In this document: piece by piece, positions 1 through 64,000 of the stretch | Layout: the number at the start of each line of letters is the position of its first letter | Position numbering within the stretch: the first letter of the stretch is position 1 | Assembly (NCBI GenBank): GCA_027451405.1 | Contig: DAIDJM010000033.1 | Span: 62,001 to 126,000, forward strand | DNA: 64,000 nt | DNA from: Acetobacteraceae bacterium | Lineage (GTDB): Bacteria; Pseudomonadota; Alphaproteobacteria; Acetobacterales; Acetobacteraceae | Direction of reading: 5' to 3' | Position numbers and translations under genes: made by a program | Notes under the pieces: generated by a model | What the model saw: the letters and a program-made list of their open reading frames with translations, nothing else | Database searches by the model: none | What the model was told of the DNA's origin: nothing

Positions 1-517
1 GATCGGCAAGCCACACCTCCGTGCTCCCCGCGAGCGCGCGCAGCCAGGGCAGGATGTGCCGCGTCATCGGCGCCTCGTAACAAACATCGCCAGCCAAGAT
101 CAGGTCCCAGCGCGCCGGGGCGCCAGCCAGATCGCCGAGCGTCGCGGTCACCGTCAGAGTATTGATCGCGGCGTTCATCCGGATGGCCGCGATGGCGATC
201 GGGTCGATCTCGCAGGCTTCCACCCGGGATGCGCCGGCGCGGGCGGCGGCCAGGGCCGCGATCCCGCATCCGGCCGCGAAATCCAGCACGCGGCGTCCGC
301 GCGCCTGCTCCGGATGGTCCAGCAGATGCCTGGCGGTCGCCTGCCCGCCCGGCCACGCGAAGGCCCAATAGGGGGGCGCCACGCCCTTGGTTTCGAGCCA
401 GGCTTCCGTCGCTTCCCAGAGCGGCGTGATCTCGGTCGCGAGATGAAGCGAGAGCTCCGGCACGAGCGGCGCCGCGGCGACCGCGGTGTGCGCGCGCACG
501 AACTCCGCCTCGGTCAC
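1..517 (-). CDS. EtfB-type lysine methyltransferase (METTL20-like), C-terminus beyond window
   Basis: Class I S-adenosylmethionine methyltransferase; 172 codons are visible and the 3' end lies outside the window. The SAM-binding loop reads DFAAGCGIAALAAARAG and is followed by the acidic strand VEACEID. The post-II motif is GDVCYE, close to the GDxFYD of the METTL20/EtfB lysine methyltransferase group and unlike the (N/D)PPY of RNA or glutamine methyltransferases. The family usually has about 220 residues and methylates lysines on the beta subunit of electron-transfer flavoprotein. The GTG start overlaps the ubiA stop as GTGA, so it is probably translated from the ubiA message. The substrate is inferred, and another protein or small-molecule target is possible. 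Confidence 0.75.
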   Translation of the reverse strand, partial: MTEAEFVRAHTAVAAAPLVPELSLHLATEITPLWEATEAWLETKGVAPPYWAFAWPGGQATARHLLDHPEQARGRRVLDFAAGCGIAALAAARAGASRVEACEIDPIAIAAIRMNAAINTLTVTATLGDLAGAPARWDLILAGDVCYEAPMTRHILPWLRALAGSTEVWLAD

Positions 518-1452
518 AGGCGCCCGGCGAGCAGGGCGGCCGCGACCAGGAGACCCGCCTCCGCATTGAGCCGGAAGAGCCGCAGGCAGGCGGCGGGGTC
601 CGATGGACGCAGCGCCCAGGCCTGGGGCAGCAGCACGAAGGCGGCGCCGAGCAGCAGCCAAGGGTGTGGCAGGGCAGCCAGTTGGGCGGCGGCGGCGAGG
701 CACAGGACCGCCAGGAGATAGGCGCCGCCGACGAAGAATCGCGGCATGTGGGCGAACCGGCGCGAGGTGCTTTTCACGCCGATCCGGACGTCGTCCTCGA
801 TGTCCTGGAAGCCGTAGATCGTGTCGAAACCGAGATCCCAGAAAATCGCGGCGCCGTAGAGCGCCAGCCCGGCCGCATCGAGGCGGCCGGCGGCCGCGGC
901 ATAGCCCATCGGCGCGCCGAACCCGAACGTGAACCCCATCACGAGCTGCGGCCACCAGGTGACGCGCTTGGCCAGCGGGTAGAGCGCCACCAGCGCCAGG
1001 ATGCCGAGGCCGAGCGCCCAGCAGAGCGGATTGAGCTGGAGCAGCACCCCCAGCGCGACCGTGAGCAGACCGGCCAGGAAAAGCAGCGCATCGAACGGGC
1101 GGATGGCGCCGGCGGCCAGCGGGCGGCGCGCTGTGCGGGCCACCTGGCGGTCGATATCCCGGTCCCACCAATCGTTCACCACGCAGCCCGCGGCGCGCAT
1201 CGCGACGGCGCCGACCAGGAACAGGATCAGCAGCCGGACGGTCTCGGCGGCGGGCGCGCGCGCGAGCAGGATGCCCCACGCGCCAGGCAGCCACAGCAGC
1301 CAAATACCGATCGGGCGATCGAGCCGGGCGAGCAGCAGGTAAGGGCGCCAGGCGGACGGCGCGCGCGCGATCCAGCCCTGCTCGACGATATCCGTGAAAC
1401 CCTGCACCCGCGCTATGTCGGGCTTGCGCGAAACTTGGTCAAACCCTGCCAT
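514..1452 (-). CDS. ubiA: 4-hydroxybenzoate polyprenyltransferase
   Basis: Integral-membrane prenyltransferase that attaches the polyprenyl tail to 4-hydroxybenzoate in ubiquinone synthesis. Both Asp-rich motifs are present: NDWWDRDIDRQV near residue 85 and YGFQDIEDDVRIGVKS near residue 205. The rest is hydrophobic and fits about eight or nine membrane helices. From the ATG at 1452 the protein has 312 residues, normal for the family. This ATG overlaps the divergent rsmE ATG on the palindrome CATG. An upstream in-frame start at 1512 would lie deep inside rsmE and is unlikely. The gene is followed by the methyltransferase with a 4-nt overlap. Confidence 0.93.
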   Translation of the reverse strand: MAGFDQVSRKPDIARVQGFTDIVEQGWIARAPSAWRPYLLLARLDRPIGIWLLWLPGAWGILLARAPAAETVRLLILFLVGAVAMRAAGCVVNDWWDRDIDRQVARTARRPLAAGAIRPFDALLFLAGLLTVALGVLLQLNPLCWALGLGILALVALYPLAKRVTWWPQLVMGFTFGFGAPMGYAAAAGRLDAAGLALYGAAIFWDLGFDTIYGFQDIEDDVRIGVKSTSRRFAHMPRFFVGGAYLLAVLCLAAAAQLAALPHPWLLLGAAFVLLPQAWALRPSDPAACLRLFRLNAEAGLLVAAALLAGRL

Positions 1453-2149
1453 GGAAAACGCCACGCCCCGGCTCTTCGTCCGCGACCGGCTCGAGGCTGG
1501 CAGGACGATCACCGTCGAGGGTCCCTATCTCGGGCGCGTGCTCCGGATGCGCGCAGGTGACGCGGTGCGGCTGTTCAACGGGATCGACGGCGAATGGCGC
1601 GCGCGGATCGCGTGCTTCGGCAAGCGCGACACGGTGCTCGCGGCCGAGCGCCTCCTTCGGCCGCAAACGCCCGAGCCGGGACCTTGGCTCGCCTTCGCGC
1701 CGTTGCGCCGGGACGCCACCGAACTCGTCGTGCAGAAAGCGACCGAGCTCGGCGCCGCGGTGATCCAGCCCGTGCTCACGGCGCGCACCAATCCGACACG
1801 GCTGCATCCCGAGCGCCTGGAAGCGATCGCCATCGAGGCCGCCGAGCAATCGGAGCGCCTCACCGTGCCGGAAATCCGCCCTCCTCTGACCCTCCCGGCC
1901 TTCCTTGCCGAATGGCCCCCCGAGCGCCAGCTCGCCGTCGCGGTCGAGCGGGCCGAATGGCCGGGGCTGGGGCCGGGAGCGGGCGGATTGCTGATCGGGC
2001 CGGAGGGCGGGTTTGCGCCGGCCGAGCTTGACCTTCTGAATGACAAACCCTTCATACAGCGCGTCTCGCTCGGCCCGCGCATCTTGCGTGCCGAAACCGC
2101 GTCCATTGCGGGGCTGGCGCTGCTCGGGGCGTGCCGGCCGGAGGCCTGA
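1451..2149 (+). CDS. rsmE: 16S rRNA (uracil1498-N3)-methyltransferase
   Basis: SPOUT-class methyltransferase of the small ribosomal subunit. The C-terminal knot motifs are clear: LLIGPEGGF near residue 180 and SLGPRILRAETA near residue 205. An N-terminal PUA-like segment begins RLFVRDRLEAG. It has 232 residues, typical of RsmE. The ATG at 1451 is chosen because the protein begins with the usual PRLFV-type sequence right after it. An upstream in-frame ATG at 1394 would add 19 residues read from within ubiA on the other strand. gshA follows 30 nt downstream and is probably cotranscribed. Confidence 0.93.
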   Translation: MENATPRLFVRDRLEAGRTITVEGPYLGRVLRMRAGDAVRLFNGIDGEWRARIACFGKRDTVLAAERLLRPQTPEPGPWLAFAPLRRDATELVVQKATELGAAVIQPVLTARTNPTRLHPERLEAIAIEAAEQSERLTVPEIRPPLTLPAFLAEWPPERQLAVAVERAEWPGLGPGAGGLLIGPEGGFAPAELDLLNDKPFIQRVSLGPRILRAETASIAGLALLGACRPEA

Positions 2150-2179
2150 ACCCGCCGTTCCCGGCGAACCAGGAGACGC

Positions 2180-3535
2180 ATGTCCAATCCGGGCGAGGAA
2201 GATACGAGGCCGGCGGTCTCCGTGCCGCAACTCGCGGCCTGGCTTGCCGAGGGCGGGAAGCTGCCGTCTTCGTTCCGTATTGGCACTGAGCACGAAAAGT
2301 TCGGCTTCTACCGCGCCGGTCATGCACGGCAATTCGCGCCGCCGCCCTACGAGCCGGCGGGCATCCGCGCGATGCTCGAGGGAATCGGGGCGCGCGGCTT
2401 CGAGCCGATCCGCGACCAGGGAAATTTGATCGGGCTGAAGCTCGATGGGGCCGGCCTGTCTCTCGAACCTGGGGGACAATTCGAATTATCCGGTGCGCCG
2501 CTCCGGACCCTGCACGAGACCCGCGACGAGCTCGACCTCCATTTCGAGCAGGTGCGGGCCGTGGGAGAAGCGCTCGGGATCGGTTTCGCGCCGCTCGGCT
2601 TTCACCCGATCGCGCGGCGCGAAGACATGCCGGTCATGCCGAAAAGCCGGTATGCGATCATGCGGCGCTACATGCCGCTCGTAGGCACGCTCGGCCTCGA
2701 CATGATGTTGCGGACCTGCACCGTTCAGGTGAACCTGGATTTCGAGAATGAAGCGGATATGCGGCGCAAGCTGCAGGTCGGTCTCAAGCTTCAGCCGGTG
2801 GCGACGGCCCTGTTCGCGAACTCGCCGTTCACCGAGGGCAAGCCGAACGGCTTTCTCTCGGCCCGCGCCAATGTCTGGACCGATACGGATCCCGATCGCA
2901 CCGGGATTCCGGCGGTCATGCTGGCGCCCGATTTCGGCTTCGAGCGCTATGTCGAATGGCTGCTCGACGTGCCGATGTATTTCGTCGCCCGCGGCGGGAA
3001 GCTGATCGACGCGGCGGGTGCGTCGTTCCGGCAGTTTCTCGCCGGGCGCGTGCCGCAACTGGCCGGCGTTCGCGCCACGCTGGGTGATTTCGCCGATCAC
3101 GTCACCACCGTCTTCACCGACGTGCGGCTCAAGCGTTTCCTCGAGATGCGCGGCGCGGATGCGGGCACGCCGGCGATGATGCTGGCGCAATCGGCGCTCT
3201 GGGTCGGATTGCTCTACGACCCTGCTGCGCTGGAAGCGGCGGTGGCGTTGGTTCGGAACGTTTCCGCCGCGACCGCGCAGGGCTGGCGGCAGCGCGTGCC
3301 GCGAGAGGGTCTCTCGGTGCCCTGGGGCGGCGGTACGCTGCGCGATCTGGCCCGGGACGCCGTTGCGATCGCCCGGCAGGGTCTCGTCGCCCGAAGCCTC
3401 GGGGAAGAGATCTATCTCGCGCCGCTCGAGGCGATCGTGGCGGGAGCGCCGACTCAGGCGGAACATTGGCTTGCGCGGTATCATGGTCCGTGGCGGGGCG
3501 ATGCCAGCCGGATCTTCGAGGAAGCGAAGGTCTGA
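2180..3535 (+). CDS. gshA: Glutamate--cysteine ligase (plant/alphaproteobacterial type)
   Basis: Catalyses the ATP-dependent first step of glutathione synthesis. At 451 residues it fits the plant-like class found in alphaproteobacteria. Visible motifs are FRIGTEHEKFGF near residue 33 (Glu-binding start of the catalytic domain), GGQFELSG near residue 96 and CTVQVNLDF near residue 180. The ATG at 2180 is preceded by the Shine-Dalgarno-like CCAGGAG. It lies 30 nt after rsmE. The segment after it, 3536-3683, holds a short GC-rich hairpin and no gene. Confidence 0.92.
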   Translation: MSNPGEEDTRPAVSVPQLAAWLAEGGKLPSSFRIGTEHEKFGFYRAGHARQFAPPPYEPAGIRAMLEGIGARGFEPIRDQGNLIGLKLDGAGLSLEPGGQFELSGAPLRTLHETRDELDLHFEQVRAVGEALGIGFAPLGFHPIARREDMPVMPKSRYAIMRRYMPLVGTLGLDMMLRTCTVQVNLDFENEADMRRKLQVGLKLQPVATALFANSPFTEGKPNGFLSARANVWTDTDPDRTGIPAVMLAPDFGFERYVEWLLDVPMYFVARGGKLIDAAGASFRQFLAGRVPQLAGVRATLGDFADHVTTVFTDVRLKRFLEMRGADAGTPAMMLAQSALWVGLLYDPAALEAAVALVRNVSAATAQGWRQRVPREGLSVPWGGGTLRDLARDAVAIARQGLVARSLGEEIYLAPLEAIVAGAPTQAEHWLARYHGPWRGDASRIFEEAKV

Positions 3536-3546
3536 ATGCCGGGCCC

Positions 3547-3562
3547 GGGGCCTCTCGGCCCC
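3547..3562. terminator. GC-rich hairpin after gshA (family A inner hairpin)
   Basis: Perfect 6-bp stem GGGGCC/GGCCCC with a TCTC loop, just downstream of the gshA stop. The same stem with loop TTTC or GAAA is the inner hairpin of the family A repeats elsewhere in the window, so this may be a remnant copy. There is no T-run, so intrinsic termination is not certain. Confidence 0.4.
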
Positions 3563-3683
3563 CGCCGCGCGCGGCTTGGGCCGGGATGCCGGAAAAGCAC
3601 GCGTATCAGACGCTTTCACGCTGTAGCAGAAGAGTAACCTCGCCGCCATTTTCCCGTCCGATTCGGGTTGTTAAGCCAGTGGC

Positions 3684-4619
3684 ATGGAGCGGATTCCGCA
3701 GCGGCTGCGCCGCGCTCAGCTCGAACGGATGCATCTGCCGCGGTTCGGGCAGACCGAACCGCGCGCCGTGCTGCCTCGGCAACGACACCTGCTGCGCCAG
3801 GCCCGGGCGGCGCGGCGGGGCCTCTGGCTCGCCGTGCTGACGCTCCCGTCGCTGCTGGTCCAGGCATGTCTCCTGCTGCTGCCCGGACGCGCGAAAGTGG
3901 CGTTCGCGCGGGGGTACTGGATGTTGGCGACGCGCGCGATCGGCGTGCAGGTCCGCGTGGTGGGACGCGCGGCCGGCGGCGGCGGTCGGCCGGTGCTCTA
4001 TGTGAGCAATCACTCCTCGTGGCTGGATATCCCGGTGCTCGGGGGCGTGCTGCCGGCCTGCTTCGTCTCGAAGGACGACGTGGCGGCGTGGCCGGTGATC
4101 GGCACCGTCGCGCGTCTCGGCCGGACCGTGTTCGTGAGCCGCAATCGCGGGAATACCGGCCGCGAACGGGACGCCATGCGGGAGCGGCTCGCCGCCGGCG
4201 ACGATCTGGTGCTGTTTCCGGAAGGGACGAGTTCGGACGGGTCGCGCGTGCTGCCGTTCCGCTCCGCCTTTTTCGACGCGGCCTATGGCGACGTGAAGCC
4301 GCTGATCCAGCCGGTTTCCGTGGTCTATGACCGGCTTGCCGGACTGCCGGTGAGCCACGCATCGCGCACCGTGTTCGCCTGGTATGGGGATATGAGCCTC
4401 GCACCGCATTTCTGGCAGCTGGCGCAGTGGCGCGGGAAGCGGGTGACGGTGCTGCTGCACCGGCCGATCGATCCGGCGGATTTTCCGACCCGCAAGGCGC
4501 TGGCGCAGGCCGCGTGGCAGGCGGTGGCGGATGGGGCCGCGGCGCTGCGGCAGAACCGGCCGGCGCGGCCGTTGCCGGTGGCGGAGCCGGAGATTGTTGG
4601 CGAGCCAGTGTTTGCTTAG
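3684..4619 (+). CDS. plsC: 1-acyl-sn-glycerol-3-phosphate acyltransferase
   Basis: Membrane-associated acyltransferase that converts lysophosphatidate to phosphatidate. Its hallmark motifs are NHSSWLD near residue 110 (the catalytic NHx4D) and LFPEGTSSDG near residue 177. A hydrophobic helix lies near residues 48-66. At 311 residues it is longer than short PlsC proteins because of a basic 45-residue N-terminus. The start is uncertain: a second ATG lies at 3729. A long perfect inverted repeat follows immediately before miaB. Confidence 0.9.
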   Translation: MERIPQRLRRAQLERMHLPRFGQTEPRAVLPRQRHLLRQARAARRGLWLAVLTLPSLLVQACLLLLPGRAKVAFARGYWMLATRAIGVQVRVVGRAAGGGGRPVLYVSNHSSWLDIPVLGGVLPACFVSKDDVAAWPVIGTVARLGRTVFVSRNRGNTGRERDAMRERLAAGDDLVLFPEGTSSDGSRVLPFRSAFFDAAYGDVKPLIQPVSVVYDRLAGLPVSHASRTVFAWYGDMSLAPHFWQLAQWRGKRVTVLLHRPIDPADFPTRKALAQAAWQAVADGAAALRQNRPARPLPVAEPEIVGEPVFA

Positions 4620-4622
4620 AGG

Positions 4623-4717
4623 TGCCTCCGGCGGGCAGGGGCGTTGCCCCTCGCCTTTGGCGCTTGGACCAAGGGCGCGCCAAAGGCGAGGGGCAACGCC
4701 CCTGCCCGCCGGAGGCA
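4623..4717. repeat. Family A element: perfect 41-bp inverted repeat over the miaB RBS
   Basis: Arms 4623-4663 and 4677-4717 are exact reverse complements over 41 nt, separated by a 13-nt loop. The left end reads TGCCTCCGGCGGGCAGGGG and the right end CCCCTGCCCGCCGGAGGCA. The last bases of the right arm, GGAGG at 4711-4715, are the Shine-Dalgarno of miaB, whose ATG is at 4722. In RNA this would form an extremely stable hairpin that buries the ribosome-binding site. It is the most symmetric member of a repeat family seen about ten times in the window. It may also end plsC transcripts. Confidence 0.9.
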
Positions 4718-4721
4718 AAGC

Positions 4722-6055
4722 ATGAACCGCAAAAAGCTCCACGTGATCACCTGGGGCTGTCAGATGAACGTCTACGACAGCGGCCGCATGGAGGACGTGC
4801 TCCGTCCCCTCGGCTACGCGCCCGTGGACGCGCCGGCCGACGCCGACATGGTGATCCTCAACACCTGCCATATCCGCGACCGCGCCACCGAGAAGGTGTT
4901 CTCCGAGCTCGGACGGCTCCGCGCGCTGCGCGACGAGACCGGCCGGCCCGGGATCATCGCGGTGGCTGGCTGCGTCGCCCAGGCCGAGGGGCAGGAAATT
5001 CTCGCCCGCGCGCCGTTCGTCGATCTCGTGGTTGGCCCGCAGGCCTATCACCGGCTGCCGGAGCTGGTCGCGCGCGCGGCGCGGGCCGGGGGCGCCGTGA
5101 TCGACACGGATTTTCCGGCCGAGAGCAAGTTCGACCATCTGCCGGAGGAACGGACGGCGCCCGGCGTCACCGCTTTCCTCACGATCCAGGAAGGCTGCGA
5201 CAAATTCTGCGCCTTCTGCGTGGTGCCCTATACGCGCGGCGCCGAGGCGAGCCGGCCGGCCGGCGCGGTGATCGCCGAGGCGCGGCGGCTTGTCGCGGCC
5301 GGGGCGCGGGAGATCACGCTGCTTGGGCAGAACGTGAATGCCTGGCATGGCGAGGCGCCGGATGGCGGCACCTGGGGGCTCGGGCGGCTGATCCGCGCGC
5401 TCGCGGACATTCCGGGCTTGGCGCGAATCCGTTACACGACGTCCCATCCGCGCGACATGGATGACGACCTCATCGATGCGCACGGGCAAGTGCCGGCACT
5501 GATGCCGTTCCTGCACTTGCCGGTGCAGTCCGGTTCGGATCAGGTGTTGCGGGCGATGAACCGCGGCCACGATGTCCCGTTCTACGAACGATTGGTCGAG
5601 CGGCTGCGGGCGGCGCGGCCGGACCTGGCGCTTTCCACCGATTTCATCGTCGGCCATCCCGGCGAGAGCGAGGCGGATTTCGATGCGACAATGCGGCTCG
5701 TCGAGCGGGTGACGTTCGCCTCCGCCTTCAGCTTCAAATATTCGGCGCGGCCCGGCACGCCGGCGGCCGGGCTGCCGCAGATCGAGGAGTCCGTGCGCGA
5801 CCGGCGGCTGCAGACCCTGCAGGCGCTGCTGCGCGACCAGCAGGCCGAATTCAATGCGGGGTGCGTCGGGCTGACGCTGCCGGTGCTGATCACCGGGCCG
5901 GGGCGCCATCCGGGCCAGATCGCAGGTCGGTCGCCCTACCTGCAGCCTGTGCATCTGACCGGACCGATTTCGGCGGTCGGGCAGGAATTGCCCGTGCATA
6001 TCGCCGCCAGCCACCCCAACTCTCTGGCCGGAACCATCGAGGAGCGAGCCTGCGC

Positions 6056-6059
<4 letters not shown>
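4722..6059 (+). CDS. miaB: tRNA-2-methylthio-N6-dimethylallyladenosine synthase
   Basis: Radical-SAM methylthiotransferase that modifies A37 of tRNAs reading UNN codons. The N-terminal UPF0004 domain supplies three cluster cysteines (WGCQMN, NTCHIRD, AGCVAQ). The radical-SAM motif CDKFCAFC lies near residues 159-166. A C-terminal TRAM-like domain ends the 445-residue protein. The ATG at 4722 is chosen because residues after it start with the conserved [13 protein letters not shown] and because GGAGG lies 6 nt upstream, inside the hairpin repeat. miaB heads the miaB-phoH-ybeY-corC block known from many proteobacteria. Its stop overlaps the phoH TTG start. Confidence 0.96.
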
Positions 6060-7076
<1,017 letters not shown>

Positions 7077-7090
<14 letters not shown>

Positions 7091-7532
7091 TACGGGCCCC
7101 GCTCCGGCGGGGATCGATGTCTTGGTCGAGCACCGGCTTTGGCACCGGATCGTGCCGCGGGCCCGGGCGCTCGCGGCACGGGCGGCGGCGGCGGCGGGTG
7201 GCGCCGGATCGGTCGTCCTCAGCACGGACCGGGACGTGCGGCGGCTCAACGCGCGGCACCGGAATCGGAACAAGCCCACCAACGTGCTCACCTTCGATCC
7301 GCCGCCGGGCATGGCGGGCGGGGACATCGTGCTGGCGCTCGGCACGGTTCGGCGCGAGGCGCGCGAGGCCGGACGGCGACCGGCGCATCACCTGGCGCAT
7401 CTCGTGGTGCATGGCGCGCTGCATCTGCGCGGCCACGATCACGCGCGCGCGGGCGAGGCACGGCGCATGGAGATGGAGGAAGCGCGCATCCTGCGCCGTC
7501 TCGGCGTGCCCAATCCGTGGAAGCGCCGATGA
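7077..7532 (+). CDS. ybeY: Endoribonuclease YbeY (rRNA maturation factor)
   Basis: Zinc-dependent endoribonuclease needed for 16S rRNA 3' maturation and 70S ribosome quality control. The metal motif H-x3-H-x5-H is seen as [11 protein letters not shown] near residue 115. The preceding [11 protein letters not shown] is typical of the family. It has 151 residues. The ATG at 7077 lies inside the end of phoH, and the stop overlaps corC as ATGA, so translation is coupled through the whole block. Confidence 0.93.
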
Positions 7533-8455
7533 GCGAGGCGCCGCCGGAAAATCTGCTGACGCGGATCGGCAGTATTCTGGTCTCGCGCGCCCGCCGGCGC
7601 GGGGACCAGGGCGTGCGGGAATCGATCGCGGAACTCGTCGCGGAGGCGGCCGGCGAGAGCGAGACGCCCGGCCAGGTGCCGGAGCTCGACCGGCAGGAAC
7701 GGGCGCTCATCGCGAACGTGCTCCGGCTGCGCGGAACGACCGCAGACGACGTGATGGTGCCCCGCGCGGACATTGTCGCGATTCCGGTCGATCTCACCCT
7801 GGAGCAGGCGCTCGCCGTGATCCGCCGCGAAGGCCATTCGCGGCTGCCGGTCTATCGCGAGCAGCTCGATGACATCGTGGGCATGGTCCATATCAAGGAC
7901 GTCTTCGCTTATGCCGGGCGGCCGGAAGAGTTTCGTATCGAGACGATCCTGCGCAGGCCCCTGATGGTGGCGCCGCAGATACCGGTGCTCGATCTGCTGC
8001 TGCAGATGCGGGTGAAACGCATGCATCTGGCGCTGGTGGTCGATGAATATGGCGGGATCGACGGGCTCGTGACGATCGAGGATCTCGTCGAGACCATCGT
8101 CGGCGACATCGCCGATGAGCATGACGAGCCGGAATTGCCGATGGTGGTGGAGCGGCTCGACGGCACGCTCGACATCGACGCCCGGCTCCCGCTCGACGCG
8201 TTCGAGGCGCGGACCGGCATCACGCTGACCGAGGAAGAGCGGGAGGCCGATATCGACACGGTGGGCGGCCTCGTCTTCCGGCTCGCGGGACGGGTGCCGG
8301 CCCGGGGCGAAGTGATCGGGCATCCGAGCGGGCTCGAGTTTCGCGTGCTGGAAGCGGATGCCCGGCGGATCCGGCGATTGCGGGCGAAGCTGCCGGAGGC
8401 CGCCTCCGGCGGACCGGGCGCGCCGACCGTTGCCTCCTCCAAGGCAAGTCCCTGA
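7529..8455 (+). CDS. corC: CorC/HlyC-family CBS-domain protein (YbeX)
   Basis: Soluble partner of magnesium/cobalt transport, 308 residues. Two CBS domains run from about residue 70 ([14 protein letters not shown]) to 195, including the typical [21 protein letters not shown]-terminal CorC/HlyC transporter-associated domain follows ([22 protein letters not shown]). There is no membrane segment, as in short CorC proteins. The start ATG overlaps the ybeY stop. Its exact role is debated: ion efflux in older work, ribosome or membrane homeostasis in the miaB-ybeZYX cluster. Confidence 0.88.
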
Positions 8456-8480
8456 AGCGACGCGCGTTCGGGTTGGGGCG

Positions 8481-8578
8481 TGCCTCCGGCGGCCCGGCCT
8501 CCGCCCCGCTGCGGCCGAAAGGCCCCACCCTTCAGGGGGTTTAGGGCCTCTCGGGCCCTGTCCGGGCCGCCGGAGGCA
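8481..8578. repeat. Family A repeat copy downstream of corC
   Basis: Outer arms 8481-8497 (TGCCTCCGGCGGCCCGG) and 8562-8578 are perfect 17-nt inverted repeats. Inside are GGCC-GAAA-GGCC and an AGGGCC/GGCCCT hairpin at 8543-8559. The right arm is identical to sequences at 16594-16610 and 46742-46758. It lies between corC and the GH16 gene and could shield or end the upstream operon. Confidence 0.8.
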
Positions 8579-8627
8579 CCTGCCGGCCGCAGACGAAACC
8601 GGGCGCCTGCCCAAGAGTTGAACACCG

Positions 8628-8660
8628 CAAGACCGGTCTCGCTCGGCGAGTCCGGTCTTG
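8628..8660. terminator. Long hairpin between corC and the GH16 gene
   Basis: Two 15-nt arms, 8628-8642 and 8646-8660, pair with a single T/T mismatch around a 3-nt loop. They begin CAAGACCGG and end CCGGTCTTG. The position fits a transcription terminator for the miaB-corC operon. The T-rich tract after it (TTGT) is short, so termination is likely but not certain. Confidence 0.55.
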
Positions 8661-8687
8661 TTGTGACATCGCAACCGGAGGGGCGCC

Positions 8688-9869
8688 GTGGATCTCAATC
8701 TCGCCGGCTATCACCTGACCTACGACCAGGAGTTCTCCGCGGGCACGGCGTTCAACGCGTCACCGAGCGGCTCGGTGGAATTCAAGACACAGTTCGACTG
8801 GGGCGGCCGCTTCAATCCCAGCAACAATGAAGCCCAATATTATTCCGACCCGTCTTTCGGCCTCAATCCGTTCAGAGTCATAAACGGGCAACTCAGCATC
8901 AAGGCGGTGAACACGCCGTCAGGGTTCAACGCGCAGGGCCAGCCCTTCGTCTCCGGCCTGATCACGACGCAGGAGACGTTCTCTCAGCATGGCGGATATT
9001 TCGAGATACGGGCGGCTCTGCCGAGGGGGGCAGGGCTCTGGCCGGCGTTCTGGATGCTGCCGACGAACGGTCAGGATTACCCGGAAATCGACATCCTCGA
9101 GGATCCCAACCTGGGCGGCAACAAACAGTATTTCGTGCATTCCACGGGTTCGAGCGGCGGCGGGGGCGGCTTCGTCAACGCGCCGGTCCCGCTGTATGGC
9201 GGCAAATTTCACCGTTACGGCGTGGAATGGAACGATCAGACCACCACGTTCTATTTCGATGGCGTGGCCATCTCGGAAGAGTCGACGCCACCCGACATGG
9301 CGAACGTCAGCATGTATCTGCTGGCCAATCTCGCGATCGGCGGCAGCGGCAGCTGGCCGGGCCCGGCCTCGCCCTCGGAAATGCCGGTGCATTACCGGAT
9401 CGATTACATCCGGGCCTTCTCGAAGGACAGCAGCGTCCCCGGCGTCGCGCAGCAGCCGATCTCCTCGCCGGACGGTATCGACACGACGCCGAGCTATTCG
9501 CCGCCCGTCATGCCGGTGGTCACGACCGGCACCGGTCCGCAGACCCTGACCTTGCTGGTGAGCGAAGATTATTACGTAGGCGACGCAAAATTCACGGTCT
9601 CCGTGGACGGTGTCAGGCAGGGCGGAACCTTCACCTGCATCGCGCCCAAAGGTCAGGGGCTACAGCAGAGCTTCGTCTTCAACGGAAACTGGAGCTCCGG
9701 GACCCACACGGTGAGCGTGAAATTCCTCAACGACGCGTATGGCGGACAGAGCTACCTCGATCGCAATTTGTATGTGAATGGCGCGACGATCGACGGACAG
9801 GCCGTGCCGAACAGTTCCTTAAGCGAACTGTCGCCGGGAGCCCAGAGCTTCACATTCACCGCGCCCTGA
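8688..9869 (+). CDS. Glycoside hydrolase family 16 with C-terminal carbohydrate-binding domain
   Basis: Beta-glucanase-type endo-hydrolase of 393 residues. The GH16 catalytic signature ExDxxE appears as EIDILE at residues 133-138 (nucleophile E133, acid/base E138). Trp-rich substrate-binding segments such as GLWPAFWMLP precede it. From about residue 285 a beta-sandwich domain (LVSEDYYVGDAKFTVSVDGV, WSSGTHTVSVKFLNDAYGG) resembles calcium-dependent xylan-binding modules of the CBM36/60 type. The start is GTG with GGAGGGG upstream. No Sec signal peptide is visible, so it may be exported by a type I system like rhizobial ExoK/ExsH-type glycanases. It stands alone, with no polysaccharide genes beside it. 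Confidence 0.88.
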   Translation: MDLNLAGYHLTYDQEFSAGTAFNASPSGSVEFKTQFDWGGRFNPSNNEAQYYSDPSFGLNPFRVINGQLSIKAVNTPSGFNAQGQPFVSGLITTQETFSQHGGYFEIRAALPRGAGLWPAFWMLPTNGQDYPEIDILEDPNLGGNKQYFVHSTGSSGGGGGFVNAPVPLYGGKFHRYGVEWNDQTTTFYFDGVAISEESTPPDMANVSMYLLANLAIGGSGSWPGPASPSEMPVHYRIDYIRAFSKDSSVPGVAQQPISSPDGIDTTPSYSPPVMPVVTTGTGPQTLTLLVSEDYYVGDAKFTVSVDGVRQGGTFTCIAPKGQGLQQSFVFNGNWSSGTHTVSVKFLNDAYGGQSYLDRNLYVNGATIDGQAVPNSSLSELSPGAQSFTFTAP

Positions 9870-9885
9870 GACGCGGGACGTGGCG

Positions 9886-10491
9886 TCAGGGCGCGGAGGT
9901 CTCGAGGCCGGGTCCACCGGGGCCGGAGGCGCGCCGCAAATCCACGGCGATGTCGTCGGCCAACGTGCCGAGAAGCCGGCTCATGGCGGCCGCCTGCTGC
10001 GCCGCACCCGCGCCAGAAGGTTGCTCGGTGATCCGCACGGTCTGCGTGGATAGCGGCCGGTGGCTGCTGCCGCGTTCGATGGCGTAGGCGGCGTCGAGCA
10101 CCACGTTCCCCGAAGCATCGGGGTCGAACCGCCGGATATCGACCTCCACGCGCGCATCGGGGTCGGCCGAAATCGCGCCCTCGTCGGTATAGACCGCGGC
10201 CCCCGGAAGCCGCTGCGCGAGATTTTGCGCAAGGATCCGGCCGATCATTTCGCCCAGAGGCGAGGCCCAGCGCACCTGGCTGTCGGTGCCGAGCTGATAG
10301 CCGGAGAAGCGCAGCACGACATCGGAGCGGTCGAGATAGCCGGCAAGGCCGGGGCGACGGATTTCGATGTCGTGGAAGCGGGCGGGCGCCGCCGCTCCCG
10401 GGACCGGCGCGAGCGCGTAGAAACGCGGCTCGGGCGAGCTGCAGCCCGCCAGCATGACGCCGGCGAGCAGCGGGATGAGCGCACGGCGCAT
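9886..10491 (-). CDS. pqiC: PqiC-type ABC/MCE-associated outer-membrane lipoprotein
   Basis: Outer-membrane-side lipoprotein of the Pqi lipid-transport pathway. The signal peptide MRRALIPLLAGVMLAGC ends in a lipobox with Cys17. The body matches the ABC-transport auxiliary lipoprotein (YmbA/PqiC) fold, including FYAL near the mature start and DARVEVDIRRFDPD. It has 201 residues. It lies 2 nt after pqiB and completes a leftward pqiA-pqiB-pqiC operon. Confidence 0.88.
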   Translation of the reverse strand: MRRALIPLLAGVMLAGCSSPEPRFYALAPVPGAAAPARFHDIEIRRPGLAGYLDRSDVVLRFSGYQLGTDSQVRWASPLGEMIGRILAQNLAQRLPGAAVYTDEGAISADPDARVEVDIRRFDPDASGNVVLDAAYAIERGSSHRPLSTQTVRITEQPSGAGAAQQAAAMSRLLGTLADDIAVDLRRASGPGGPGLETSAP

Positions 10492-10493
10492 GA

Positions 10494-12176
10494 TCAGGGT
10501 CCGGTAACCTCGGCCGTTCGGCCGCGCAACAGGGCTTCGGGGTGGCGATCGAGGAAATCGGCCAGCATGCGAATGCTGCGGGCGGCGTCCTCGAGCTGGT
10601 TGAGAAGCCGGGAGACCCCGCGCTGGAAGTCGGAATTGCCGCCGTAACCATCCTGGCCGAGCGCATTGCTCAACCGGGCCACCGCCATTTGCAGGTCGCG
10701 CGACATTTGCGGCAGTTTCTGCAGCACCGGCGTCAGACCCTGATCGGTTTTCCGGACCAGGCCGCGCAGGTCGGCCATCACGCCCGACAGATTGTGCACG
10801 GCTTCGCGCAGATCGGGACCGGCCGTCGCGCGGTCGACCGCGCGCAGCGTATCGTCGAGGCTGCGGCCGATGGACTCGATCGGGATCGCATTGAGCTTGT
10901 TGGCGATCGAGGAGACCGCGTTGGTGATGTTGTCGAGCCCCCCAGGCTGGCTCGGCAAGACGAGCGCGTCGCCCTCGCGCCCGACCGTGGCCGGCGGCGC
11001 GCCCGGCACGTATTCGAGCGCGATCGCCTTCTGACCGGTGATGAGGCTCGTGGACTCGATCACCGCGCGCATGCCGTCACCGACCAGCGTGCGGGTGATG
11101 ACCTCCGGGCTTTTCTGCTGGGCCAGCTCCTGCTCGGTGAAGACGCGCTCCGGCTGCAGATCGAAGGCGACGCGCGCCTGCATGTTCCGGCCCCCGCTCT
11201 CGAGCAGCAAGTGTACGTCGGTGACCGTGCCGATCTGGATGCCGAATACTTCGACCGGCGAGCCCCGAGTGAGCCCCGCGACCGAACTGCGGAAATAGGT
11301 CACGAACGGGATATTTTGGGTGAAGCCGGCCGAGTCCGCCTCTTCCTTGCTGTTAAACAGCCGGAACGTCGCGCCGGTCGGGCTCGGCGGCTCCGCGGCC
11401 ATGACGCGCGGCGTGTCGAAGGCGACGCCGCCCGATAGCAGGGCCTTGAAAGATTCAATTTCGACGCGGATTCCCTGCGGTCCCCATCCCACCGAGATGC
11501 CCGAGGCGTTCCAGAAATGCGAGGCCGGACGCACGAACTTGTCGTAGGGCGAGCGCACGAAGACGTTGATCGTGACCGGACCGAGCCCGTCGCCCAGATC
11601 GTAGCCGAGCACCTCGCCCACCGCGACGTCGCGGTAGAAGACGGGAGCTCCGGAGGCGAGCGATCCGAGGCGGCTGGCCTTCAGCACGTAGCTGCGGCCC
11701 GGCTCGTCGGAGCGCACGGCGGGGGGTTCCTCGAGGCCGGTGAAATGATCCGCGGGCTCGCCGCCGGGGTCGCCGGGATCGACTTCGATGTAACCGCCGG
11801 ACACCAATGTTTCGAGGCCCGAGATGTTGCCCGGCGTGAGCCGCGGGCGCACGACCCAGAAATGCGCGTGCGTGGTCAGCAGCTGATCGCCCTCGCGCTT
11901 CATCCGCACTTTCACGACCACCTGCTTGAGATCCGGCGAGAGGCGCACGCTCTCGACCGTGCCGAGCGAGACGGCTTTGTGCTTCACCTCGGTCTGGCCG
12001 GCGGTGATGCCGTTCGCCGTGTTGAAGGTGATGGTGATCAGCGGGCCCTGATCGGCAAGCGTCTTGATCGCGAGATAGAGCCCGATCGCGGCCGCGGTGA
12101 TCGGAATGAGCCAGATCAGCGGCACGCGCCGGCGCCGGCGGACCGACGCCGAGGGATGGTCGGGCGGCGGGTTCAC
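10494..12176 (-). CDS. pqiB: PqiB, MCE/MlaD-domain intermembrane transport protein
   Basis: Periplasm-spanning protein thought to form a lipid-conducting needle between inner and outer membranes. An N-terminal transmembrane helix (PLIWLIPITAAAIGLYLAI) is followed by three MCE domains, starting with GPLITITFNTANGITAGQTEVKHKAV. A long C-terminal helical stretch begins around residue 440. It has 560 residues, the usual PqiB size. The GTG at 12176 overlaps the pqiA stop as GTGA. A longer form would need a start at 12236 within pqiA and is less likely. Confidence 0.92.
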   Translation of the reverse strand: MNPPPDHPSASVRRRRRVPLIWLIPITAAAIGLYLAIKTLADQGPLITITFNTANGITAGQTEVKHKAVSLGTVESVRLSPDLKQVVVKVRMKREGDQLLTTHAHFWVVRPRLTPGNISGLETLVSGGYIEVDPGDPGGEPADHFTGLEEPPAVRSDEPGRSYVLKASRLGSLASGAPVFYRDVAVGEVLGYDLGDGLGPVTINVFVRSPYDKFVRPASHFWNASGISVGWGPQGIRVEIESFKALLSGGVAFDTPRVMAAEPPSPTGATFRLFNSKEEADSAGFTQNIPFVTYFRSSVAGLTRGSPVEVFGIQIGTVTDVHLLLESGGRNMQARVAFDLQPERVFTEQELAQQKSPEVITRTLVGDGMRAVIESTSLITGQKAIALEYVPGAPPATVGREGDALVLPSQPGGLDNITNAVSSIANKLNAIPIESIGRSLDDTLRAVDRATAGPDLREAVHNLSGVMADLRGLVRKTDQGLTPVLQKLPQMSRDLQMAVARLSNALGQDGYGGNSDFQRGVSRLLNQLEDAARSIRMLADFLDRHPEALLRGRTAEVTGP

Positions 12177-13465
12177 GCGGCGGGCAGTGGCTGCGGCAGG
12201 TCGGCCGGCGCGGGATGCGGGTCGGCGGCGTCCCACATGAGGCGAGGGTCGAAGGCGCGGGTGGCGAACATGGTGAGGATCACGACAGCGGCGAAGGCGA
12301 TCGCGCCGGGGCCGGGCAGCACCGTCGCGATGAAGCCCATATGCACGAGCGCCACCAGAGTCGTCAGCATGAAGACGTCGATCATCGACCAGCGTCCGAC
12401 GCCCTCGATCAGGCGATAGAGCTGGGTGCGGAACAGGAGGCCGCGCGCGGACCGCTCATGGGTCGAGACCAGCATGAGGGTGAGACCGACGAGCTTGAGC
12501 AGCGGCACGGTGATGCTGGCGAGGAAAACCAGAATCGCCAGCGGGACCATGTCGACCTGCACGAGCTCGATCACGCCGTTCAGAATGGTGCTCGGCTCGC
12601 CTCGGCCGAAGCGGATCACCGTGATGATCGGATAGAGGTTGGCCGGCACATAGAGGATGATCGCGGCCACCAGCAAAGCCCAGCAGCGGATCAGACTCTG
12701 CCGCCTGCGATGGCGCAGACGGAAGCCACAGCGCGGGCACGGCCAGCCGGAGGGCGCCGACAGCACGAGCCGGCAGGTGTCGCAACCGATCGGGCGATGC
12801 GTGCCGGGTGGCTCGCGGATATGGATCAGGCCGCGTTCCTCGAGCCGCTCCCAGATGGTCTCGGCATCGAGCCGCGCGTCGGCGGCGATCAGGCACACCA
12901 TCATCGCGGCGAGCGCCCAGACGCCGGCTTCGACATCGACGGTGGCGATCACCTTGAGCCGTGTGTAGGCGACCAGCAGGCCGATCAGGAACACCTCGAT
13001 CATCGACCAGGGCCGGATGCGTTCGATGATGCCGAACGCCCGCGGCATGAGCGGGGGCGGATGCGGCATCCGCAGGCCGAGCAACACGTAGAGCAACAGC
13101 GCGATGTGCGTGCCGGGCATGGCGACGAGCGTGATCAGCACGACGAGGCTGATTTCCCACATGCCGCGATCGTCGAGCAGCACCGGGCCGGTGAAGAGAC
13201 CGGCCTGGGTGATGCGGCCGACCGCATCGACATGCAGCAGCGGCACATTCAGCGCGACCACGAAAAGCAGCAAGGCCGCAAACAGGCAGGCGAGGATTTC
13301 CCCCTCGCAGTCGCGCCGGCCGCGGCGCAGCGTCGCGTCGCAGCGCACGCAATGCGCGGCGTCACCCGGGCCGAGGGGCGGCAAGCTCTGGAACAGACCG
13401 CAATCCTGGCACTCGCGCTCGTTGGGGAAGATATGCGCCGGAACGTGCATGCGGCGGCATAGCAT
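12173..13465 (-). CDS. pqiA: PqiA, inner-membrane paraquat-inducible protein A
   Basis: Polytopic inner-membrane partner of PqiB. It contains two repeats of the PqiA domain, each with a zinc-ribbon pair (CQDCG...CVRCD at the start, CDTC...CPRCG near residue 245) followed by four predicted membrane helices. The 430-residue length is typical. Two close starts are possible, ATG 13465 and ATG 13450, and neither has a clear Shine-Dalgarno. It is divergent from mipZ, with about 95 nt between the start codons for promoters. Confidence 0.9.
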   Translation of the reverse strand: MLCRRMHVPAHIFPNERECQDCGLFQSLPPLGPGDAAHCVRCDATLRRGRRDCEGEILACLFAALLLFVVALNVPLLHVDAVGRITQAGLFTGPVLLDDRGMWEISLVVLITLVAMPGTHIALLLYVLLGLRMPHPPPLMPRAFGIIERIRPWSMIEVFLIGLLVAYTRLKVIATVDVEAGVWALAAMMVCLIAADARLDAETIWERLEERGLIHIREPPGTHRPIGCDTCRLVLSAPSGWPCPRCGFRLRHRRRQSLIRCWALLVAAIILYVPANLYPIITVIRFGRGEPSTILNGVIELVQVDMVPLAILVFLASITVPLLKLVGLTLMLVSTHERSARGLLFRTQLYRLIEGVGRWSMIDVFMLTTLVALVHMGFIATVLPGPGAIAFAAVVILTMFATRAFDPRLMWDAADPHPAPADLPQPLPAA

Positions 13466-13561
13466 CACAGTCCGGGCGATCCGCAAACCGGGGGCCACGC
13501 GGCATTGGCTGGACTCGGAGCGATGGGCATAGTCGAACGCCCGTCGCGGGAGGACCATCGG

Positions 13562-14419
13562 ATGAGCAGTGTCGGCGTCGAACGGCGGGCCCATGTGATC
13601 GTGCTGGGCAACGAGAAAGGCGGATCGGGCAAGTCGACCACCGCCATGCATCTGATCGTGGGCTTGATGCGCGACGGTTATCGCGTCGGCGCGATCGATC
13701 TCGATGCGCGGCAGGGGACGCTTTCCGGTTATCTCGCCTCGCGCGCGGCGTTTGCGGATCGCCATGGTGTTTCGCTGCCCTTGCCGATGGCGCGGGCCGT
13801 GCACCGGAGCGAACGCGACAGCCGGTCGGAGGCGGAAGCCGACGAGGCCATGCGGCTCGGCGCGGCGCTCGGCGATCTGCATGCCGCCTGCGACATCATC
13901 GTGATCGATTGTCCGGGCGCGGACACGCATCTCTCGCGTCTCGGGCATGCACAGGCGGATACGCTGATCACTCCGATCAACGACAGTTTCGTCGATTTCG
14001 CCATGCTGGCCAGAGTCGATCCGGAGGATCATTCCGTCATCAACCCGAGCATCTACAGCGAAATGGTGTGGGAGGCCCGCAAGCGCCGTTTTGCGTCGGA
14101 CCGGGGCCGTATCGACTGGATCGTGATGCGCAACCGGATGGGTTCGACCGAGATGCGCAACAAGCGCGATGTCGGCGCGACGCTGGAGACGTTGGCGAAG
14201 CGGATCGGGTTCCGCACCGTCAAAGGGTTCGGCGAGCGGGTGATTTTCCGCGAGCTCTATCTCCAGGGGTTGACGCTGATGGATGTGCGGGAAGCCGGGC
14301 TCGCGATCCAGATCGGCATGAGCCATATCGCGGCGCGCGCCGAGGTGCGCGCCCTGATCTCGGCGATCCGGAAACCGGCGCTGGTGGGCGGCGACGCAGA
14401 AGCGGCCGCGGTGGCCTGA
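13562..14419 (+). CDS. mipZ: MipZ, ParA-like division-site positioning ATPase
   Basis: Deviant-Walker P-loop ATPase that in alphaproteobacteria forms a gradient from ParB at the poles and inhibits FtsZ, placing division at mid-cell. The sequence begins AHVIVLGNEKGGSGKSTTAMH, the typical MipZ P-loop, followed by IDLDARQGTLSGYL and the Walker B IIVIDCPGAD. It has 285 residues. The ATG at 13562 follows GGGAGG by 8 nt; an upstream in-frame start at 13505 has weaker support. The gene is monocistronic and is followed by tRNA-Thr. Confidence 0.92.
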   Translation: MSSVGVERRAHVIVLGNEKGGSGKSTTAMHLIVGLMRDGYRVGAIDLDARQGTLSGYLASRAAFADRHGVSLPLPMARAVHRSERDSRSEAEADEAMRLGAALGDLHAACDIIVIDCPGADTHLSRLGHAQADTLITPINDSFVDFAMLARVDPEDHSVINPSIYSEMVWEARKRRFASDRGRIDWIVMRNRMGSTEMRNKRDVGATLETLAKRIGFRTVKGFGERVIFRELYLQGLTLMDVREAGLAIQIGMSHIAARAEVRALISAIRKPALVGGDAEAAAVA

Positions 14420-14440
14420 GCGGCTGCCGCCTCTGGCCAA

Positions 14441-14454
14441 GGGGCGATAGCCCC
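14441..14454. repeat. Short hairpin in the mipZ-tRNA spacer
   Basis: GGGGC-GATA-GCCCC stem-loop 22 nt after the mipZ stop. The surrounding bases look like a decayed family A element. It may help end mipZ transcripts. Nothing else is recognised between 14420 and the tRNA. Confidence 0.35.
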
Positions 14455-14583
14455 TGGTCGCCGCTGGCAACGCCCGGCCCCTGATCCTGAGACCTTGGGA
14501 TAGGGCCAAGGACCCGGCATCCCCGCCCGCTGGAGACGCGTTGCGAAAGCCCAGCCCGCTGGGCTATAGCGCACCCCGCCCAG

Positions 14584-14658
<75 letters not shown>

Positions 14659-14896
14659 GGCGCCGCTTCCGGCAACCTCCGGCCGCCTTCGGCTAGCCGC
14701 AACCACGCGCGGTTTCCGGCCGGCGTGATCAGCACAGGCCGCTCCCCGATCCGGCGCTCGATCGTTATCGCGGGACTCGTAACGCTCAATATTGCTGAGA
14801 CGAACTATATCGCCAGGCTTTGCCTAAACCGCATAGCCCGGCAACGCGCGCAATTGTACGCGAAAGCCCACGATCCATCGCGCGGAAATCCAGGCA

Positions 14897-15418
14897 ATGA
14901 GCGCAACAGACACGAGGCCGGCGGAAACGCGCGGCACTGCGGTACGAGCGGGATCGGCGCACAGGATCAGAGCGCAATACGGCATCGCCTTCGCTGCCGC
15001 GCTCACGCTCGCCGGCTGCAATTCGGCTGGGGTGGGGCCCAACGCGGTCGCCGGGAAAACACCGGACGGCACCATCGAAATCCATTCGGCGCAGGTCGCG
15101 TATATCGGCAGCGGACAGGCCGGATCGGGTACTTTGTTCTATCGCGGTGCGAGCTATCCCTTCACCGTGGGCGGGCTTGGCGTGGGCGGCATCGGCGCCT
15201 CCACGATCGACGCCCAGGGAGAAGTCTACAATCTGCCGTCGATCGGCTATTTCCCCGGCAATTACGCCCAAGCCCGTTATGGTTTCGCTGTCGGCCAGTT
15301 CAGCCGGGGCGATTTGTGGCTGCAGAACGACAACGGCGTGATCCTGCATATGAAGGCCAAGCGCACCGGGCTTATCCTCAGCCTCGGCGGCGACGCCATG
15401 GTCCTTACGCTGAAATAG
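14897..15418 (+). CDS. Predicted lipoprotein with a beta-rich Gly-rich domain, family unknown
   Basis: Has 173 residues. A hydrophobic segment ends in the lipobox ALTLAGC (Cys41), after an unusually long polar N-region of about 28 residues. The mature part is Gly- and beta-rich (SGTLFYRGASYPFTVGGLGVG, IGASTIDAQGEVYNLPSIGY, LWLQNDNGVILHMKAKR). It resembles small conserved envelope proteins of the DUF1134/EipA or SYLF type, but I cannot assign it firmly. Its 3' end overlaps that of the convergent AraC gene by 14 nt. No partner gene gives a functional clue. Confidence 0.7.
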   Translation: MSATDTRPAETRGTAVRAGSAHRIRAQYGIAFAAALTLAGCNSAGVGPNAVAGKTPDGTIEIHSAQVAYIGSGQAGSGTLFYRGASYPFTVGGLGVGGIGASTIDAQGEVYNLPSIGYFPGNYAQARYGFAVGQFSRGDLWLQNDNGVILHMKAKRTGLILSLGGDAMVLTLK

Positions 15419-16391
15419 CCGCGCCGCTTCGCCGCTCGCCAAGATTCGGCGGTGCGAGGGGCACGCCCTCGATGCGCGCATGGCCGCGCGTGCGGCGGCG
15501 CAAAGTGCCCGACGGCAGCTCCCCGAACAGCCTGGCATATTCACGCGAAAAACGGCCGAATTCGTTGAAGCCGTTCGCGAGCGCGACATCGGTCACGGTC
15601 GAGGAGCCCGCCAGCAGCGCCTGTCGCGCAAGCCGTAATCTGTGACGGCGCACGAACCGGACCGGGCCCATTCCGAGCGCCTCCTCGCAATAGTGACGCA
15701 ACGTGCGCGGGGCCACGCCGGTCTTGGTGCAGATCACCTGCGCCGTCAGCCGCTCGTCGCCGGGGATTTGCAGCAATTGCGCGAAACGGTCGAGCGTGAT
15801 GCGCAACCGGCGCCAGGCACCGTCGGGCATCGCGAGCACGGCATCCCGGGCGCAGGCTTCCGCGGCGCTCGCCAGTTCCGTTTCGAGCGCAGGCCCGTGC
15901 GAGGCTCGCGCACCGAACAGCAATGTCTCGACGCATCGCGACAGCCGGTCGAGCGCTTCCTGCGACGGCTGGCCATCCGCGATCCATCCGGGCTCCTTGG
16001 TTGCCGCTCTCGCATCGAGGAGCGCGGGGGGAGCGCAGTCGCGCGGCAGGGAAACAATGCTCCAGAGGGTGCCCGGTGACGGACGGACGAAAACCGGGGC
16101 CCCGGGACCGTAGAACAGGACATGGCGCGGCCCGATCCGCCGGCCATCGACGAGCGGAGCGCCGTTGGCCGCCAGCGAGAAGGCGAGGCAAAAACGATCG
16201 GCGGCCGGCCTGAGGCGCATCGAAATCGGCTGCTCGAAAAGCAGGGCGGCCGCCCTGACGGCGCCGCAGGTCGCGCTGGTGCAGGTTATGCGAAGCGGAC
16301 CCGGCACGGTCGGGACCAAGTTCATCTCGTGGTCGGCGATGGCGGTCTCGGCCTGCTCGACTGTGTCGTAGGCGCGGGTGATCGGCTCCAT
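15405..16391 (-). CDS. AraC-family transcriptional regulator
   Basis: DNA-binding regulator of 328 residues. The C-terminal AraC/XylS double helix-turn-helix spans about residues 220-315, ending with the diagnostic GFNEFGRFSREYARLFGELPS. The N-terminal 200 residues resemble the AraC-binding-like domain 3 group that senses small aromatic or amine ligands. The ligand and target are unknown, because its neighbours are unrelated. An FNR/FixK-like box lies 59 nt upstream of the start, which suggests oxygen-responsive expression. Confidence 0.88.
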   Translation of the reverse strand: MEPITRAYDTVEQAETAIADHEMNLVPTVPGPLRITCTSATCGAVRAAALLFEQPISMRLRPAADRFCLAFSLAANGAPLVDGRRIGPRHVLFYGPGAPVFVRPSPGTLWSIVSLPRDCAPPALLDARAATKEPGWIADGQPSQEALDRLSRCVETLLFGARASHGPALETELASAAEACARDAVLAMPDGAWRRLRITLDRFAQLLQIPGDERLTAQVICTKTGVAPRTLRHYCEEALGMGPVRFVRRHRLRLARQALLAGSSTVTDVALANGFNEFGRFSREYARLFGELPSGTLRRRTRGHARIEGVPLAPPNLGERRSGAAISA

Positions 16392-16449
16392 GGCGCGTCA
16401 TCCTCCGGCGAACCTGCCCGGAGAAAAGCGCCCCTCACGCCGACCGGCA

Positions 16450-16463
16450 TTGAATTAGATCAA
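16450..16463. promoter_or_regulatory. FNR/FixK-like box upstream of the AraC gene
   Basis: TTGAATTAGATCAA matches the dyad TTGAT-N4-ATCAA with one mismatch, in a locally AT-rich island of an otherwise GC-rich spacer. It lies 59 nt upstream of the AraC start codon on the minus strand, a common position for activator or repressor sites. No FNR-family gene is present in the window. Confidence 0.45.
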
Positions 16464-16487
16464 ACAGCCCGAGCGCCGCCTCTGCCC

Positions 16488-16610
16488 TCTGCGGGCGCAA
16501 GCTCCGCCCCCCTTGCGTCCGCAGATCGGACCGTTGGCGCGTCGTCCCGCTAGCCGCTGCGGCCGCCAGTGCCCCAGCTTGTCCCGCGCAGAGCCGGGCC
16601 GCCGGAGGCA
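16488..16610. repeat. Family A repeat copy between AraC gene and aroKB
   Basis: Contains a 14-bp hairpin (16488-16501 with 16512-16525, one mismatch) and ends in the family's right terminus CCGGGCCGCCGGAGGCA at 16594-16610. It lies just after the 3' end of the leftward aroK-aroB gene, so it may terminate that transcript. Its left terminus is eroded. Confidence 0.65.
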
Positions 16611-16626
16611 CTGCCGGCGGGCCAAC

Positions 16627-18312
16627 TCAGCCCGCTGCGCCACTTTCCCGCAACGTCTCCCAGACCGCGCCCTCATCGACCTCACGCGACGTGAAGGCAT
16701 CGCCAATTCTGCGCGCGAGGACGAAGGCGAGCTTGCCGTCGCGCATTTTTTTGTCGTGCTGCATATGCGCGAGCAGGGACGCGGCCCCGAGATGGCGGCC
16801 CAGCGATGCGATCGTCGGCGGCAGGCCGGCCGCTTCGATGTGCGCCTGCACCCGCGCCGCGTCCGCGGACGAGCAGTGTCCGAGACGCGCCGAGAGCCGG
16901 AAGGCGAGCACGAGGCCCAGCCCCACCGCCTCGCCATGCAGCAGCGAGCCATCGAACCCGAACTCCGCCTCGAGCGCGTGCGCGAAGGTATGGCCGAGAT
17001 TGAGCAGCGCTCTTCCGTCGCGCGCGGCTTCCTCGCGCTCGTCGGCCTCGACCACGCGCGCCTTGAAGGCGCAGGCGCTGGCGACCGCCTCGGCCTGCAC
17101 GGCCGCGTCGCCGGCGAGCAGCGCCGCGCCGTTCGTCTCGCACCAGGCGAACAGGCCGGCATCGCCGATCAGGCCGGCTTTGACGATCTCGGCGTAGCCG
17201 GCGCGGAGTTCGCGCGCGGGCAGGGTGGCGAGCGTTCCGGTGTCGGCCAGCACCAAGCGGGGCTGGTGGAAGGCGCCGAGCAGGTTCTTGCCCGCGGCGG
17301 TATTGATGCCGGTCTTGCCGCCCACGCTGCTATCGACCTGGGCGAGCAGGGTCGTCGGGATTTGCACGAAAGGCAGCCCGCGCAGCACGGTGGCCGCGGC
17401 GAACCCGGCCAGATCTCCGACCACGCCCCCACCGAGCGCGATGACCGCCGTGCGCCGCTCGATTCCGAACGCCAGCATCGCCTCGGCGACCTGGCCATAG
17501 ACGGCGAGCGACTTGCTGGCCTCGCCCGGGGCGACCACGATCGGCCGCGCCTCGATGCGGCATTCGGCCAGCGAGGCCGCAAGCGCCGGCCAGTGCAGCC
17601 GGGCGACCGTCTCGTCGGTCAGCACGACCGCCTGCTTCTGAGGGAGGATCGGCGCCAGATGGGCGCCGGCGCGTGCCAGCAAATGCTCGCCGATCACCAC
17701 CTCATAGGGGGAGCCCGCCAGCGAGACCGGCACCCGCATCGGGGAGCGATGCCCGGCCAGCGCCTCCAGTACCCGCGCGGTGGTGATCTCGGGACTGTCG
17801 TCGCCGCAATCGACCGTCAGGTCGGCCTCGGCATAGACCGGATGCCGCTCTTCCATGAGGCGGGCCAGGATGGTCTCCGGGTCACCCTGGCGCAGCAGCG
17901 GGCGATGGCTGCGGTGCGCGGTGCGGCGGACCAGTGTCGCCAGACGGCAGCGGAGCCAGACGCTGACGCCCCCATCGCGGATCGCGGCACGGGTGGCCGG
18001 GTCCATGAAGGCGCCGCCGCCCGTGGCCAGCACGCAGGGAGGGCCGGCCAGCAGGCGCCGGATCACGCGCCGCTCGCCTTCGCGGAACTCGGCCTCGCCA
18101 TGGGCGGCGAAAAAATCGCTGATGGAACAGCCCGCCGCCTGCTCGATCTCGTGGTCGGCGTCGCGGAAGGGCAAGCCCAGGCGAAGCGCCAGCCGACGGC
18201 CGATCGAGGTTTTGCCGGCGCCCATCAGCCCGACCAGCACCAGGCTGCGGCCGCCGAGCGTCACGGCTGCCGCGGGCCGTTCGATGGCCTGCGGCGCGGT
18301 GTTGCGTGTCAT
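16627..18312 (-). CDS. aroKB: Bifunctional shikimate kinase / 3-dehydroquinate synthase (fusion)
   Basis: One 561-residue reading frame carries two shikimate-pathway enzymes. Residues 1-190 are shikimate kinase: P-loop GLMGAGKT (28-35), [18 protein letters not shown] (97-102), HRPLL lid. From residue 192 ([21 protein letters not shown]) to the end is 3-dehydroquinate synthase, with [21 protein letters not shown] and [21 protein letters not shown]. In most bacteria aroK and aroB are adjacent separate genes; here no stop or start gap separates them. The ATG at 18312 is chosen because the kinase domain starts soon after. The two enzymes catalyse steps 2 and 5, so the fusion probably reflects shared regulation and not channelling. 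Confidence 0.93.
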
Positions 18313-18414
18313 GAACGTGAAGGCTAGAGCAACCGCGGCGCGGCGAGAAGCGCCGTGGGGGAGCGCGCGGGCTCCGGCGCCCGCCGCCATACCACGGGAG
18401 ACCCAGCGCCCACG

Positions 18415-18558
18415 ATGAGCCGTATCCTTGTCATTGCCGTCCTGCTGTTCATCGGCCTGCTGCTGGCCGGCGCGCTCGTGCTGGGGGCGTTCCCGCCCAA
18501 GGTGCACCGGGCCCCGGTCGAACATGTCGTGCCCAATGACCGGTTCGGGAATCCTTGA
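18415..18558 (+). CDS. Small single-helix membrane protein
   Basis: 47 residues: [20 protein letters not shown] begins one strong membrane helix, followed by a short polar tail ([19 protein letters not shown]). It is encoded directly upstream of xerD, and its TGA stop overlaps the xerD TTG start, so it probably drives xerD translation. Codon use matches its neighbours. Its function is unknown; small proteins of this shape are seen before xerD in related bacteria, but I cannot name the family. Confidence 0.65.
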
Positions 18559-19478
18559 CCGCCGCCGGCCCCGGCGCGCGCGGCTTGCTCCATGTCGAGG
18601 CTTTCCTCGAGATGCTGGCGGCGGAGCGCGGAGCGGCGCGCAACACCTGGCTCGCCTACGGCCGGGACCTGGCGGATTTCGCCGGCTTCGCGCGCGCGCG
18701 GGGCGAGACGCTCGAGGTCGCCACCGCGGCGACGCTGCAGGCCTATTTCCAATCGGTGGCGGCGGCCGGGCTTTCGGCCCGGACCGCGGCGCGACGCCTC
18801 TCCTGCCTGCGGCAATTCTACCGGTTCCTGCTGCGCCAGGGCACGCGCGCGGACGATCCGACTTGCCTCATCGACGCGCCCCGGCAGCCAAAGCCTTTGC
18901 CGAAATTCCTGACCGAGACGGAAGTCGCGGCCCTCCTCGAGGGCGCGCGATGCCTGCCCGGCCGGGTCGCGCTCGAGGCCGTCGCCGCGCTCGAGTTGCT
19001 CTATGCGTCGGGACTGCGGATCTCGGAGCTGCTCGGGTTGCGGCGCACCAGCCTCGGGGCCGCCGGTCTCGTGTTGATCCGGGGCAAAGGCGGCCGGGAG
19101 CGGCTGGTGCCGCTATCGGAAGCGGCCCGCGAGGCCGCCTCCGCCCTGATCGCGGCCTCGCCGGCCAGCGTCTTCCTCTTCCCGGGGCGCAACCCGGCGC
19201 GTCCGCTCACCCGCCAGGGCTTCGACCGCATCTTGCGTCAGGCAGCGGTCGCCGCGAACCTCGATCCCGAGCGCGTCTCGCCGCACGTGCTGCGGCATGC
19301 CTTCGCGACGCACATGCTGGCGCGCGGCGCCGATCTGCGGACCCTGCAACTCCTGCTCGGTCACGCCGATATCGCCACCACCGAAATCTATACGCATGTG
19401 CAGCCGGAGCGGCTGCGCGCGCTCGTCGAACGGCACCATCCGTTGGCCAAGCGGGCCGGTGAGCATGAGATCCGATAA
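18555..19478 (+). CDS. xerD: Tyrosine recombinase XerD
   Basis: Site-specific recombinase that resolves chromosome dimers at dif together with XerC. It has 307 residues. The catalytic set is complete: R155 ([10 protein letters not shown]), K178 (RGKGGRERL), H244 and R247 ([12 protein letters not shown]), H270 ([12 protein letters not shown]) and nucleophile Y279. The N-terminal SAM-like core-binding domain spans about residues 10-105. The TTG start overlaps the upstream small gene as TTGA. The chromosomal context (aroKB, accA) and lack of phage genes argue against an integrase of a mobile element. Confidence 0.92.
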
Positions 19479-19488
19479 TCCATCCGAC

Positions 19489-20445
19489 ATGCGGCACTTC
19501 CTCGATTTCGAGAAACCGGTCGCCGAGCTCGAGGAAAAGATCGACGAGCTGCGGCGCATGTCGGCGCCGGACGGCATGAATATCGAGGAGGAGGTTTCGC
19601 GCCTCACCGAGAAGGCCGACCGCCAGCTCCGCACCACCTACGCGAAACTGACGCCCTGGCAGAAGACCCAGGTGGCGCGGCATCCCGACCGGCCGAAGGC
19701 TCTCGATTATATCGGTCAGCTCATCGCCGACTACACGCCGCTCGATGGCGACCGCGCCTTCGCCGATGACGGCGCCATGGTGGGCGGACTCGGCCGGTTC
19801 GAGGGCCGGCCCGTGATGGTGATCGGGACCGAGAAAGGGTCCGACACGGATACGCGAGTAAAACATAATTTCGGCAGCGCGAAGCCGGAAGGCTACCGCA
19901 AGGCGCGCCGGCTCATGGAGCTCGCCGGCCGTTTCAAGCTGCCGATCCTGACCTTCGTCGACACCTCGGGCGCGTTTCCGGGGATCGATGCGGAGGCGCG
20001 GGGTCAGGCCGAGGCGATCGCGCGCTCGATCGAGGCCTGTCTCGAGGCGCCGGTGCCGGTCATCGCCACCATCATCGGCGAGGGCGGCTCGGGCGGCGCG
20101 ATCGCGCTCGCCGCGGCCAACCGCGTCCTGATGCTCGAGCATGCGGTCTATTCGGTGATCTCCCCCGAAGGCTGCGCCAGCATCCTGTGGCGGGACGCCG
20201 TGCAGGCGCCCGCCGCGGCGGAGGCGATGAAGCTGACGGCGGCGGATCTGAAGGGCCTGTCGCTGGTGGACGCGGTGGTGGCCGAGCCGCTGGGCGGGGC
20301 CCATCGGGCGCCGGCCGAGACCGTGGCGGCGGTGGGCGCGCAAATCGCGGCGATGCTGGAGCCGCTCGTCGGCCTGGAGCCGGAGGCCTTGCGGGCGCAG
20401 CGGCGGGAGAAGTTCCTGGCGATGGGACGGGAACTGGGCGCCTGA
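19489..20445 (+). CDS. accA: Acetyl-CoA carboxylase carboxyltransferase subunit alpha
   Basis: Alpha subunit of the carboxyltransferase that makes malonyl-CoA for fatty acid synthesis. It has 318 residues. It begins MRHFLDFEKPVAELEEKIDEL, the typical AccA start, with the carboxyltransferase core containing FVDTSGAFPGIDAEARGQAE and IGEGGSGGAIALA. The ATG at 19489 is preferred over an in-frame ATG at 19465 that lies within xerD. It lies 10 nt after xerD and is probably cotranscribed with it. Confidence 0.95.
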   Translation: MRHFLDFEKPVAELEEKIDELRRMSAPDGMNIEEEVSRLTEKADRQLRTTYAKLTPWQKTQVARHPDRPKALDYIGQLIADYTPLDGDRAFADDGAMVGGLGRFEGRPVMVIGTEKGSDTDTRVKHNFGSAKPEGYRKARRLMELAGRFKLPILTFVDTSGAFPGIDAEARGQAEAIARSIEACLEAPVPVIATIIGEGGSGGAIALAAANRVLMLEHAVYSVISPEGCASILWRDAVQAPAAAEAMKLTAADLKGLSLVDAVVAEPLGGAHRAPAETVAAVGAQIAAMLEPLVGLEPEALRAQRREKFLAMGRELGA

Positions 20446-20546
20446 TCCGCCCGCGAGCCGCCGGTGGGCTTTGCCGTTTCTTGGCTTGAGCCACGGCGCC
20501 ACACGGTCTAGGCGTACCCCCCATCTTCCGGGCAGACGAGGGTGGC

Positions 20547-21470
20547 ATGACGATCGATCAGACCGCGGTGGCGCGGACCGCCAGCATGGCCGCGCAAATG
20601 GCCTCCAAGGACGGGTTCATCGCCGCGCTCGATCAGAGCGGCGGCTCCACCCCCGGCGCCCTGAAGCTCTACGGTATTCCCGAGACCGCCTATCACGGCG
20701 AGGCCGAGATGTTCCGGATGATGCACGAGATGCGTGTCCGGATCATGACCTCGCCCGCCTTCACCGGGGCGCGCATCCTGGGCGCCATCCTGTTCGAAGG
20801 CACCATGGACGGCAGCGTGGGCGACGTGCCGGTCCCCACCTTCCTCTGGGAACGGCGGGGTGTGGTGCCGTTCGTGAAAATCGACAAAGGGCTGGAGCCG
20901 GAACAAAACGGCGTGCGCCGGCTCAAGCCGATGCCGGGCCTCGAAACATTGCTCGCGCGTGCCGCCAAACTCGGCGTCTACGGCACCAAGATGCGCTCCG
21001 TGATCGACCACGCCGATCCGGGCGGCATCGCCGGGCTCGTGCAGCAGCAATTCGAAGTCGCCAAGATCGTGATCGCTCACGGGCTGATGCCGATCGTCGA
21101 GCCCGAGGTGTCGATCGGCAGTCAGACCAAGCGGGAGGCGGAAACCATCCTGCTCGAGGAAATCAAGCGCCAGCTCGAGGCGCTCCCGGCGGGTCAGCAG
21201 GTCATGCTGAAACTCACGATCCCGACCGAGACCGATCTTTTCCTGCCGCTCACCCGGCACCCGAAGGTGCAGCGCGTGGTGGCGCTGTCGGGCGGCTATT
21301 CCCGCGACGAGGCCTGCCGCCTGCTTGCGGAAAATCATGGCATGGTCGCCAGCTTCTCGCGCGCGCTGGTCGAAAATCTGCGCCACGGGATGAGCGACGA
21401 TGAGTTCAATGCCGCGCTGGCGCAGGACATCGAACAGATCTTCCAGGCGTCGGTCGTGAAGGTCGCCTGA
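20547..21470 (+). CDS. Class I fructose-bisphosphate aldolase
   Basis: Metal-independent aldolase (Schiff-base type) that interconverts fructose-1,6-bisphosphate and triose phosphates. It has 307 residues and resembles the bacterial class I enzymes of the Staphylococcus type: early GFIAALDQSGGSTPGAL, KIDKGL near residue 113, and MLKLTIPTE near residue 215 carrying the likely Schiff-base lysine. It stands in its own transcription unit, with about 100 nt before it and a short family A repeat after it. Confidence 0.9.
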   Translation: MTIDQTAVARTASMAAQMASKDGFIAALDQSGGSTPGALKLYGIPETAYHGEAEMFRMMHEMRVRIMTSPAFTGARILGAILFEGTMDGSVGDVPVPTFLWERRGVVPFVKIDKGLEPEQNGVRRLKPMPGLETLLARAAKLGVYGTKMRSVIDHADPGGIAGLVQQQFEVAKIVIAHGLMPIVEPEVSIGSQTKREAETILLEEIKRQLEALPAGQQVMLKLTIPTETDLFLPLTRHPKVQRVVALSGGYSRDEACRLLAENHGMVASFSRALVENLRHGMSDDEFNAALAQDIEQIFQASVVKVA

Positions 21471-21508
21471 CCTCCGGCGGTGCGGGCTCAGCCCGGGCCG
21501 CCGGAGGC
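21471..21508. repeat. Compact family A repeat directly after the aldolase stop
   Basis: Starts at the base after the stop codon. Arms CCTCCGGCGG (21471-21480) and CCGCCGGAGG (21498-21507) flank an inner CGGGC-TCA-GCCCG hairpin. It is the shortest copy of the family and lies between convergent genes, so it could stop transcription from both sides. Confidence 0.7.
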
Positions 21509-21540
21509 ACGCCTCGGTCCAAACGGCCGAGGCGCCGCCC

Positions 21541-22233
21541 TCACCCGTTCCTTCCGCTCACCTGGCCGTAAAGGCTCAGATCGGCCGAGCGCATCGCCAG
21601 GCGCTGCTGCGTGGGCAGGGCCTGCCGCAGTAGCTGGGTCAGCCCTGAATTCGCGGAACTCACCATTTCCGTCTGTTCCGCCCTCAACATTTCGCCATTG
21701 ATCCGACGGACGGCCTCGATATAGGCCGCGTCGAACAGGTGGCCGCGGATGGATTGCAGGCGCGCGATCTGCTGCTGGCGCGACGGATCGGGGAGCGAGG
21801 AGGGCTTGATGCCGTCGCTCTCCGCGAATCGCGCCAGCGCGTCGTCATAGGATCGGCGTTCCTCGAGTGTCGCCTGCGCGTGCGCGCGCAACTGTCCGTT
21901 TTCGGCCCTGGCGCTGGCGAGTTCGGCGAGATCGCGGGCGAAGTTCGCCCGCGCGATTTCCTGAGTGAGGAACGTCCGGTCGGTTTCCGCCTGCGGATTG
22001 GGCGCGGGCACCGGCTTGGGGGCGGGCTTGGGCGCAACCTGCGCGATGGTGGCCGGCACCAGCGGCGGCGAAACCGGCGCCGGGGCTGCGGCCGGCGGCG
22101 CGACCGGGCGCGCAGGCGCGGGCTCGGCGATGGCGACGTGCCGCGTCCGATGATGGTGGATGCGGCCCCGCGCCAGCACCGCCGGGGATGTGGCGAGCAG
22201 GGCGGCGGCCGCGAGCGATAGGGGGCGAATCAT
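21541..22233 (-). CDS. Secreted DUF4142 protein with Pro/Ala-rich linker
   Basis: 230 residues. A signal peptide (MIRPLSLAAAALLATSPAVL, cleavage near ARG) is followed by a Pro/Ala-rich linker to about residue 80, then a four-helix DUF4142 domain of ferritin-like fold (TFLTQEIARANFARDLAELAS...QIARLQSIRGHLFDAAYIEA). The biochemical role of DUF4142 proteins is unknown; they are periplasmic and often stress-related. A second DUF4142 gene lies just upstream on the same strand. Confidence 0.82.
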   Translation of the reverse strand: MIRPLSLAAAALLATSPAVLARGRIHHHRTRHVAIAEPAPARPVAPPAAAPAPVSPPLVPATIAQVAPKPAPKPVPAPNPQAETDRTFLTQEIARANFARDLAELASARAENGQLRAHAQATLEERRSYDDALARFAESDGIKPSSLPDPSRQQQIARLQSIRGHLFDAAYIEAVRRINGEMLRAEQTEMVSSANSGLTQLLRQALPTQQRLAMRSADLSLYGQVSGRNG

Positions 22234-22284
22234 GACATGCGCTCCATCGGCGGCGCGGACCCGGAGCGGGTCCGCGCGCGGGCC

Positions 22285-22806
22285 TCAGCCGTTGGTCGAA
22301 CCCGGCAGGTTGTTGGCCTGCTGCTCGTGTTTCTGGTCCACCGGGCGGAACTGATTGATGAGGTTCTTCACCTGATCGCTCTGCGTCCGGTTTTCCTCGT
22401 TCTGCGCCTGCTCGATATCCTCGGCGTTGATCGATTTCGCATCCTGGACATAGGCGCCATCGAAGGACGCGCCCTTGAGCGACCGAAGATGGCTGAGCCG
22501 GGATTGCTGCGCCGCATCGGGCGACGCGGGCAGCGCCACGCCGCAATTCTGGGCCAGGTTGTCCAGGGCAGCCTGATATTGCGCGTGATCCTGCGTGACC
22601 ATGTTCGCGTATTGCTGGATCTGCGGGTTCGTGGCGCGCTCGCTGGCGAGCTGGGAAATATCCTGCTCGTAGAGCGAGCCTTGCGCGTCCTTTTGCAGGA
22701 AATTCTGGTCGGCGCGGCTGAGCTGGCAGCTGCCTTGGCTCGCCGCCAGGGCGCTGCCGCCGTAGAGCGCGAGCGCGGCGGCGATCAGCGTAGGTCTGAC
22801 GTTCAT
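22285..22806 (-). CDS. Secreted DUF4142 protein
   Basis: 173 residues. A Sec signal peptide ends at SALA-AS. The DUF4142 helical domain follows (DQNFLQKDAQGSLYEQDISQ, IQQYANMVTQDHAQYQAALD, LRSLKGASFDGAYVQDAKSI). It forms a tandem pair with the gene at 21541-22233, 51 nt apart, and the two probably share a promoter. The domains are clearly diverged, so any duplication is old. The function is unknown. Confidence 0.83.
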   Translation of the reverse strand: MNVRPTLIAAALALYGGSALAASQGSCQLSRADQNFLQKDAQGSLYEQDISQLASERATNPQIQQYANMVTQDHAQYQAALDNLAQNCGVALPASPDAAQQSRLSHLRSLKGASFDGAYVQDAKSINAEDIEQAQNEENRTQSDQVKNLINQFRPVDQKHEQQANNLPGSTNG

Positions 22807-22894
22807 TCGGCTGTCTCCCGTGGGATGGGGTTTCCGCTCGAACGCCGCCCTCGCGCGCCTGTTTCAGGAAGCTTCCCGACTCGTAACCGACAGT

Positions 22895-22974
22895 TTCGTA
22901 GGATTCGGGGTCTGGGGCCTTTCGCCCGCAGCGGAGGGTCCAGGGAGGCAGACCCTCCCTGGCCGCCGGAAGCC
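22895..22974. repeat. Family A-like repeat after the UbiK-like gene
   Basis: Contains CTGGGGCCTTTCG, a GGAGGGTC/GACCCTCC hairpin (22933-22940 with 22951-22958) and ends GGCCGCCGGAAGCC, one base off the usual right terminus. It overlaps the first base of the UbiK-like stop codon. It probably acts as that gene's terminator on the minus strand. Confidence 0.55.
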
Positions 22975-23237
22975 TATTTTCTCCCTTCGAGCGCCGCGAT
23001 CCGCGCCTCGAGTGCCGCGATCCGCGCTTCGGCCGCCTCCTGTCCCGCGCGCGCATTCGCCGCGAGTTCAGTGACCGCCTCCAGCTCCTCCCGCCGCACG
23101 AGTTCGAGCTTGCGAATCGTCTCGTCCACCCGGGCCCGCATGCCGGACTCGAGCTCCTCCCGCAGCCCGGAGAGCGCGGAGATCGCACCGCCCGCCACGC
23201 CTGCGAGGTCTTCGAAGAATTTGGGCCGGTCGCTCAT
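22974..23237 (-). CDS. UbiK/YqiC-like BMFP coiled-coil accessory factor
   Basis: 87 residues of the BMFP (brucella membrane fusogenic protein) family. The N-terminal amphipathic part (FFEDLAGVAGGAISALSGLR) is followed by a C-terminal coiled coil with the repeat ARIAALEARIAALEGRK. Family members trimerise, bind membranes, and in enterobacteria (UbiK) assist the ubiquinone-synthesis complex. The start at 23237 (MSDRPKFF) is chosen over the ATG at 23243 because AGGAG lies 6 nt before it, while it directly abuts the earlier ATG. Confidence 0.82.
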   Translation of the reverse strand: MSDRPKFFEDLAGVAGGAISALSGLREELESGMRARVDETIRKLELVRREELEAVTELAANARAGQEAAEARIAALEARIAALEGRK

Positions 23238-23309
23238 ATGCATCTCCTGGTCTGGCTTCGGGGAAGCGGCCCCTGGCCGCCCGCCTGAGGCTGCGTATAA
23301 CCCGCCGCC

Positions 23310-24284
23310 ATGATCCTGATCACCGGCGGGGCCGGATTCATCGGCTCCAATCTGCAGGCGGCGCTCGCGAGACGGGGCCACGAAACCGTGATCGCCGACC
23401 GGCTCGGTACCCAGAGCAAGTGGCGCAACCTGGCCCGCCACCCGCCGGCGCGAATCGTCTCGCCCGACGCGCTCGAGGACTGGCTGCTGGGCCATCCGCC
23501 CGTGGAGATGGTGTTTCATCTCGGCGCGGTCAGCCTCACCACGGCGACCGATGCGGACGAGGTCTGGCGCACCAATGTCGAGCTGAGCCTGCGGCTCTGG
23601 GAATGGTGCGCGGCGCGCCGGGTCCGTTTCGTCTATGCGAGTTCGGGCGCGACCTACGGCGACGGCAGCGCCGGCTTCGACGACGATCCCGCCAACCTGC
23701 CCAACCTCCGGCCGCTCAATCTCTATGGCTGGTCGAAGCACGTCTTCGACCAGCAGGTGATGGCGCTCCTGCGGCGCGGCGCGCCGCGCCCGCCGCAATG
23801 GGCCGGGCTGAAATTCTTCAACGTCTATGGCCCCAACGAGTATCACAAGGGCGCCATGATTTCGGTCGTGAAAGTGATGCACGACGCGATCGCGGCGGAT
23901 GGCCGCCCGCGCCTCTACCGTTCGAGCGTCGAGGGGCTCGGGGACGGCGAGCAGAAGCGCGATTTCGTGCATGTCGACGATGCCGTGGCGGTAATGCTCT
24001 GGCTGCTCGACCGGCCGGACGTCGACGGGCTGTTCAATGTCGGCACCGGCCAGGCGCGGACCTATCTCGATATGGCGCACGCGGTCTGCCGCGCCTGCGA
24101 TGCGCCCGAAGCGGTCGAATTCGTGGACATGCCGCCGGCCTTGCGCCCGCAATACCAATCTTTCACCGAAGCCCGCATGGACCGGCTGAGGGCAGCCGGG
24201 TACGCTGCCCCGTTCGTCGGGCTCGAGGACGGCGTGACCGATTACGTGCGCAACTACCTGCGGCAGCCGGATCCTTACCGATGA
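23310..24284 (+). CDS. hldD: ADP-L-glycero-D-manno-heptose-6-epimerase
   Basis: Short-chain (extended SDR) epimerase making the heptose precursor of the LPS inner core. It has 324 residues. The Rossmann motif ITGGAGFIGSN lies at the N-terminus, the catalytic YGWSK near residue 143, and the diagnostic FFNVYGPNEYHKGAMISVV near residue 170. It overlaps lgt by ATGA. No other heptose genes are in the window. Confidence 0.9.
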   Translation: MILITGGAGFIGSNLQAALARRGHETVIADRLGTQSKWRNLARHPPARIVSPDALEDWLLGHPPVEMVFHLGAVSLTTATDADEVWRTNVELSLRLWEWCAARRVRFVYASSGATYGDGSAGFDDDPANLPNLRPLNLYGWSKHVFDQQVMALLRRGAPRPPQWAGLKFFNVYGPNEYHKGAMISVVKVMHDAIAADGRPRLYRSSVEGLGDGEQKRDFVHVDDAVAVMLWLLDRPDVDGLFNVGTGQARTYLDMAHAVCRACDAPEAVEFVDMPPALRPQYQSFTEARMDRLRAAGYAAPFVGLEDGVTDYVRNYLRQPDPYR

Positions 24285-25111
24285 TCTCCGTGATCCCGTT
24301 CCCCAATTTCGATCCGGTTCTGGTGCGGCTCGGGCCGTTCTCGATCCGCTGGTACGCGCTGGCCTACATCGTTGGTCTGGTGATCGGCTGGCAGCTCGTG
24401 CGCCGCCTGGTGAGGCGCCCGCCCGCGGTCGCCACCGCGCTGCAAGTGGACGATTTCCTCACCTGGGCGACGCTCGGCGTGGTGCTCGGCGGCCGGCTCG
24501 GCTACATCCTGTTCTACCAGCCCAGCCTCTATTTCTCGCATCCGCTCGCCATGCTGCAGGTGTGGAACGGCGGCATGAGTTTCCATGGCGGGATGCTCGG
24601 GGTCACGATCGCGATCATCCTGTTCTGTCGTCGTAACAAGATTCCGCTGCTCGGCTTCGCCGACCGCATCGCCATCGTCACCCCGATCGGTCTCGGCCTC
24701 GGCCGCTGCGCGAATTTCATCAATGGCGAGCTCTGGGGCCGGCCGGCGCCGGCGAGCCTGCCCTGGGCCATGACGTTCCCCCGCGCGCCGGATTTCGGCA
24801 CCATCCCCCGGCATCCGAGCCAGCTTTACGAGGCCATGCTCGAAGGGGTCGTGCTGTTCCTGGTCATGTGGATGGCCGGCCGCAGCGCGCGCAATCGCGA
24901 GCGCTTCGGTTTTCTGACCGGACTGTTCCTGACCGGCTACGGAATCGCGCGCAGCATCGGCGAGTTTTTCCGCGAGCCCGACGCGTTTCTCGGGTTCCTC
25001 TGGGCGGGGGCGACGATGGGCCAGTTGCTGTCGGTGCCGATGGTGATCGCGGGCCTCGCCCTGATGGCCTATGCGAGCCGCGGCGCGGCGGCGCGGCCCG
25101 CGGCCGGGTGA
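24281..25111 (+). CDS. lgt: Prolipoprotein diacylglyceryl transferase
   Basis: Polytopic inner-membrane enzyme that adds diacylglycerol to the lipobox cysteine of prolipoproteins, the first step of lipoprotein maturation. It has 276 residues and about seven helices. Signature features are GGMSFHGGMLGV near residue 97 and the LGRCANFINGELWGRP motif near residue 145. The ATG at 24281 overlaps the hldD stop. It is followed without a gap by the MidA-like methyltransferase. The window encodes many lipoproteins that depend on it. Confidence 0.95.
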   Translation: MISVIPFPNFDPVLVRLGPFSIRWYALAYIVGLVIGWQLVRRLVRRPPAVATALQVDDFLTWATLGVVLGGRLGYILFYQPSLYFSHPLAMLQVWNGGMSFHGGMLGVTIAIILFCRRNKIPLLGFADRIAIVTPIGLGLGRCANFINGELWGRPAPASLPWAMTFPRAPDFGTIPRHPSQLYEAMLEGVVLFLVMWMAGRSARNRERFGFLTGLFLTGYGIARSIGEFFREPDAFLGFLWAGATMGQLLSVPMVIAGLALMAYASRGAAARPAAG

Positions 25112-25113
25112 GA

Positions 25114-26079
25114 ATGCCCGAGCGGCTCGACCGGTTCATCGCGCGGGCCAACGCGGCCTATTACGCTGGCCGCGATCCCTATCGCGACTTCACGACCGCG
25201 CCCGAGATCAGCCAGGTGTTCGGCGAGTTGCTCGGCGGCTGGGCCGCGGTGGTCTGGACGCAGATGGGGCGGCCCGATCCGGTTCTGCTGGTCGAGGCCG
25301 GTCCCGGGCGCGGCACGCTGATGCGCGACGCGCTCCGGGTCGCCGCGCGCCTCCCCGAATTCGCCGCCGCGCTGCGGCCGCATGCGATCGAGCGTTCCGA
25401 ACGGCTGCGCGCGGCGCAGGCTTCCCTGGTGCCCGGGCTCGCTTTCTGCCGCGAGCTCGGGGACCTCCCGCCTGGTCCCACGATCCTTCTCGCCAACGAA
25501 TTCCTCGACGCCCTGCCGATCCGGCAATTCGTCCGCCGCGACGGTTTCTGGGCCGAACGGTTCGTGGAAGCGGGCGCCTTCCTCGAGCAACCCGCTTCCA
25601 CCCCGTTCGGCCCCGCCCCCGAAGGCACCATTCTGGAACATGGCGAGGCGGCGCTCGCCTGGACCGCGTCCCTCGCGGCCCGGCTTCGCCGGGAAGGGGG
25701 CGTGGCCCTCATCCTCGATTACGGCGCGGCCGGCGGCGCCGGCGATACGCTGCAGGCGCTGCGGAACGGCCGGCCCGCCGACCCGCTCGCCGCGCCGGGC
25801 GACGCGGACCTGACGTCCCATGTCGATTTCGCAGCGCTGCTCGAAGCGGCGCGGGCGGCGGGGGCCATCGGCTTCGGCCCGGTTCCCCAGGGTGAATTCC
25901 TGGCGCGGCTCGGGCTTCATGCGCGAAGCGAGGCGCTCGCGCGGGCCAATCCCACCCGCGCCGCGGATTTGCGCGCGGCCGCGGACCGGCTCGCGAACCC
26001 CGCCCGCATGGGCGCGCTGTTCAAGGCGGTCGCGGTCGCAGCGCCGGGCGCCGCGATACCGCCAGGGTTCGAGCCATGA
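25114..26079 (+). CDS. MidA/NDUFAF7-like SAM-dependent methyltransferase
   Basis: Class I methyltransferase of the DUF185/NDUFAF7 family, 321 residues. Characteristic sequences are YYAGRDPYRDFTTAPEISQV at the start, VEAGPGRGTLMRDALR (SAM loop) near residue 50 and LLANEFLDALPIRQF near residue 125. The mitochondrial homologue methylates an arginine of the complex I subunit NDUFS2; the bacterial role is probably similar but unproven. The start is ATG 25114. A GTG at 25108 that overlaps the lgt stop as GTGA is an equally possible start. It overlaps pgeF by ATGA. Confidence 0.87.
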   Translation: MPERLDRFIARANAAYYAGRDPYRDFTTAPEISQVFGELLGGWAAVVWTQMGRPDPVLLVEAGPGRGTLMRDALRVAARLPEFAAALRPHAIERSERLRAAQASLVPGLAFCRELGDLPPGPTILLANEFLDALPIRQFVRRDGFWAERFVEAGAFLEQPASTPFGPAPEGTILEHGEAALAWTASLAARLRREGGVALILDYGAAGGAGDTLQALRNGRPADPLAAPGDADLTSHVDFAALLEAARAAGAIGFGPVPQGEFLARLGLHARSEALARANPTRAADLRAAADRLANPARMGALFKAVAVAAPGAAIPPGFEP

Positions 26080-26852
26080 ACGCCGAATTCCTCACCGATC
26101 CCGCCTTTCCTGGCCGGCACGGCTTTTTCACCCGCCGCGGCGGGGTTTCGACCGGCCCGTATGCCAGTCTCAATGCGAGCCTTTCGAGCGCGGACGATCC
26201 CGCCCGCGTGAGGCAGAACCGCGCGCTGGTGGCCTCCGCGCTGGGCGTGCCCCGGGCAAACCTGCTCGGCGTCACGCAGGTGCATGGGATCGCGGTCGCG
26301 GAGCCCGAGGCGCCGTGGGAGGAGGGACAGGGACCGGCGGCGGACGCGATCGTCTCTGACCGGCCGGGCCTCGCGCTGGGCGTGGTCACCGCGGATTGTG
26401 CGCCCGTTCTGCTGCGCGATCCGGTCGCGGGCGTTGCCGGCGCGGTGCATGCGGGCTGGCGCGGGGCGGTCGCCGGCGTGCTCGAGGCCGCGCTGGCAGC
26501 GATGGAGCGGCGCGGCGCCCGGGCCGCGCGGATCGCGGCGTCGGTCGGCCCCTGCATCGGGCAAAGCAGTTACGAGGTGGGACCGGAGCTGCGCGATGCC
26601 GTGCTGCCGACGCTGGCGGACGCGGAGCGCTTCTTTGCGCCCGGAGCGCCACCGGATCGCTGGCAGTTCGATCTGGCCGGTTACGTCGCCGCGCGGCTGG
26701 CGGCCTGCGGCGTGCGCGCGACGGTGCTCGGCCATGATACATTCGCCGACGAGGCGCGTTTCTTCAGTCACCGGCGACGCACCAAATGCCAGCCGGGGCC
26801 CATCGGGCATCAGCTCTCGGTGGTGGTGGTCGAAGAAGGGAGGCAAGGATGA
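26076..26852 (+). CDS. pgeF: Peptidoglycan editing factor PgeF (YfiH/DUF152)
   Basis: 258 residues of the multicopper-like DUF152 fold. In Escherichia coli it removes mis-incorporated L-serine from the peptidoglycan stem. Motifs are GFFTRRGGVSTGPYASLN, TQVHG, the metal-binding TADCAPVLL near residue 108 and HAGWRG near residue 126. It overlaps both neighbours by ATGA, so hldD-lgt-midA-pgeF and the following small gene form one envelope-related operon. Confidence 0.9.
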   Translation: MNAEFLTDPAFPGRHGFFTRRGGVSTGPYASLNASLSSADDPARVRQNRALVASALGVPRANLLGVTQVHGIAVAEPEAPWEEGQGPAADAIVSDRPGLALGVVTADCAPVLLRDPVAGVAGAVHAGWRGAVAGVLEAALAAMERRGARAARIAASVGPCIGQSSYEVGPELRDAVLPTLADAERFFAPGAPPDRWQFDLAGYVAARLAACGVRATVLGHDTFADEARFFSHRRRTKCQPGPIGHQLSVVVVEEGRQG

Positions 26853-27079
26853 GTACGACCGAGCATGCGAGCGTGGACACGCTGTGCCAGACCGCGCGCG
26901 ACATCAGCCGGCACCTGATGGCGATGTGCGACGAACTCGCGGCGCTGCGGCATCCGCATGCGCCGGCCAAGCCCTCGCGCGACGCGATCGCGAAGCAGAT
27001 TTGCAAGATTCAGGATCAGGTGACGCTGCTCCACTCGGTGGTGGAGGATATCGCGCGGCACGAGCCCGACGCGGCTTAG
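26849..27079 (+). CDS. Small helical protein of unknown function
   Basis: 76 residues, mostly helical (CQTARDISRHLMAMCDELAA, DAIAKQICKIQDQVTLLHSV). No signal peptide or membrane segment. Start ATG overlaps the pgeF stop as ATGA, which supports its being real. No family recognised; the heptad-like spacing of Leu, Ile and Val suggests a coiled-coil or helical-bundle partner. Confidence 0.7.
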   Translation: MSTTEHASVDTLCQTARDISRHLMAMCDELAALRHPHAPAKPSRDAIAKQICKIQDQVTLLHSVVEDIARHEPDAA

Positions 27080-27081
27080 CG

Positions 27082-27161
27082 GCAGGGGGCTTTGCCCCCT
27101 GCACCCAAACTGGGGCCTTTCGGCCTAGCGGGTCCGGGCAGAGCCCAGGCCGCCGGAGGCA
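27082..27161. repeat. Family A repeat copy between convergent genes
   Basis: Begins with a 9-bp hairpin GCAGGGGGC-TTT-GCCCCCTGC (27082-27102), continues with TGGGGCC-TTTC-GGCC and ends GGCCGCCGGAGGCA (27148-27161). It separates the rightward pgeF operon from the leftward thyX gene and is well placed as a bidirectional terminator. Confidence 0.75.
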
Positions 27162-27186
27162 CGCCTCAATGGAGACGCGCCTCGCT

Positions 27187-28122
27187 TTAAAAAGCCCCCA
27201 GCGCCGCCTCGAACTCCGCCCACTCCCGTTTCGACAGGCCGCTTTCCGCCTGTTCGACGGTCTCGCCCCGCAGCCGCCGGCGCAATAGTTCGAGCATCGT
27301 CTTCGAAAAGGTGAATGCGCCCAGGCGATATTCCTCGAAAGCCCCATGCGCCGCCGGCACCCAGGCGCCGACGATTTTGAGGATTTCCTCGGCATAGACG
27401 CGGATTTCGTATTGCGCGTGCGGATCGGCACGGAGCGCGCAGAAATGCAGGAGATTGTGCAGGTCCGTTTTCCAATACCATTGCGTGTAGGTATTGAGCG
27501 TCAGGTTGATGCGCGCGAGCTCGCGCGCGAGCCCCTCGCGGGCCGGATCGCGCCGGGCGCCGTCCGGCCCTTCGTTCAGCAGGATTTCGTAATCATCGTG
27601 GCAGCGCCCGGCATCCTGCTTGAGGATCGCGAGCACGTCGGCCGCTTCCTCGCCGGCGAGCGTCGCGCCCCGGCCCTGGCGGTTGCTGGCCGATTGCGCG
27701 GCGAGGTGTTCCGGCGCCGGGATGTAGAACTCGCGGTCGAGCACCGAATAGCGCGCGGAATATTCGTTCACGTTCGCCATGCGATGGCGAATCCATTGCC
27801 GGGCCACGAAGATCGGCAGTTTGACGTGGAACTTGATCTCGCACATCTCGAACGGCGTGCTGTGCCGGTGCCGCATCAGGTAGCGGATCAGCCCGGCATC
27901 CTCGGAGACGCGACGGGTGCCGCGTCCGTAGCTGACGCGGGCCGCCTGCACGATCGCCCCGTCATCGCCCATATAATCGACGACCCGCAGGAACCCGTGA
28001 TCGAGGCAAGGGATCGCCTGGAACAGCAGGGCTTCGAGGGCCGGGACGGTAGGCCGGCGGGTCTCGGACCGGGCTTCCCGCTGGGCCTCGATCTCGGCGA
28101 TTTGCGCTGGCGTGAGGGGCAT
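27187..28122 (-). CDS. thyX: FAD-dependent thymidylate synthase
   Basis: Flavin-dependent enzyme that methylates dUMP to dTMP. It has 311 residues. The ThyX motif is clear: [18 protein letters not shown] near residue 83 followed by [19 protein letters not shown] near residue 108. Its presence suggests the organism lacks or does not depend on ThyA. It is divergent from the ssrA gene, with about 45 nt between them for both promoters. Confidence 0.94.
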
Positions 28123-28167
28123 CGATCACGCCCCTAGCACCGGCCCCGAGTCTGGCCTATATCTGTG

Positions 28168-28428
28168 GGGCCTGCTTCGGCCGGCTATGGCGATAAACGG
28201 TACGTGGAATAAGCGTTGTGGACCCGGGGGCAGTGCCCGGCGCCTCCACCATAGGGGGGCGACACAGGCTCGACACGCGCAGTAAAGACCTGCCTTTTGC
28301 CCGGCATGATACCGCCGTCATCGGGTCAAAACACAAGTGCCAACGATAACTTCGAGGCGCTCGCGATCGCTGCGTAAGCAGTGACACGCGCGGGACGGGG
28401 GGCACCCGGGCAACAGAATGCCCCCCAC
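28168..28428 (+). ncRNA. ssrA: Two-piece (circularly permuted) transfer-messenger RNA
   Basis: Alphaproteobacterial permuted tmRNA. The acceptor piece comes first and ends GCGCCTCCACCA at 28251, with T-stem CCGGG/CCCGG around the loop GGCAGTG. After about three bases the coding piece begins GGGGGCG at 28255, which pairs with CGCCTCC to give a 7-bp acceptor stem with one G-U pair. The tag frame runs 28339-28377 and encodes ANDNFEALAIAA followed by TAA. A closing 8-bp hairpin lies at 28397-28426. The two pieces are produced by processing of the precursor. It rescues stalled ribosomes and tags their products for proteolysis. The outer ends are approximate. Confidence 0.9.
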
Positions 28429-28513
28429 TCACAGATCCACGCGCGGCGGTTGTCAGGCCGCGATTCCGGGCGCAAAGGTTCGCCCGGGAGCCGAGTTCTC
28501 ACGGGATTGCAGG

Positions 28514-29008
28514 ATGGAAGACGACGACGGCAAGAATTCCGGCGCGGCCATACCCGACAGTCTGCTGCCCTACGATCGCTGGACCCAGGAGGCGCTGCGG
28601 CACGTCGTGCTGCGCGCCCTGGCGCACGTCGCCGAGAACGGCCTTCCTGGCGATCATCATTTCTACATCACGTTCAGGACCGACCATCCGGGCGTCTCGA
28701 TTCCCGCCCGGCTGCGCGAGAAATATCCCCGCGAAATCACTATCGTGCTGCAGCACCAGTTCAGCGGCCTCAAGGTGGACGAGGCCGCCTCCACGTTCTC
28801 CGTACGCCTCTCGTTCGGCGGCGTCCCGGCCGATCTCCTGGTGCCGATCGGCGCGGTGACGATGTTCCATGACCGTCACGTGCAGTTCGGCCTCACCTTC
28901 GAGGCCGAGATCCCCGAGCCGCCGCCCGCGGCGCTGCCGCCGCCGGCGGCCGAGGGGGCGGCGCCTCAGGTCGTCAGTCTCGACGCGTTCCGCAAGCGCC
29001 GCGACTGA
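28514..29008 (+). CDS. sspB: SspB-alpha, ClpXP adaptor for ssrA-tagged proteins
   Basis: 164 residues. The alpha-type SspB fold starts with LLPYDRWTQEALRHVVLRAL and contains GLPGDHHFYITFRTDHPGV, a family hallmark. A Pro/Ala-rich linker leads to a C-terminal VVSLDAFRKRRD, which matches the ClpX-binding tail of SspB adaptors. It delivers proteins carrying the ssrA tag to ClpXP. It lies only about 85 nt after ssrA, so tag and adaptor are genetically linked. Its last 43 nt, which encode the ClpX-binding tail, overlap the 3' end of the opposite-strand DUF1275 gene. Confidence 0.93.
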   Translation: MEDDDGKNSGAAIPDSLLPYDRWTQEALRHVVLRALAHVAENGLPGDHHFYITFRTDHPGVSIPARLREKYPREITIVLQHQFSGLKVDEAASTFSVRLSFGGVPADLLVPIGAVTMFHDRHVQFGLTFEAEIPEPPPAALPPPAAEGAAPQVVSLDAFRKRRD

Positions 29009-29637
29009 GCGCGGCGCGCCACCGCCCAGGCGAGGATCGCGGCCAACGCAAGCAAGCCGGCCGGAATCGCCCAGGGGAACGCGATATGCCGCCGCGCCAC
29101 CGCGCCGAGCGCCGCCCCTCCCGTGTAGGCCAGCAGCAACGGCACCACGATCACCGCGGCTGAACTTTCGCCGGCCAATGCCTGGCCGAATTTCACCAGG
29201 TCGCCGGTGATGAAGGCGGTGTTGAGCCGGATGCCCGCGAAGTTCGTCACCGCGGCGTTTTGTGCCCCCATGCCGGCGGCGAGCAGCGCGATCGAGGCGA
29301 GTTCCGGCGCGACCAGGCCGCCGGCCGTCACCAGGAAGCAGGCGAGGAGCAGTCCCGGCGCGGGCCCGGCCGCGCGATGCAGCCAGCGGCTTCCCACCAC
29401 CCCGGCCAGGAACCCGCCGATCGCCGCTAATCCGGGCAGAACCGGCCGGAGCGCCGCATGCATCGCGGCCAGTCCGAGCAGGACCGTCGTGCCGGTCATG
29501 TTGGCGGCGAACACATGGTGCCGCAGGTAGGCCATCGCGTCGGTGCTGCCCGCCGAGAGCGCGAGCAGGCAGGACAGCGCCACGGCGGCCGCCCCGCCGT
29601 CGATTTCGTCCCCGGCGGGGCGGCCGCCTTCCGTCAA
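28966..29637 (-). CDS. DUF1275 (YoaK-type) membrane protein
   Basis: 223 residues and about six membrane helices. Family motifs are AGSTDAMAYLRHHVFAANMTGT near the N-terminus and NAAVTNFAGIRLNTAFITGDLVK in the centre. The function of DUF1275 proteins is unknown; they are suspected to be transporters or membrane stress proteins. The TTG start overlaps the stop of the preceding small gene as TTGA, so it appears to be the last gene of a three-gene operon. Its 3' end runs 43 nt into sspB on the other strand. Confidence 0.85.
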   Translation of the reverse strand: MTEGGRPAGDEIDGGAAAVALSCLLALSAGSTDAMAYLRHHVFAANMTGTTVLLGLAAMHAALRPVLPGLAAIGGFLAGVVGSRWLHRAAGPAPGLLLACFLVTAGGLVAPELASIALLAAGMGAQNAAVTNFAGIRLNTAFITGDLVKFGQALAGESSAAVIVVPLLLAYTGGAALGAVARRHIAFPWAIPAGLLALAAILAWAVARRAQSRRLRNASRLTT

Positions 29638-29792
29638 GGCGTGTCGGGCCGGTTCCCCGGTTCCGGACGCGGGCGCAGCTCCTCGAGTTTCCGGCGCACC
29701 GCCTCGTCCTCGGGCTTGGGCGGCGGAGGCACGGCTGGCGCGACGCCCGGAGGCACCGCGTCGCTGGGATCGATGTCGCGCGGGCTAGGCAT
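29634..29792 (-). CDS. Small Pro/acidic protein of unknown function
   Basis: 52 residues, MPSPRDIDPSDAV followed by Pro-rich sequence and an amphipathic charged helix (KPEDEAVRRKLEELRP). It overlaps the upstream secreted-protein gene by ATGA and the DUF1275 gene by TTGA, which argues that it is translated. No domain is recognised. It could be an accessory of its neighbours or only a coupling cistron. Confidence 0.5.
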   Translation of the reverse strand: MPSPRDIDPSDAVPPGVAPAVPPPPKPEDEAVRRKLEELRPRPEPGNRPDTP

Positions 29793-30133
29793 CAGCGGTG
29801 CGGATTGCCGCTGTAGCTGTTGCTGTTGCTCGCGTTGTCGCCGTTGGCGTTGCCGGTACCGTTCTCGGCGTTGCCGTTGCTGCCAGGCTTGCCTTCCGGA
29901 TTGCCCTTGTCGCGCAACACGTCCTTCTGGTGCGGCGAGCCGGTGACCGGCGCGCCGCCGCCATTGCCCATGTTCATGGTGGCCGGCTGACCGGCGGCCG
30001 GGCCCGAGGTGTTGCCGGCGGCCGGGCCCGGCTCTTTGGTCTGCACGTGGTCGCTGGACGGCGGGTTGGGCTGCGCGAGCGCGGGGGCGGCGGCGAGGCC
30101 GAGCGCGCAGAGCGTGGCGATGGCGAATTTCAT
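29792..30133 (-). CDS. Secreted low-complexity Asn/Gly/Pro-rich protein
   Basis: 113 residues. A clear Sec signal peptide (MKFAIATLCALGLAAAPALA, cleavage before QPN) precedes a disordered mature region rich in Asn, Gly, Pro and Ser, including NGNAENGTGNANGDNASNSN. No domain is recognised. The start at 30133 has AGGAGGA nearby upstream. The AT-rich family B repeat lies just upstream. Such low-complexity exported proteins evolve fast, and I cannot infer a role. Confidence 0.7.
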   Translation of the reverse strand: MKFAIATLCALGLAAAPALAQPNPPSSDHVQTKEPGPAAGNTSGPAAGQPATMNMGNGGGAPVTGSPHQKDVLRDKGNPEGKPGSNGNAENGTGNANGDNASNSNSYSGNPHR

Positions 30134-30198
30134 GGTTTTCCTCCTTGTGGTTTCGGAGGAACGCGACAACCCTGTGCTTGTTGCGACGCGCAAGGAAG

Positions 30199-30312
30199 TG
30201 TTCTTTTTTGAAAAAAAGAACCAAAAAACTTTCTCGCATTCGACGAGACCTTGCGAAGTCCGTTTCATATATGGAAAAAGTCTTTTTGCTTCTTTTTCTT
30301 CAGAAAAAGAAG
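30199..30312. repeat. Family B AT-rich palindromic element, copy 1
   Basis: A 39-nt left block (30199-30237, starting TGTTCTTTTTTGAAAAAAAG) and a 36-nt right block (30277-30312, ending TTCAGAAAAAGAAG) flank a 39-nt variable GC-richer core. Both blocks are identical base for base to copy 2 at 42364-42477. The left block is itself a partial palindrome and is roughly complementary to the right block, so the whole unit is one long imperfect inverted repeat. It lies between two leftward genes (mscL and the secreted-protein gene) and looks like a strong terminator in either direction. Confidence 0.88.
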
Positions 30313-30320
30313 AATCCTTC

Positions 30321-30782
30321 TTAGCTCACACGCTCTTTCGCCAAGAGATCGCGAATTTCCGTGAGCAATGCCTCGGTGGGCGTGGGCCCGGCCGGTGCTT
30401 CCTCCTGCTTGCGCATGAAACGCTGCAGCACCCGCACGACCCAGAAAACCACGAAGGCGACGATGAGGAACTGAATCACCGCATTGACGAACAGCCCGTA
30501 ATTCACGGTGACCGCCCCTGCCTTGCGCGCGGCTTCCAGGGTCGGCTCGCTCGGGCCGCGGATGGTGAGGAAGCGCTGCGAGAAATCGACGCCGCCGGTC
30601 AGGAGTCCGATCACCGGGTTGAAGACGTCGCGGACCAGGCTTTGCACGATGCTCGTGAAGGCGGCGCCGATGATGATGCCGACCGCGAGATCGACGACGT
30701 TGCCCCGCATGATGAAGGCCTGGAAATCGGCGATCCAGCCCGGCTTGCGAGGCAGATGGCGCGGCAGCGAGGGCAGATCCAT
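30321..30782 (-). CDS. mscL: Large-conductance mechanosensitive channel
   Basis: Homopentameric channel that opens on membrane tension and releases solutes during osmotic downshock. It has 153 residues. The N-terminal amphipathic helix and TM1 read FQAFIMRGNVVDLAVGIIIG, the MscL hallmark; TM2 is near VNAVIQFLIVAFVVFWVVRV. The C-terminal helix ends LLTEIRDLLAKE. It follows a CBS protein and a ClC channel on the same strand, together a plausible osmotic and ion-balance group. Family B repeat copy 1 begins 9 nt after its stop codon. Confidence 0.95.
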   Translation of the reverse strand: MDLPSLPRHLPRKPGWIADFQAFIMRGNVVDLAVGIIIGAAFTSIVQSLVRDVFNPVIGLLTGGVDFSQRFLTIRGPSEPTLEAARKAGAVTVNYGLFVNAVIQFLIVAFVVFWVVRVLQRFMRKQEEAPAGPTPTEALLTEIRDLLAKERVS

Positions 30783-30852
30783 GGCGCGTGTCTCTCCTGT
30801 CCGGATCATTCTGATCACGGCGGACCGGGTTCGGCAACGCGGCGCCGGTTTT

Positions 30853-31284
30853 TCAGCTGCCGGCGACGTAGGCCCTGAGACTCGCCATTTCCGTGTCCTG
30901 CTGGGCCAGGCGTGCCTTGACGACATCGCCGATGCTGATCAGCCCGATCAGTTCGCCATGCTCCATCACCGGCAGATGGCGTATGCGGCTCTCGGTCATG
31001 CGGGCCATCACCGCCTCGCTCGTGGTGGCGAGGCTCACCGTGTGCAGCACGCTCGTCATGATCGCCGCGGCTGTCTGCGTCAGCGCCGCCGCCCCGTGGC
31101 GGGCGAGCGCGCGGACCACGTCGCGCTCGCTGACGATCCCGAGCAGCGGCGACTGCGCGTCGCGCACGACCAGCGCTCCGATCCGGTGGCGGTCGAGCGC
31201 ATCGACGATCTCGGGCAATGTCGCGTCGGGACCGATGGTCTCGACGCGATTTCCTTTGCTGTGGAGGATGGCGGCGACGGTCAT
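30853..31284 (-). CDS. Two-CBS-domain regulatory protein
   Basis: 143 residues composed almost entirely of two CBS domains (MTVAAILHSKGNRVETIGPD and IMTSVLHTVSLATTSEAVMA, each ending with IGALVVRD...GIVSERDVVRAL or RHLPVMEHGELIGLISIGD). CBS pairs bind adenine nucleotides or similar ligands and act as energy sensors. The partner is unknown. It lies between ClC and mscL on the same strand, about 70 and 116 nt from them. Confidence 0.87.
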   Translation of the reverse strand: MTVAAILHSKGNRVETIGPDATLPEIVDALDRHRIGALVVRDAQSPLLGIVSERDVVRALARHGAAALTQTAAAIMTSVLHTVSLATTSEAVMARMTESRIRHLPVMEHGELIGLISIGDVVKARLAQQDTEMASLRAYVAGS

Positions 31285-31400
31285 GGGCGGGCGCTCCTCG
31301 CGTTTTGCGGGCGCGCCGGCCACTGGGGCCGTGACGGACCCGAGGGACTCGATACTCTGCGCCCGCATGCCGGGCGCGCGCAACTCACGGTTTGCGTGCT

Positions 31401-33209
31401 CTATTCCCCGCTCAGGTCGCGCCGCCGGGTGTCGAGCTCCTCGGCGTAGCGCCGGAGCGCGTGCTGCTCGGTCAGCAGCCCGAGCACGCGCATCGTGTCG
31501 TTGCCGTCCACCACGGCGAGCGCGTCCGCCTCCGCCCGCTCGAACATCGCGACCGCTTCCTTCACGGTCATTTGCGGCACCAGCACCGCATGTTCGTGGT
31601 GCAGCACCTCCGAGACGCGCGTCGCGGTCTCCGCCGCGGCATGCGCGTCCGACACCCAGACCAGCCCGGCATACTGGTCGCGCTCGTCGACCGCGATCAC
31701 CCGGTTGGCCGAGCCGAGCGGGTAGTCGCGCAGGAATTGCGCCAGCGGCGAGTCCGCGCGCACGGTGCGGATGTCGCGCCGCATCATGCGGCCGACCGTG
31801 AGGTTGCGGACCCAGCCGATATCGACCGCGCTGCGGATCGATTCGCCGCGCAGATGGAAGCGCCAGGTCGCGAACGAGTAGCCGAAGGTGCGCCGCACGG
31901 TGATCGAGGACACGACGGCGGCGGCCAGCACGGCGACCGTCAGCGGCAGGCTGCCGGTGCTCTCGAGCGAGAGGAACGCCATGGTGAGCGGGCCGCCGAC
32001 GATCGCCACCGCCATGCCGCTCATGCCGACCAGCCCATAGGCCATGTCGGGCAGCATGGGCATCGGCGAGATCATCAGCAGCAGAGCGGCGAACAGCTTG
32101 CCGAGCAGCGCGCCCATCAGCAGCGAGGCGAAGAAGAGGCCGCCGCGGAAGCCCGAGCCGATCGAAATGGCCGAGGCCGCGGCCTTCAGCCCGAGCATCA
32201 TCCCGAGCTGCCGCAGCGGGTAACTGGCATCGAGCGCGCTGCGCAGCGCGCCGTGGCCCGAGGAGAGCACCGCCGGCGTCAGCAGCGCGAGCCCGCCCAC
32301 CGCCAGTCCGCCGATCGCCGGCCGCGCCCAGGTCGGCACCAGGCTTTTGCGGAAAATCGCTTCCGTCGTGGTGACGCCGCGCATGATGAGGATGCCGAAC
32401 AGCGCGCAAAGCACGCCGAGCGCGATGATCGGCAGGAACGCCGCCGTCTCGACGCCGCCGGGCAAGGCGAGGACGAAGCCCGGCTCGTCGCCGAGCAGGA
32501 AGCGCTGGATCGAGACCGCGGCGATGGCGGAGGCGACGACCGGCGCCAGGGTCGCGAGCGTGTAGGTGCCGATGACCAGCTCGTAGGCGTAGAAGGCGCC
32601 TGTCAGCGGCGCATTGAAGGCGGCGGCGATGGCGCCCGCGGCGCCGCATCCGACCAGCAGGCGCAGATCGGCGCGGCGGACCCGGAAGGCGCGGCCGAGC
32701 CGGGAGCCGATCGCCGAGCCGATCTGGGTGTAGCCCGCCTCGAGGCCGACCGAGGCGCCGAACCCGTTCGAGACCATGGTCTGGATCACAACCAGGATGC
32801 TGTCGCGCAGCGACATCTTGCCGCCGTAGAGCGCGTTCGCTTCGATCGGGTCGACCGTCCGGCGGGTCGAGTAGCGGGCGATGAGGAGGCCGAGCACGCC
32901 CATGCACACCCCGCCCATGGCGGGGATCGCCGCGCCCCAGCGCGCGATCTGGTGCTGTTCGGAGAGGCGCTGCCCGGGATCGAGCCCGTAGAGCCATTCG
33001 TGCGCGATCTGGCAGCTCTCGTTCATCCCCACCACGAGCAGGCCCGCCATCACGCCGATGAAGCCCGCGAGGATGGTGAGCCAGAGCTCGTCGGCGCGCA
33101 CCAGCGCGCGCAGCGTCTGCGGCGCGTGTTCGACGGTGCGGACAATCCCCCGCGCGGAGAGCGCCCGCCGGCGCGGCAAGGCTGCCGAGGTGGACGAGGA
33201 CGGCGGCAT
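31401..33209 (-). CDS. ClC-family chloride channel/transporter with C-terminal CBS domains
   Basis: 602 residues: a ClC membrane core of about ten or more helices to residue 445, then two CBS domains (VGRMMRRDIRTVRADSPLAQ, VLVPQMTVKEAVAMFERAEA). The selectivity regions are non-canonical: GASVGLEAGY replaces GREGP, and FNAPLTGAFYAYE near residue 215 keeps the gating-side glutamate. Later GSGFRGGLFFASL replaces the GGIFxP type. The ion and the channel-versus-exchanger mode cannot be told. It is probably expressed with the downstream CBS protein and mscL. Confidence 0.85.
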   Translation of the reverse strand: MPPSSSTSAALPRRRALSARGIVRTVEHAPQTLRALVRADELWLTILAGFIGVMAGLLVVGMNESCQIAHEWLYGLDPGQRLSEQHQIARWGAAIPAMGGVCMGVLGLLIARYSTRRTVDPIEANALYGGKMSLRDSILVVIQTMVSNGFGASVGLEAGYTQIGSAIGSRLGRAFRVRRADLRLLVGCGAAGAIAAAFNAPLTGAFYAYELVIGTYTLATLAPVVASAIAAVSIQRFLLGDEPGFVLALPGGVETAAFLPIIALGVLCALFGILIMRGVTTTEAIFRKSLVPTWARPAIGGLAVGGLALLTPAVLSSGHGALRSALDASYPLRQLGMMLGLKAAASAISIGSGFRGGLFFASLLMGALLGKLFAALLLMISPMPMLPDMAYGLVGMSGMAVAIVGGPLTMAFLSLESTGSLPLTVAVLAAAVVSSITVRRTFGYSFATWRFHLRGESIRSAVDIGWVRNLTVGRMMRRDIRTVRADSPLAQFLRDYPLGSANRVIAVDERDQYAGLVWVSDAHAAAETATRVSEVLHHEHAVLVPQMTVKEAVAMFERAEADALAVVDGNDTMRVLGLLTEQHALRRYAEELDTRRRDLSGE

Positions 33210-33292
33210 CGATCCTCATAGACGGTTTTGGCGCCGCATCGGCAAGGGTGCCGATGGCTGAACTGTGTGTGGCACAGAGCGTTGACGCGAAC

Positions 33293-33535
33293 ATGTCGGA
33301 TGCGCCGCCGCCCGTGCCGCCCCGGCCGGACGAGCCGGACCCGGACGCGCCTGTGCCGGTGGAGGAGCCGCCGGAGGGCATTCCGGTGCCGCGGGATCCT
33401 CCGCCGGAGCCGTTGCATGTTGCCTCCCGCGGGCAGGGCGCTGCTCTGCGCCCGCTGGGACCTTCCGGCCCGAGCGGCGGGTCCGGGGGCGCCTGGCCCA
33501 GCCCCCTGCACGCCGAGGCAGCGCTTCGGCTATGA
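33293..33535 (+). CDS. Small Pro-rich protein whose end is encoded by a repeat
   Basis: 80 residues. The first 40 (MSDAPPPVPPRPDEPDPDAP onward) are Pro/Asp/Glu-rich. The remaining part (HVASRGQGAALRPLGPSG...) is read through a degenerate family A repeat, so only the N-terminal half looks selected. It is divergent from the ClC gene and 7 nt upstream of the quinone oxidoreductase. No function can be given, and it may be a leader cistron. Confidence 0.45.
   Translation: MSDAPPPVPPRPDEPDPDAPVPVEEPPEGIPVPRDPPPEPLHVASRGQGAALRPLGPSGPSGGSGGAWPSPLHAEAALRL
33421..33502. repeat. Degenerate family A repeat inside the Pro-rich small gene
   Basis: GCCTCCCGCGGGCAGGGCG at the left, a GGCGC/GCGCC hairpin, then GCTGGGACCTTCCGGCCCG, the decayed inner hairpin. 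It lies within the reading frame of the Pro-rich protein and upstream of the quinone oxidoreductase start. Confidence 0.5.
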
Positions 33536-33542
33536 CCAGCCG

Positions 33543-37824
<4,282 letters not shown>

Positions 37825-37884
37825 GGCGTCTCCCGTTTCGGGCGCGGGCGGGGCAATCTTAAATTAGCTTTTAAACTTCCGCTC

Positions 37885-37899
37885 CGGTATGGCATACCG
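37885..37899. promoter_or_regulatory. Dyad upstream of the diguanylate cyclase gene
   Basis: CGGTAT-GGC-ATACCG, a perfect 6-bp hyphenated palindrome, lies 11 nt before the GTG start and just after the AT-rich tract AAATTAGCTTTTAAA, which could hold a promoter. It may be an operator or a small hairpin in the leader. Confidence 0.35.
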
Positions 37900-37910
37900 A
37901 GCCGTCTCCG

Positions 37911-39425
37911 GTGCCTGCGAGCCTGCGAACAGCGCGGTCTGGGCCAGGACCCGAAGATCGTGAGGATAGGCCTTTGCAGCCCCAATCTCCGCCTTGGAGA
38001 CGCCGGCTCGGACTTTGTCTGGTTGCCCTTTCGGTGGGGGGCGCCGCCTGGGCAGCGATCGCCCTCACCGCGCACGCGCACCGGATCGCCGCCATCTGGC
38101 TCGGCAACGGTCTTTGGCTCGGCATCGTGCTCCCCCGGCCGAAGCGGCGCTGGCCCGGCCTGCTCGGCGCCGGCCTCGTGGGCAATCTGGCCGCAAACCT
38201 GATCCATGGTGATGGGCTCGCGGTCGGGCTTCTGCTCAGCGTCTGCAACGGGCTGGAAGTCCTCGTCTCCGCGCTCGGCCTGGCCAGACCGGGGGCGCTC
38301 GAACTGCACCGGCGCGGTCCATTTCTGCGCTTCCTGCTGATCGCCGTCGGGCTTTCGCCCTTGCTCGCCGCTGCGATCGCCTCCGCCGGGCTCTATGCGT
38401 TGCGCGGCCAGGCGATCGGCCAGAACGGCTTGACCTGGCTGATCGCCGACGCGCTCGGGGTCGCTCTGGTCACCCCGCTGGTGCTGAAGATCGGGCGCCG
38501 GCGCCTATGGCGCGCCTTCACCGCCGCGCCGCCGGCCAAGACGGCGCTGCTGTTCGCCGCGCCGATCGGTCTGGCCATGCTCTGCTTCTGGCAGACCCGA
38601 TACCCGCTCCTGTTCCTGGTTCCCCCCACCATGGGCCTCGCCGCGGCCGAACTCGGCTACGCAGCCACCACCATCCTCGTGCCGGTGGTGGGGGTGATCG
38701 CGCTCGTCGCCACCGAAATGGGGCGGGGCCAGTTCCACCTGAACGCCGCGCTGAGCCCGGAGGAGCGGCTTTACATGCTGCAATTCTTCCTGCTCGCCAA
38801 TGTTCTGATTTCCCACTGGACCGCCGGGGTCGCGGCCGCGCGGCGCAAAGCGGTGCGCGACCTGGCCGAACTGGCCAAGACGCTCCGGGTGGAAGCGTCG
38901 GTCGATCCGCTGACCGGGCTTGCCAACCGCCGCAGCTTCGATACGGCGCTCGCGCGGGAACTGGCCTCGGCGGGTGCCGGCGAAGGGCCGCTCAGCCTGC
39001 TCCTGCTCGATCTCGACCATTTCAAGAAACTCAATGACACGCTCGGCCACAACGCGGGCGATGCCTGTCTGTGCCGGGTCGCCGAGGTGCTGCGCCGCGC
39101 AAGCCGGCGCGGCACCGAACTGGCCTCGCGCTACGGCGGCGAGGAGTTTGCGCTGCTCCTCCCGGGCACCGACGCCGCGAGCGCGCAGCGGACGGCAGAG
39201 GCTCTGCGGGAGGCGATCGCCCGGCTCACGGACGCCGGGGAAGATGGCGCGGTTCCCGTCACCGCGAGCATCGGGATCGCCACGCTCGAGTCCGGCAGAT
39301 CGTTGGATCCGGGCCTGTTCGTGGCGAGCGCCGATATCAGCCTCTATGAGGCCAAACGGGCAGGGCGGAACTGCGTCCACGCCGCCCGCCAGACATCGCC
39401 GCCGCGTTTGCGGATCGTGCGGTGA
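37911..39425 (+). CDS. MASE1-like membrane diguanylate cyclase (GGEEF)
   Basis: 504 residues. Eight or so membrane helices (residues 34-305) resemble the MASE1 sensory domain. A GGDEF domain follows (325-495), with VDPLTGLANRR, LDLDHFKKLND and the active-site loop GGEEF at 409-413, so it should make cyclic di-GMP. The product-inhibition site RxxD is degenerate (RGTE, 400-403). There is no EAL domain. The GTG start at 37911 is uncertain because the next 20 residues are low-complexity; a TTG near 37973 is possible. Confidence 0.88.
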   Translation: MPASLRTARSGPGPEDREDRPLQPQSPPWRRRLGLCLVALSVGGAAWAAIALTAHAHRIAAIWLGNGLWLGIVLPRPKRRWPGLLGAGLVGNLAANLIHGDGLAVGLLLSVCNGLEVLVSALGLARPGALELHRRGPFLRFLLIAVGLSPLLAAAIASAGLYALRGQAIGQNGLTWLIADALGVALVTPLVLKIGRRRLWRAFTAAPPAKTALLFAAPIGLAMLCFWQTRYPLLFLVPPTMGLAAAELGYAATTILVPVVGVIALVATEMGRGQFHLNAALSPEERLYMLQFFLLANVLISHWTAGVAAARRKAVRDLAELAKTLRVEASVDPLTGLANRRSFDTALARELASAGAGEGPLSLLLLDLDHFKKLNDTLGHNAGDACLCRVAEVLRRASRRGTELASRYGGEEFALLLPGTDAASAQRTAEALREAIARLTDAGEDGAVPVTASIGIATLESGRSLDPGLFVASADISLYEAKRAGRNCVHAARQTSPPRLRIVR

Positions 39426-39434
39426 CCGGGGCGC

Positions 39435-40217
39435 CTATTTCGGCTTGTGGAATTTCAGCACGAAATTGTCGGCTTCCCCGATCGCCGCATATTTGGCGTG
39501 ATCCTTGGCGCCGAGCGCGAAAGTCGGCGGCAGCGTCCACACGCCTTCCTTGTAATCCTTGGTGTCCCGGGGATTGGCGTCGATCTCGGATGCGCCGTCG
39601 AAGACGAAGCCCGCCTTCTTGGCCATCGCGATCGCCACGTCCTGCCGCACATAGCCCGATTCCGCCTTCGGATCCTGCGGCTTGTTCGGATCGCCCCGAT
39701 GGTCCTCCATGCCCAGCACGCCGCCCGGCTTGAGCGCGCGGTAGAAGGCCGCCAGCACCTGGTCGGCGTTGCCGCCTTCCATCCAATTATGCAGGTTGCG
39801 GAACGTCAGAACGAAATCGGCGCTGCCGGCCGGGGCGATGTCATATTTCCCGTCATCGAGCACGGTGAGCTTGACCTTGCGATAGAAGCCGGGATTGGAT
39901 TCGAGCTTCTGGCGGTAGGCCGATTTCGGATTGTCGAACGTCTTTTCCGGAACGGCCGCATAATAAGTGCCGCGTCCGAACAGGTAGGGCGCAAGTATCT
40001 CGGTCCAGTAACCGCCGCCCGGCCAGATCTCGACCACGGTCGCGTCCGGCCGCAGCCCGAAAAACGCGAGTTCCTGCGCGGGATGGCGGACCGCGTCGCG
40101 CGCCATGTTCGCCGGGCTTCGCGTCGGTGCATGCAGCGCCTGCTCGAGCCCCGGATCGGCGATCGCGGCGGCCAGGAACGGGGCGGCGCCCAGCAAAATC
40201 CATCCCACAGGCCTCAT
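39435..40217 (-). CDS. Exported class I methyltransferase-like protein (COG4798 type)
   Basis: 260 residues. An N-terminal signal sequence (MRPVGWILLGAAPFLAAAIA) precedes a methyltransferase fold: ATVVEIWPGGGYWTEILAPY (SAM-loop equivalent), DFVLTFRNLHNWM and PGGVLGMEDHRGDP. Homologues with signal peptides are common in alphaproteobacteria, but how they would obtain SAM outside the cytoplasm is unclear. Divergent from fdsG. A 16-bp dyad lies between them. Confidence 0.8.
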   Translation of the reverse strand: MRPVGWILLGAAPFLAAAIADPGLEQALHAPTRSPANMARDAVRHPAQELAFFGLRPDATVVEIWPGGGYWTEILAPYLFGRGTYYAAVPEKTFDNPKSAYRQKLESNPGFYRKVKLTVLDDGKYDIAPAGSADFVLTFRNLHNWMEGGNADQVLAAFYRALKPGGVLGMEDHRGDPNKPQDPKAESGYVRQDVAIAMAKKAGFVFDGASEIDANPRDTKDYKEGVWTLPPTFALGAKDHAKYAAIGEADNFVLKFHKPK

Positions 40218-40246
40218 GGCAATTTTCTCCCGCGTGGTTCTTATGT

Positions 40247-40262
40247 GGCGCAAATATGCGCC
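40247..40262. promoter_or_regulatory. Dyad between the methyltransferase and fdsG
   Basis: GGCGCA-AATA-TGCGCC is a perfect 6-bp hyphenated palindrome with an AT-rich centre. It lies 30 nt upstream of the leftward methyltransferase and about 100 nt upstream of fdsG. It could be an operator of either gene. No local regulator gene is obvious. Confidence 0.35.
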
Positions 40263-40363
40263 GCTCGGGCGCCGGGACTCAAGTCGCCGGCGGACAGTTC
40301 CCCCTTGTCGCCCTGGCCGCGCTCCCCCCACATCCGGTAAAACCCACCCATATGGGAACTGGT

Positions 40364-40828
40364 ATGTCCGAGCCGGAAATCGCCGCGCGCGTGCGCGACA
40401 TCATCGAACCGCTCACGGTCCTCGAAGGACCCGCGATGCCGATGCTGCACGCCGTGCAGGCGGAATTCCGCTGCGTCCCCGAGGCCGCCGTGCCGGTGCT
40501 GGCCGAGACGCTCAACCGCTCCCGCGCCGAGATCCGGGGATTGATCTCCTTCTACCACGATTTCCGTGACACCCCGCCCGGCCGCACGGTTCTCAAACTC
40601 TGCCGCGCCGAGGCCTGTCAGAGCCGTGGCGGCGAGGCTCTCGCCGCGGAAGCGCAGGCGGCGCTCGGCGTCGGCTGGGGCGAAACCACCCCGGACGGCG
40701 CGATCACGCTCGAGCCGGTCTATTGCCTCGGCCTCTGCGCCGCCGCCCCCTGCGGCATGGTCAATGATCGTCCGGTGGCCCGGCTCGACCGCGCCCGCCT
40801 CGCGGCGCTGACGGAAGCGCGCTCATGA
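40364..40828 (+). CDS. fdsG: NAD-dependent formate dehydrogenase, gamma subunit
   Basis: 154 residues, homologous to the NuoE 24-kDa subunit. It carries a [2Fe-2S] cluster with ligands C80, C85, C121 and C125 (LCRAEACQSRGG, YCLGLCAAAP). It passes electrons between the FdsB flavin site and the rest of the complex. An earlier in-frame ATG at 40352 is possible, and neither start has a strong Shine-Dalgarno. It overlaps fdsB by ATGA. Confidence 0.92.
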   Translation: MSEPEIAARVRDIIEPLTVLEGPAMPMLHAVQAEFRCVPEAAVPVLAETLNRSRAEIRGLISFYHDFRDTPPGRTVLKLCRAEACQSRGGEALAAEAQAALGVGWGETTPDGAITLEPVYCLGLCAAAPCGMVNDRPVARLDRARLAALTEARS

Positions 40829-42357
40829 CCCGGCTTTTTCTGCCGCGCGATGCGCTCGCGGTCGCGGTCGGCGCGGACGAGCTCGCCGGCGCCATCGCCC
40901 GCGCCTGCCCCGACGTGCCGCTGGTGCGCACCGGATCGCGCGGGATGGCGTGGCTCGAGCCGCTGCTCGAAGTCGAGACCCCGGAGGGCCGTATCGGTTA
41001 CGGCCCGGTCCAGGCTGCCGATCTGCCCGGCTTGCTCGCGGCCGGCCTGTTGCGCGGCGGCGCCCACGAGCGCCGGATCGGCCGGCCCGAGGCGCACCCG
41101 TTCCTGGCCCGCCAGACGCGGATCACATTCCAGCGATGCGGCCTCACCGATCCGCTGTCGCTCGACGATTATCGCGCGCATAGCGGTCTCGCCGGGCTGC
41201 GCCGCGCGATCGGGATGGGCGCCGAGACCGTGCTCGCCGAGGTGGCGGCATCGGGTCTGCGCGGCCGCGGCGGCGCCGGTTTCCCAACCGGGATCAAATG
41301 GCGGACCGTCGCCGGCGCGCAGGCCCCGAGGAAATACATCGTCTGCAACGCCGACGAGGGCGACAGCGGCACCTTTGCCGATCGCATGGTGATGGAAGGC
41401 GATCCCTTCCTGCTCATCGAGGGCATGGCGATCGCCGGAATCGCGGTCGGCGCCACCCAGGGCTACGTCTATCTCCGCTCCGAATATCCTGGCGCGATCG
41501 AGATATTGTCCGACGCCATCCGCGTGGCCCGCCGCGAAGGCATGCTCGGTCGCGCGATCCTCGGCAGCGCCCATGCGTTCGACATGGAAGTGCGGGTCGG
41601 TGCGGGCGCCTATGTCTGCGGCGAGGAAACCTCGCTGCTCGACAGTCTCGAAGGCAAGCGCGGCCAGGTGCGCGCCAAGCCGCCGCTGCCCGCGATCGAG
41701 GGCCTGTTCGGCATGCCGACCGTCGTGAACAACGTGCTGACGCTGGCCGCCATTCCCGACATTCTCGCGGCGGGTGGCGCCGCCTACGCCGCCCACGGTT
41801 TTGGCAAATCCCGCGGCACCATGCCGGTCCAGCTCGCCGGCAACATTCAGCATGGCGGGCTCTTCGAAGTGCCGTTCGGCATCACGCTCGGCGAACTCGT
41901 CCACGAGATCGGCGGCGGCACCGCGAGCGGCCGCCCGGTTCGCGCGGTGCAGGTCGGCGGTCCGCTCGGCGCCTATTTCCCGCCCGCCCTGTTCGACACG
42001 CCGTTCGACTACGAATCCTTTGCCGCCCGCGACGGGCTCATCGGTCATGGCGGCATCGTCGTGTTCGACGACACGGTCGACATGGCGAAAATGGCGCGCT
42101 TCGCGATGGCTTTCTGCGCGATCGAATCCTGCGGCAAATGCACCCCCTGCCGGCTCGGCTCGACGCGCGGCGTCGAGGTGATCGACCGCATGGTGGCCGG
42201 CGTTCCAGGACAGAAACAGCTGCTCGAAGATCTCTGCGAGACCATGAAATTCGGGTCGCTGTGCGCGCTCGGCGGATTTACGCCATATCCGGTGCTGAGC
42301 GCGTTGCGGTATTTTCCGGAGGACTTCACGCCCGGCGTCAGGCGTGAGGCAGCGTAG
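40825..42357 (+). CDS. fdsB: NAD-dependent formate dehydrogenase, beta subunit
   Basis: 510 residues, homologous to NuoF with an N-terminal thioredoxin-like extension. FMN/NAD-binding motifs are GLRGRGGAGFPTGIKW near residue 148 and NADEGDSGTFADR near residue 173; GAGAYVCGEETSLLDSLEG is also present. The [4Fe-4S] motif ESCGKCTPCRLGSTRG is near residue 433. It is the NAD-reducing site of the soluble molybdenum formate dehydrogenase. It is followed by family B repeat copy 2, which separates it from fdsA. Confidence 0.94.
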   Translation: MTRLFLPRDALAVAVGADELAGAIARACPDVPLVRTGSRGMAWLEPLLEVETPEGRIGYGPVQAADLPGLLAAGLLRGGAHERRIGRPEAHPFLARQTRITFQRCGLTDPLSLDDYRAHSGLAGLRRAIGMGAETVLAEVAASGLRGRGGAGFPTGIKWRTVAGAQAPRKYIVCNADEGDSGTFADRMVMEGDPFLLIEGMAIAGIAVGATQGYVYLRSEYPGAIEILSDAIRVARREGMLGRAILGSAHAFDMEVRVGAGAYVCGEETSLLDSLEGKRGQVRAKPPLPAIEGLFGMPTVVNNVLTLAAIPDILAAGGAAYAAHGFGKSRGTMPVQLAGNIQHGGLFEVPFGITLGELVHEIGGGTASGRPVRAVQVGGPLGAYFPPALFDTPFDYESFAARDGLIGHGGIVVFDDTVDMAKMARFAMAFCAIESCGKCTPCRLGSTRGVEVIDRMVAGVPGQKQLLEDLCETMKFGSLCALGGFTPYPVLSALRYFPEDFTPGVRREAA

Positions 42358-42363
42358 GCAAGA

Positions 42364-42477
42364 TGTTCTTTTTTGAAAAAAAGAACCAAAAAACTTTCTC
42401 GCGTGTGACGAGGTGGCTCAACCGCCCCGTCTCATACAAGCAAAGTCTTTTTGCTTCTTTTTCTTCAGAAAAAGAAG
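42364..42477. repeat. Family B AT-rich element, copy 2, between fdsB and fdsA
   Basis: Left block 42364-42402 and right block 42442-42477 are identical to copy 1 at 30199-30312. Only the 39-nt core differs, and it can fold as an imperfect hairpin of its own (GACGAGGTGG with CCGCCCCGTC, G-U pairs). The element lies inside the fds operon. Its last bases AAGAAGG, 10 nt upstream of the ATG, probably serve as the fdsA ribosome-binding site. It should attenuate transcription from fdsB to fdsA or provide mRNA processing. Confidence 0.88.
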
Positions 42478-42487
42478 GAATCTGAAC

Positions 42488-45319
42488 ATGTCTCTCGAGC
42501 AACAAGCCGATTACGGCACCAGGCCGGGACGCGGCGAAAAGCCCGTCACGCTCACCATCGACGGCTTCACCGTCACGGTGCCCGAAGGCACCAGCGTGAT
42601 GCGCGCCGCGGCCGAGATCGGCACGAAAATCCCCCGGCTCTGCGCGTCGGACATGCTTGACGCGTTCGGCTCCTGCCGGCTCTGTCTCGTGGAGATCGAA
42701 GGCCGCGCCGGGACGCCTGCCTCCTGCACCACGCCGGTGGCGCCGGGCATGGTGGTGACGACGAGCAGCGAGCGTCTGCGCCGGCTGCGCCGCGGCGTGA
42801 TGGAGCTCTACATTTCCGACCATCCGCTCGACTGCCTGACCTGCAGCGCGAACGGCAATTGCGAGCTGCAGGACGCGGCCGGCGAAGTGGGCCTGCGTGA
42901 CGTGCGCTACGGCTACACCGGCGCCAACCATCTCGCCGATGCCAAGGATCTCTCCAATCCCTATTTCGATTACGATCCGTCGAAATGCATCGTTTGCTCG
43001 CGCTGCGTGCGCGCCTGCGAGGAGGTCCAGGGTACTTTCGCGCTCACCGTTGATGGGCGCGGCTTCGAAAGCCGTATCGTCACCGGCACGCCGGATTTCC
43101 TCTCCAGTGAATGCGTCTCCTGCGGCGCCTGCGTGCAGGCCTGCCCGACCGCGACGCTGATGGAAAAGCGCGTGGCCGAGATCGGCCAGCCGGAACATGC
43201 GATCGTCACGACCTGCGCCTATTGCGGCGTCGGCTGCCAGTTCCGCGCGGAGATGCGCGGCGCCGAACTCGTGCGCATGGTCCCCTACAAGGACGGCCGC
43301 GCCAATCGCGGCCATAGCTGCGTGAAAGGCCGCTTCGCGTGGGGGTACGCCACCCATCGCGAACGCATGACCAGGCCGATGGTGCGCGATCGGACCAGCG
43401 ATCCGTGGCGTGAGACGACATGGAAAGAAGCCTTCGCCCGGATCGCAAGCGACTATAAGCGCATCGTCGCGGCCCACGGCCGGGGCGCGACCGGCGGCAT
43501 CGCCTCGTCGCGCTGCACGAACGAGGAAGCCTATCTGGTGCAGAAGCTCGTGCGCGCCGGGTTTGGCAACAACAATGTCGATACCTGCGCGCGGGTGTGT
43601 CATTCGCCGACCGGTTTCGGTCTGGCGAACACATACGGCACCTCGGCGGGCACCCAGGATTTCGACAGCATCGAACAGACCGACGTCGTCGTGCTGGTGG
43701 GCGCGAATCCGACCGATGCGCATCCGGTCTTCGCCTCGCGGATGAAGCGGCGGCTGCGGGCCGGTGCGAAGCTGATCGTGATCGATCCGCGCCGCATCGA
43801 TCTCGTGCGCTCGCCGCACATCGAGGCGGCGATGCATCTGCCGCTGAAACCCGGCACGAACGTGGCCGTGCTGACCGCGCTCGCGCACGTGATCGTGGCC
43901 GAAAATCTGATCGATCAGGATTTCGTCCGCGAACGCTGCGAGGCAGAGGATTTCCATGCCTGGGCGTCGTTCGTCCTCGAGCCGCAGAACAGCCCCGAAG
44001 CCGTCGAGAAGATCTGTGGGGTGCCAGCCGGCCTGATCCGCGAGGCCGCGCGCCTCTACGCCACGGGCGGCAACGCCGCGATCTATTACGGCCTCGGTGT
44101 GACCGAGCACAGCCAGGGCACCACCGCCGTCATGGCGATCGCTAACCTCGCGATGGCGACCGGCAATATTGGCCGACCCGGCGTCGGCGTAAATCCGCTA
44201 CGTGGCCAGAACAACGTCCAGGGCAGCTGCGACATGGGCAGCTTCCCCCACGAGCTGTCCGGCTACCGCCACGTCTCCGAGCCCGGGGTCCGCAGGCTCT
44301 TCGAGCAGCATTGGGGGGTCGCGATCGACCCCGAGCCCGGATTGCGCATCAACAACATGCTCGATGCCGCAGTGGAAGGCAGCTTTAAGCTGCTCTACGT
44401 CCAGGGCGAGGACATCGCCCAGTCCGACCCCGATACGCGCCATGTCATCGCCGGCCTCGAAGCCATGGAATGCGTCATCGTCCAGGACATTTTCCTGAAC
44501 GAAACCGCGAACTACGCGCACGTCTTCCTGCCGGGCACCACCTTCCTCGAAAAGGACGGCACCTTCACGAACGCCGAACGGCGCATCAACCGCGTGCGCC
44601 GCGTCATGCCGCCCATGCCCGGTCTCGCCGATTGGGAAGTCACGCTCGAGATCGCGCGCGCGATCGGTGTCGATATCGGCCATTACACCCACCCGTCCGA
44701 GATCATGGACGAGATCGCCGCGCTGACGCCCACCTTCGCCGGCGTGTCCTACGCCAAGCTCGACGAACTCGGCTCGGTGCAATGGCCGTGCAACGAGGAC
44801 GCGCCGGAGGGCACGCCGGTCATGCATATCGACCGGTTCGTGCGCGGCCGCGGCCGCTTCATGGTCACCGAATACATTCCGACTGAGGAACGCACCGGGC
44901 CACGCTTCCCCCTGCTCCTCACCACCGGGCGCATTCTCAGCCAATACAATGTCGGCGCGCAGACCCGGCGCACCGAGAACCAGGTCTGGCACGCCGAGGA
45001 CGTGCTCGAGATGCATCCGCACGACGCCGAACAGCGTGGCATCCGCGACCATGACTGGGTGAAGCTCGCCAGCCGGTCGGGGGAGACGACGCTGCGTTGC
45101 CGCATCACCGACCGGGTCGCGCCGGGCGTCGTCTACACGACATTCCATCACCCGCTGACCCAGGCCAATGTGGTCACCACCGAATATTCCGACTGGGCGA
45201 CGAACTGCCCCGAATACAAGGTGACCGCGGTGCAGGTGAGCCCGTCGAACGGGCCCACGGCCTGGCAGGAGGAATACCGGAAACACAGCGAATTGGCGCG
45301 GCGCGTGGCGGCGGAGTGA
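42488..45319 (+). CDS. fdsA: NAD-dependent formate dehydrogenase, molybdenum catalytic alpha subunit
   Basis: 943 residues. Residues 20-110 form a [2Fe-2S] ferredoxin domain (C52, C63, C66, C80). A NuoG-type His/Cys cluster follows (near C116-C125), then two 4Fe-4S clusters (CIVCSRCVRAC at 167-177, CVSCGACVQAC at 209-219). The molybdopterin domain begins with the CAYCGVGC cluster at 243-250. The catalytic ligand is cysteine C371 (CARVCHSPT), not selenocysteine. The C-terminal MopB domain is present. It oxidises formate to CO2, passing electrons to NAD via FdsB. Maturation factors (fdsC, fdsD) are not next to it. Confidence 0.95.
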   Translation: MSLEQQADYGTRPGRGEKPVTLTIDGFTVTVPEGTSVMRAAAEIGTKIPRLCASDMLDAFGSCRLCLVEIEGRAGTPASCTTPVAPGMVVTTSSERLRRLRRGVMELYISDHPLDCLTCSANGNCELQDAAGEVGLRDVRYGYTGANHLADAKDLSNPYFDYDPSKCIVCSRCVRACEEVQGTFALTVDGRGFESRIVTGTPDFLSSECVSCGACVQACPTATLMEKRVAEIGQPEHAIVTTCAYCGVGCQFRAEMRGAELVRMVPYKDGRANRGHSCVKGRFAWGYATHRERMTRPMVRDRTSDPWRETTWKEAFARIASDYKRIVAAHGRGATGGIASSRCTNEEAYLVQKLVRAGFGNNNVDTCARVCHSPTGFGLANTYGTSAGTQDFDSIEQTDVVVLVGANPTDAHPVFASRMKRRLRAGAKLIVIDPRRIDLVRSPHIEAAMHLPLKPGTNVAVLTALAHVIVAENLIDQDFVRERCEAEDFHAWASFVLEPQNSPEAVEKICGVPAGLIREAARLYATGGNAAIYYGLGVTEHSQGTTAVMAIANLAMATGNIGRPGVGVNPLRGQNNVQGSCDMGSFPHELSGYRHVSEPGVRRLFEQHWGVAIDPEPGLRINNMLDAAVEGSFKLLYVQGEDIAQSDPDTRHVIAGLEAMECVIVQDIFLNETANYAHVFLPGTTFLEKDGTFTNAERRINRVRRVMPPMPGLADWEVTLEIARAIGVDIGHYTHPSEIMDEIAALTPTFAGVSYAKLDELGSVQWPCNEDAPEGTPVMHIDRFVRGRGRFMVTEYIPTEERTGPRFPLLLTTGRILSQYNVGAQTRRTENQVWHAEDVLEMHPHDAEQRGIRDHDWVKLASRSGETTLRCRITDRVAPGVVYTTFHHPLTQANVVTTEYSDWATNCPEYKVTAVQVSPSNGPTAWQEEYRKHSELARRVAAE

Positions 45320-45368
45320 CCCCGCCGCGCCTCCCCGGTGCGCGAACGTGCCGGACCCGAGTCCGCCG

Positions 45369-45644
45369 ATGAGTTACGATCCCGATACCGTGCCCCGGCT
45401 CGCGACGGGCATGAAATTCCGCCATGACGCCGTGCGTGACGCCTGGGTCGTGCTCGGGCCCGAGCGGCTTTTCCTGCCGGACGAGCATGCCGTCGCGGTC
45501 CTGCGGCTCGTCGACGGCCAGCGCAGCGTAGGTGCGATCGTCGAGGCGCTGGCCGCGCAATATGCCGCCCCGGCCGAGGTGATCGCCAGCGATGTCTGGG
45601 AGATGCTGAGCGACCTGTCCGGCCGGGGGGCGATCCGTCTCTAG
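45369..45644 (+). CDS. Orphan PqqD-family peptide-chaperone-like protein
   Basis: 91 residues of the PqqD fold: VPRLATGMKFRHDAVRDAWV, LGPERLFLPDEHAVAVLRLV and the helical tail VIEALAAQ...DVWEMLSDLSGRGAIRL. PqqD binds precursor peptides for radical-SAM RiPP enzymes such as PqqE. Here no pqqA, B, C or E gene is nearby, and it is the last rightward gene after fdsA. A GTG start at 45348 would add seven residues. It could act on a remote pqq locus or have another client. Confidence 0.8.
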   Translation: MSYDPDTVPRLATGMKFRHDAVRDAWVVLGPERLFLPDEHAVAVLRLVDGQRSVGAIVEALAAQYAAPAEVIASDVWEMLSDLSGRGAIRL

Positions 45645-45648
45645 CGGT

Positions 45649-45960
45649 TCAGTAATACCCCCAGTGCGGCGGGATCCAGCGGCCATTCCAGGCACGGTGG
45701 CCCGGAATCCAGCGATAGGGGGGCGGCGCGTAGTAAGGGGCCGCGGGCGCCACCACCACCGGCGGCACGCCGACCACGACGCCGCCGCGCCAGCCCCAGC
45801 CCGGACGCCAGGCGTAACCGGGATGCCAGCCCCAGCCCCAGCCCGCGTGCCAACCCCAGCCGCCGCGCCACCAGGCCTCGGCGGGAGTCGGCGTCAGCAA
45901 GGGGACCGCCACCGAAGCCGCCAACAGGCCGCCGAGCGCCAGACGCTTCAACAACCTCAT
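45649..45960 (-). CDS. Secreted Trp/Gly/Pro-rich protein with YxWxPG-type repeats
   Basis: 103 residues. A signal peptide ending at AEA-WW precedes a Trp- and Gly-rich region (GWGWHAGWGWGWHPGYAW) and a C-terminal RWIPGHRAWNGRWIPPHWG, a WxxGxW/YxWxPGH repeat unit. Such proteins are exported and of unknown role. AAGGAG lies 7 nt before the ATG and supports the start. It is convergent with the pqqD-like gene, 4 nt apart. Confidence 0.82.
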   Translation of the reverse strand: MRLLKRLALGGLLAASVAVPLLTPTPAEAWWRGGWGWHAGWGWGWHPGYAWRPGWGWRGGVVVGVPPVVVAPAAPYYAPPPYRWIPGHRAWNGRWIPPHWGYY

Positions 45961-46074
45961 CCTTTCTCTCCTTAGAGAAACCTCGGTCAGCGCCGTAGGT
46001 GGCGCAGCGGTGTTTCCATCGCACTGCGCCAGCGTTTCGGATGGTAACACGGCGATGCGCGAACGGTAGATCCG

Positions 46075-46656
46075 ATGGCCTCTCTCTGGCTGGTTCGTCA
46101 CGGTAGTTACGGGTTGCTCGGCAAGGCGCTCGGCGGCCGCGCGGATCACCCGCTCGACGAGGCGGGGCGGCACGAGGCCGGGCGCGCGGGAGCGTGGCTC
46201 GCTGCCGCAGCCCTCGGTGCCGTCCTCTCGAGCCCCGTGCGGCGGGCGCGCGAGACCGCGGAAATCCTGGCCCGCCATGCCGGCTTGCCAGTGATCGAGG
46301 CACCCGATTTCAGCGAAATCGATTTCGGCGAATGGTCCAGCCGCAGCTTCGCCTCGCTGTCCGGCGATCCCGCCTGGGAGACCTGGAACCGGAACCGCGG
46401 CCTCGCCCGCGTGCCGGGGGGCGAGACGATGCTGGAAGCGCAGCTCCGCAGCATCCGCGGCCTGTGGCGCGCCGCCGCGCTGGCCCCCTCGGTCGCGATC
46501 GTCACCCACGCCGACATCATCCGCGCGATCGTGCTCCACATCCTGGGCAGCCCGCTCGATTTCTACGACCGGCTCGAAATCCCGCCGGGATCCCTGACGG
46601 AAATAGAATTCGAAGCCGCTCAGGCGCGCGTCCGGATGCTGTCATTCCGGCCTTGA
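46075..46656 (+). CDS. Histidine phosphatase family protein
   Basis: 193 residues of the phosphoglycerate-mutase-like superfamily. The catalytic RHG lies at the start (LWLVRHGSYG), with SSPVRRARETAEILA near residue 52, the acid-base region FGEWSSRS and the second catalytic His in VTHADIIRAIV near residue 145. The substrate is unknown; the size fits the CobC/GpmB/PhoE type. It is followed by a well-formed family A repeat. Confidence 0.86.
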   Translation: MASLWLVRHGSYGLLGKALGGRADHPLDEAGRHEAGRAGAWLAAAALGAVLSSPVRRARETAEILARHAGLPVIEAPDFSEIDFGEWSSRSFASLSGDPAWETWNRNRGLARVPGGETMLEAQLRSIRGLWRAAALAPSVAIVTHADIIRAIVLHILGSPLDFYDRLEIPPGSLTEIEFEAAQARVRMLSFRP

Positions 46657-46664
46657 AAACGGTC

Positions 46665-46758
46665 GCCTCCGGCGGGCAGAGGCTCCGCCTCTGCACTCCG
46701 CTGGGGCCGAAAGGCCCCAGACCCCGTTACTTCAGAATAGCCCGGGCCGCCGGAGGCA
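46665..46758. repeat. Family A repeat copy, best-preserved composite form
   Basis: Left terminus GCCTCCGGCGGGC (46665-46677), hairpin GCAGAGGC-TCC-GCCTCTGC (46676-46694), hairpin CTGGGGCC-GAAA-GGCCCCAG (46701-46720) and right terminus CCGGGCCGCCGGAGGCA (46742-46758). The outer GCCTCCGGCGG and CCGCCGGAGGC ends also pair. It lies between convergent genes, 9 nt from each flank, consistent with a bidirectional terminator. Confidence 0.85.
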
Positions 46759-46767
46759 ACAGGCGCC

Positions 46768-47892
46768 TCAGACTCCAAGCCACCGTAACGAAAGCCGCAG
46801 CTTCGCCGTGGCGTCCCGATCGAACCACCACCCGTGCGCGAAAATGACGCGTTCCGGCGCGAACGCGACGAGCCGTTCGGCCGCGCGACGGGCTTCGCCC
46901 CGCTTCGCGCTCACGATCGCCCGCACATAGGCGGGTGCCCGCCCATCCGGCGCCGCCATGCCGAGCCCGCGCAGGAGAGGGCCCAACGGCGGCGGCAATT
47001 TTTCCACTTCGATGTTGGTGATGAGGTCCGTGAGCACCAGCGTGCGCGAAGGATGATGCAACAGCGCATATTCCTCGAAGCCGAACGCGCCCGGAATGCG
47101 CACCGTTTCGATAGCGCCCCGCCAGCTTTCCGGCGGTGAATTCAACCCGCCATCGAATCTAAGCCCGCTTCGCCGCACCGCGCGGCGCCGTGCGAGCGCC
47201 GGGGCCCCGAGCGTCTCGGTTCCCGGGCACGCGCGCTGCCAATCCTTCACGAACATCCAGTGCGCGAAAGAGGGCGCGACAAGCGCGCGGATGTGGCCGA
47301 GCCGCTCGATCTCTTGCTGCAAGGCCGCGCTGTGCAGCGTCGGCGAAACCACCAGCAGCTCGCCGTTCGGGAGCCGGAGTATGGTCATGCGCAAGGGCAG
47401 CGGGACGATCGCTTTCCGCAGCGGCTCGGCGTCCACGATCCAGACCCCATCGGCCAGTTCCTTGACCGTGTCGTAGGGCGGGTAGCCGGCGCGCAATTCC
47501 TCCATGGGCCCGATCAGGGTGCGGCCGAGCGGTCCCGGACCCTGGCCCGGTCCGGTGTGCGGCTGCCGGTCGCTGAGGGATACGATCGCCAACTCGGCGA
47601 TCCCCGCCGCCAGCAACAAAGCCCGCTCGCGGGGCGCCGCGCGCCGCAGCGCGAGCGCCGCCCCGCAGAGTCCGAGCGCCCCCATGGCGTCGAGCACCAG
47701 GTGCTGGCGCATCGACAGCAGCGGGGCCATGCCGGCCTCGTAATCCGTGAGCGCGGCGTAGCTGCCATGGTACAAGCCCGCAGCCCCGAGCACTTCGCGG
47801 GTCGCCCCGTCGAGCGGCCCGGCGGCAGCCAGAGCCCCGAAGAGCGCGCTGACTCCCCAATCGATCGCGCCGTGAACACGGGTCGAGATCAT
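46768..47892 (-). CDS. DUF4336 protein with N-terminal membrane domain
   Basis: 374 residues. Residues 1-115 contain about four membrane helices (VHGAIDWGVSALFGALAAAG...LLLAAGIAELAIVSL). From residue 140 a DUF4336 domain follows, with a metallo-beta-lactamase-like shape (ELADGVWIVDAEPLRKAIVP, LLVVSPTLHSAALQQEIERL, LVAPSFAHWMFVKDWQRACP), but without a full HxHxDH motif. The catalytic state is unclear. Start ATG overlaps the SDR stop as ATGA, so the SDR gene is upstream in the same operon. Confidence 0.8.
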   Translation of the reverse strand: MISTRVHGAIDWGVSALFGALAAAGPLDGATREVLGAAGLYHGSYAALTDYEAGMAPLLSMRQHLVLDAMGALGLCGAALALRRAAPRERALLLAAGIAELAIVSLSDRQPHTGPGQGPGPLGRTLIGPMEELRAGYPPYDTVKELADGVWIVDAEPLRKAIVPLPLRMTILRLPNGELLVVSPTLHSAALQQEIERLGHIRALVAPSFAHWMFVKDWQRACPGTETLGAPALARRRAVRRSGLRFDGGLNSPPESWRGAIETVRIPGAFGFEEYALLHHPSRTLVLTDLITNIEVEKLPPPLGPLLRGLGMAAPDGRAPAYVRAIVSAKRGEARRAAERLVAFAPERVIFAHGWWFDRDATAKLRLSLRWLGV

Positions 47893-48878
47893 CCGGAGTC
47901 CCGTCCTGACGCAAGGCGCGCGAGCGCGATGCCGGCCAACCCTGCCGCGGCGGCGGCGAGCGCGCCGCCGGCCGTCCATCCCGGCTCGGGTCTCTCCGGC
48001 CGGCCGCCGCCCCTCGTGACGGCGCGGGGACCGGCGGGCCGGAACAGCCCGCCGCTATGCCGGCGCGTCCGCCTCGCCCGCCGGAGATAGGTTTGCAGGA
48101 AGCGCCGCATCGCCCAGCGCGCGACCCCCGGCATCAGCGCGTAACCGATCGGCGCCACATGCGCGACCGCGCCGACCGCCACCGCATCCCGCGGCGCGCG
48201 TGCCAGCGAGACCATGACGGACGCGACCCTGTCGGGACCGATCGCCGGCGGCGCCGGTTTCAGCCGCCGTCCCGTCTCATTGGCGCCGTGCTGGATGCCC
48301 GGCGTGTCGATGAAGCTCGGGAACACGTCGCAGATATGGATGCGCGGCTGGTCGCCGAGCTCCGCGCGCAGCGCCTCGGAAAATCCGCGCAGCCCGAATT
48401 TGCTGGCGCTGTAGGCGGCCGCGAACGGCGCCGGCACCCAGCCGCCGAAAGAATTGGTGTTGATCAGCACGCCGCCGCCGCGCTGCTTGCGGAAATAGGG
48501 TAGCGCCGCGTGCGCGCCGTTCATCGCGCCGATCAGGTTTGTTTCGATAGTGCGGGCATGTGCCTTGGGCGGCGTTTGCACAAAATCGCCGATGGCGCCG
48601 ACGCCGGCATTGTTGATCCAGACATCGAGCTGGCCGGTGATGCGCGCGGCCTGGCGCGCGGCGTCCGCCATGGCGCGCGCATCGGCGACGTCGGCCGCGA
48701 TCGCGATCGCGCGCACGCCGCGGCGCCGGCAGCGCTCGGCCACGGCTGCGAGCGCAGATTTGTCTCGCGCGATCAGCGCCACGTTGGCACCCTCGCGGGC
48801 GAAGGCGAGCGCGGCCGCCATGCCGATGCCGCTGGAAGCGCCGGTGATGGCCACGGTGCGATGACGGAGTTCGGGCAT
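47889..48878 (-). CDS. Short-chain dehydrogenase/reductase with C-terminal membrane tail
   Basis: 329 residues. Classical SDR: TGASSGIG near residue 11, NNAG near residue 85, catalytic Ser and YSASK near residues 140-155. The core ends about residue 250. It is followed by a basic linker and a C-terminal hydrophobic segment (AGGALAAAAAGLAGIALARL) that could anchor the enzyme to the membrane. The substrate is unknown. GGGGGAG precedes the start. Divergent from the HAD gene. Confidence 0.87.
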   Translation of the reverse strand: MPELRHRTVAITGASSGIGMAAALAFAREGANVALIARDKSALAAVAERCRRRGVRAIAIAADVADARAMADAARQAARITGQLDVWINNAGVGAIGDFVQTPPKAHARTIETNLIGAMNGAHAALPYFRKQRGGGVLINTNSFGGWVPAPFAAAYSASKFGLRGFSEALRAELGDQPRIHICDVFPSFIDTPGIQHGANETGRRLKPAPPAIGPDRVASVMVSLARAPRDAVAVGAVAHVAPIGYALMPGVARWAMRRFLQTYLRRARRTRRHSGGLFRPAGPRAVTRGGGRPERPEPGWTAGGALAAAAAGLAGIALARLASGRDSG

Positions 48879-48982
48879 GATCGCTCCCCCGGTGATGCCG
48901 GCAGAAGGCCAACGGGGCCGAGCCCCGGGCGTGCGCCCGCACGCCGTTGAAAACCCCGCGACCGCATGGAGAGGAGGCATGG

Positions 48983-49651
48983 ATGCGCCCTGAAGCCGTC
49001 GCGTTCGATATGCTGGGAACGGTGTTCCGGCTCGATCCGCTGGAGCGCGGGCTGCGCGCGCTCGGGCTCCCCGAGGGCGCCACCAGCCTGCTCTACGCTA
49101 CCGCGCAACGCACCGCCTTTGCGCTGGCCGCCACAGGCGATTTCGTGCCGTTCCGCACCCTGCTCGAGGATGCGCTCGATTTCATCCTGCGCGCGCGGGG
49201 CCTCGAGGCCGAGGCCGCTTCACGCGCATCCGTGCTCGATCGTATGGCGGAACTACCGCCCCGCGACGATGCGCTCGATGCGTTCGCGATGCTGCGCGAA
49301 GCCGGCGTGCGGGGCATGGCGCTGACCAATGGTGCCGCCGATTTCACGCGGAAATTGCTCGCGCAGGAGGGCCTCGGGGGCCTGCTCGATCCGGTGCTCT
49401 CGGTCGAGGATATCGGGGTCTACAAGCCGCGCCGCGAGATTTATCGCCATGCCGCGCAGCAGGCGGGCGCCGCGCCCGATCGCGTGGCGCTGGTCGCGAT
49501 CCATGCCTGGGACATCAACGGCGCGATCGCCGCGGGCCTGCGTGGTGCCTATGTCAGTGTCCAAGGGCCCTATCCCGGTTTCATGCGCAAACCGGACGTG
49601 GTGGCGCCATCGCTGCAGGCTGCGGTTCAGGCGCTGCTCGCGATGCCCTGA
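48983..49651 (+). CDS. Haloacid dehalogenase type II (HAD hydrolase)
   Basis: 222 residues. Motif I is AFDMLGTVF with the nucleophile Asp, motif II ALTNGAADF near residue 109, motif III Lys in GVYKPRREIY near residue 145, and VAIHAWDINGA, which matches the HAWD element of L-2-haloacid dehalogenases. The enzyme probably dehalogenates 2-haloacids or hydrolyses a phosphate ester. The ATG at 48983 follows GAGGAGG by 6 nt and is preferred over an in-frame ATG at 48947. Confidence 0.85.
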   Translation: MRPEAVAFDMLGTVFRLDPLERGLRALGLPEGATSLLYATAQRTAFALAATGDFVPFRTLLEDALDFILRARGLEAEAASRASVLDRMAELPPRDDALDAFAMLREAGVRGMALTNGAADFTRKLLAQEGLGGLLDPVLSVEDIGVYKPRREIYRHAAQQAGAAPDRVALVAIHAWDINGAIAAGLRGAYVSVQGPYPGFMRKPDVVAPSLQAAVQALLAMP

Positions 49652-49749
49652 ACCAAGGGGATTGCCCGCCCGCTTCAAAATTCCGGCGCGCCGGGGCAGG
49701 CTTCGCCGGCTCCGCACGCCGCGGAGTGGATCGCCGCCGCGGAGTTCCG

Positions 49750-50361
49750 ATGAAACTTGTCGTCCTCGCCGTCCCTCTCATCCTCGGCGGCTGCGGCCTC
49801 CTGCTCCGCGCCGCCTACACGCCCCCCGACGCGCGTCCCCAGGCGACGATCCCGGGCAATTACGTGGTCGAACCATCGCACACGCAGGTGTTGTTCAGCG
49901 TCGTGCATCTCGGTCTCACCGACTATTACGGCGTTTTTCCCGACAGCAGCGGCACGCTCTATCTCGACAAATCCGACCCCACGAAATCCCAGGTGGACGT
50001 CAAGACCGAGATCGCCACGCTGCGCACGACAAGCACCGCGCTCGATGCCAAACTCAAGGGCGCCGACTGGCTGAACGCCGCGCGCTATCCGGAAATGGAG
50101 TTCCGCTCGACCCGCGTGATCCGCACCGGCGCCAACACCGCGACGATCGAAGGGCTGCTGACGCTGCACGGCGAGACCCACCCGCTCACGCTCCGCGGCA
50201 CCTATAACGGCACCCTGCTGAGCCCGTTCAGCGGCAAATACCAGGTCGGATTTCAGCTCGCCGGCACCTTGCGGCGCAGCGACTGGGGTGTGGGCAATCT
50301 CGTCCCCGCCGTGTCCGACGCGGTGCAGCTGATCATTGGGGCAACGTTCGAAAAACGCTGA
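49750..50361 (+). CDS. YceI-family lipid-binding lipoprotein
   Basis: 203 residues. The signal peptide MKLVVLAVPLILGGC ends in a lipobox with Cys15. The YceI lipocalin-like barrel follows: YVVEPSHTQVLFSVVHLGLT, FRSTRVIRTGANTATIEGLL, LAGTLRRSDWGVG. YceI proteins bind isoprenoid or other lipids in the periplasm. A GGAG 5 nt before the ATG supports the start. The 3' end overlaps that of the GH17 gene by 29 nt on the other strand. Confidence 0.88.
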   Translation: MKLVVLAVPLILGGCGLLLRAAYTPPDARPQATIPGNYVVEPSHTQVLFSVVHLGLTDYYGVFPDSSGTLYLDKSDPTKSQVDVKTEIATLRTTSTALDAKLKGADWLNAARYPEMEFRSTRVIRTGANTATIEGLLTLHGETHPLTLRGTYNGTLLSPFSGKYQVGFQLAGTLRRSDWGVGNLVPAVSDAVQLIIGATFEKR

Positions 50362-51955
50362 CCCGCCGCGGCGCGAGCCGCCAGCCCGCGTGATAGAGCG
50401 CCAGCCCCAAGGCGCAGGCATTCCAGGTGAGCGACGCGCCGTTGAGCGGGCCCTCCTGGATCGCGCTCGCGATCGCGCCGCCGGCGAGCGTCACCACGAG
50501 CGCCACATCGAGCCGGCCGATCGCCCGCCGCGTCCCGCCGCCCGCCGTCTCGATCGCCGCCACGAGCAGCGGCACCGCGAAGGTGCCGAGCGGGAATTCG
50601 CGGTAGCGGGGATCGAACACGAGCAGAAGCTGCATCACCATCGCGGTCCAGGCGAAAACGATCTGCAGGTCCTCGAACCAGACGGCGCGCGGCGGCAGCG
50701 CGAAACGGCGCAGCAGCGTCCGCACGGATTGCGTGGCCTCGGCCGCGCCGCGCGGCGGCGCGGGCGGAACCGCGCCGGCGAGCCGCAGCATCGCGAGCAC
50801 CGCCAGCAGAAGTTGCGCCGGCAGATTGACCGCGCAGGCAATCTCGAGATGAACGTCGTACAGCGTGGCGAGCGAGCCCGCCGCCGCGTAGCCGAGCCCC
50901 GCACCGAGGCCCATCCCGGCCGCGCAGATGGCGCGCGCATCGCCCCGCCCGCGCGCCGTGACCAGTCCGAGACCCGACAAAGCGAGCCCGGCGCCGATCG
51001 AGACCAGCGCATGCCAGGCCCAGAGCGGATCCTCGCGCAGCGGTCCGGCGAGCGGAATTTTCGGCGTGCGGTCGGCATGCATCACGCCCCAGTTCGCGCC
51101 GACGATACCTTCGCTTGCATATTTCCAGCGCTGATCGAAAGCCTCGATGAAATTATAGTCGAAATGTTCGGCCTGGCTCAGCGCGATGAACTGGCGCAGG
51201 AAATGCGCCTCGTTCACCCGGCCCGGCACCGCATCGCGCCGCGGCCGGCCGCGGCTCGGCCAGCCGGTTTCGCCGATGGCGACGACCTTGCCGGGAAACA
51301 GGGCGCGCATCTGGCGGTAGACGTCATCGACATGGGCGACCGCGCGGTCGATGCCGGTCGGCACATCCTCCCAATAGGGCAGCAGATGGACGAGAACCAC
51401 GTCGACATGGGACGCCACCTGGGGGAACTGTTTCCAGAACTCCCAGACGTCGGCATAGGCGACCGGCTGCTTCACCGCGCGCCGCACGCGGTCGATATCG
51501 GCGATCAGCGCGGCCACCGGGAGGTCGCGCCGCAGCAGCACCTCGTTGCCGACCACGACGCGTTCGATCGTATCGGGGTAGCGGCGGGCGAGCGCGATCC
51601 CGCGCGCGATTTCGGCATCGTTTTGGACAGGATCGCTGCCGAGCCAGATCCCCTGCCACAGTTTCAGCCCGTGCTTCCGCGCGATCGCGGCCGTATCGAA
51701 CGTGCCCTCGAGCGCGGAATAGGTCCGCACCGCCCGGGTGATGGGGGCAAGCAGCGCGAAATCCTGATCGACTTCGGCCTCGGTCGCGAATGTCTCGTCG
51801 AAAGGCGAGTCGCCGTCGCGGTAGGACGCGTAGGAGAGCGAATTGAATTTTCGCACATGCACGCCTGGCTCCGGGTCCACGGCCCGGTTCGGGAGCCACC
51901 AGAGCAGCAGGATCGCCGCCGAGAGGGCGAGCAGGAGGGTCAGAGGGCGGCGCAT
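50333..51955 (-). CDS. Glycoside hydrolase family 17 membrane protein (beta-1,3-glucan-active)
   Basis: 540 residues. An N-terminal membrane anchor (LTLLLALSAAILLLWWL) precedes a GH17 barrel with both catalytic glutamates: E138 in VVVGNEVLL and E229 in AIGETGWPS. The last 190 residues hold about six membrane helices. This architecture is typical of proteobacterial proteins annotated as beta-1,6-glucan synthase or glucan transglycosylase, which may modify periplasmic or exported beta-glucans. No glucan synthase gene is adjacent. Its 3' end overlaps the yceI 3' end. Confidence 0.85.
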   Translation of the reverse strand: MRRPLTLLLALSAAILLLWWLPNRAVDPEPGVHVRKFNSLSYASYRDGDSPFDETFATEAEVDQDFALLAPITRAVRTYSALEGTFDTAAIARKHGLKLWQGIWLGSDPVQNDAEIARGIALARRYPDTIERVVVGNEVLLRRDLPVAALIADIDRVRRAVKQPVAYADVWEFWKQFPQVASHVDVVLVHLLPYWEDVPTGIDRAVAHVDDVYRQMRALFPGKVVAIGETGWPSRGRPRRDAVPGRVNEAHFLRQFIALSQAEHFDYNFIEAFDQRWKYASEGIVGANWGVMHADRTPKIPLAGPLREDPLWAWHALVSIGAGLALSGLGLVTARGRGDARAICAAGMGLGAGLGYAAAGSLATLYDVHLEIACAVNLPAQLLLAVLAMLRLAGAVPPAPPRGAAEATQSVRTLLRRFALPPRAVWFEDLQIVFAWTAMVMQLLLVFDPRYREFPLGTFAVPLLVAAIETAGGGTRRAIGRLDVALVVTLAGGAIASAIQEGPLNGASLTWNACALGLALYHAGWRLAPRRVSVFRTLPQ

Positions 51956-52046
51956 CGGCCGCGAGGATGAGGCAAAATCCGGCCGGGGGGAAACCGGCCG
52001 AACCCGCGCGGCAACCCGTCCCCGTGCACCGGCGTTCCGTCGGGCC

Positions 52047-52964
52047 ATGGCGGAACCCGGAATGGAGCAGGTCGAGTGCCTCGTCGTCGGCGCCGGACCC
52101 GCCGGCTTGACCGCCGCCATCTATCTGGGCCGGTTCCGCCGCGCCTGCCTCGTGATCGATAGCGGCGCGCCCCGCGCGGCCTGGATTCCGGTCTCCCACA
52201 ACATCATCGGCTATGCCCAGGGGATCGGCGGGAACGCCCTGCTCGACCGGCTGCGCGTCCAGGCGACCCAATACGGCGCGCGAATCGAGCCGGGCGAGAT
52301 CCTGGCGCTCGAGCGGCACGAAGACGGGTTCGCGGCCCGGCTCGCCGATCGCAGCGTTCAGGCCCGCCGCGTATTGCTGGCCACCGGCGGATTGGATGTG
52401 GAGCCGGAACTGCCCGGCATCCGCGACGCCGTGCAGCGGGGCCTGGTCCGCTATTGCCCGATTTGCGACGCCTATGAAGCCGCCGGCAAGCGCGTGGCCC
52501 TCATCGCCTACGGCAAATGCCGGATTCGCGAAGCCCTGCTCCTGCGGGCCTATACGCCGCTTCTGACCGTGCTCACGCTCGGCCGCGACATGGACATCAG
52601 CCCGCAGGAACGGCAGGCCCTCGAGGCGGCCGGGGTGGCGATCGTCGAGCGCCGCGTGGAGCGGCTCACCCGGAGCGACGACGCGATCAAGGCCTGGCAC
52701 ATGCATGGCGGCGAGATTCACGAGTTCGACGTCATCTATTCCGCGCTCGGAACACGATTGCGCTCGGCCCTGGCGGTCGATCTCGGCGCGGAGGCCGATC
52801 GCGACGGCGCGCTGATCGTCGATTCCCATCAGCGGACCCGGGTGCCCGGGCTGTTTGCCGCGGGCGACGTGGTGCGCGGGCTGTCTCAGGTGAGCGTCGC
52901 CGCCGGGCAGGCGGCGATCGCGGCCACGACCATGAATGCGAGCCTGCCGTTCCCGAAAGCCTGA
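52047..52964 (+). CDS. Thioredoxin-reductase-like FAD oxidoreductase
   Basis: 305 residues. The FAD-binding GAGPAGLTAA lies near residue 15 and the redox motif CPIC is at residues 137-140 in RYCPICDAYEA, as in thioredoxin reductases. The second (NADPH) nucleotide loop is degenerate: ALIAYGKCRIREAL where GGGxxA is expected. The C-terminal FAD motif GLFAAGDVVRG is normal. The electron donor is therefore uncertain. A second start, ATG 52062, is possible. Divergent from the GH17 gene. Confidence 0.85.
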   Translation: MAEPGMEQVECLVVGAGPAGLTAAIYLGRFRRACLVIDSGAPRAAWIPVSHNIIGYAQGIGGNALLDRLRVQATQYGARIEPGEILALERHEDGFAARLADRSVQARRVLLATGGLDVEPELPGIRDAVQRGLVRYCPICDAYEAAGKRVALIAYGKCRIREALLLRAYTPLLTVLTLGRDMDISPQERQALEAAGVAIVERRVERLTRSDDAIKAWHMHGGEIHEFDVIYSALGTRLRSALAVDLGAEADRDGALIVDSHQRTRVPGLFAAGDVVRGLSQVSVAAGQAAIAATTMNASLPFPKA

Positions 52965-52978
52965 GTGCCGCCAGGAAA

Positions 52979-54238
52979 CTACAACAACACCCGCAGCAAC
53001 GCCGCCTTCCACTCGTCGAGGCGCTCGAGCAGCCCGCGATGGCGCCATTGCGCGAGCGTCACTTCCCGGCTGGCCGCCCGGTCGCGCTGAAAGGCGGCCT
53101 CCATCTGCGCGCCGAATTCCGGCCCCAGGATCACCGCATCGACCTCGTTGTTCCAGATCGCGCTCCGCCAGTCGAGATTCGACGACCCCACGGCCGACCA
53201 CGCGCCGTCAATCACGGCGGTCTTGGCATGCAGGATGCGGAATTGCCGCTCGAAGATGCGCACGCCCGCCTCGAGCAGCGGCCCGTAGCTCGCGCGTCCC
53301 CCGGCAACCGCGGTTTCGCTGTCGCTTTTGCCGGGCAGCACGAGCTCCACATCCACGCCGCGCCGGGCCGCGAGTTCGAGTCCGCGCATCAGATCTGGTG
53401 TCGGAACGAAAAAGCCGGTGGTCAGATGGATGCTGCGCAGCGCGAGCGCCATGGATGCGAGCAGCGAGCGGTAGATCAGCGGCTCGTCGCGGCCTGGCGT
53501 GCCGTCGATCGCCTGCACGGTCGTGGGTCCGTCCGGCGCCGCCGCGGCCGGCGGATCGGCGATCCGCGGGCCGCCCTGGCTCCGCCAGGTGGCGACGAAA
53601 AACCGCTCGAACTGCACGGCAACCGGACCTTCGATGCGCACATCGGTGTCGCGCCAGGCCTGGTCGTCCACCGGGGCGGTGCGCGGACGCAGCGGATTTT
53701 CATAGACTTTGGTGATGTTCACGCCGCCGGTGATCGCGATCCGGCCGTCGGCCACCAGCAGCTTGCGATGGTCGCGCTGGTTGATCTGCAGCGGGTCGGT
53801 CAGCAACGGGTGAAACGTGACGACGCGCACGCCGCCGCGGCGCAGCGTATCGAAAACCGAGCCGGGACTTTCCAGCGCGCCCCAGCCGTCATGGATCAGG
53901 TTCACTTCCACGCCGCGCGCATGCGCCGCGATCAGGAGCGCCGAGAATTGCGCGCCGGCCACCGCATCGTATTCGTAACTCTCCATGTCGATCCGGTGGC
54001 GCGCGCTGCGGATCGCGCTCGCGAGGGCCGCGAAACTCGCCGGCCCGTTGATCAGCAGCTGCACGCGATTGCCCGGCACGTAGGGCAGGTCGGACAGCTT
54101 TTCACCGGCCTCTTGCATGAGCTGGATGTTGCGCGCCGGGTCGGCAAGGGCCGCGCGGGTGAGCGCGGAAAAATCCACGCCCGGCGGCTCCGACGCGATG
54201 CACCCGGCAAAGGCCAGGAGCAGCGGGGCGCTCCACAT
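52979..54238 (-). CDS. Phospholipase D-family lipoprotein (cardiolipin synthase-like)
   Basis: 419 residues with two PLD active-site motifs: HRKLLVADGRIAITGG near residue 155 and HAKTAVIDGAWSAVGSSNLD near residue 340. The N-terminus MWSAPLLLAFAGC carries a lipobox but is short and lacks positive charges, so export is likely but not certain. Other motifs (ESYEYDAVAGAQFSALLIAA) fit ClsC/Cls-type phosphatidyl transferases. A minus-strand terminator and a family B half element lie upstream, separating it from the ABC-F gene. Confidence 0.82.
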   Translation of the reverse strand: MWSAPLLLAFAGCIASEPPGVDFSALTRAALADPARNIQLMQEAGEKLSDLPYVPGNRVQLLINGPASFAALASAIRSARHRIDMESYEYDAVAGAQFSALLIAAHARGVEVNLIHDGWGALESPGSVFDTLRRGGVRVVTFHPLLTDPLQINQRDHRKLLVADGRIAITGGVNITKVYENPLRPRTAPVDDQAWRDTDVRIEGPVAVQFERFFVATWRSQGGPRIADPPAAAAPDGPTTVQAIDGTPGRDEPLIYRSLLASMALALRSIHLTTGFFVPTPDLMRGLELAARRGVDVELVLPGKSDSETAVAGGRASYGPLLEAGVRIFERQFRILHAKTAVIDGAWSAVGSSNLDWRSAIWNNEVDAVILGPEFGAQMEAAFQRDRAASREVTLAQWRHRGLLERLDEWKAALLRVLL

Positions 54239-54250
54239 GAATTTCGGAAC

Positions 54251-54292
54251 AAAAAAGCCGGTCTTCGGATCAGGCGGACGCCGAAACCGGCA
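54251..54292 (-). terminator. Rho-independent terminator for the ABC-F gene
   Basis: On the minus strand a stem (54281-54291 with 54257-54268; GCCGGTTTCGG against CCGAAGACCGGC) is followed directly by TTTTTTG (54251-54256 and beyond). This is the clearest intrinsic terminator in the window. It lies after the ABC-F gene and its repeat, and just before the phospholipase D gene. Confidence 0.7.
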
Positions 54293-54302
54293 CCGCCCCC
54301 AT

Positions 54303-54343
54303 GCGAAAAAGTTTTTTTGGTTCTTTTTTTTCAAAAAAAGAAC
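54303..54343. repeat. Family B half element
   Basis: GCGAAAAAGTTTTTTTGGTT and then a T-run/A-run palindrome ending GAACA match the reverse complement of the left block of copies 1 and 2, with longer homopolymer runs as in copy 3. The core and the other block are missing. It lies 20 nt after the ABC-F stop codon. Confidence 0.78.
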
Positions 54344-54363
54344 AAGCCTGCAAAGACCTCGCC

Positions 54364-56217
54364 TCATTGCGCCGCCTCGAGCGCAGCCTCCGCTTCCAGC
54401 CAGGTTGCCTCGAGCGTCTCCTGTTCGAGGGCGATCGAGGCCAGCCGCGTCTGCGCCGCGGTCACTTCGGCGCCGCGGTCCTTCGCGTAGAAATCCGGAT
54501 CGGCCAGTTTCGCCTCCAGCGCCCGGCGCTCGGCGACCAGCTTCGCGATCGCCGCCTCGGCATCGCGCGCCTGTCGGCGGAGCGGCGCCAGCCGCTCGCG
54601 CGCTTCGGCGCGTTCGCGGCGATCGTCGCGCTTCTTCGGCCCTTCCGCTTTGACCGGGCGCGCGCGCTCGGCGAGCAGCATGCGATAATCGTCGAGATCG
54701 CCGTCGAACGGGCGCACGCTGCCGTCCGCCACGAGCCAGAGCCGGTCGGCCACCAGCGAGATGAGATCGGGATCGTGCGTGATCAGCAGCACCGAGCCGG
54801 AAAAATCCGCGAGCGCGCGCACCAGCGCGTCGCGCGCGTCCATGTCGAGATGATTGGTCGGCTCGTCGAGGATCAGCAGATGCGGTGCGTCCCGCGTGGC
54901 CAGGGCCAGCAACAGGCGCGCGCGCTCGCCGCCCGACAGCGCGCCGGAGGGCGTATCGGCGCGGTCGGCATCGAGCCCGAACCGCGCGAGCTGCGCCCGC
55001 CATTGCGTCTCCGTCCCGCGCGGCCAGACGCGTTCCATGTGCGCGACGGGGCTGCCGCCGGCATCGAGCTCGGTCTCCTGATGCTGCGCGAAATATCCGA
55101 CGCGCAGGCCCCGCGCGCGGCGAAGCTCGCCGGCCATGGGCGCGAGCCGTCCGGCCAGCAGTTTCGCGAACGTCGATTTGCCGTTGCCGTTGGCGCCGAG
55201 CAGCGCGATCCGGTCGTCCGCATCCACCGACAGCGACACCTGGCGCAGCACCTCCCGTCCGTCATAGCCGGCGGCGACGCGGTCGAGCCCGAGGATCGGA
55301 GGGGCGAGCGCCGGCGGCGCCGGGAAGTCGAACCGCGCCGGTGCCGCTTCCATAACGGTTTCGATCACGGGAAGTTTCGCGAGCGCCTTGAGCCGGGCCT
55401 GCGCCTGCCGCGCCTTGGTCGCCTTGGCGCGAAACCGGTCGACGAACGCCTGCATATGCGCGCGCCGTGCGGCGATCCGTTCGGCGGCGCGCGATTGCTG
55501 CAAGGCCTGTTCGGTGCGGATACGCACGAATTCGCTGTATCCTCCGGGGGTGAGGGAGAGTTTCTGACGGTCGAGATGCACGATCGCCTCGACCGCGCGG
55601 TCGAGCAGGCCGCGATCGTGCGAGACGATCAGGCAGGCGCCGGGAAAACGCGCGATCCAGCTTTCCAGCCAGAGGGTGGCCTCGAGATCGAGATGGTTGG
55701 TCGGCTCGTCGAGCAGCAGCAGGTCGGGGTTGGCGAACAGAGCCGCCGCCAGGGCGACGCGCATGCGCCAGCCCCCCGAAAACGAATCGACCGGCCGCGC
55801 CTGCTGCTCGGCCGAAAACCCCAGACCTGCGAGAATGGCCGCAGCCCGGGCAGGGGCCGCATCGGCGCCGATCGCGCGCAATCTTTCATGGATCTCCGCG
55901 AGACGCGCGGCTGAGGCATGCTCGGCTTCGGCAAGCAGCGCCAGACGCTCCGTATCGGCCCGCAGCACGATCTCGAGCAGGCTGGCGCTGCCCTGCGGCG
56001 CCTGCTGGGAAACCGTCGCCAGCCGCACGCCCCGGGCCAGCCGGATATCGCCGCCGTCCGGCGCGATCTCGCCCGTGATCGCCCGCAGCAGCGTCGATTT
56101 CCCGGTGCCGTTGCGCCCGACCAGGCCCACCCGGCGGCCCGGCTCGAGCGTGAGCGACGCCTGATCGAGCAGCGTGCGCCCCGCCACCCTGAGCGTCAGG
56201 TTCGTGAGGGTGAGCAT
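54364..56217 (-). CDS. ABC-F family ATP-binding protein (Uup/YheS-like)
   Basis: 617 residues with two ABC domains and no membrane segments. Walker A motifs are GRNGTGKST near residue 37 and GANGNGKST near residue 335; both Walker B regions read LDEPTNHLD. The inter-domain linker (residues 230-300) is basic. A C-terminal coiled coil (about 530-617) is of the Uup/YheS type. ABC-F proteins act on the ribosome E site to relieve stalling or regulate translation. The start ATG lies 8 nt after the ROK gene stop, so the two are probably cotranscribed. Confidence 0.9.
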   Translation of the reverse strand: MLTLTNLTLRVAGRTLLDQASLTLEPGRRVGLVGRNGTGKSTLLRAITGEIAPDGGDIRLARGVRLATVSQQAPQGSASLLEIVLRADTERLALLAEAEHASAARLAEIHERLRAIGADAAPARAAAILAGLGFSAEQQARPVDSFSGGWRMRVALAAALFANPDLLLLDEPTNHLDLEATLWLESWIARFPGACLIVSHDRGLLDRAVEAIVHLDRQKLSLTPGGYSEFVRIRTEQALQQSRAAERIAARRAHMQAFVDRFRAKATKARQAQARLKALAKLPVIETVMEAAPARFDFPAPPALAPPILGLDRVAAGYDGREVLRQVSLSVDADDRIALLGANGNGKSTFAKLLAGRLAPMAGELRRARGLRVGYFAQHQETELDAGGSPVAHMERVWPRGTETQWRAQLARFGLDADRADTPSGALSGGERARLLLALATRDAPHLLILDEPTNHLDMDARDALVRALADFSGSVLLITHDPDLISLVADRLWLVADGSVRPFDGDLDDYRMLLAERARPVKAEGPKKRDDRRERAEARERLAPLRRQARDAEAAIAKLVAERRALEAKLADPDFYAKDRGAEVTAAQTRLASIALEQETLEATWLEAEAALEAAQ

Positions 56218-56224
56218 GATCGCG

Positions 56225-57136
56225 TCAGGGCTGGACGGCGCAAGCCTTGTCCCAGAGCCACGCCGCGCCGCGTACCCCCGAACTGTCGCCATGTTCCGCG
56301 CGCAGCACGGGTGTGCGCACCTCGTCGGCCAGCACATAGCGCCGCATCAGCACCGGCACCCGCTCATAGACGTGCCGCATGTTCGACAACCCTCCGCCCA
56401 CGACGATCGCGTCCGGGTCCAGGATGTTGGCGATCACGGCAAGGCCGCGCGCCACCCGGTCGGCATGGCGTTCGATCGCGCCCTGGGCCCTCACATCGCC
56501 CGAACCGGCCCGGCTTTCCAGGTCCGACGCGTCGCACGCGCCCGGACCGTCGCAATCCGCGGCGAGCGAAGGCCCGGCGATATAGCGTTCGAGGCAGCCT
56601 TCGAGCCCGCAGAAACAGCGCGGATAAGGCAGGTCCTGGGCCCGCGGCCAGGGCAGGGGGGTATGGCCCCACTCCCCGGCGATCCGGTGCAGGCCCGGCA
56701 ACACCCGACCGTCCACCACGAGCCCGCCGCCGCAGCCGGTGCCGAGGATGACGCCGAACACCGACCGGCAGCCGGCCGCGGCGCCGTCGCTGGCTTCCGA
56801 GAGAGCGAAGCAATTGGCGTCGTTCTCGACGCGAACGGGCCGGTCCAGCGCCAGGGCGAGATCGGTGTCGAAGGGTTTCCCGTTCATCCAGAGCGAATTG
56901 GCATTGCGGATGCGGCCGGTGGCCGGGCTGATGGCGCCGGGGATGCCGATGCCGACCGTGCCGCGCGCCCCAAGCGCGCTCTCCGCGCCGGCGACGAGCT
57001 CGGCGACGGTGCGGATCGCGCCCTCATAGCTGCGTGGATTGGCGACACGGCGGCGAAGCAGGGCGCGGTTGTCGTCGGCGAGCGCGATGATTTCGATCTT
57101 GGTGCCGCCGAGATCGATGCCGAGGCGGAGAGTCAT
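56225..57136 (-). CDS. ROK-family sugar kinase (fructokinase-like)
   Basis: 303 residues. ATP phosphate loop GIDLGGTKIEI at the N-terminus, sugar-binding NDANCFALSEA near residue 105, GTGCGGGLVVDG, and the ROK zinc motif CFCGLEGCLERYIAGPSL near residue 178. The overall match is to Mak/NagK-type kinases, probably acting on fructose or another hexose. No sugar transport genes are adjacent. It leads into the ABC-F gene. Confidence 0.88.
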   Translation of the reverse strand: MTLRLGIDLGGTKIEIIALADDNRALLRRRVANPRSYEGAIRTVAELVAGAESALGARGTVGIGIPGAISPATGRIRNANSLWMNGKPFDTDLALALDRPVRVENDANCFALSEASDGAAAGCRSVFGVILGTGCGGGLVVDGRVLPGLHRIAGEWGHTPLPWPRAQDLPYPRCFCGLEGCLERYIAGPSLAADCDGPGACDASDLESRAGSGDVRAQGAIERHADRVARGLAVIANILDPDAIVVGGGLSNMRHVYERVPVLMRRYVLADEVRTPVLRAEHGDSSGVRGAAWLWDKACAVQP

Positions 57137-57175
57137 GGTGCGGGGCGGGAGTGTGACCCGCCCGGGCGCCGCGGT

Positions 57176-57541
57176 CTATGGCCAGGATGCGGTGCGGTTG
57201 CGCTCCTGCGCCGGGGTCAGGGTCGCGGGTCCGTCGGCGAGCGGGCTCGGATGGTCCGGCAGTGCTGCCGGGTCGGCGAAACATTCGGCCTGCCCGAGCG
57301 TGCGCGTGCAGAAGCGCGGCGGCGCCGGAGGCGGCTCGACCGGCTTGCAGTAGCTCTTGCCCTGATCGAGGCGGACGATCGAGCAGTTGCGGCCGCTCAC
57401 GACCGAATAGAGCAGGTCGAAACCGTCGCGGTGGAAGGTCGCGACCGAGGCGGCCTCGGCCGCGGCGACGGCCACCACGGGGGTTGCCGCCGGATGACAG
57501 GCGGCAACCGGGAGCAAAGCGAGGAACCAGAAGGGTCGCAT
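57176..57541 (-). CDS. Small Cys-containing lipoprotein of unknown function
   Basis: 121 residues. The signal MRPFWFLALLPVAAC ends in a lipobox with Cys15. Three further cysteines (NCSIVRL, YCKPVEP, FCTRTLGQAECF) may form disulfides. No family is recognised. A GTG at 57544 could add one residue. It lies upstream of the ROK gene on the same strand, 39 nt away, and divergent from the yfgM-like gene. Confidence 0.68.
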   Translation of the reverse strand: MRPFWFLALLPVAACHPAATPVVAVAAAEAASVATFHRDGFDLLYSVVSGRNCSIVRLDQGKSYCKPVEPPPAPPRFCTRTLGQAECFADPAALPDHPSPLADGPATLTPAQERNRTASWP

Positions 57542-57648
57542 CACGCGCAGGCTAGCGGGCGCGGGTGAACGGAGGGTTTTCCCCGCCGCCCGCCGCCGCT
57601 ATGGTCCGCCGCTCACGCCGCCCCCGAACGCGAACCGGACCCCGACGC

Positions 57649-58329
57649 TTGCCCGACATTTTCGACGAGGTGAACGAAGACCTGCGCGCCGAACGGGCGC
57701 AGGCCGCCTTCCGGCGCTACGGCTGGGCCGGAGCCGCGGCGCTGGTGCTGATCCTGGCCGGCACGGCCGGCTATGTCTGGTGGCGCGAGCAGCAGAACGC
57801 GGCGGCCGAGGCGGCCGCCTCGCGCTTCCTCGCGGCCCAGAAGCTGGCAGCGCCCCGCGCGCTGGGGCAACTGCCGCCCAAGGAGGCCGACGCCGAATTC
57901 GCGGCCATCGCCGCGAGCGGGCCTCCGGGCTATCGCGTGCTGGCCAGGCTGCAACTCGCGGCGCTCGAGTGGCAGCGCGGCGAGACCGCGAAGGCGGTCG
58001 CCGACTGGCAGGCGGTCTCGGCCGACGCCTCCGCACCCTCCTTGCTGCGGGATTTCGCGACCCTCGCCCGGGCGCAGCACCAGCTCGACAGCGCCGATCC
58101 GGCCTCTCTCAAGGCGGAGATTCTGCCGATCGCCTCGGGTGGTTCCCGCTGGCGGCCGATGGCCGAGCAGACCATGGCCATGCTCGATATCCGGCTCGGC
58201 AAACAGGAAGATGCCCGCGCGATCCTGAAGGCGCTGTCGGCCGATCCGCTGGCCTCGCAGAACATGCGCGAGATGGCGGCCGATGCGCTCCTGGCACTCG
58301 GCGACGAGGGGTCCGGGCACAAAGGATGA
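57649..58329 (+). CDS. YfgM-like TPR membrane protein
   Basis: 226 residues. A short cytoplasmic start (DIFDEVNEDLRAERAQAAFR) is followed by one membrane helix (AGAAALVLILAGTAGYVWW) and a periplasmic tetratricopeptide-like domain. YfgM acts as an ancillary chaperone at the Sec translocon. The TTG at 57649 is preferred over the ATG at 57601 because the extra 16 codons have unusual third-position A, unlike the rest. It overlaps bamB by ATGA, as in the conserved yfgM-bamB-der order. Confidence 0.82.
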   Translation: MPDIFDEVNEDLRAERAQAAFRRYGWAGAAALVLILAGTAGYVWWREQQNAAAEAAASRFLAAQKLAAPRALGQLPPKEADAEFAAIAASGPPGYRVLARLQLAALEWQRGETAKAVADWQAVSADASAPSLLRDFATLARAQHQLDSADPASLKAEILPIASGGSRWRPMAEQTMAMLDIRLGKQEDARAILKALSADPLASQNMREMAADALLALGDEGSGHKG

Positions 58330-59654
58330 GCGAGCTTCCGAAACTGACGCGGCGCGCGAGCCTCGCGCTCGCGCTGCCGGCCGCGCTCGGCGGCTGCGGC
58401 CTCTTCAACTGGATCGGCGGCGACAATGCCGAGCCGCCGATCCCGGGCAACCGCGAGCCGGTGCTGCCGCCCTCGCGTGGCCTGCAGGTCGATGCCATTT
58501 CGGACGTGGAACTGCCGCCGGTGGTCGTGAACCCCGACTGGCTGCAGTTCGCGCTCAACCCGGTGCACAATCCGGGCAATGTCGCGGGCGGCCTCACCCG
58601 CGGCTGGCGCGTCGGCATCGGCCAGGGCGGGTCGTATCGCCGCCGCCTCACCGCCCAGCCGCTGGTCGCCGGCGGCCAAGTCTATACGATGGACACCAAC
58701 GGCGAAGTCGCCGCCTTCGCGCTCGACAGCGGCGCCCGTCTGTGGCGCACCTCGACCAAGCCAAAGAAGAACCGCAGCAGCAATCTGGGCGGCGGCATCG
58801 GCATCGCCGGCGGCCGGCTCTACGCCGCCACGGGACGCGGCGAACTGCTGTCGATGGACGCCGCGAGCGGCGCGATCGGCTGGCGCGTCGATCTCGGCGC
58901 TCCGGCGCGCAGCGCGCCCACCATCGTCGACGGCGCGGTCTATGTCGTCAACATAAACGAACAATTGCGCGCCTACGCGGCCGATACCGGCCGCTCGCTC
59001 TGGACCTATCAGGGCAATCCGGCCGACACCGGCATGCTCACCCAATCGGCGCCGGCGGTCTCCGAAGGGCTGGTCGTCACCGGGTTCGAATCCGGCGATC
59101 TCGCCGCGGTTCGCGCCGATACCGGCCTGCTCGCCTGGAGCGACAATCTCGGCGCGCTCAAAGGCACGGCGGCGCTTACCGAATTCTCCACCGTGCGCGG
59201 CGCCGCGGTGATCGATCAGGGCATCGTCTATGCGATCGGGCTCGGCGGCCTCATGGCGGCGCTCGACCTGCGTTCGGGCCGCCGCGTCTGGAGCCGCGAC
59301 ATCGCCGGCGCCTACACGCCCTGGCTCGCGGGCGGCACGCTTTTCATTGTGAACACGGACCAGAAAGTGGCCGCCATCAGCAAGGATGACGGCACGGTGC
59401 ATTGGGTGGCCGATCTGCCGCGCTTCACCAATCCGAAGCGCACCAAAGGGCTGATCAGCTGGGCGGGCCCCTCGCTGATCGGCGGCAAGCTGATCCTGGT
59501 GTCGACCAATGCGCGCATGGTGGTGCTCGATCCGACCAACGGCGCGGCGGTTGCGAACCAGGAACTGGATCACCACGCCACGATCGCGCCGACCGCGGCA
59601 CAGGGAAAGATGCTGCTGTTGACCGATGACGGGAAGCTAACTGCGTATAGCTAG
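58326..59654 (+). CDS. bamB: Outer membrane assembly factor BamB
   Basis: 442-residue lipoprotein (lipobox LGGC, Cys24) with an eight-bladed PQQ-like beta-propeller: repeated blades such as GGQVYTMDTNGEVAAFALDS and GGRLYAATGRGELLSMDAAS. It is part of the BAM complex that inserts outer-membrane beta-barrels. Gene order yfgM-bamB-der matches many proteobacteria. Family B repeat copy 3 follows the stop codon and separates it from der. Confidence 0.93.
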   Translation: MSELPKLTRRASLALALPAALGGCGLFNWIGGDNAEPPIPGNREPVLPPSRGLQVDAISDVELPPVVVNPDWLQFALNPVHNPGNVAGGLTRGWRVGIGQGGSYRRRLTAQPLVAGGQVYTMDTNGEVAAFALDSGARLWRTSTKPKKNRSSNLGGGIGIAGGRLYAATGRGELLSMDAASGAIGWRVDLGAPARSAPTIVDGAVYVVNINEQLRAYAADTGRSLWTYQGNPADTGMLTQSAPAVSEGLVVTGFESGDLAAVRADTGLLAWSDNLGALKGTAALTEFSTVRGAAVIDQGIVYAIGLGGLMAALDLRSGRRVWSRDIAGAYTPWLAGGTLFIVNTDQKVAAISKDDGTVHWVADLPRFTNPKRTKGLISWAGPSLIGGKLILVSTNARMVVLDPTNGAAVANQELDHHATIAPTAAQGKMLLLTDDGKLTAYS

Positions 59655-59657
59655 ATC

Positions 59658-59773
59658 CTTCTTTTTCTGAAGAAAAAGAAGCAAAAAGACTTTATCCGTA
59701 TAAGTGTGGGCTTCGACACCGCACGGATACGTCGCGAAAGTTTTTTTGGTTCTTTTTTTTCAAAAAAAGAACA
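59658..59773. repeat. Family B AT-rich element, copy 3 (inverted), between bamB and der
   Basis: 59658-59693 is the exact reverse complement of the 36-nt right block of copies 1 and 2. The core (59694-59733) forms its own hairpin (ATCCGT with ACGGAT). 59734-59773 corresponds to the left block with longer T-runs and a short deletion. It ends 3 nt before the der ATG, so the der ribosome-binding region is within the element (AAAAAAAGAACA). It is the only sequence between the two genes. Confidence 0.88.
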
Positions 59774-59776
59774 AAC

Positions 59777-61114
59777 ATGCTCACCGTTGTCATCGCCGGC
59801 CGGCCCAATGTCGGCAAAAGCACGCTCTTCAACCGGCTCGCCGGCGGAAGGCGCGCGATCGTGTCCGACATTCCGGGCGTGACGCGCGACCGGCAGCAGG
59901 CGGAGGCGATGTTGCGCGGGCGGCTCGTGCGGCTCATCGACACGGCGGGGCTCGAGGAAAGCGATCCCGATTCGCTGTTCGGGCGCATGCGGGCCTCGTC
60001 CGAAGCCGCGGTCGCGCAAGCCGATCTCGTGGTGTTCGTGGTCGATGCGCGGGCCGGGATCGTGCCGGCCGACGAGCATTTCGCGGCATGGTTGCGGCGT
60101 CAGAACAGGCCGGTGTTGCTGGTGGCGAACAAGGCCGAGGGCCGGAGCGGCGGGGCGGCGGCGATGGAGGCCTGGTCGCTGGGCTTAGGCGAGCCTTTGG
60201 CGGTTTCGGCCGAGCATGGCGAGGGCATCGCCGACCTCATGAGCGAAATCGCCGACCGGTTGCCGCAGGCGGAGGCAGAGGCGGCGGCGGAGGAGGCATC
60301 CGACCGGCCGCTCAAGCTCGCGATCGTGGGCCGGCCGAACGCGGGAAAATCGACCCTGCTGAACCGGCTCGTCGGCGAGGAACGCATGATCACCGGGCCG
60401 GAGCCGGGCCTCACGCGCGACGCGGTCGCGGTTCTGTTGCAGGACGAGAACGGCGCCGTCGAGCTCGTCGACACGGCCGGCTTGCGGCGGCGCGCCCGGA
60501 TCGAGGCGCCGCTCGAGAAGCTCTCGGTGCAATCGACCCTCGCGGCCTTGCGCATGGCCGAAGTGGTGGCGCTGGTGGTCGACGCGACCGAGGGTCTGCA
60601 CGAGCAGGATTTGCAGATCGGCCGGCTGATCGAGCGCGAGGGACGCGCCCTGGTACTGGTCGCCAACAAATGGGATGCGGTCGCGGATCGCGAGGCGGCG
60701 CGCCGGGCGCTGGCCGAGCGGCTCGAAAGTTCGCTCGCCCAGCTCGAAGGGATCGCGGTCGTGCCGCTGTCCGCGCTGACCGGCGCCGGCACCGCGCGGC
60801 TCCTGCCGGCGGTGCGGGCGGCCTATGCGACCTGGAACATGCGGGTGCCGACCGGCGAACTGAATCGCTGGTTCGAGGCGGCGCTCGAGCGGCATCCGCC
60901 GCCGCTGATCGAGGGACGGCGGCTCAAACTGCGCTACATCACCCAGGCCAAGGCGCGGCCGCCCACCTTCGTGGTGTTCGGCACGCGCGCGGAACAGATG
61001 CCGGCGTCCTTCACACGCTACCTGGTCCGTGGCCTACGCGAGACTTTCGGGCTCGCCGGCACGCCGATCCGGCTGCAGGGGCGCGGGACGGTCAACCCGT
61101 TCGCAGAGAAATGA
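59777..61114 (+). CDS. der: Ribosome-assembly GTPase Der (EngA)
   Basis: 445 residues with two tandem GTPase domains. G1 motifs are GRPNVGKS (8-15) and GRPNAGKS near residue 184; DTAGLEE and DTAGLRR are the G3 motifs; NKAEG and NKWDA the G4 motifs. A C-terminal KH-like domain ends the protein. It is essential for 50S subunit assembly. The start codon is 3 nt after the family B repeat. Its 3' end overlaps the convergent stress-protein gene by 23 nt. Confidence 0.96.
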   Translation: MLTVVIAGRPNVGKSTLFNRLAGGRRAIVSDIPGVTRDRQQAEAMLRGRLVRLIDTAGLEESDPDSLFGRMRASSEAAVAQADLVVFVVDARAGIVPADEHFAAWLRRQNRPVLLVANKAEGRSGGAAAMEAWSLGLGEPLAVSAEHGEGIADLMSEIADRLPQAEAEAAAEEASDRPLKLAIVGRPNAGKSTLLNRLVGEERMITGPEPGLTRDAVAVLLQDENGAVELVDTAGLRRRARIEAPLEKLSVQSTLAALRMAEVVALVVDATEGLHEQDLQIGRLIEREGRALVLVANKWDAVADREAARRALAERLESSLAQLEGIAVVPLSALTGAGTARLLPAVRAAYATWNMRVPTGELNRWFEAALERHPPPLIEGRRLKLRYITQAKARPPTFVVFGTRAEQMPASFTRYLVRGLRETFGLAGTPIRLQGRGTVNPFAEK

Positions 61115-61505
61115 CCTCGTGCTCCGCGGTGCGGCTGCCTTCCGGAACCGCCTCGCGCCGCGTCGGCGGGCGCAGATGCTCGACATGCTCGTGCAGGCGC
61201 CGGGGTGAGAGACGCCGGAAGATGTAGCTGACCGCGTCGGCATGATCTTCCGGGATCTGGATCCGGATCGCGTGGGTGCCGGGCGGAAGATCGCGATCCT
61301 CTGCCTCGGCCAGCGGTTCAGACCGTCCACGCAGCCATTTTTGCCGCCGGGGACGATGGTGCGATTCCGGCATGCTGCGGCGGTCGCTGCCGGCGGCGTA
61401 ACGCTCGATGCGCTCCGCCGCGACGCCCGAGCCGCGCAGATGCCGCACGGCACGGTCCGCTTCTCCCAGCGAGTCGAAATGAGCCTCGATTTGCGCTTCG
61501 CTCAT
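61092..61505 (-). CDS. General stress protein 17M-like small protein
   Basis: 137 residues. The start MSEAQIEAHFDSLGEADRAV and later GTHAIRIQIPEDHADAVSYI resemble the stress-protein 17M-like domain also found in the middle of the neighbouring DUF2382 protein (SHVVSVRVPEDHAEAVAAIL). The two genes lie 10 nt apart on the same strand and may share origin and regulation. Exact function unknown. Confidence 0.7.
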   Translation of the reverse strand: MSEAQIEAHFDSLGEADRAVRHLRGSGVAAERIERYAAGSDRRSMPESHHRPRRQKWLRGRSEPLAEAEDRDLPPGTHAIRIQIPEDHADAVSYIFRRLSPRRLHEHVEHLRPPTRREAVPEGSRTAEHEVISLRTG

Positions 61506-61515
61506 GGCGACCGGT

Positions 61516-62799
61516 TCATCGCTTCGGGGTGGTGGTGCCACGGCCGCGTTCGGTCTCGCCGTCCTTGGTGATTTCCACCTCTTCGCGCCGCACCGTGTCG
61601 CGCACCGTCTCGACGCGCTCGCTGGTGCCGCGCGTGACCACGACCTCCTCGCGAACCCGCGCCGTCTTGCCGACCACCGCCTCCTCCTCGGATTCCGTTA
61701 CTTCGATGGTGCGGTCGGCGAATTCCGGCGTGACTTCACGCTGCTCGGTGGAGACCGGACGGCGCTCGACCGAGACGCGCTCGCTGCGCAGTGCCACCTG
61801 CTCCTCCACCGGAGTTTCGATGACATAACGACGAATCCGCGTGGTGCCGCGATTGACCACGCGCTTGCCGACCGAGATCTGTTCCTCGCCGAGCGGCAGG
61901 CGCTCTTCTTCGGTGGCGGCGCCGGCGCGCGCGGTATCAGTACCCGCCGTGCGGCGCGGCGGCGTGCCGGCGGCGCGCCGTTCGCCGGCCATCTCGGCCG
62001 CAACCGCGGCCGATCCGCTCGCCGCGCGATCGGTGCCGGTTCTCATTTCGGTGGCGCGCGGCGTGGCGGCGCCGACGCCGTAGGTCTGCGCGCGTTCGTC
62101 GACGTCCACCGGATGGTGCCGCTCGAGAATGGCGGCAACCGCCTCCGCATGATCTTCGGGCACGCGCACGCTCACCACATGCGAGCCGCGTTGCAGACCC
62201 TGTTCATAGGTCTCGGCATCGCTCTCGCTCTCGCCGCCGAAAATGGAGGTCCAGAAACCTTCCTTTTTTGGCGCCGTCTCGTGGGAACGGCTCTCCGCTG
62301 AATGCTGCGAGATCGCGGATGCCGGAACATTCGACTCGCGCAGGTCGAGCACCGCCGCAGCGGCCTGGTCCTTCGAGTCGAACATCGCAACGATCGTCTG
62401 TTCCTCCATCTTGCCTCTCCTTGCTTCCGCGTCTCGCGTGATGCGCGAAATTACCGCTCGCTGCTCACGAAGTTGCAGGGTCTCGATATGTTGTGAGGTG
62501 GTCCGCACGCGCCGCAGACGCACCTCCTCGCGGAGCCGCAGACGCCGCTCCACGACCAGAACTTCCTCCACCACGGGGATGATCGTGATCTCGCCCTCTT
62601 CCCGAACCGGCGGAGCGGAGTCGACAAAGATGCCGACCGGAACACGCTCGATTTCGATTTGCTCCCGCGCCAGTGCGGCCTCGACGCGCTCCTCCCGCAC
62701 GCCGGTGATGGTCTCGACACGGAGGATATCGCCGCCCACGCGGCGGCGTTCGACCGTGACCTGCTCTTCATGCAGCGGCAGGACGATCTCGGGATCCAT
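61516..62799 (-). CDS. Fused double-DUF2382 stress protein with an internal start
   Basis: 427 residues. Residues 1-130 are a DUF2382/YsnF-type domain (LPLHEEQVTVERRRVGGDIL...EEVLVVERRLRLREEVRLRR). Residues 131-215 resemble a 17M-like stress domain (IVAMFDSKDQAAAAVLDLRE). Residues 290-400 form a second DUF2382 domain (EEISVG-like start, RRYVIETPVEEQVALRSERV, REEVVVTRGTSERVE). An ATG at 62409 inside the frame has AAGGAG 7 nt upstream, a far better site than that of the first ATG, so a shorter 297-residue product is likely also made. DUF2382 proteins are linked to desiccation and oxidative stress. Confidence 0.82.
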   Translation of the reverse strand: MDPEIVLPLHEEQVTVERRRVGGDILRVETITGVREERVEAALAREQIEIERVPVGIFVDSAPPVREEGEITIIPVVEEVLVVERRLRLREEVRLRRVRTTSQHIETLQLREQRAVISRITRDAEARRGKMEEQTIVAMFDSKDQAAAAVLDLRESNVPASAISQHSAESRSHETAPKKEGFWTSIFGGESESDAETYEQGLQRGSHVVSVRVPEDHAEAVAAILERHHPVDVDERAQTYGVGAATPRATEMRTGTDRAASGSAAVAAEMAGERRAAGTPPRRTAGTDTARAGAATEEERLPLGEEQISVGKRVVNRGTTRIRRYVIETPVEEQVALRSERVSVERRPVSTEQREVTPEFADRTIEVTESEEEAVVGKTARVREEVVVTRGTSERVETVRDTVRREEVEITKDGETERGRGTTTPKR

Positions 62800-62853
62800 G
62801 CAACCCCCACGCGCAAGGGCTGAACGTAGGCACGGCCGAGCAGTTGCCGGATT

Positions 62854-63579
62854 TCAGGTCAGCGCCGCGCGAATCCGGTAGATGAGGCAGCCGATCCATT
62901 CATGCATGGCCGTTTCGCTTTCGACCCATCCGCGCAGGCTCGGCACGAAGGCGGCGGCGTAGAGCGGCGGCCAAGCGGGATCGGCGGCCGGCACCGCGGT
63001 CACGGCGAGACCGGCATGCCGGAAGGCGATCAGCGATCGCCGCATGTGCCAGCCATGCGTGACCAGGTAAATCGCATGGATACCGGCGCCGTGCAGGATG
63101 GCGGCGCTGTCGACCGCGTTCTGCCACGTGTCGAGACTGCGGGTTTCGCGCCAGCGCACGGTGAGCCCGAAATCGCGCGCGAAGCTCTCGTCCATCTGGT
63201 CGGCGAGCGAAGGCGTGTGGGGATGGACCCGGCCGCCGCTGACAAGCAGCGGCAGACCGGTGCGGCGCGCGAGCCTGGCCGCGACGGCCTCGCGCTCGAG
63301 CGTGGCCGGGCCGATTTCATAGGTGCGCCGGCCGTTCTCGACGATGGGCTGCTCGTCGCCGCTCAGCACGACGATCGCCTGGGGCGCAGGGCCCGGGGGC
63401 GGGTCGACGCGCAGCGCCGCGAGCAGCGCGCCGGAGACGATGGGCATGCCGAAAACGGCGAGGCCGGCGAGCCCGGTCCAGAGGATCGCGGGGCGGCGCA
63501 GCGCGGCGCCGGCGGCGGCGATGGTGAGGCAGTTGAGCGGGGGGATGAGGAGCAGCGTGGGCAGGGTGGCGAGGGACAT
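62854..63579 (-). CDS. YdcF/SanA-family (DUF218) membrane protein
   Basis: 241 residues. Two N-terminal membrane helices (LATLPTLLLIPPLNCLTIAA, LAGLAVFGMPIVSGALLAAL) are followed by the DUF218 domain: AIVVLSGDE near residue 67, LLVSGGR near residue 112 and the conserved SLDTWQNAVDSAAIL...VTHGWHMRRSL. The family includes SanA, ElyC and YdcF, which affect envelope integrity; YdcF may bind nucleotides. The start at 63579 is the first ATG after a family A repeat. Confidence 0.86.
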   Translation of the reverse strand: MSLATLPTLLLIPPLNCLTIAAAGAALRRPAILWTGLAGLAVFGMPIVSGALLAALRVDPPPGPAPQAIVVLSGDEQPIVENGRRTYEIGPATLEREAVAARLARRTGLPLLVSGGRVHPHTPSLADQMDESFARDFGLTVRWRETRSLDTWQNAVDSAAILHGAGIHAIYLVTHGWHMRRSLIAFRHAGLAVTAVPAADPAWPPLYAAAFVPSLRGWVESETAMHEWIGCLIYRIRAALT

Positions 63580-63587
63580 GCGTTTGG

Positions 63588-63690
63588 CCTCCGGCGCGCA
63601 AGGATCCGCCCTCTCCGCCCCGAACGCCCGGGGTTCGGGGCCTTTCGGCCCCATTGGGGTGCCGGGGCGAAGCCTCCCCGACCGCCGCGA
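63588..63690. repeat. Family A repeat copy upstream of the ydcF-like gene
   Basis: Left terminus GCCTCCGGCG (63588-63597), then the inner hairpin GGGGCC-TTTC-GGCCCC (63637-63652) and a decayed right end GACCGCCGCGAAAGCC. It fills the space between the lipid kinase and the YdcF gene, both leftward. It may separate their transcripts. Confidence 0.65.
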
Positions 63691-63695
63691 AAGCC

Positions 63696-64000
63696 TTACC
63701 CCACCACCTCGATCGGCGCCGCCGCGTCGCGCACCAGCAACGGGGCGTTTCCCGCCGCATCGCCATCCGCCTGCGCGGGCGATTCGCTCAGGATTTCCAC
63801 CTGGCTTGCCCGCACGAGCCGCATGCCCGGCGCTTCCGGCAACAGATTAAGCACCAGCGCGCCGCCATACATAAGGGCGGCGCCGGGGCCGCAGCCGCCG
63901 AACAGGGCGACCGTGAAACCGGGTTCCCCCGGCCGTGCGTTCGGCGCCAGCCGGTAAGGACCGGCATAGAGCCGGCCTTTGCTCACGACGACGCTGCCGG
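63696..64000 (-). CDS. Diacylglycerol/lipid kinase family protein, C-terminal part
   Basis: Only the last 101 codons are in the window; the frame is open to its edge. The visible part (VVVSKGRLYAGPYRLAPNAR, GFTVALFGGCGPGAALMYGG, LVRASQVEILSESPAQADGD) matches the C-terminal beta-sandwich of DagK/YegS-type lipid kinases, ending in a product-side strand APLLVRDAAAPIEVVG. The ATP-binding half is not seen, so activity cannot be judged. A GTG at 63986 is not the likely start. Confidence 0.75.
   Translation of the reverse strand, partial: GSVVVSKGRLYAGPYRLAPNARPGEPGFTVALFGGCGPGAALMYGGALVLNLLPEAPGMRLVRASQVEILSESPAQADGDAAGNAPLLVRDAAAPIEVVG

Follow-up and report, generated by a model that had tools for sequence, protein, structure and literature searches.

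The gap between plsC and miaB raises the question of where the perfect palindrome that fills it has come from, and how miaB can be expressed if its Shine–Dalgarno (SD) sequence is buried in one of the arms. The window, that is, the whole stretch of 64,000 nucleotides analyzed here, corresponds to positions 62001–126000 of contig C33 in the genome of an Acetobacteraceae bacterium (3.37 Mb, 67-contig draft, 97.66% complete). A preliminary description of this DNA had reported 41-nt arms with a 13-nt loop, which was confirmed exactly, as the arms are 100% complementary with zero mismatches (Table 1). The intergenic gap measures 102 nt, of which stem and loop fill 95; the palindrome starts 3 nt past the plsC stop and ends 4 nt before the miaB start. 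The GGAGG of the right arm was rightly named as the SD of miaB, but it does not make up the final letters of the arm, which ends in GGAGGCA, followed by AAGC and the miaB ATG at 4722. This palindrome is the strongest among the 24 inverted repeats listed in the window (at least 20 nt, distance up to 200) and the longest perfect one in 790,681 bases of the genome compared with arm starts up to 260 nt apart, where the runner-up has 30-nt arms. The RNA of the 4600–4740 region folded with −111.7 kcal/mol versus a mean of −62.74 (standard deviation 3.98) in 200 dinucleotide shuffles, which corresponds to a z value of −12.3.

Table 1. Features of the plsC–miaB region (window coordinates) and gene pairs with the same layout (contig coordinates; flanking distances from the tags)
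Feature	Position	Strand	Flanking distances (nt)	Remarks
plsC-type acyltransferase	3684–4619	+		Pfam PF01553; stop TAG 4617–4619
Left arm	4623–4663	+		tag GCCTCCGGCGG (4624–4634), family hairpin 1 (4637–4651), first half of module M
Stem foot TGCCTCC	4623–4629	+		pairs with 4711–4717
Loop, 13 nt	4664–4676	+		
Right arm	4677–4717	+		perfect inverted copy of left arm; tag CCGCCGGAGGC at 4706–4716
miaB SD, GGAGG	4711–4715	+		6 nt before ATG; stem-paired with CCTCC 4625–4629
miaB	4722–6059	+		Pfam PF00919, PF04055, PF01938; heads the miaB–phoH–ybeY–corC run
Another inverted pair of the same repeat family	8480–8579	+		downstream of corC
Doublet, plsC–miaB			4 and 5	
Doublet	C35:88938		5 and 4	downstream gene RecQ by Pfam
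Doublet	C20:45989		4 and 6	downstream OmpA-domain gene; tag with one mismatch
Doublet	C24:3448		14 and 9	downstream gene bioF-like by eye only
Doublet, pyrF–trpF	C28		5 and 5	OMPdecase, then PRAI
Doublet, recN–ligA	C41		9 and 9	RecN-like (SMC_N just below cut-off), then NAD-dependent DNA ligase
Doublet, malQ–alpha-amylase-family protein	C65		6 and 4	malQ, 4-alpha-glucanotransferase

The miaB start at 4722 is backed by the Pfam UPF0004 match, which begins at residue 5, and the listed MiaB matches of the relatives begin at residues 1–6 with the exception of one locus at a contig end (L096), where the match begins at residue 25. The coding model also picks this start, though it gives a bonus for an SD, and an in-frame TTG exists upstream at 4644. 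The names phoH, ybeY, and corC for the genes after miaB are our assumption from the look of the proteins. An 802-aa open frame on the minus strand (window 3606–6014) spans plsC, the palindrome, and miaB; it was judged to be a shadow of the GC-rich sequence because the retrained coding model prefers the sense genes. The Rfam scan of 4500–4900 gave six matches, all under the gathering score (five miRNA models and isrG), which were read as hairpin artefacts, and membership in an Rfam family was rejected. An intrinsic terminator was likewise rejected, as no T run lies beside the stem (AAGCATG follows it on the plus strand and CCTCTAAGC on the minus strand). The terminator scan, which found no terminator, allowed only loops of 3–8 nt and therefore could not have seen this stem.

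A dispersed repeat family

The view of the hairpin as a one-off feature of miaB was not borne out. Each arm bears a terminal tag that belongs to a palindromic repeat dispersed in the genome, with hundreds of tag copies: the tag CCGCCGGAGGC has 387 matches in the genome versus 25 for the reversed control, the 17-mer GCCTCCGGCGGNCAGGG has 154 exact matches versus 0, and a BLAST search with the element gave at least 98 matches (best 40 of 319 candidates). The common short unit of about 61 nt consists of GCCTCCGGCGG, hairpin 1 (for example GCAGGGGC-TTT-GCCCCTGC), ACCCC(A/G)CT, hairpin 2 (GGGGCC-GAAA-GGCCCC), and AGACCCC. The long form contains module M (for example CTCGCCATCGGTGCTTGAACCGATGGCGCACACGATGGCGAG) between the hairpins, and this module is itself a nested inverted repeat. 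In 132 of the 207 distinct tag ends, hairpin 1 pairs perfectly over at least 6 bp, versus 7 after shuffling; these perfect stems span 31 different sequences, so the stem is maintained despite changes in its letters. Hairpin 2 was found in 127 of the 207 ends. Units also occur as inverted pairs with the tails facing each other and the tags outward; in seven contigs, the listing comprised 35 facing tag pairs no more than 300 nt apart, with at most one mismatch per tag; 7 of these fall inside called genes, and chance accounts for some. The assignment of the plsC–miaB palindrome to this family is solid on the level of sequence, and the explanation shifts from a special miaB hairpin to a dispersed REP-like family with a terminal SD, which here forms a perfect palindrome.

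The perfect symmetry of the arms can be traced within the family. The miaB copy follows the long form through the end of module M (…GGCGAG) and then continues with an inverted copy of its own left end, which takes the place of the tail and of hairpin 2. Three sites of the left arm deviate from the usual long form (the loop GTT for TTT, CGCCTTT for CGCCAxx, and GGCGC for GGTGC), and the right arm shows the mirror image of all three family-atypical variants. Of the 207 distinct ends, only the two plsC–miaB arms contain GGGGCGTTGCCCC, and the module variant CGCCTTTGGCGC was present in one of the 11 modules that fit the search pattern, namely in the miaB copy. The same variants would hardly be expected in two insertions that arose independently, and copying of one arm from the other is therefore the most likely origin of the palindrome. 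Such copying would be simplest by template switching at the nested inverted repeat (module M) of a long-form element, while conversion within an inverted pair would be an alternative route. The mirrored variants fit the suggestion in the preliminary description of a recent origin or gene conversion. One study describes that template switching can make or mend perfect reverse-complement arms in a single event (PMC8794818). This homogenisation of quasipalindromes resembles the present case in yielding perfect reverse-complement arms and differs from it in that its target here would be a dispersed repeat.

The 17-mer GCCTCCGGCGGNCAGGG was present in 12 of 200 genomes of the same bacterial family including our own, the other 11 holding one or two copies each, and whole-element BLAST against 150 such genomes gave weak short matches (23–36 nt) in at least four besides our own (best five candidates per genome). 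That this bacterial family is Acetobacteraceae was deduced from the relatives found with MiaB. The 12-base form of the tag stayed near the reversed control in most of the 200 genomes; an exception was a genome of a different genus (G079) with 21 copies versus 0. A sibling repeat with the same tag, TGCCTCCGGCGGGC, was recognized in 10 of the 13 stretches read from this genome (L269–L281), where a G-run hairpin and TGCA(C/T)CC come after the tag, and the second hairpin is mostly different. The family at plsC–miaB is therefore a lineage-amplified member of a wider repeat type. Spread by plasmids or phages was rejected, as plasmids gave no match of the typical repeat unit and viral contigs no exact match of a 35-base repeat pattern. 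The family was not recognized in Rfam or in PMC full text searched for the tag strings, for REPs with an SD, and for palindromic repeats of Acetobacteraceae.

Among the known systems, REP/BIME elements, which are GTAG-tagged, RAYT-linked, and occur in E. coli, Pseudomonas, and Stenotrophomonas, are the closest. Parts of two papers depict them as palindromic, extragenic repeats of over 100 copies, with inverted pairs and species-specific amplification, that are likely transcribed (PMC2817692, PMC3733652), and place them between tandem or convergent genes (PMC3733652). Our family is alike in being extragenic and probably transcribed, in its species-specific amplification, in having more than 100 dispersed copies, a palindromic unit with compensated stem changes, and inverted pairs, and in lying in tandem and convergent gaps. 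It differs in the tag, which is GCCTCCGGCGG in place of GTAG, in having two hairpins in a short unit of about 61 nt versus the single 20–40 bp hairpin of REPs, and in that its end can double as an SD. Tetranucleotide tags are not conserved at the feet of 111 units: in the range from 6 nt outside to 4 nt inside each end, GTAG was found at 1, CTAC at 4, CGTC at 5, and GACG at 6 units. The RAYT domain (Y1_Tnp, PF01797) had no match in our genome, while the same search was positive in 5 of 14 control genomes. Membership among RAYT-driven REPs was therefore rejected, and the family was not filed as a GTAG or CGTC REP, because both tag and RAYT were looked for and not found. The CGTC-tagged REPs of Alphaproteobacteria are alike in their host class, in being extragenic, and in having no known dedicated transposase; they differ in the CGTC tag, which is not conserved here, and a passage of PMC3733652 reports them as missing from Acetobacteraceae. 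As regards MITEs, single units of the present family have one tagged end only.

Some further repeats were noticed along the way. The window contains additional tag copies at 16599, 21498, 27150, and 46664–46758 (with one mismatch at 46664), and two facing tag pairs occur among these and the pair downstream of corC. Another perfect palindrome, CTAGAGCGGGTTCACTCTGAC(C) around a 2–4 nt loop, is dispersed in at least four copies over 790,681 bases (C54:199–246, C35:54691–54736, C20:106775–106820, and C20:33290–33335). The spacer of the inverted pair at C20:76845–76910 is a 24-bp perfect inverted repeat (TGGGTGGGGTGGATAGGTCACGTC), and that of the pair at C20:57026–57232 looks similar by eye.

Position of the repeat units and the doublet layout

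The position of the units was determined in stretches of seven contigs (790,681 bases) with genes called by a hexamer model. Of the 81 units placed, 14 were inside called genes and were dropped. The remaining 67 were distributed as 28 in convergent, 38 in tandem, and 1 in divergent gaps, whereas the 353 background gaps of at least 60 nt comprised 61 convergent, 196 tandem, and 96 divergent ones. This means an excess in convergent (Fisher p = 2.8e-5) and a deficit in divergent gaps (p = 1.5e-7), although the counts are not fully independent because the two ends of a pair were counted separately.

The tagged ends stand close to genes. Among the tag-to-stop distances of 0–25 nt, 24 of 29 fell in the 4–10 nt range, as did 13 of 24 tag-to-start distances measured after GGAGGC (binomial p = 0.004). 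The p value rests on the seven-contig sample and takes in none of the extra loci, some of which were chosen for a start codon after the tag, and 11 mostly as inverted tag pairs. A tag located 4–10 nt before a start puts GGAGG 5–11 nt before the codon, which is close to the native spacing, as 55 of the 68 GGAGG-bearing genes (of 660) have the motif 4–10 nt upstream of the start. Both the native spacing and the tag-to-start distances are partly built in, because the hexamer model, with its bonus for ATG and for GGAGG-like motifs 3–18 nt before the start, favors SD-spaced starts. When starts were chosen with no SD bonus, 45 of 177 distinct tag ends had a coding frame starting within 25 nt (in a set enriched for tag–ATG places). 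In the whole genome, the tag is followed by ATG within 1–12 nt at 61 places versus 0 for the control, not all of these being gene starts. The conserved end CCGCCGGAGGC of the repeat, which is now the miaB SD, also precedes other genes at SD spacing. The snug fit to starts is not by itself a proof of selection for SD use, because stops show an equal fit, and the SD position of the tags may simply result from elements that fill small gaps.

The layout seen at plsC–miaB is shared by other gene pairs, and the tagged end nears stops even more often than starts, so the idea of a hairpin specific to miaB had to be given up. By our own count, 15 of the 35 listed facing pairs are in tandem gaps, four of them (miaB, C35, C20, and C24) with both flanking distances of at most 14 nt. 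The doublets on C28 and C41 came from stretches fetched for a nearby ATG, one of which also holds the C65 doublet (Table 1). The alpha-amylase-family protein of C65, which we take to be TreY, starts at TTG if the gene call is right. Several of the gene pairs bridged by doublets presumably belong together in function.

Expression of miaB and competing explanations

The same locus was compared in relatives, and the palindrome proved to be absent: in 66 loci with enough upstream sequence, including at least three duplicates in which the same contig came from two collections, the longest perfect arm upstream of miaB was 10 nt. The genus of our strain is represented by a single genome in the collection, and the best MiaB identity among the 200 genomes of the family is 76%. 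Outside the 66 loci, Caulobacter sp. B11 (L105) was noticed to have an inverted repeat upstream of miaB as well (20 bp, 12-nt loop), which is unrelated. In 41 of the 66 loci, a TTGAC box lies at most 160 nt upstream of the first MiaB residue matched, while mononucleotide shuffling gave an expectation of 0.07 per locus. Most of these boxes read TTGACC and lie at 90–145 nt, followed, by eye, by a CATNTC/GATGTCT-like box; a few (at −6, −9, and −30) are implausible as promoters. From their sequence, the sites look promoter-like in most of the 41 loci. The palindrome occupies the place where these loci have the TTGAC box. In the window, no TTGAC occurs on the plus strand from 3536 to 4721, and the scan of 3500–6100 found no sigma-70-like site, so that a sigma-70 promoter for miaB in this region was rejected. 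As the palindrome sits where the ancestral promoter would be and neither kind of site was found, miaB probably relies on read-through from plsC or from further upstream.

In a transcript read through from plsC, the stem would sit in the miaB mRNA with the SD locked within it. The preliminary description had held that the hairpin should block initiation unless it is unwound, cleaved, or bypassed, and the partition-function model agrees with such a block: the mean probability of the miaB SD being unpaired was 0.0001. When the first 6, 8, 10, or 12 nt after the plsC stop were held open, it rose to 0.15, 0.52, 0.78, and 0.57, respectively. The model contains neither proteins nor kinetics, and the seven pairs and ten single units examined with it were picked by hand. 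In the six other doublets, the unpaired probability was 0.0001 in five and 0.20 in C20, and release at +10 nt was predicted to be 0.97 in C20, 0.43 in C28, 0.22 in C35, 0.14 in C65, 0.002 in C41, and 0 in C24. Release of at least 0.2 was thus predicted in four of the seven doublets, of which C20 began at 0.20. In the model, the miaB copy is both strongly locked and among the most releasable doublets, as only 3 nt separate its stem from the plsC stop. For the ten single units without a ribosome, the values ranged from 0.0006 to 0.74, with eight above 0.05.

Taken together, we propose, with a probability of about one half, that the palindrome represents a doublet, or inverted pair, of a REP/BIME-like repeat that this Acetobacteraceae lineage has amplified, and that it couples miaB to plsC by SD release. 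The coupling itself is a prediction of the folding model. A ribosome stopping at the TAG of plsC would melt the first 7–10 nt past the stop and set GGAGGCA free, as the stem foot is inside the expected footprint of a ribosome halted there, judged by the known footprint size of stopped ribosomes. miaB, and perhaps the later genes too, would then be translated mostly in the wake of plsC. Operons are known in which translation is coupled by freeing a sequestered SD, and the modelled situation resembles this mechanism in that the SD is paired with the sequence just past the upstream stop and would be opened by the upstream ribosome. It differs in that the switch rides on a dispersed repeat recurring at unrelated gene pairs, and in the 102-nt gap in place of an overlap. 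Part of a study on three E. coli gene pairs reports that termination–reinitiation was lost or cut by 80%–90% at +38 nt (PMC10666635). At a gap of 102 nt, coupling would therefore have to rely on unfolding, or on a stem that loops out the gap; in the latter variant, the folded element may bring the effective stop-to-start distance down to 7 nt for the ribosome. The predicted release below 0.05 in two of the seven doublets (C41 and C24) and of 0.14–0.22 in two more (C65 and C35) argues against coupling, and so does the expectation that a perfect 41-bp duplex is an RNase III substrate.

A broader version of this proposal, which we put forward only tentatively, is that the family acts as a portable translational coupler. 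Its inverted pairs might plug operon gaps with tags 4–9 nt past the stop and 4–9 nt before the start, supplying an SD and hiding it by the post-stop nucleotides. The spread of the repeat might in this way rewire operons (plsC–miaB, pyrF–trpF, recN–ligA, and others) into pairs gated by the stop codon, and at miaB, where the native promoter is missing, the switch might have reached perfection as a 41-bp stem. The usual view of short dispersed palindromes is that they decorate 3′-ends, while here the end of a repeat equals a strong SD, is found at SD spacing before many genes, and in inverted pairs buries this SD just behind the upstream stop codon. If the proposal is true, selfish repeats rewire operon translation, and a single genome offers natural variants for measuring how stem length and stop-to-stem distance affect coupling.

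Several other explanations have to be weighed against SD release. The element could be a passive REP-like repeat tolerated between the genes, with the hairpin protecting or attenuating the plsC 3′-end, miaB being translated weakly but adequately without coupling, and the GGAGG end kept or tolerated simply as a usable SD. The near-absence of units from divergent gaps and their enrichment in convergent ones, which parts of PMC3733652 report for other REPs, would suit this, as would the fit to stops that is at least as snug as that to starts. We nevertheless regard it as rather doubtful, since full pairing of the miaB SD in a perfect stem should, by the model, cost translation of a gene whose run with phoH, ybeY, and corC is conserved in relatives. 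RNase III is known to cut duplexes as long as 41 bp, and its gene is encoded in the genome (C45:4454–4837, above the Pfam cut-off), so the perfect duplex might be a processing site that splits the plsC and miaB messages and sets both ends, with miaB translated from the processed RNA. This seems unlikely, as the SD would stay paired with the left-arm foot after a cut high up in the stem, and no other inverted repeat of the sample has so long a perfect stem.

The two remaining possibilities concern the existence of the hairpin in the miaB mRNA or in the genome. A promoter inside or just after the element would produce a leaderless or short-leader miaB mRNA, in which the hairpin never forms. Given the TTGAC boxes of the relatives, some promoter would be expected upstream of miaB, but the window lacks such sites in the ranges given above, and we hold this to be very improbable. 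Even less credible is that the perfect arm is an assembler fold-back or a collapsed copy of an imperfect element. The genome is indeed a 67-contig draft, and perfect symmetry is what a fold-back error would give; however, plsC and miaB are neighbors in relatives too (a plsC match was found in 44 of 80 miaB loci, just upstream of miaB wherever coordinates were printed), other inverted pairs of the same genome are imperfect, and the ends of the palindrome coincide with the own ends of the repeat family.
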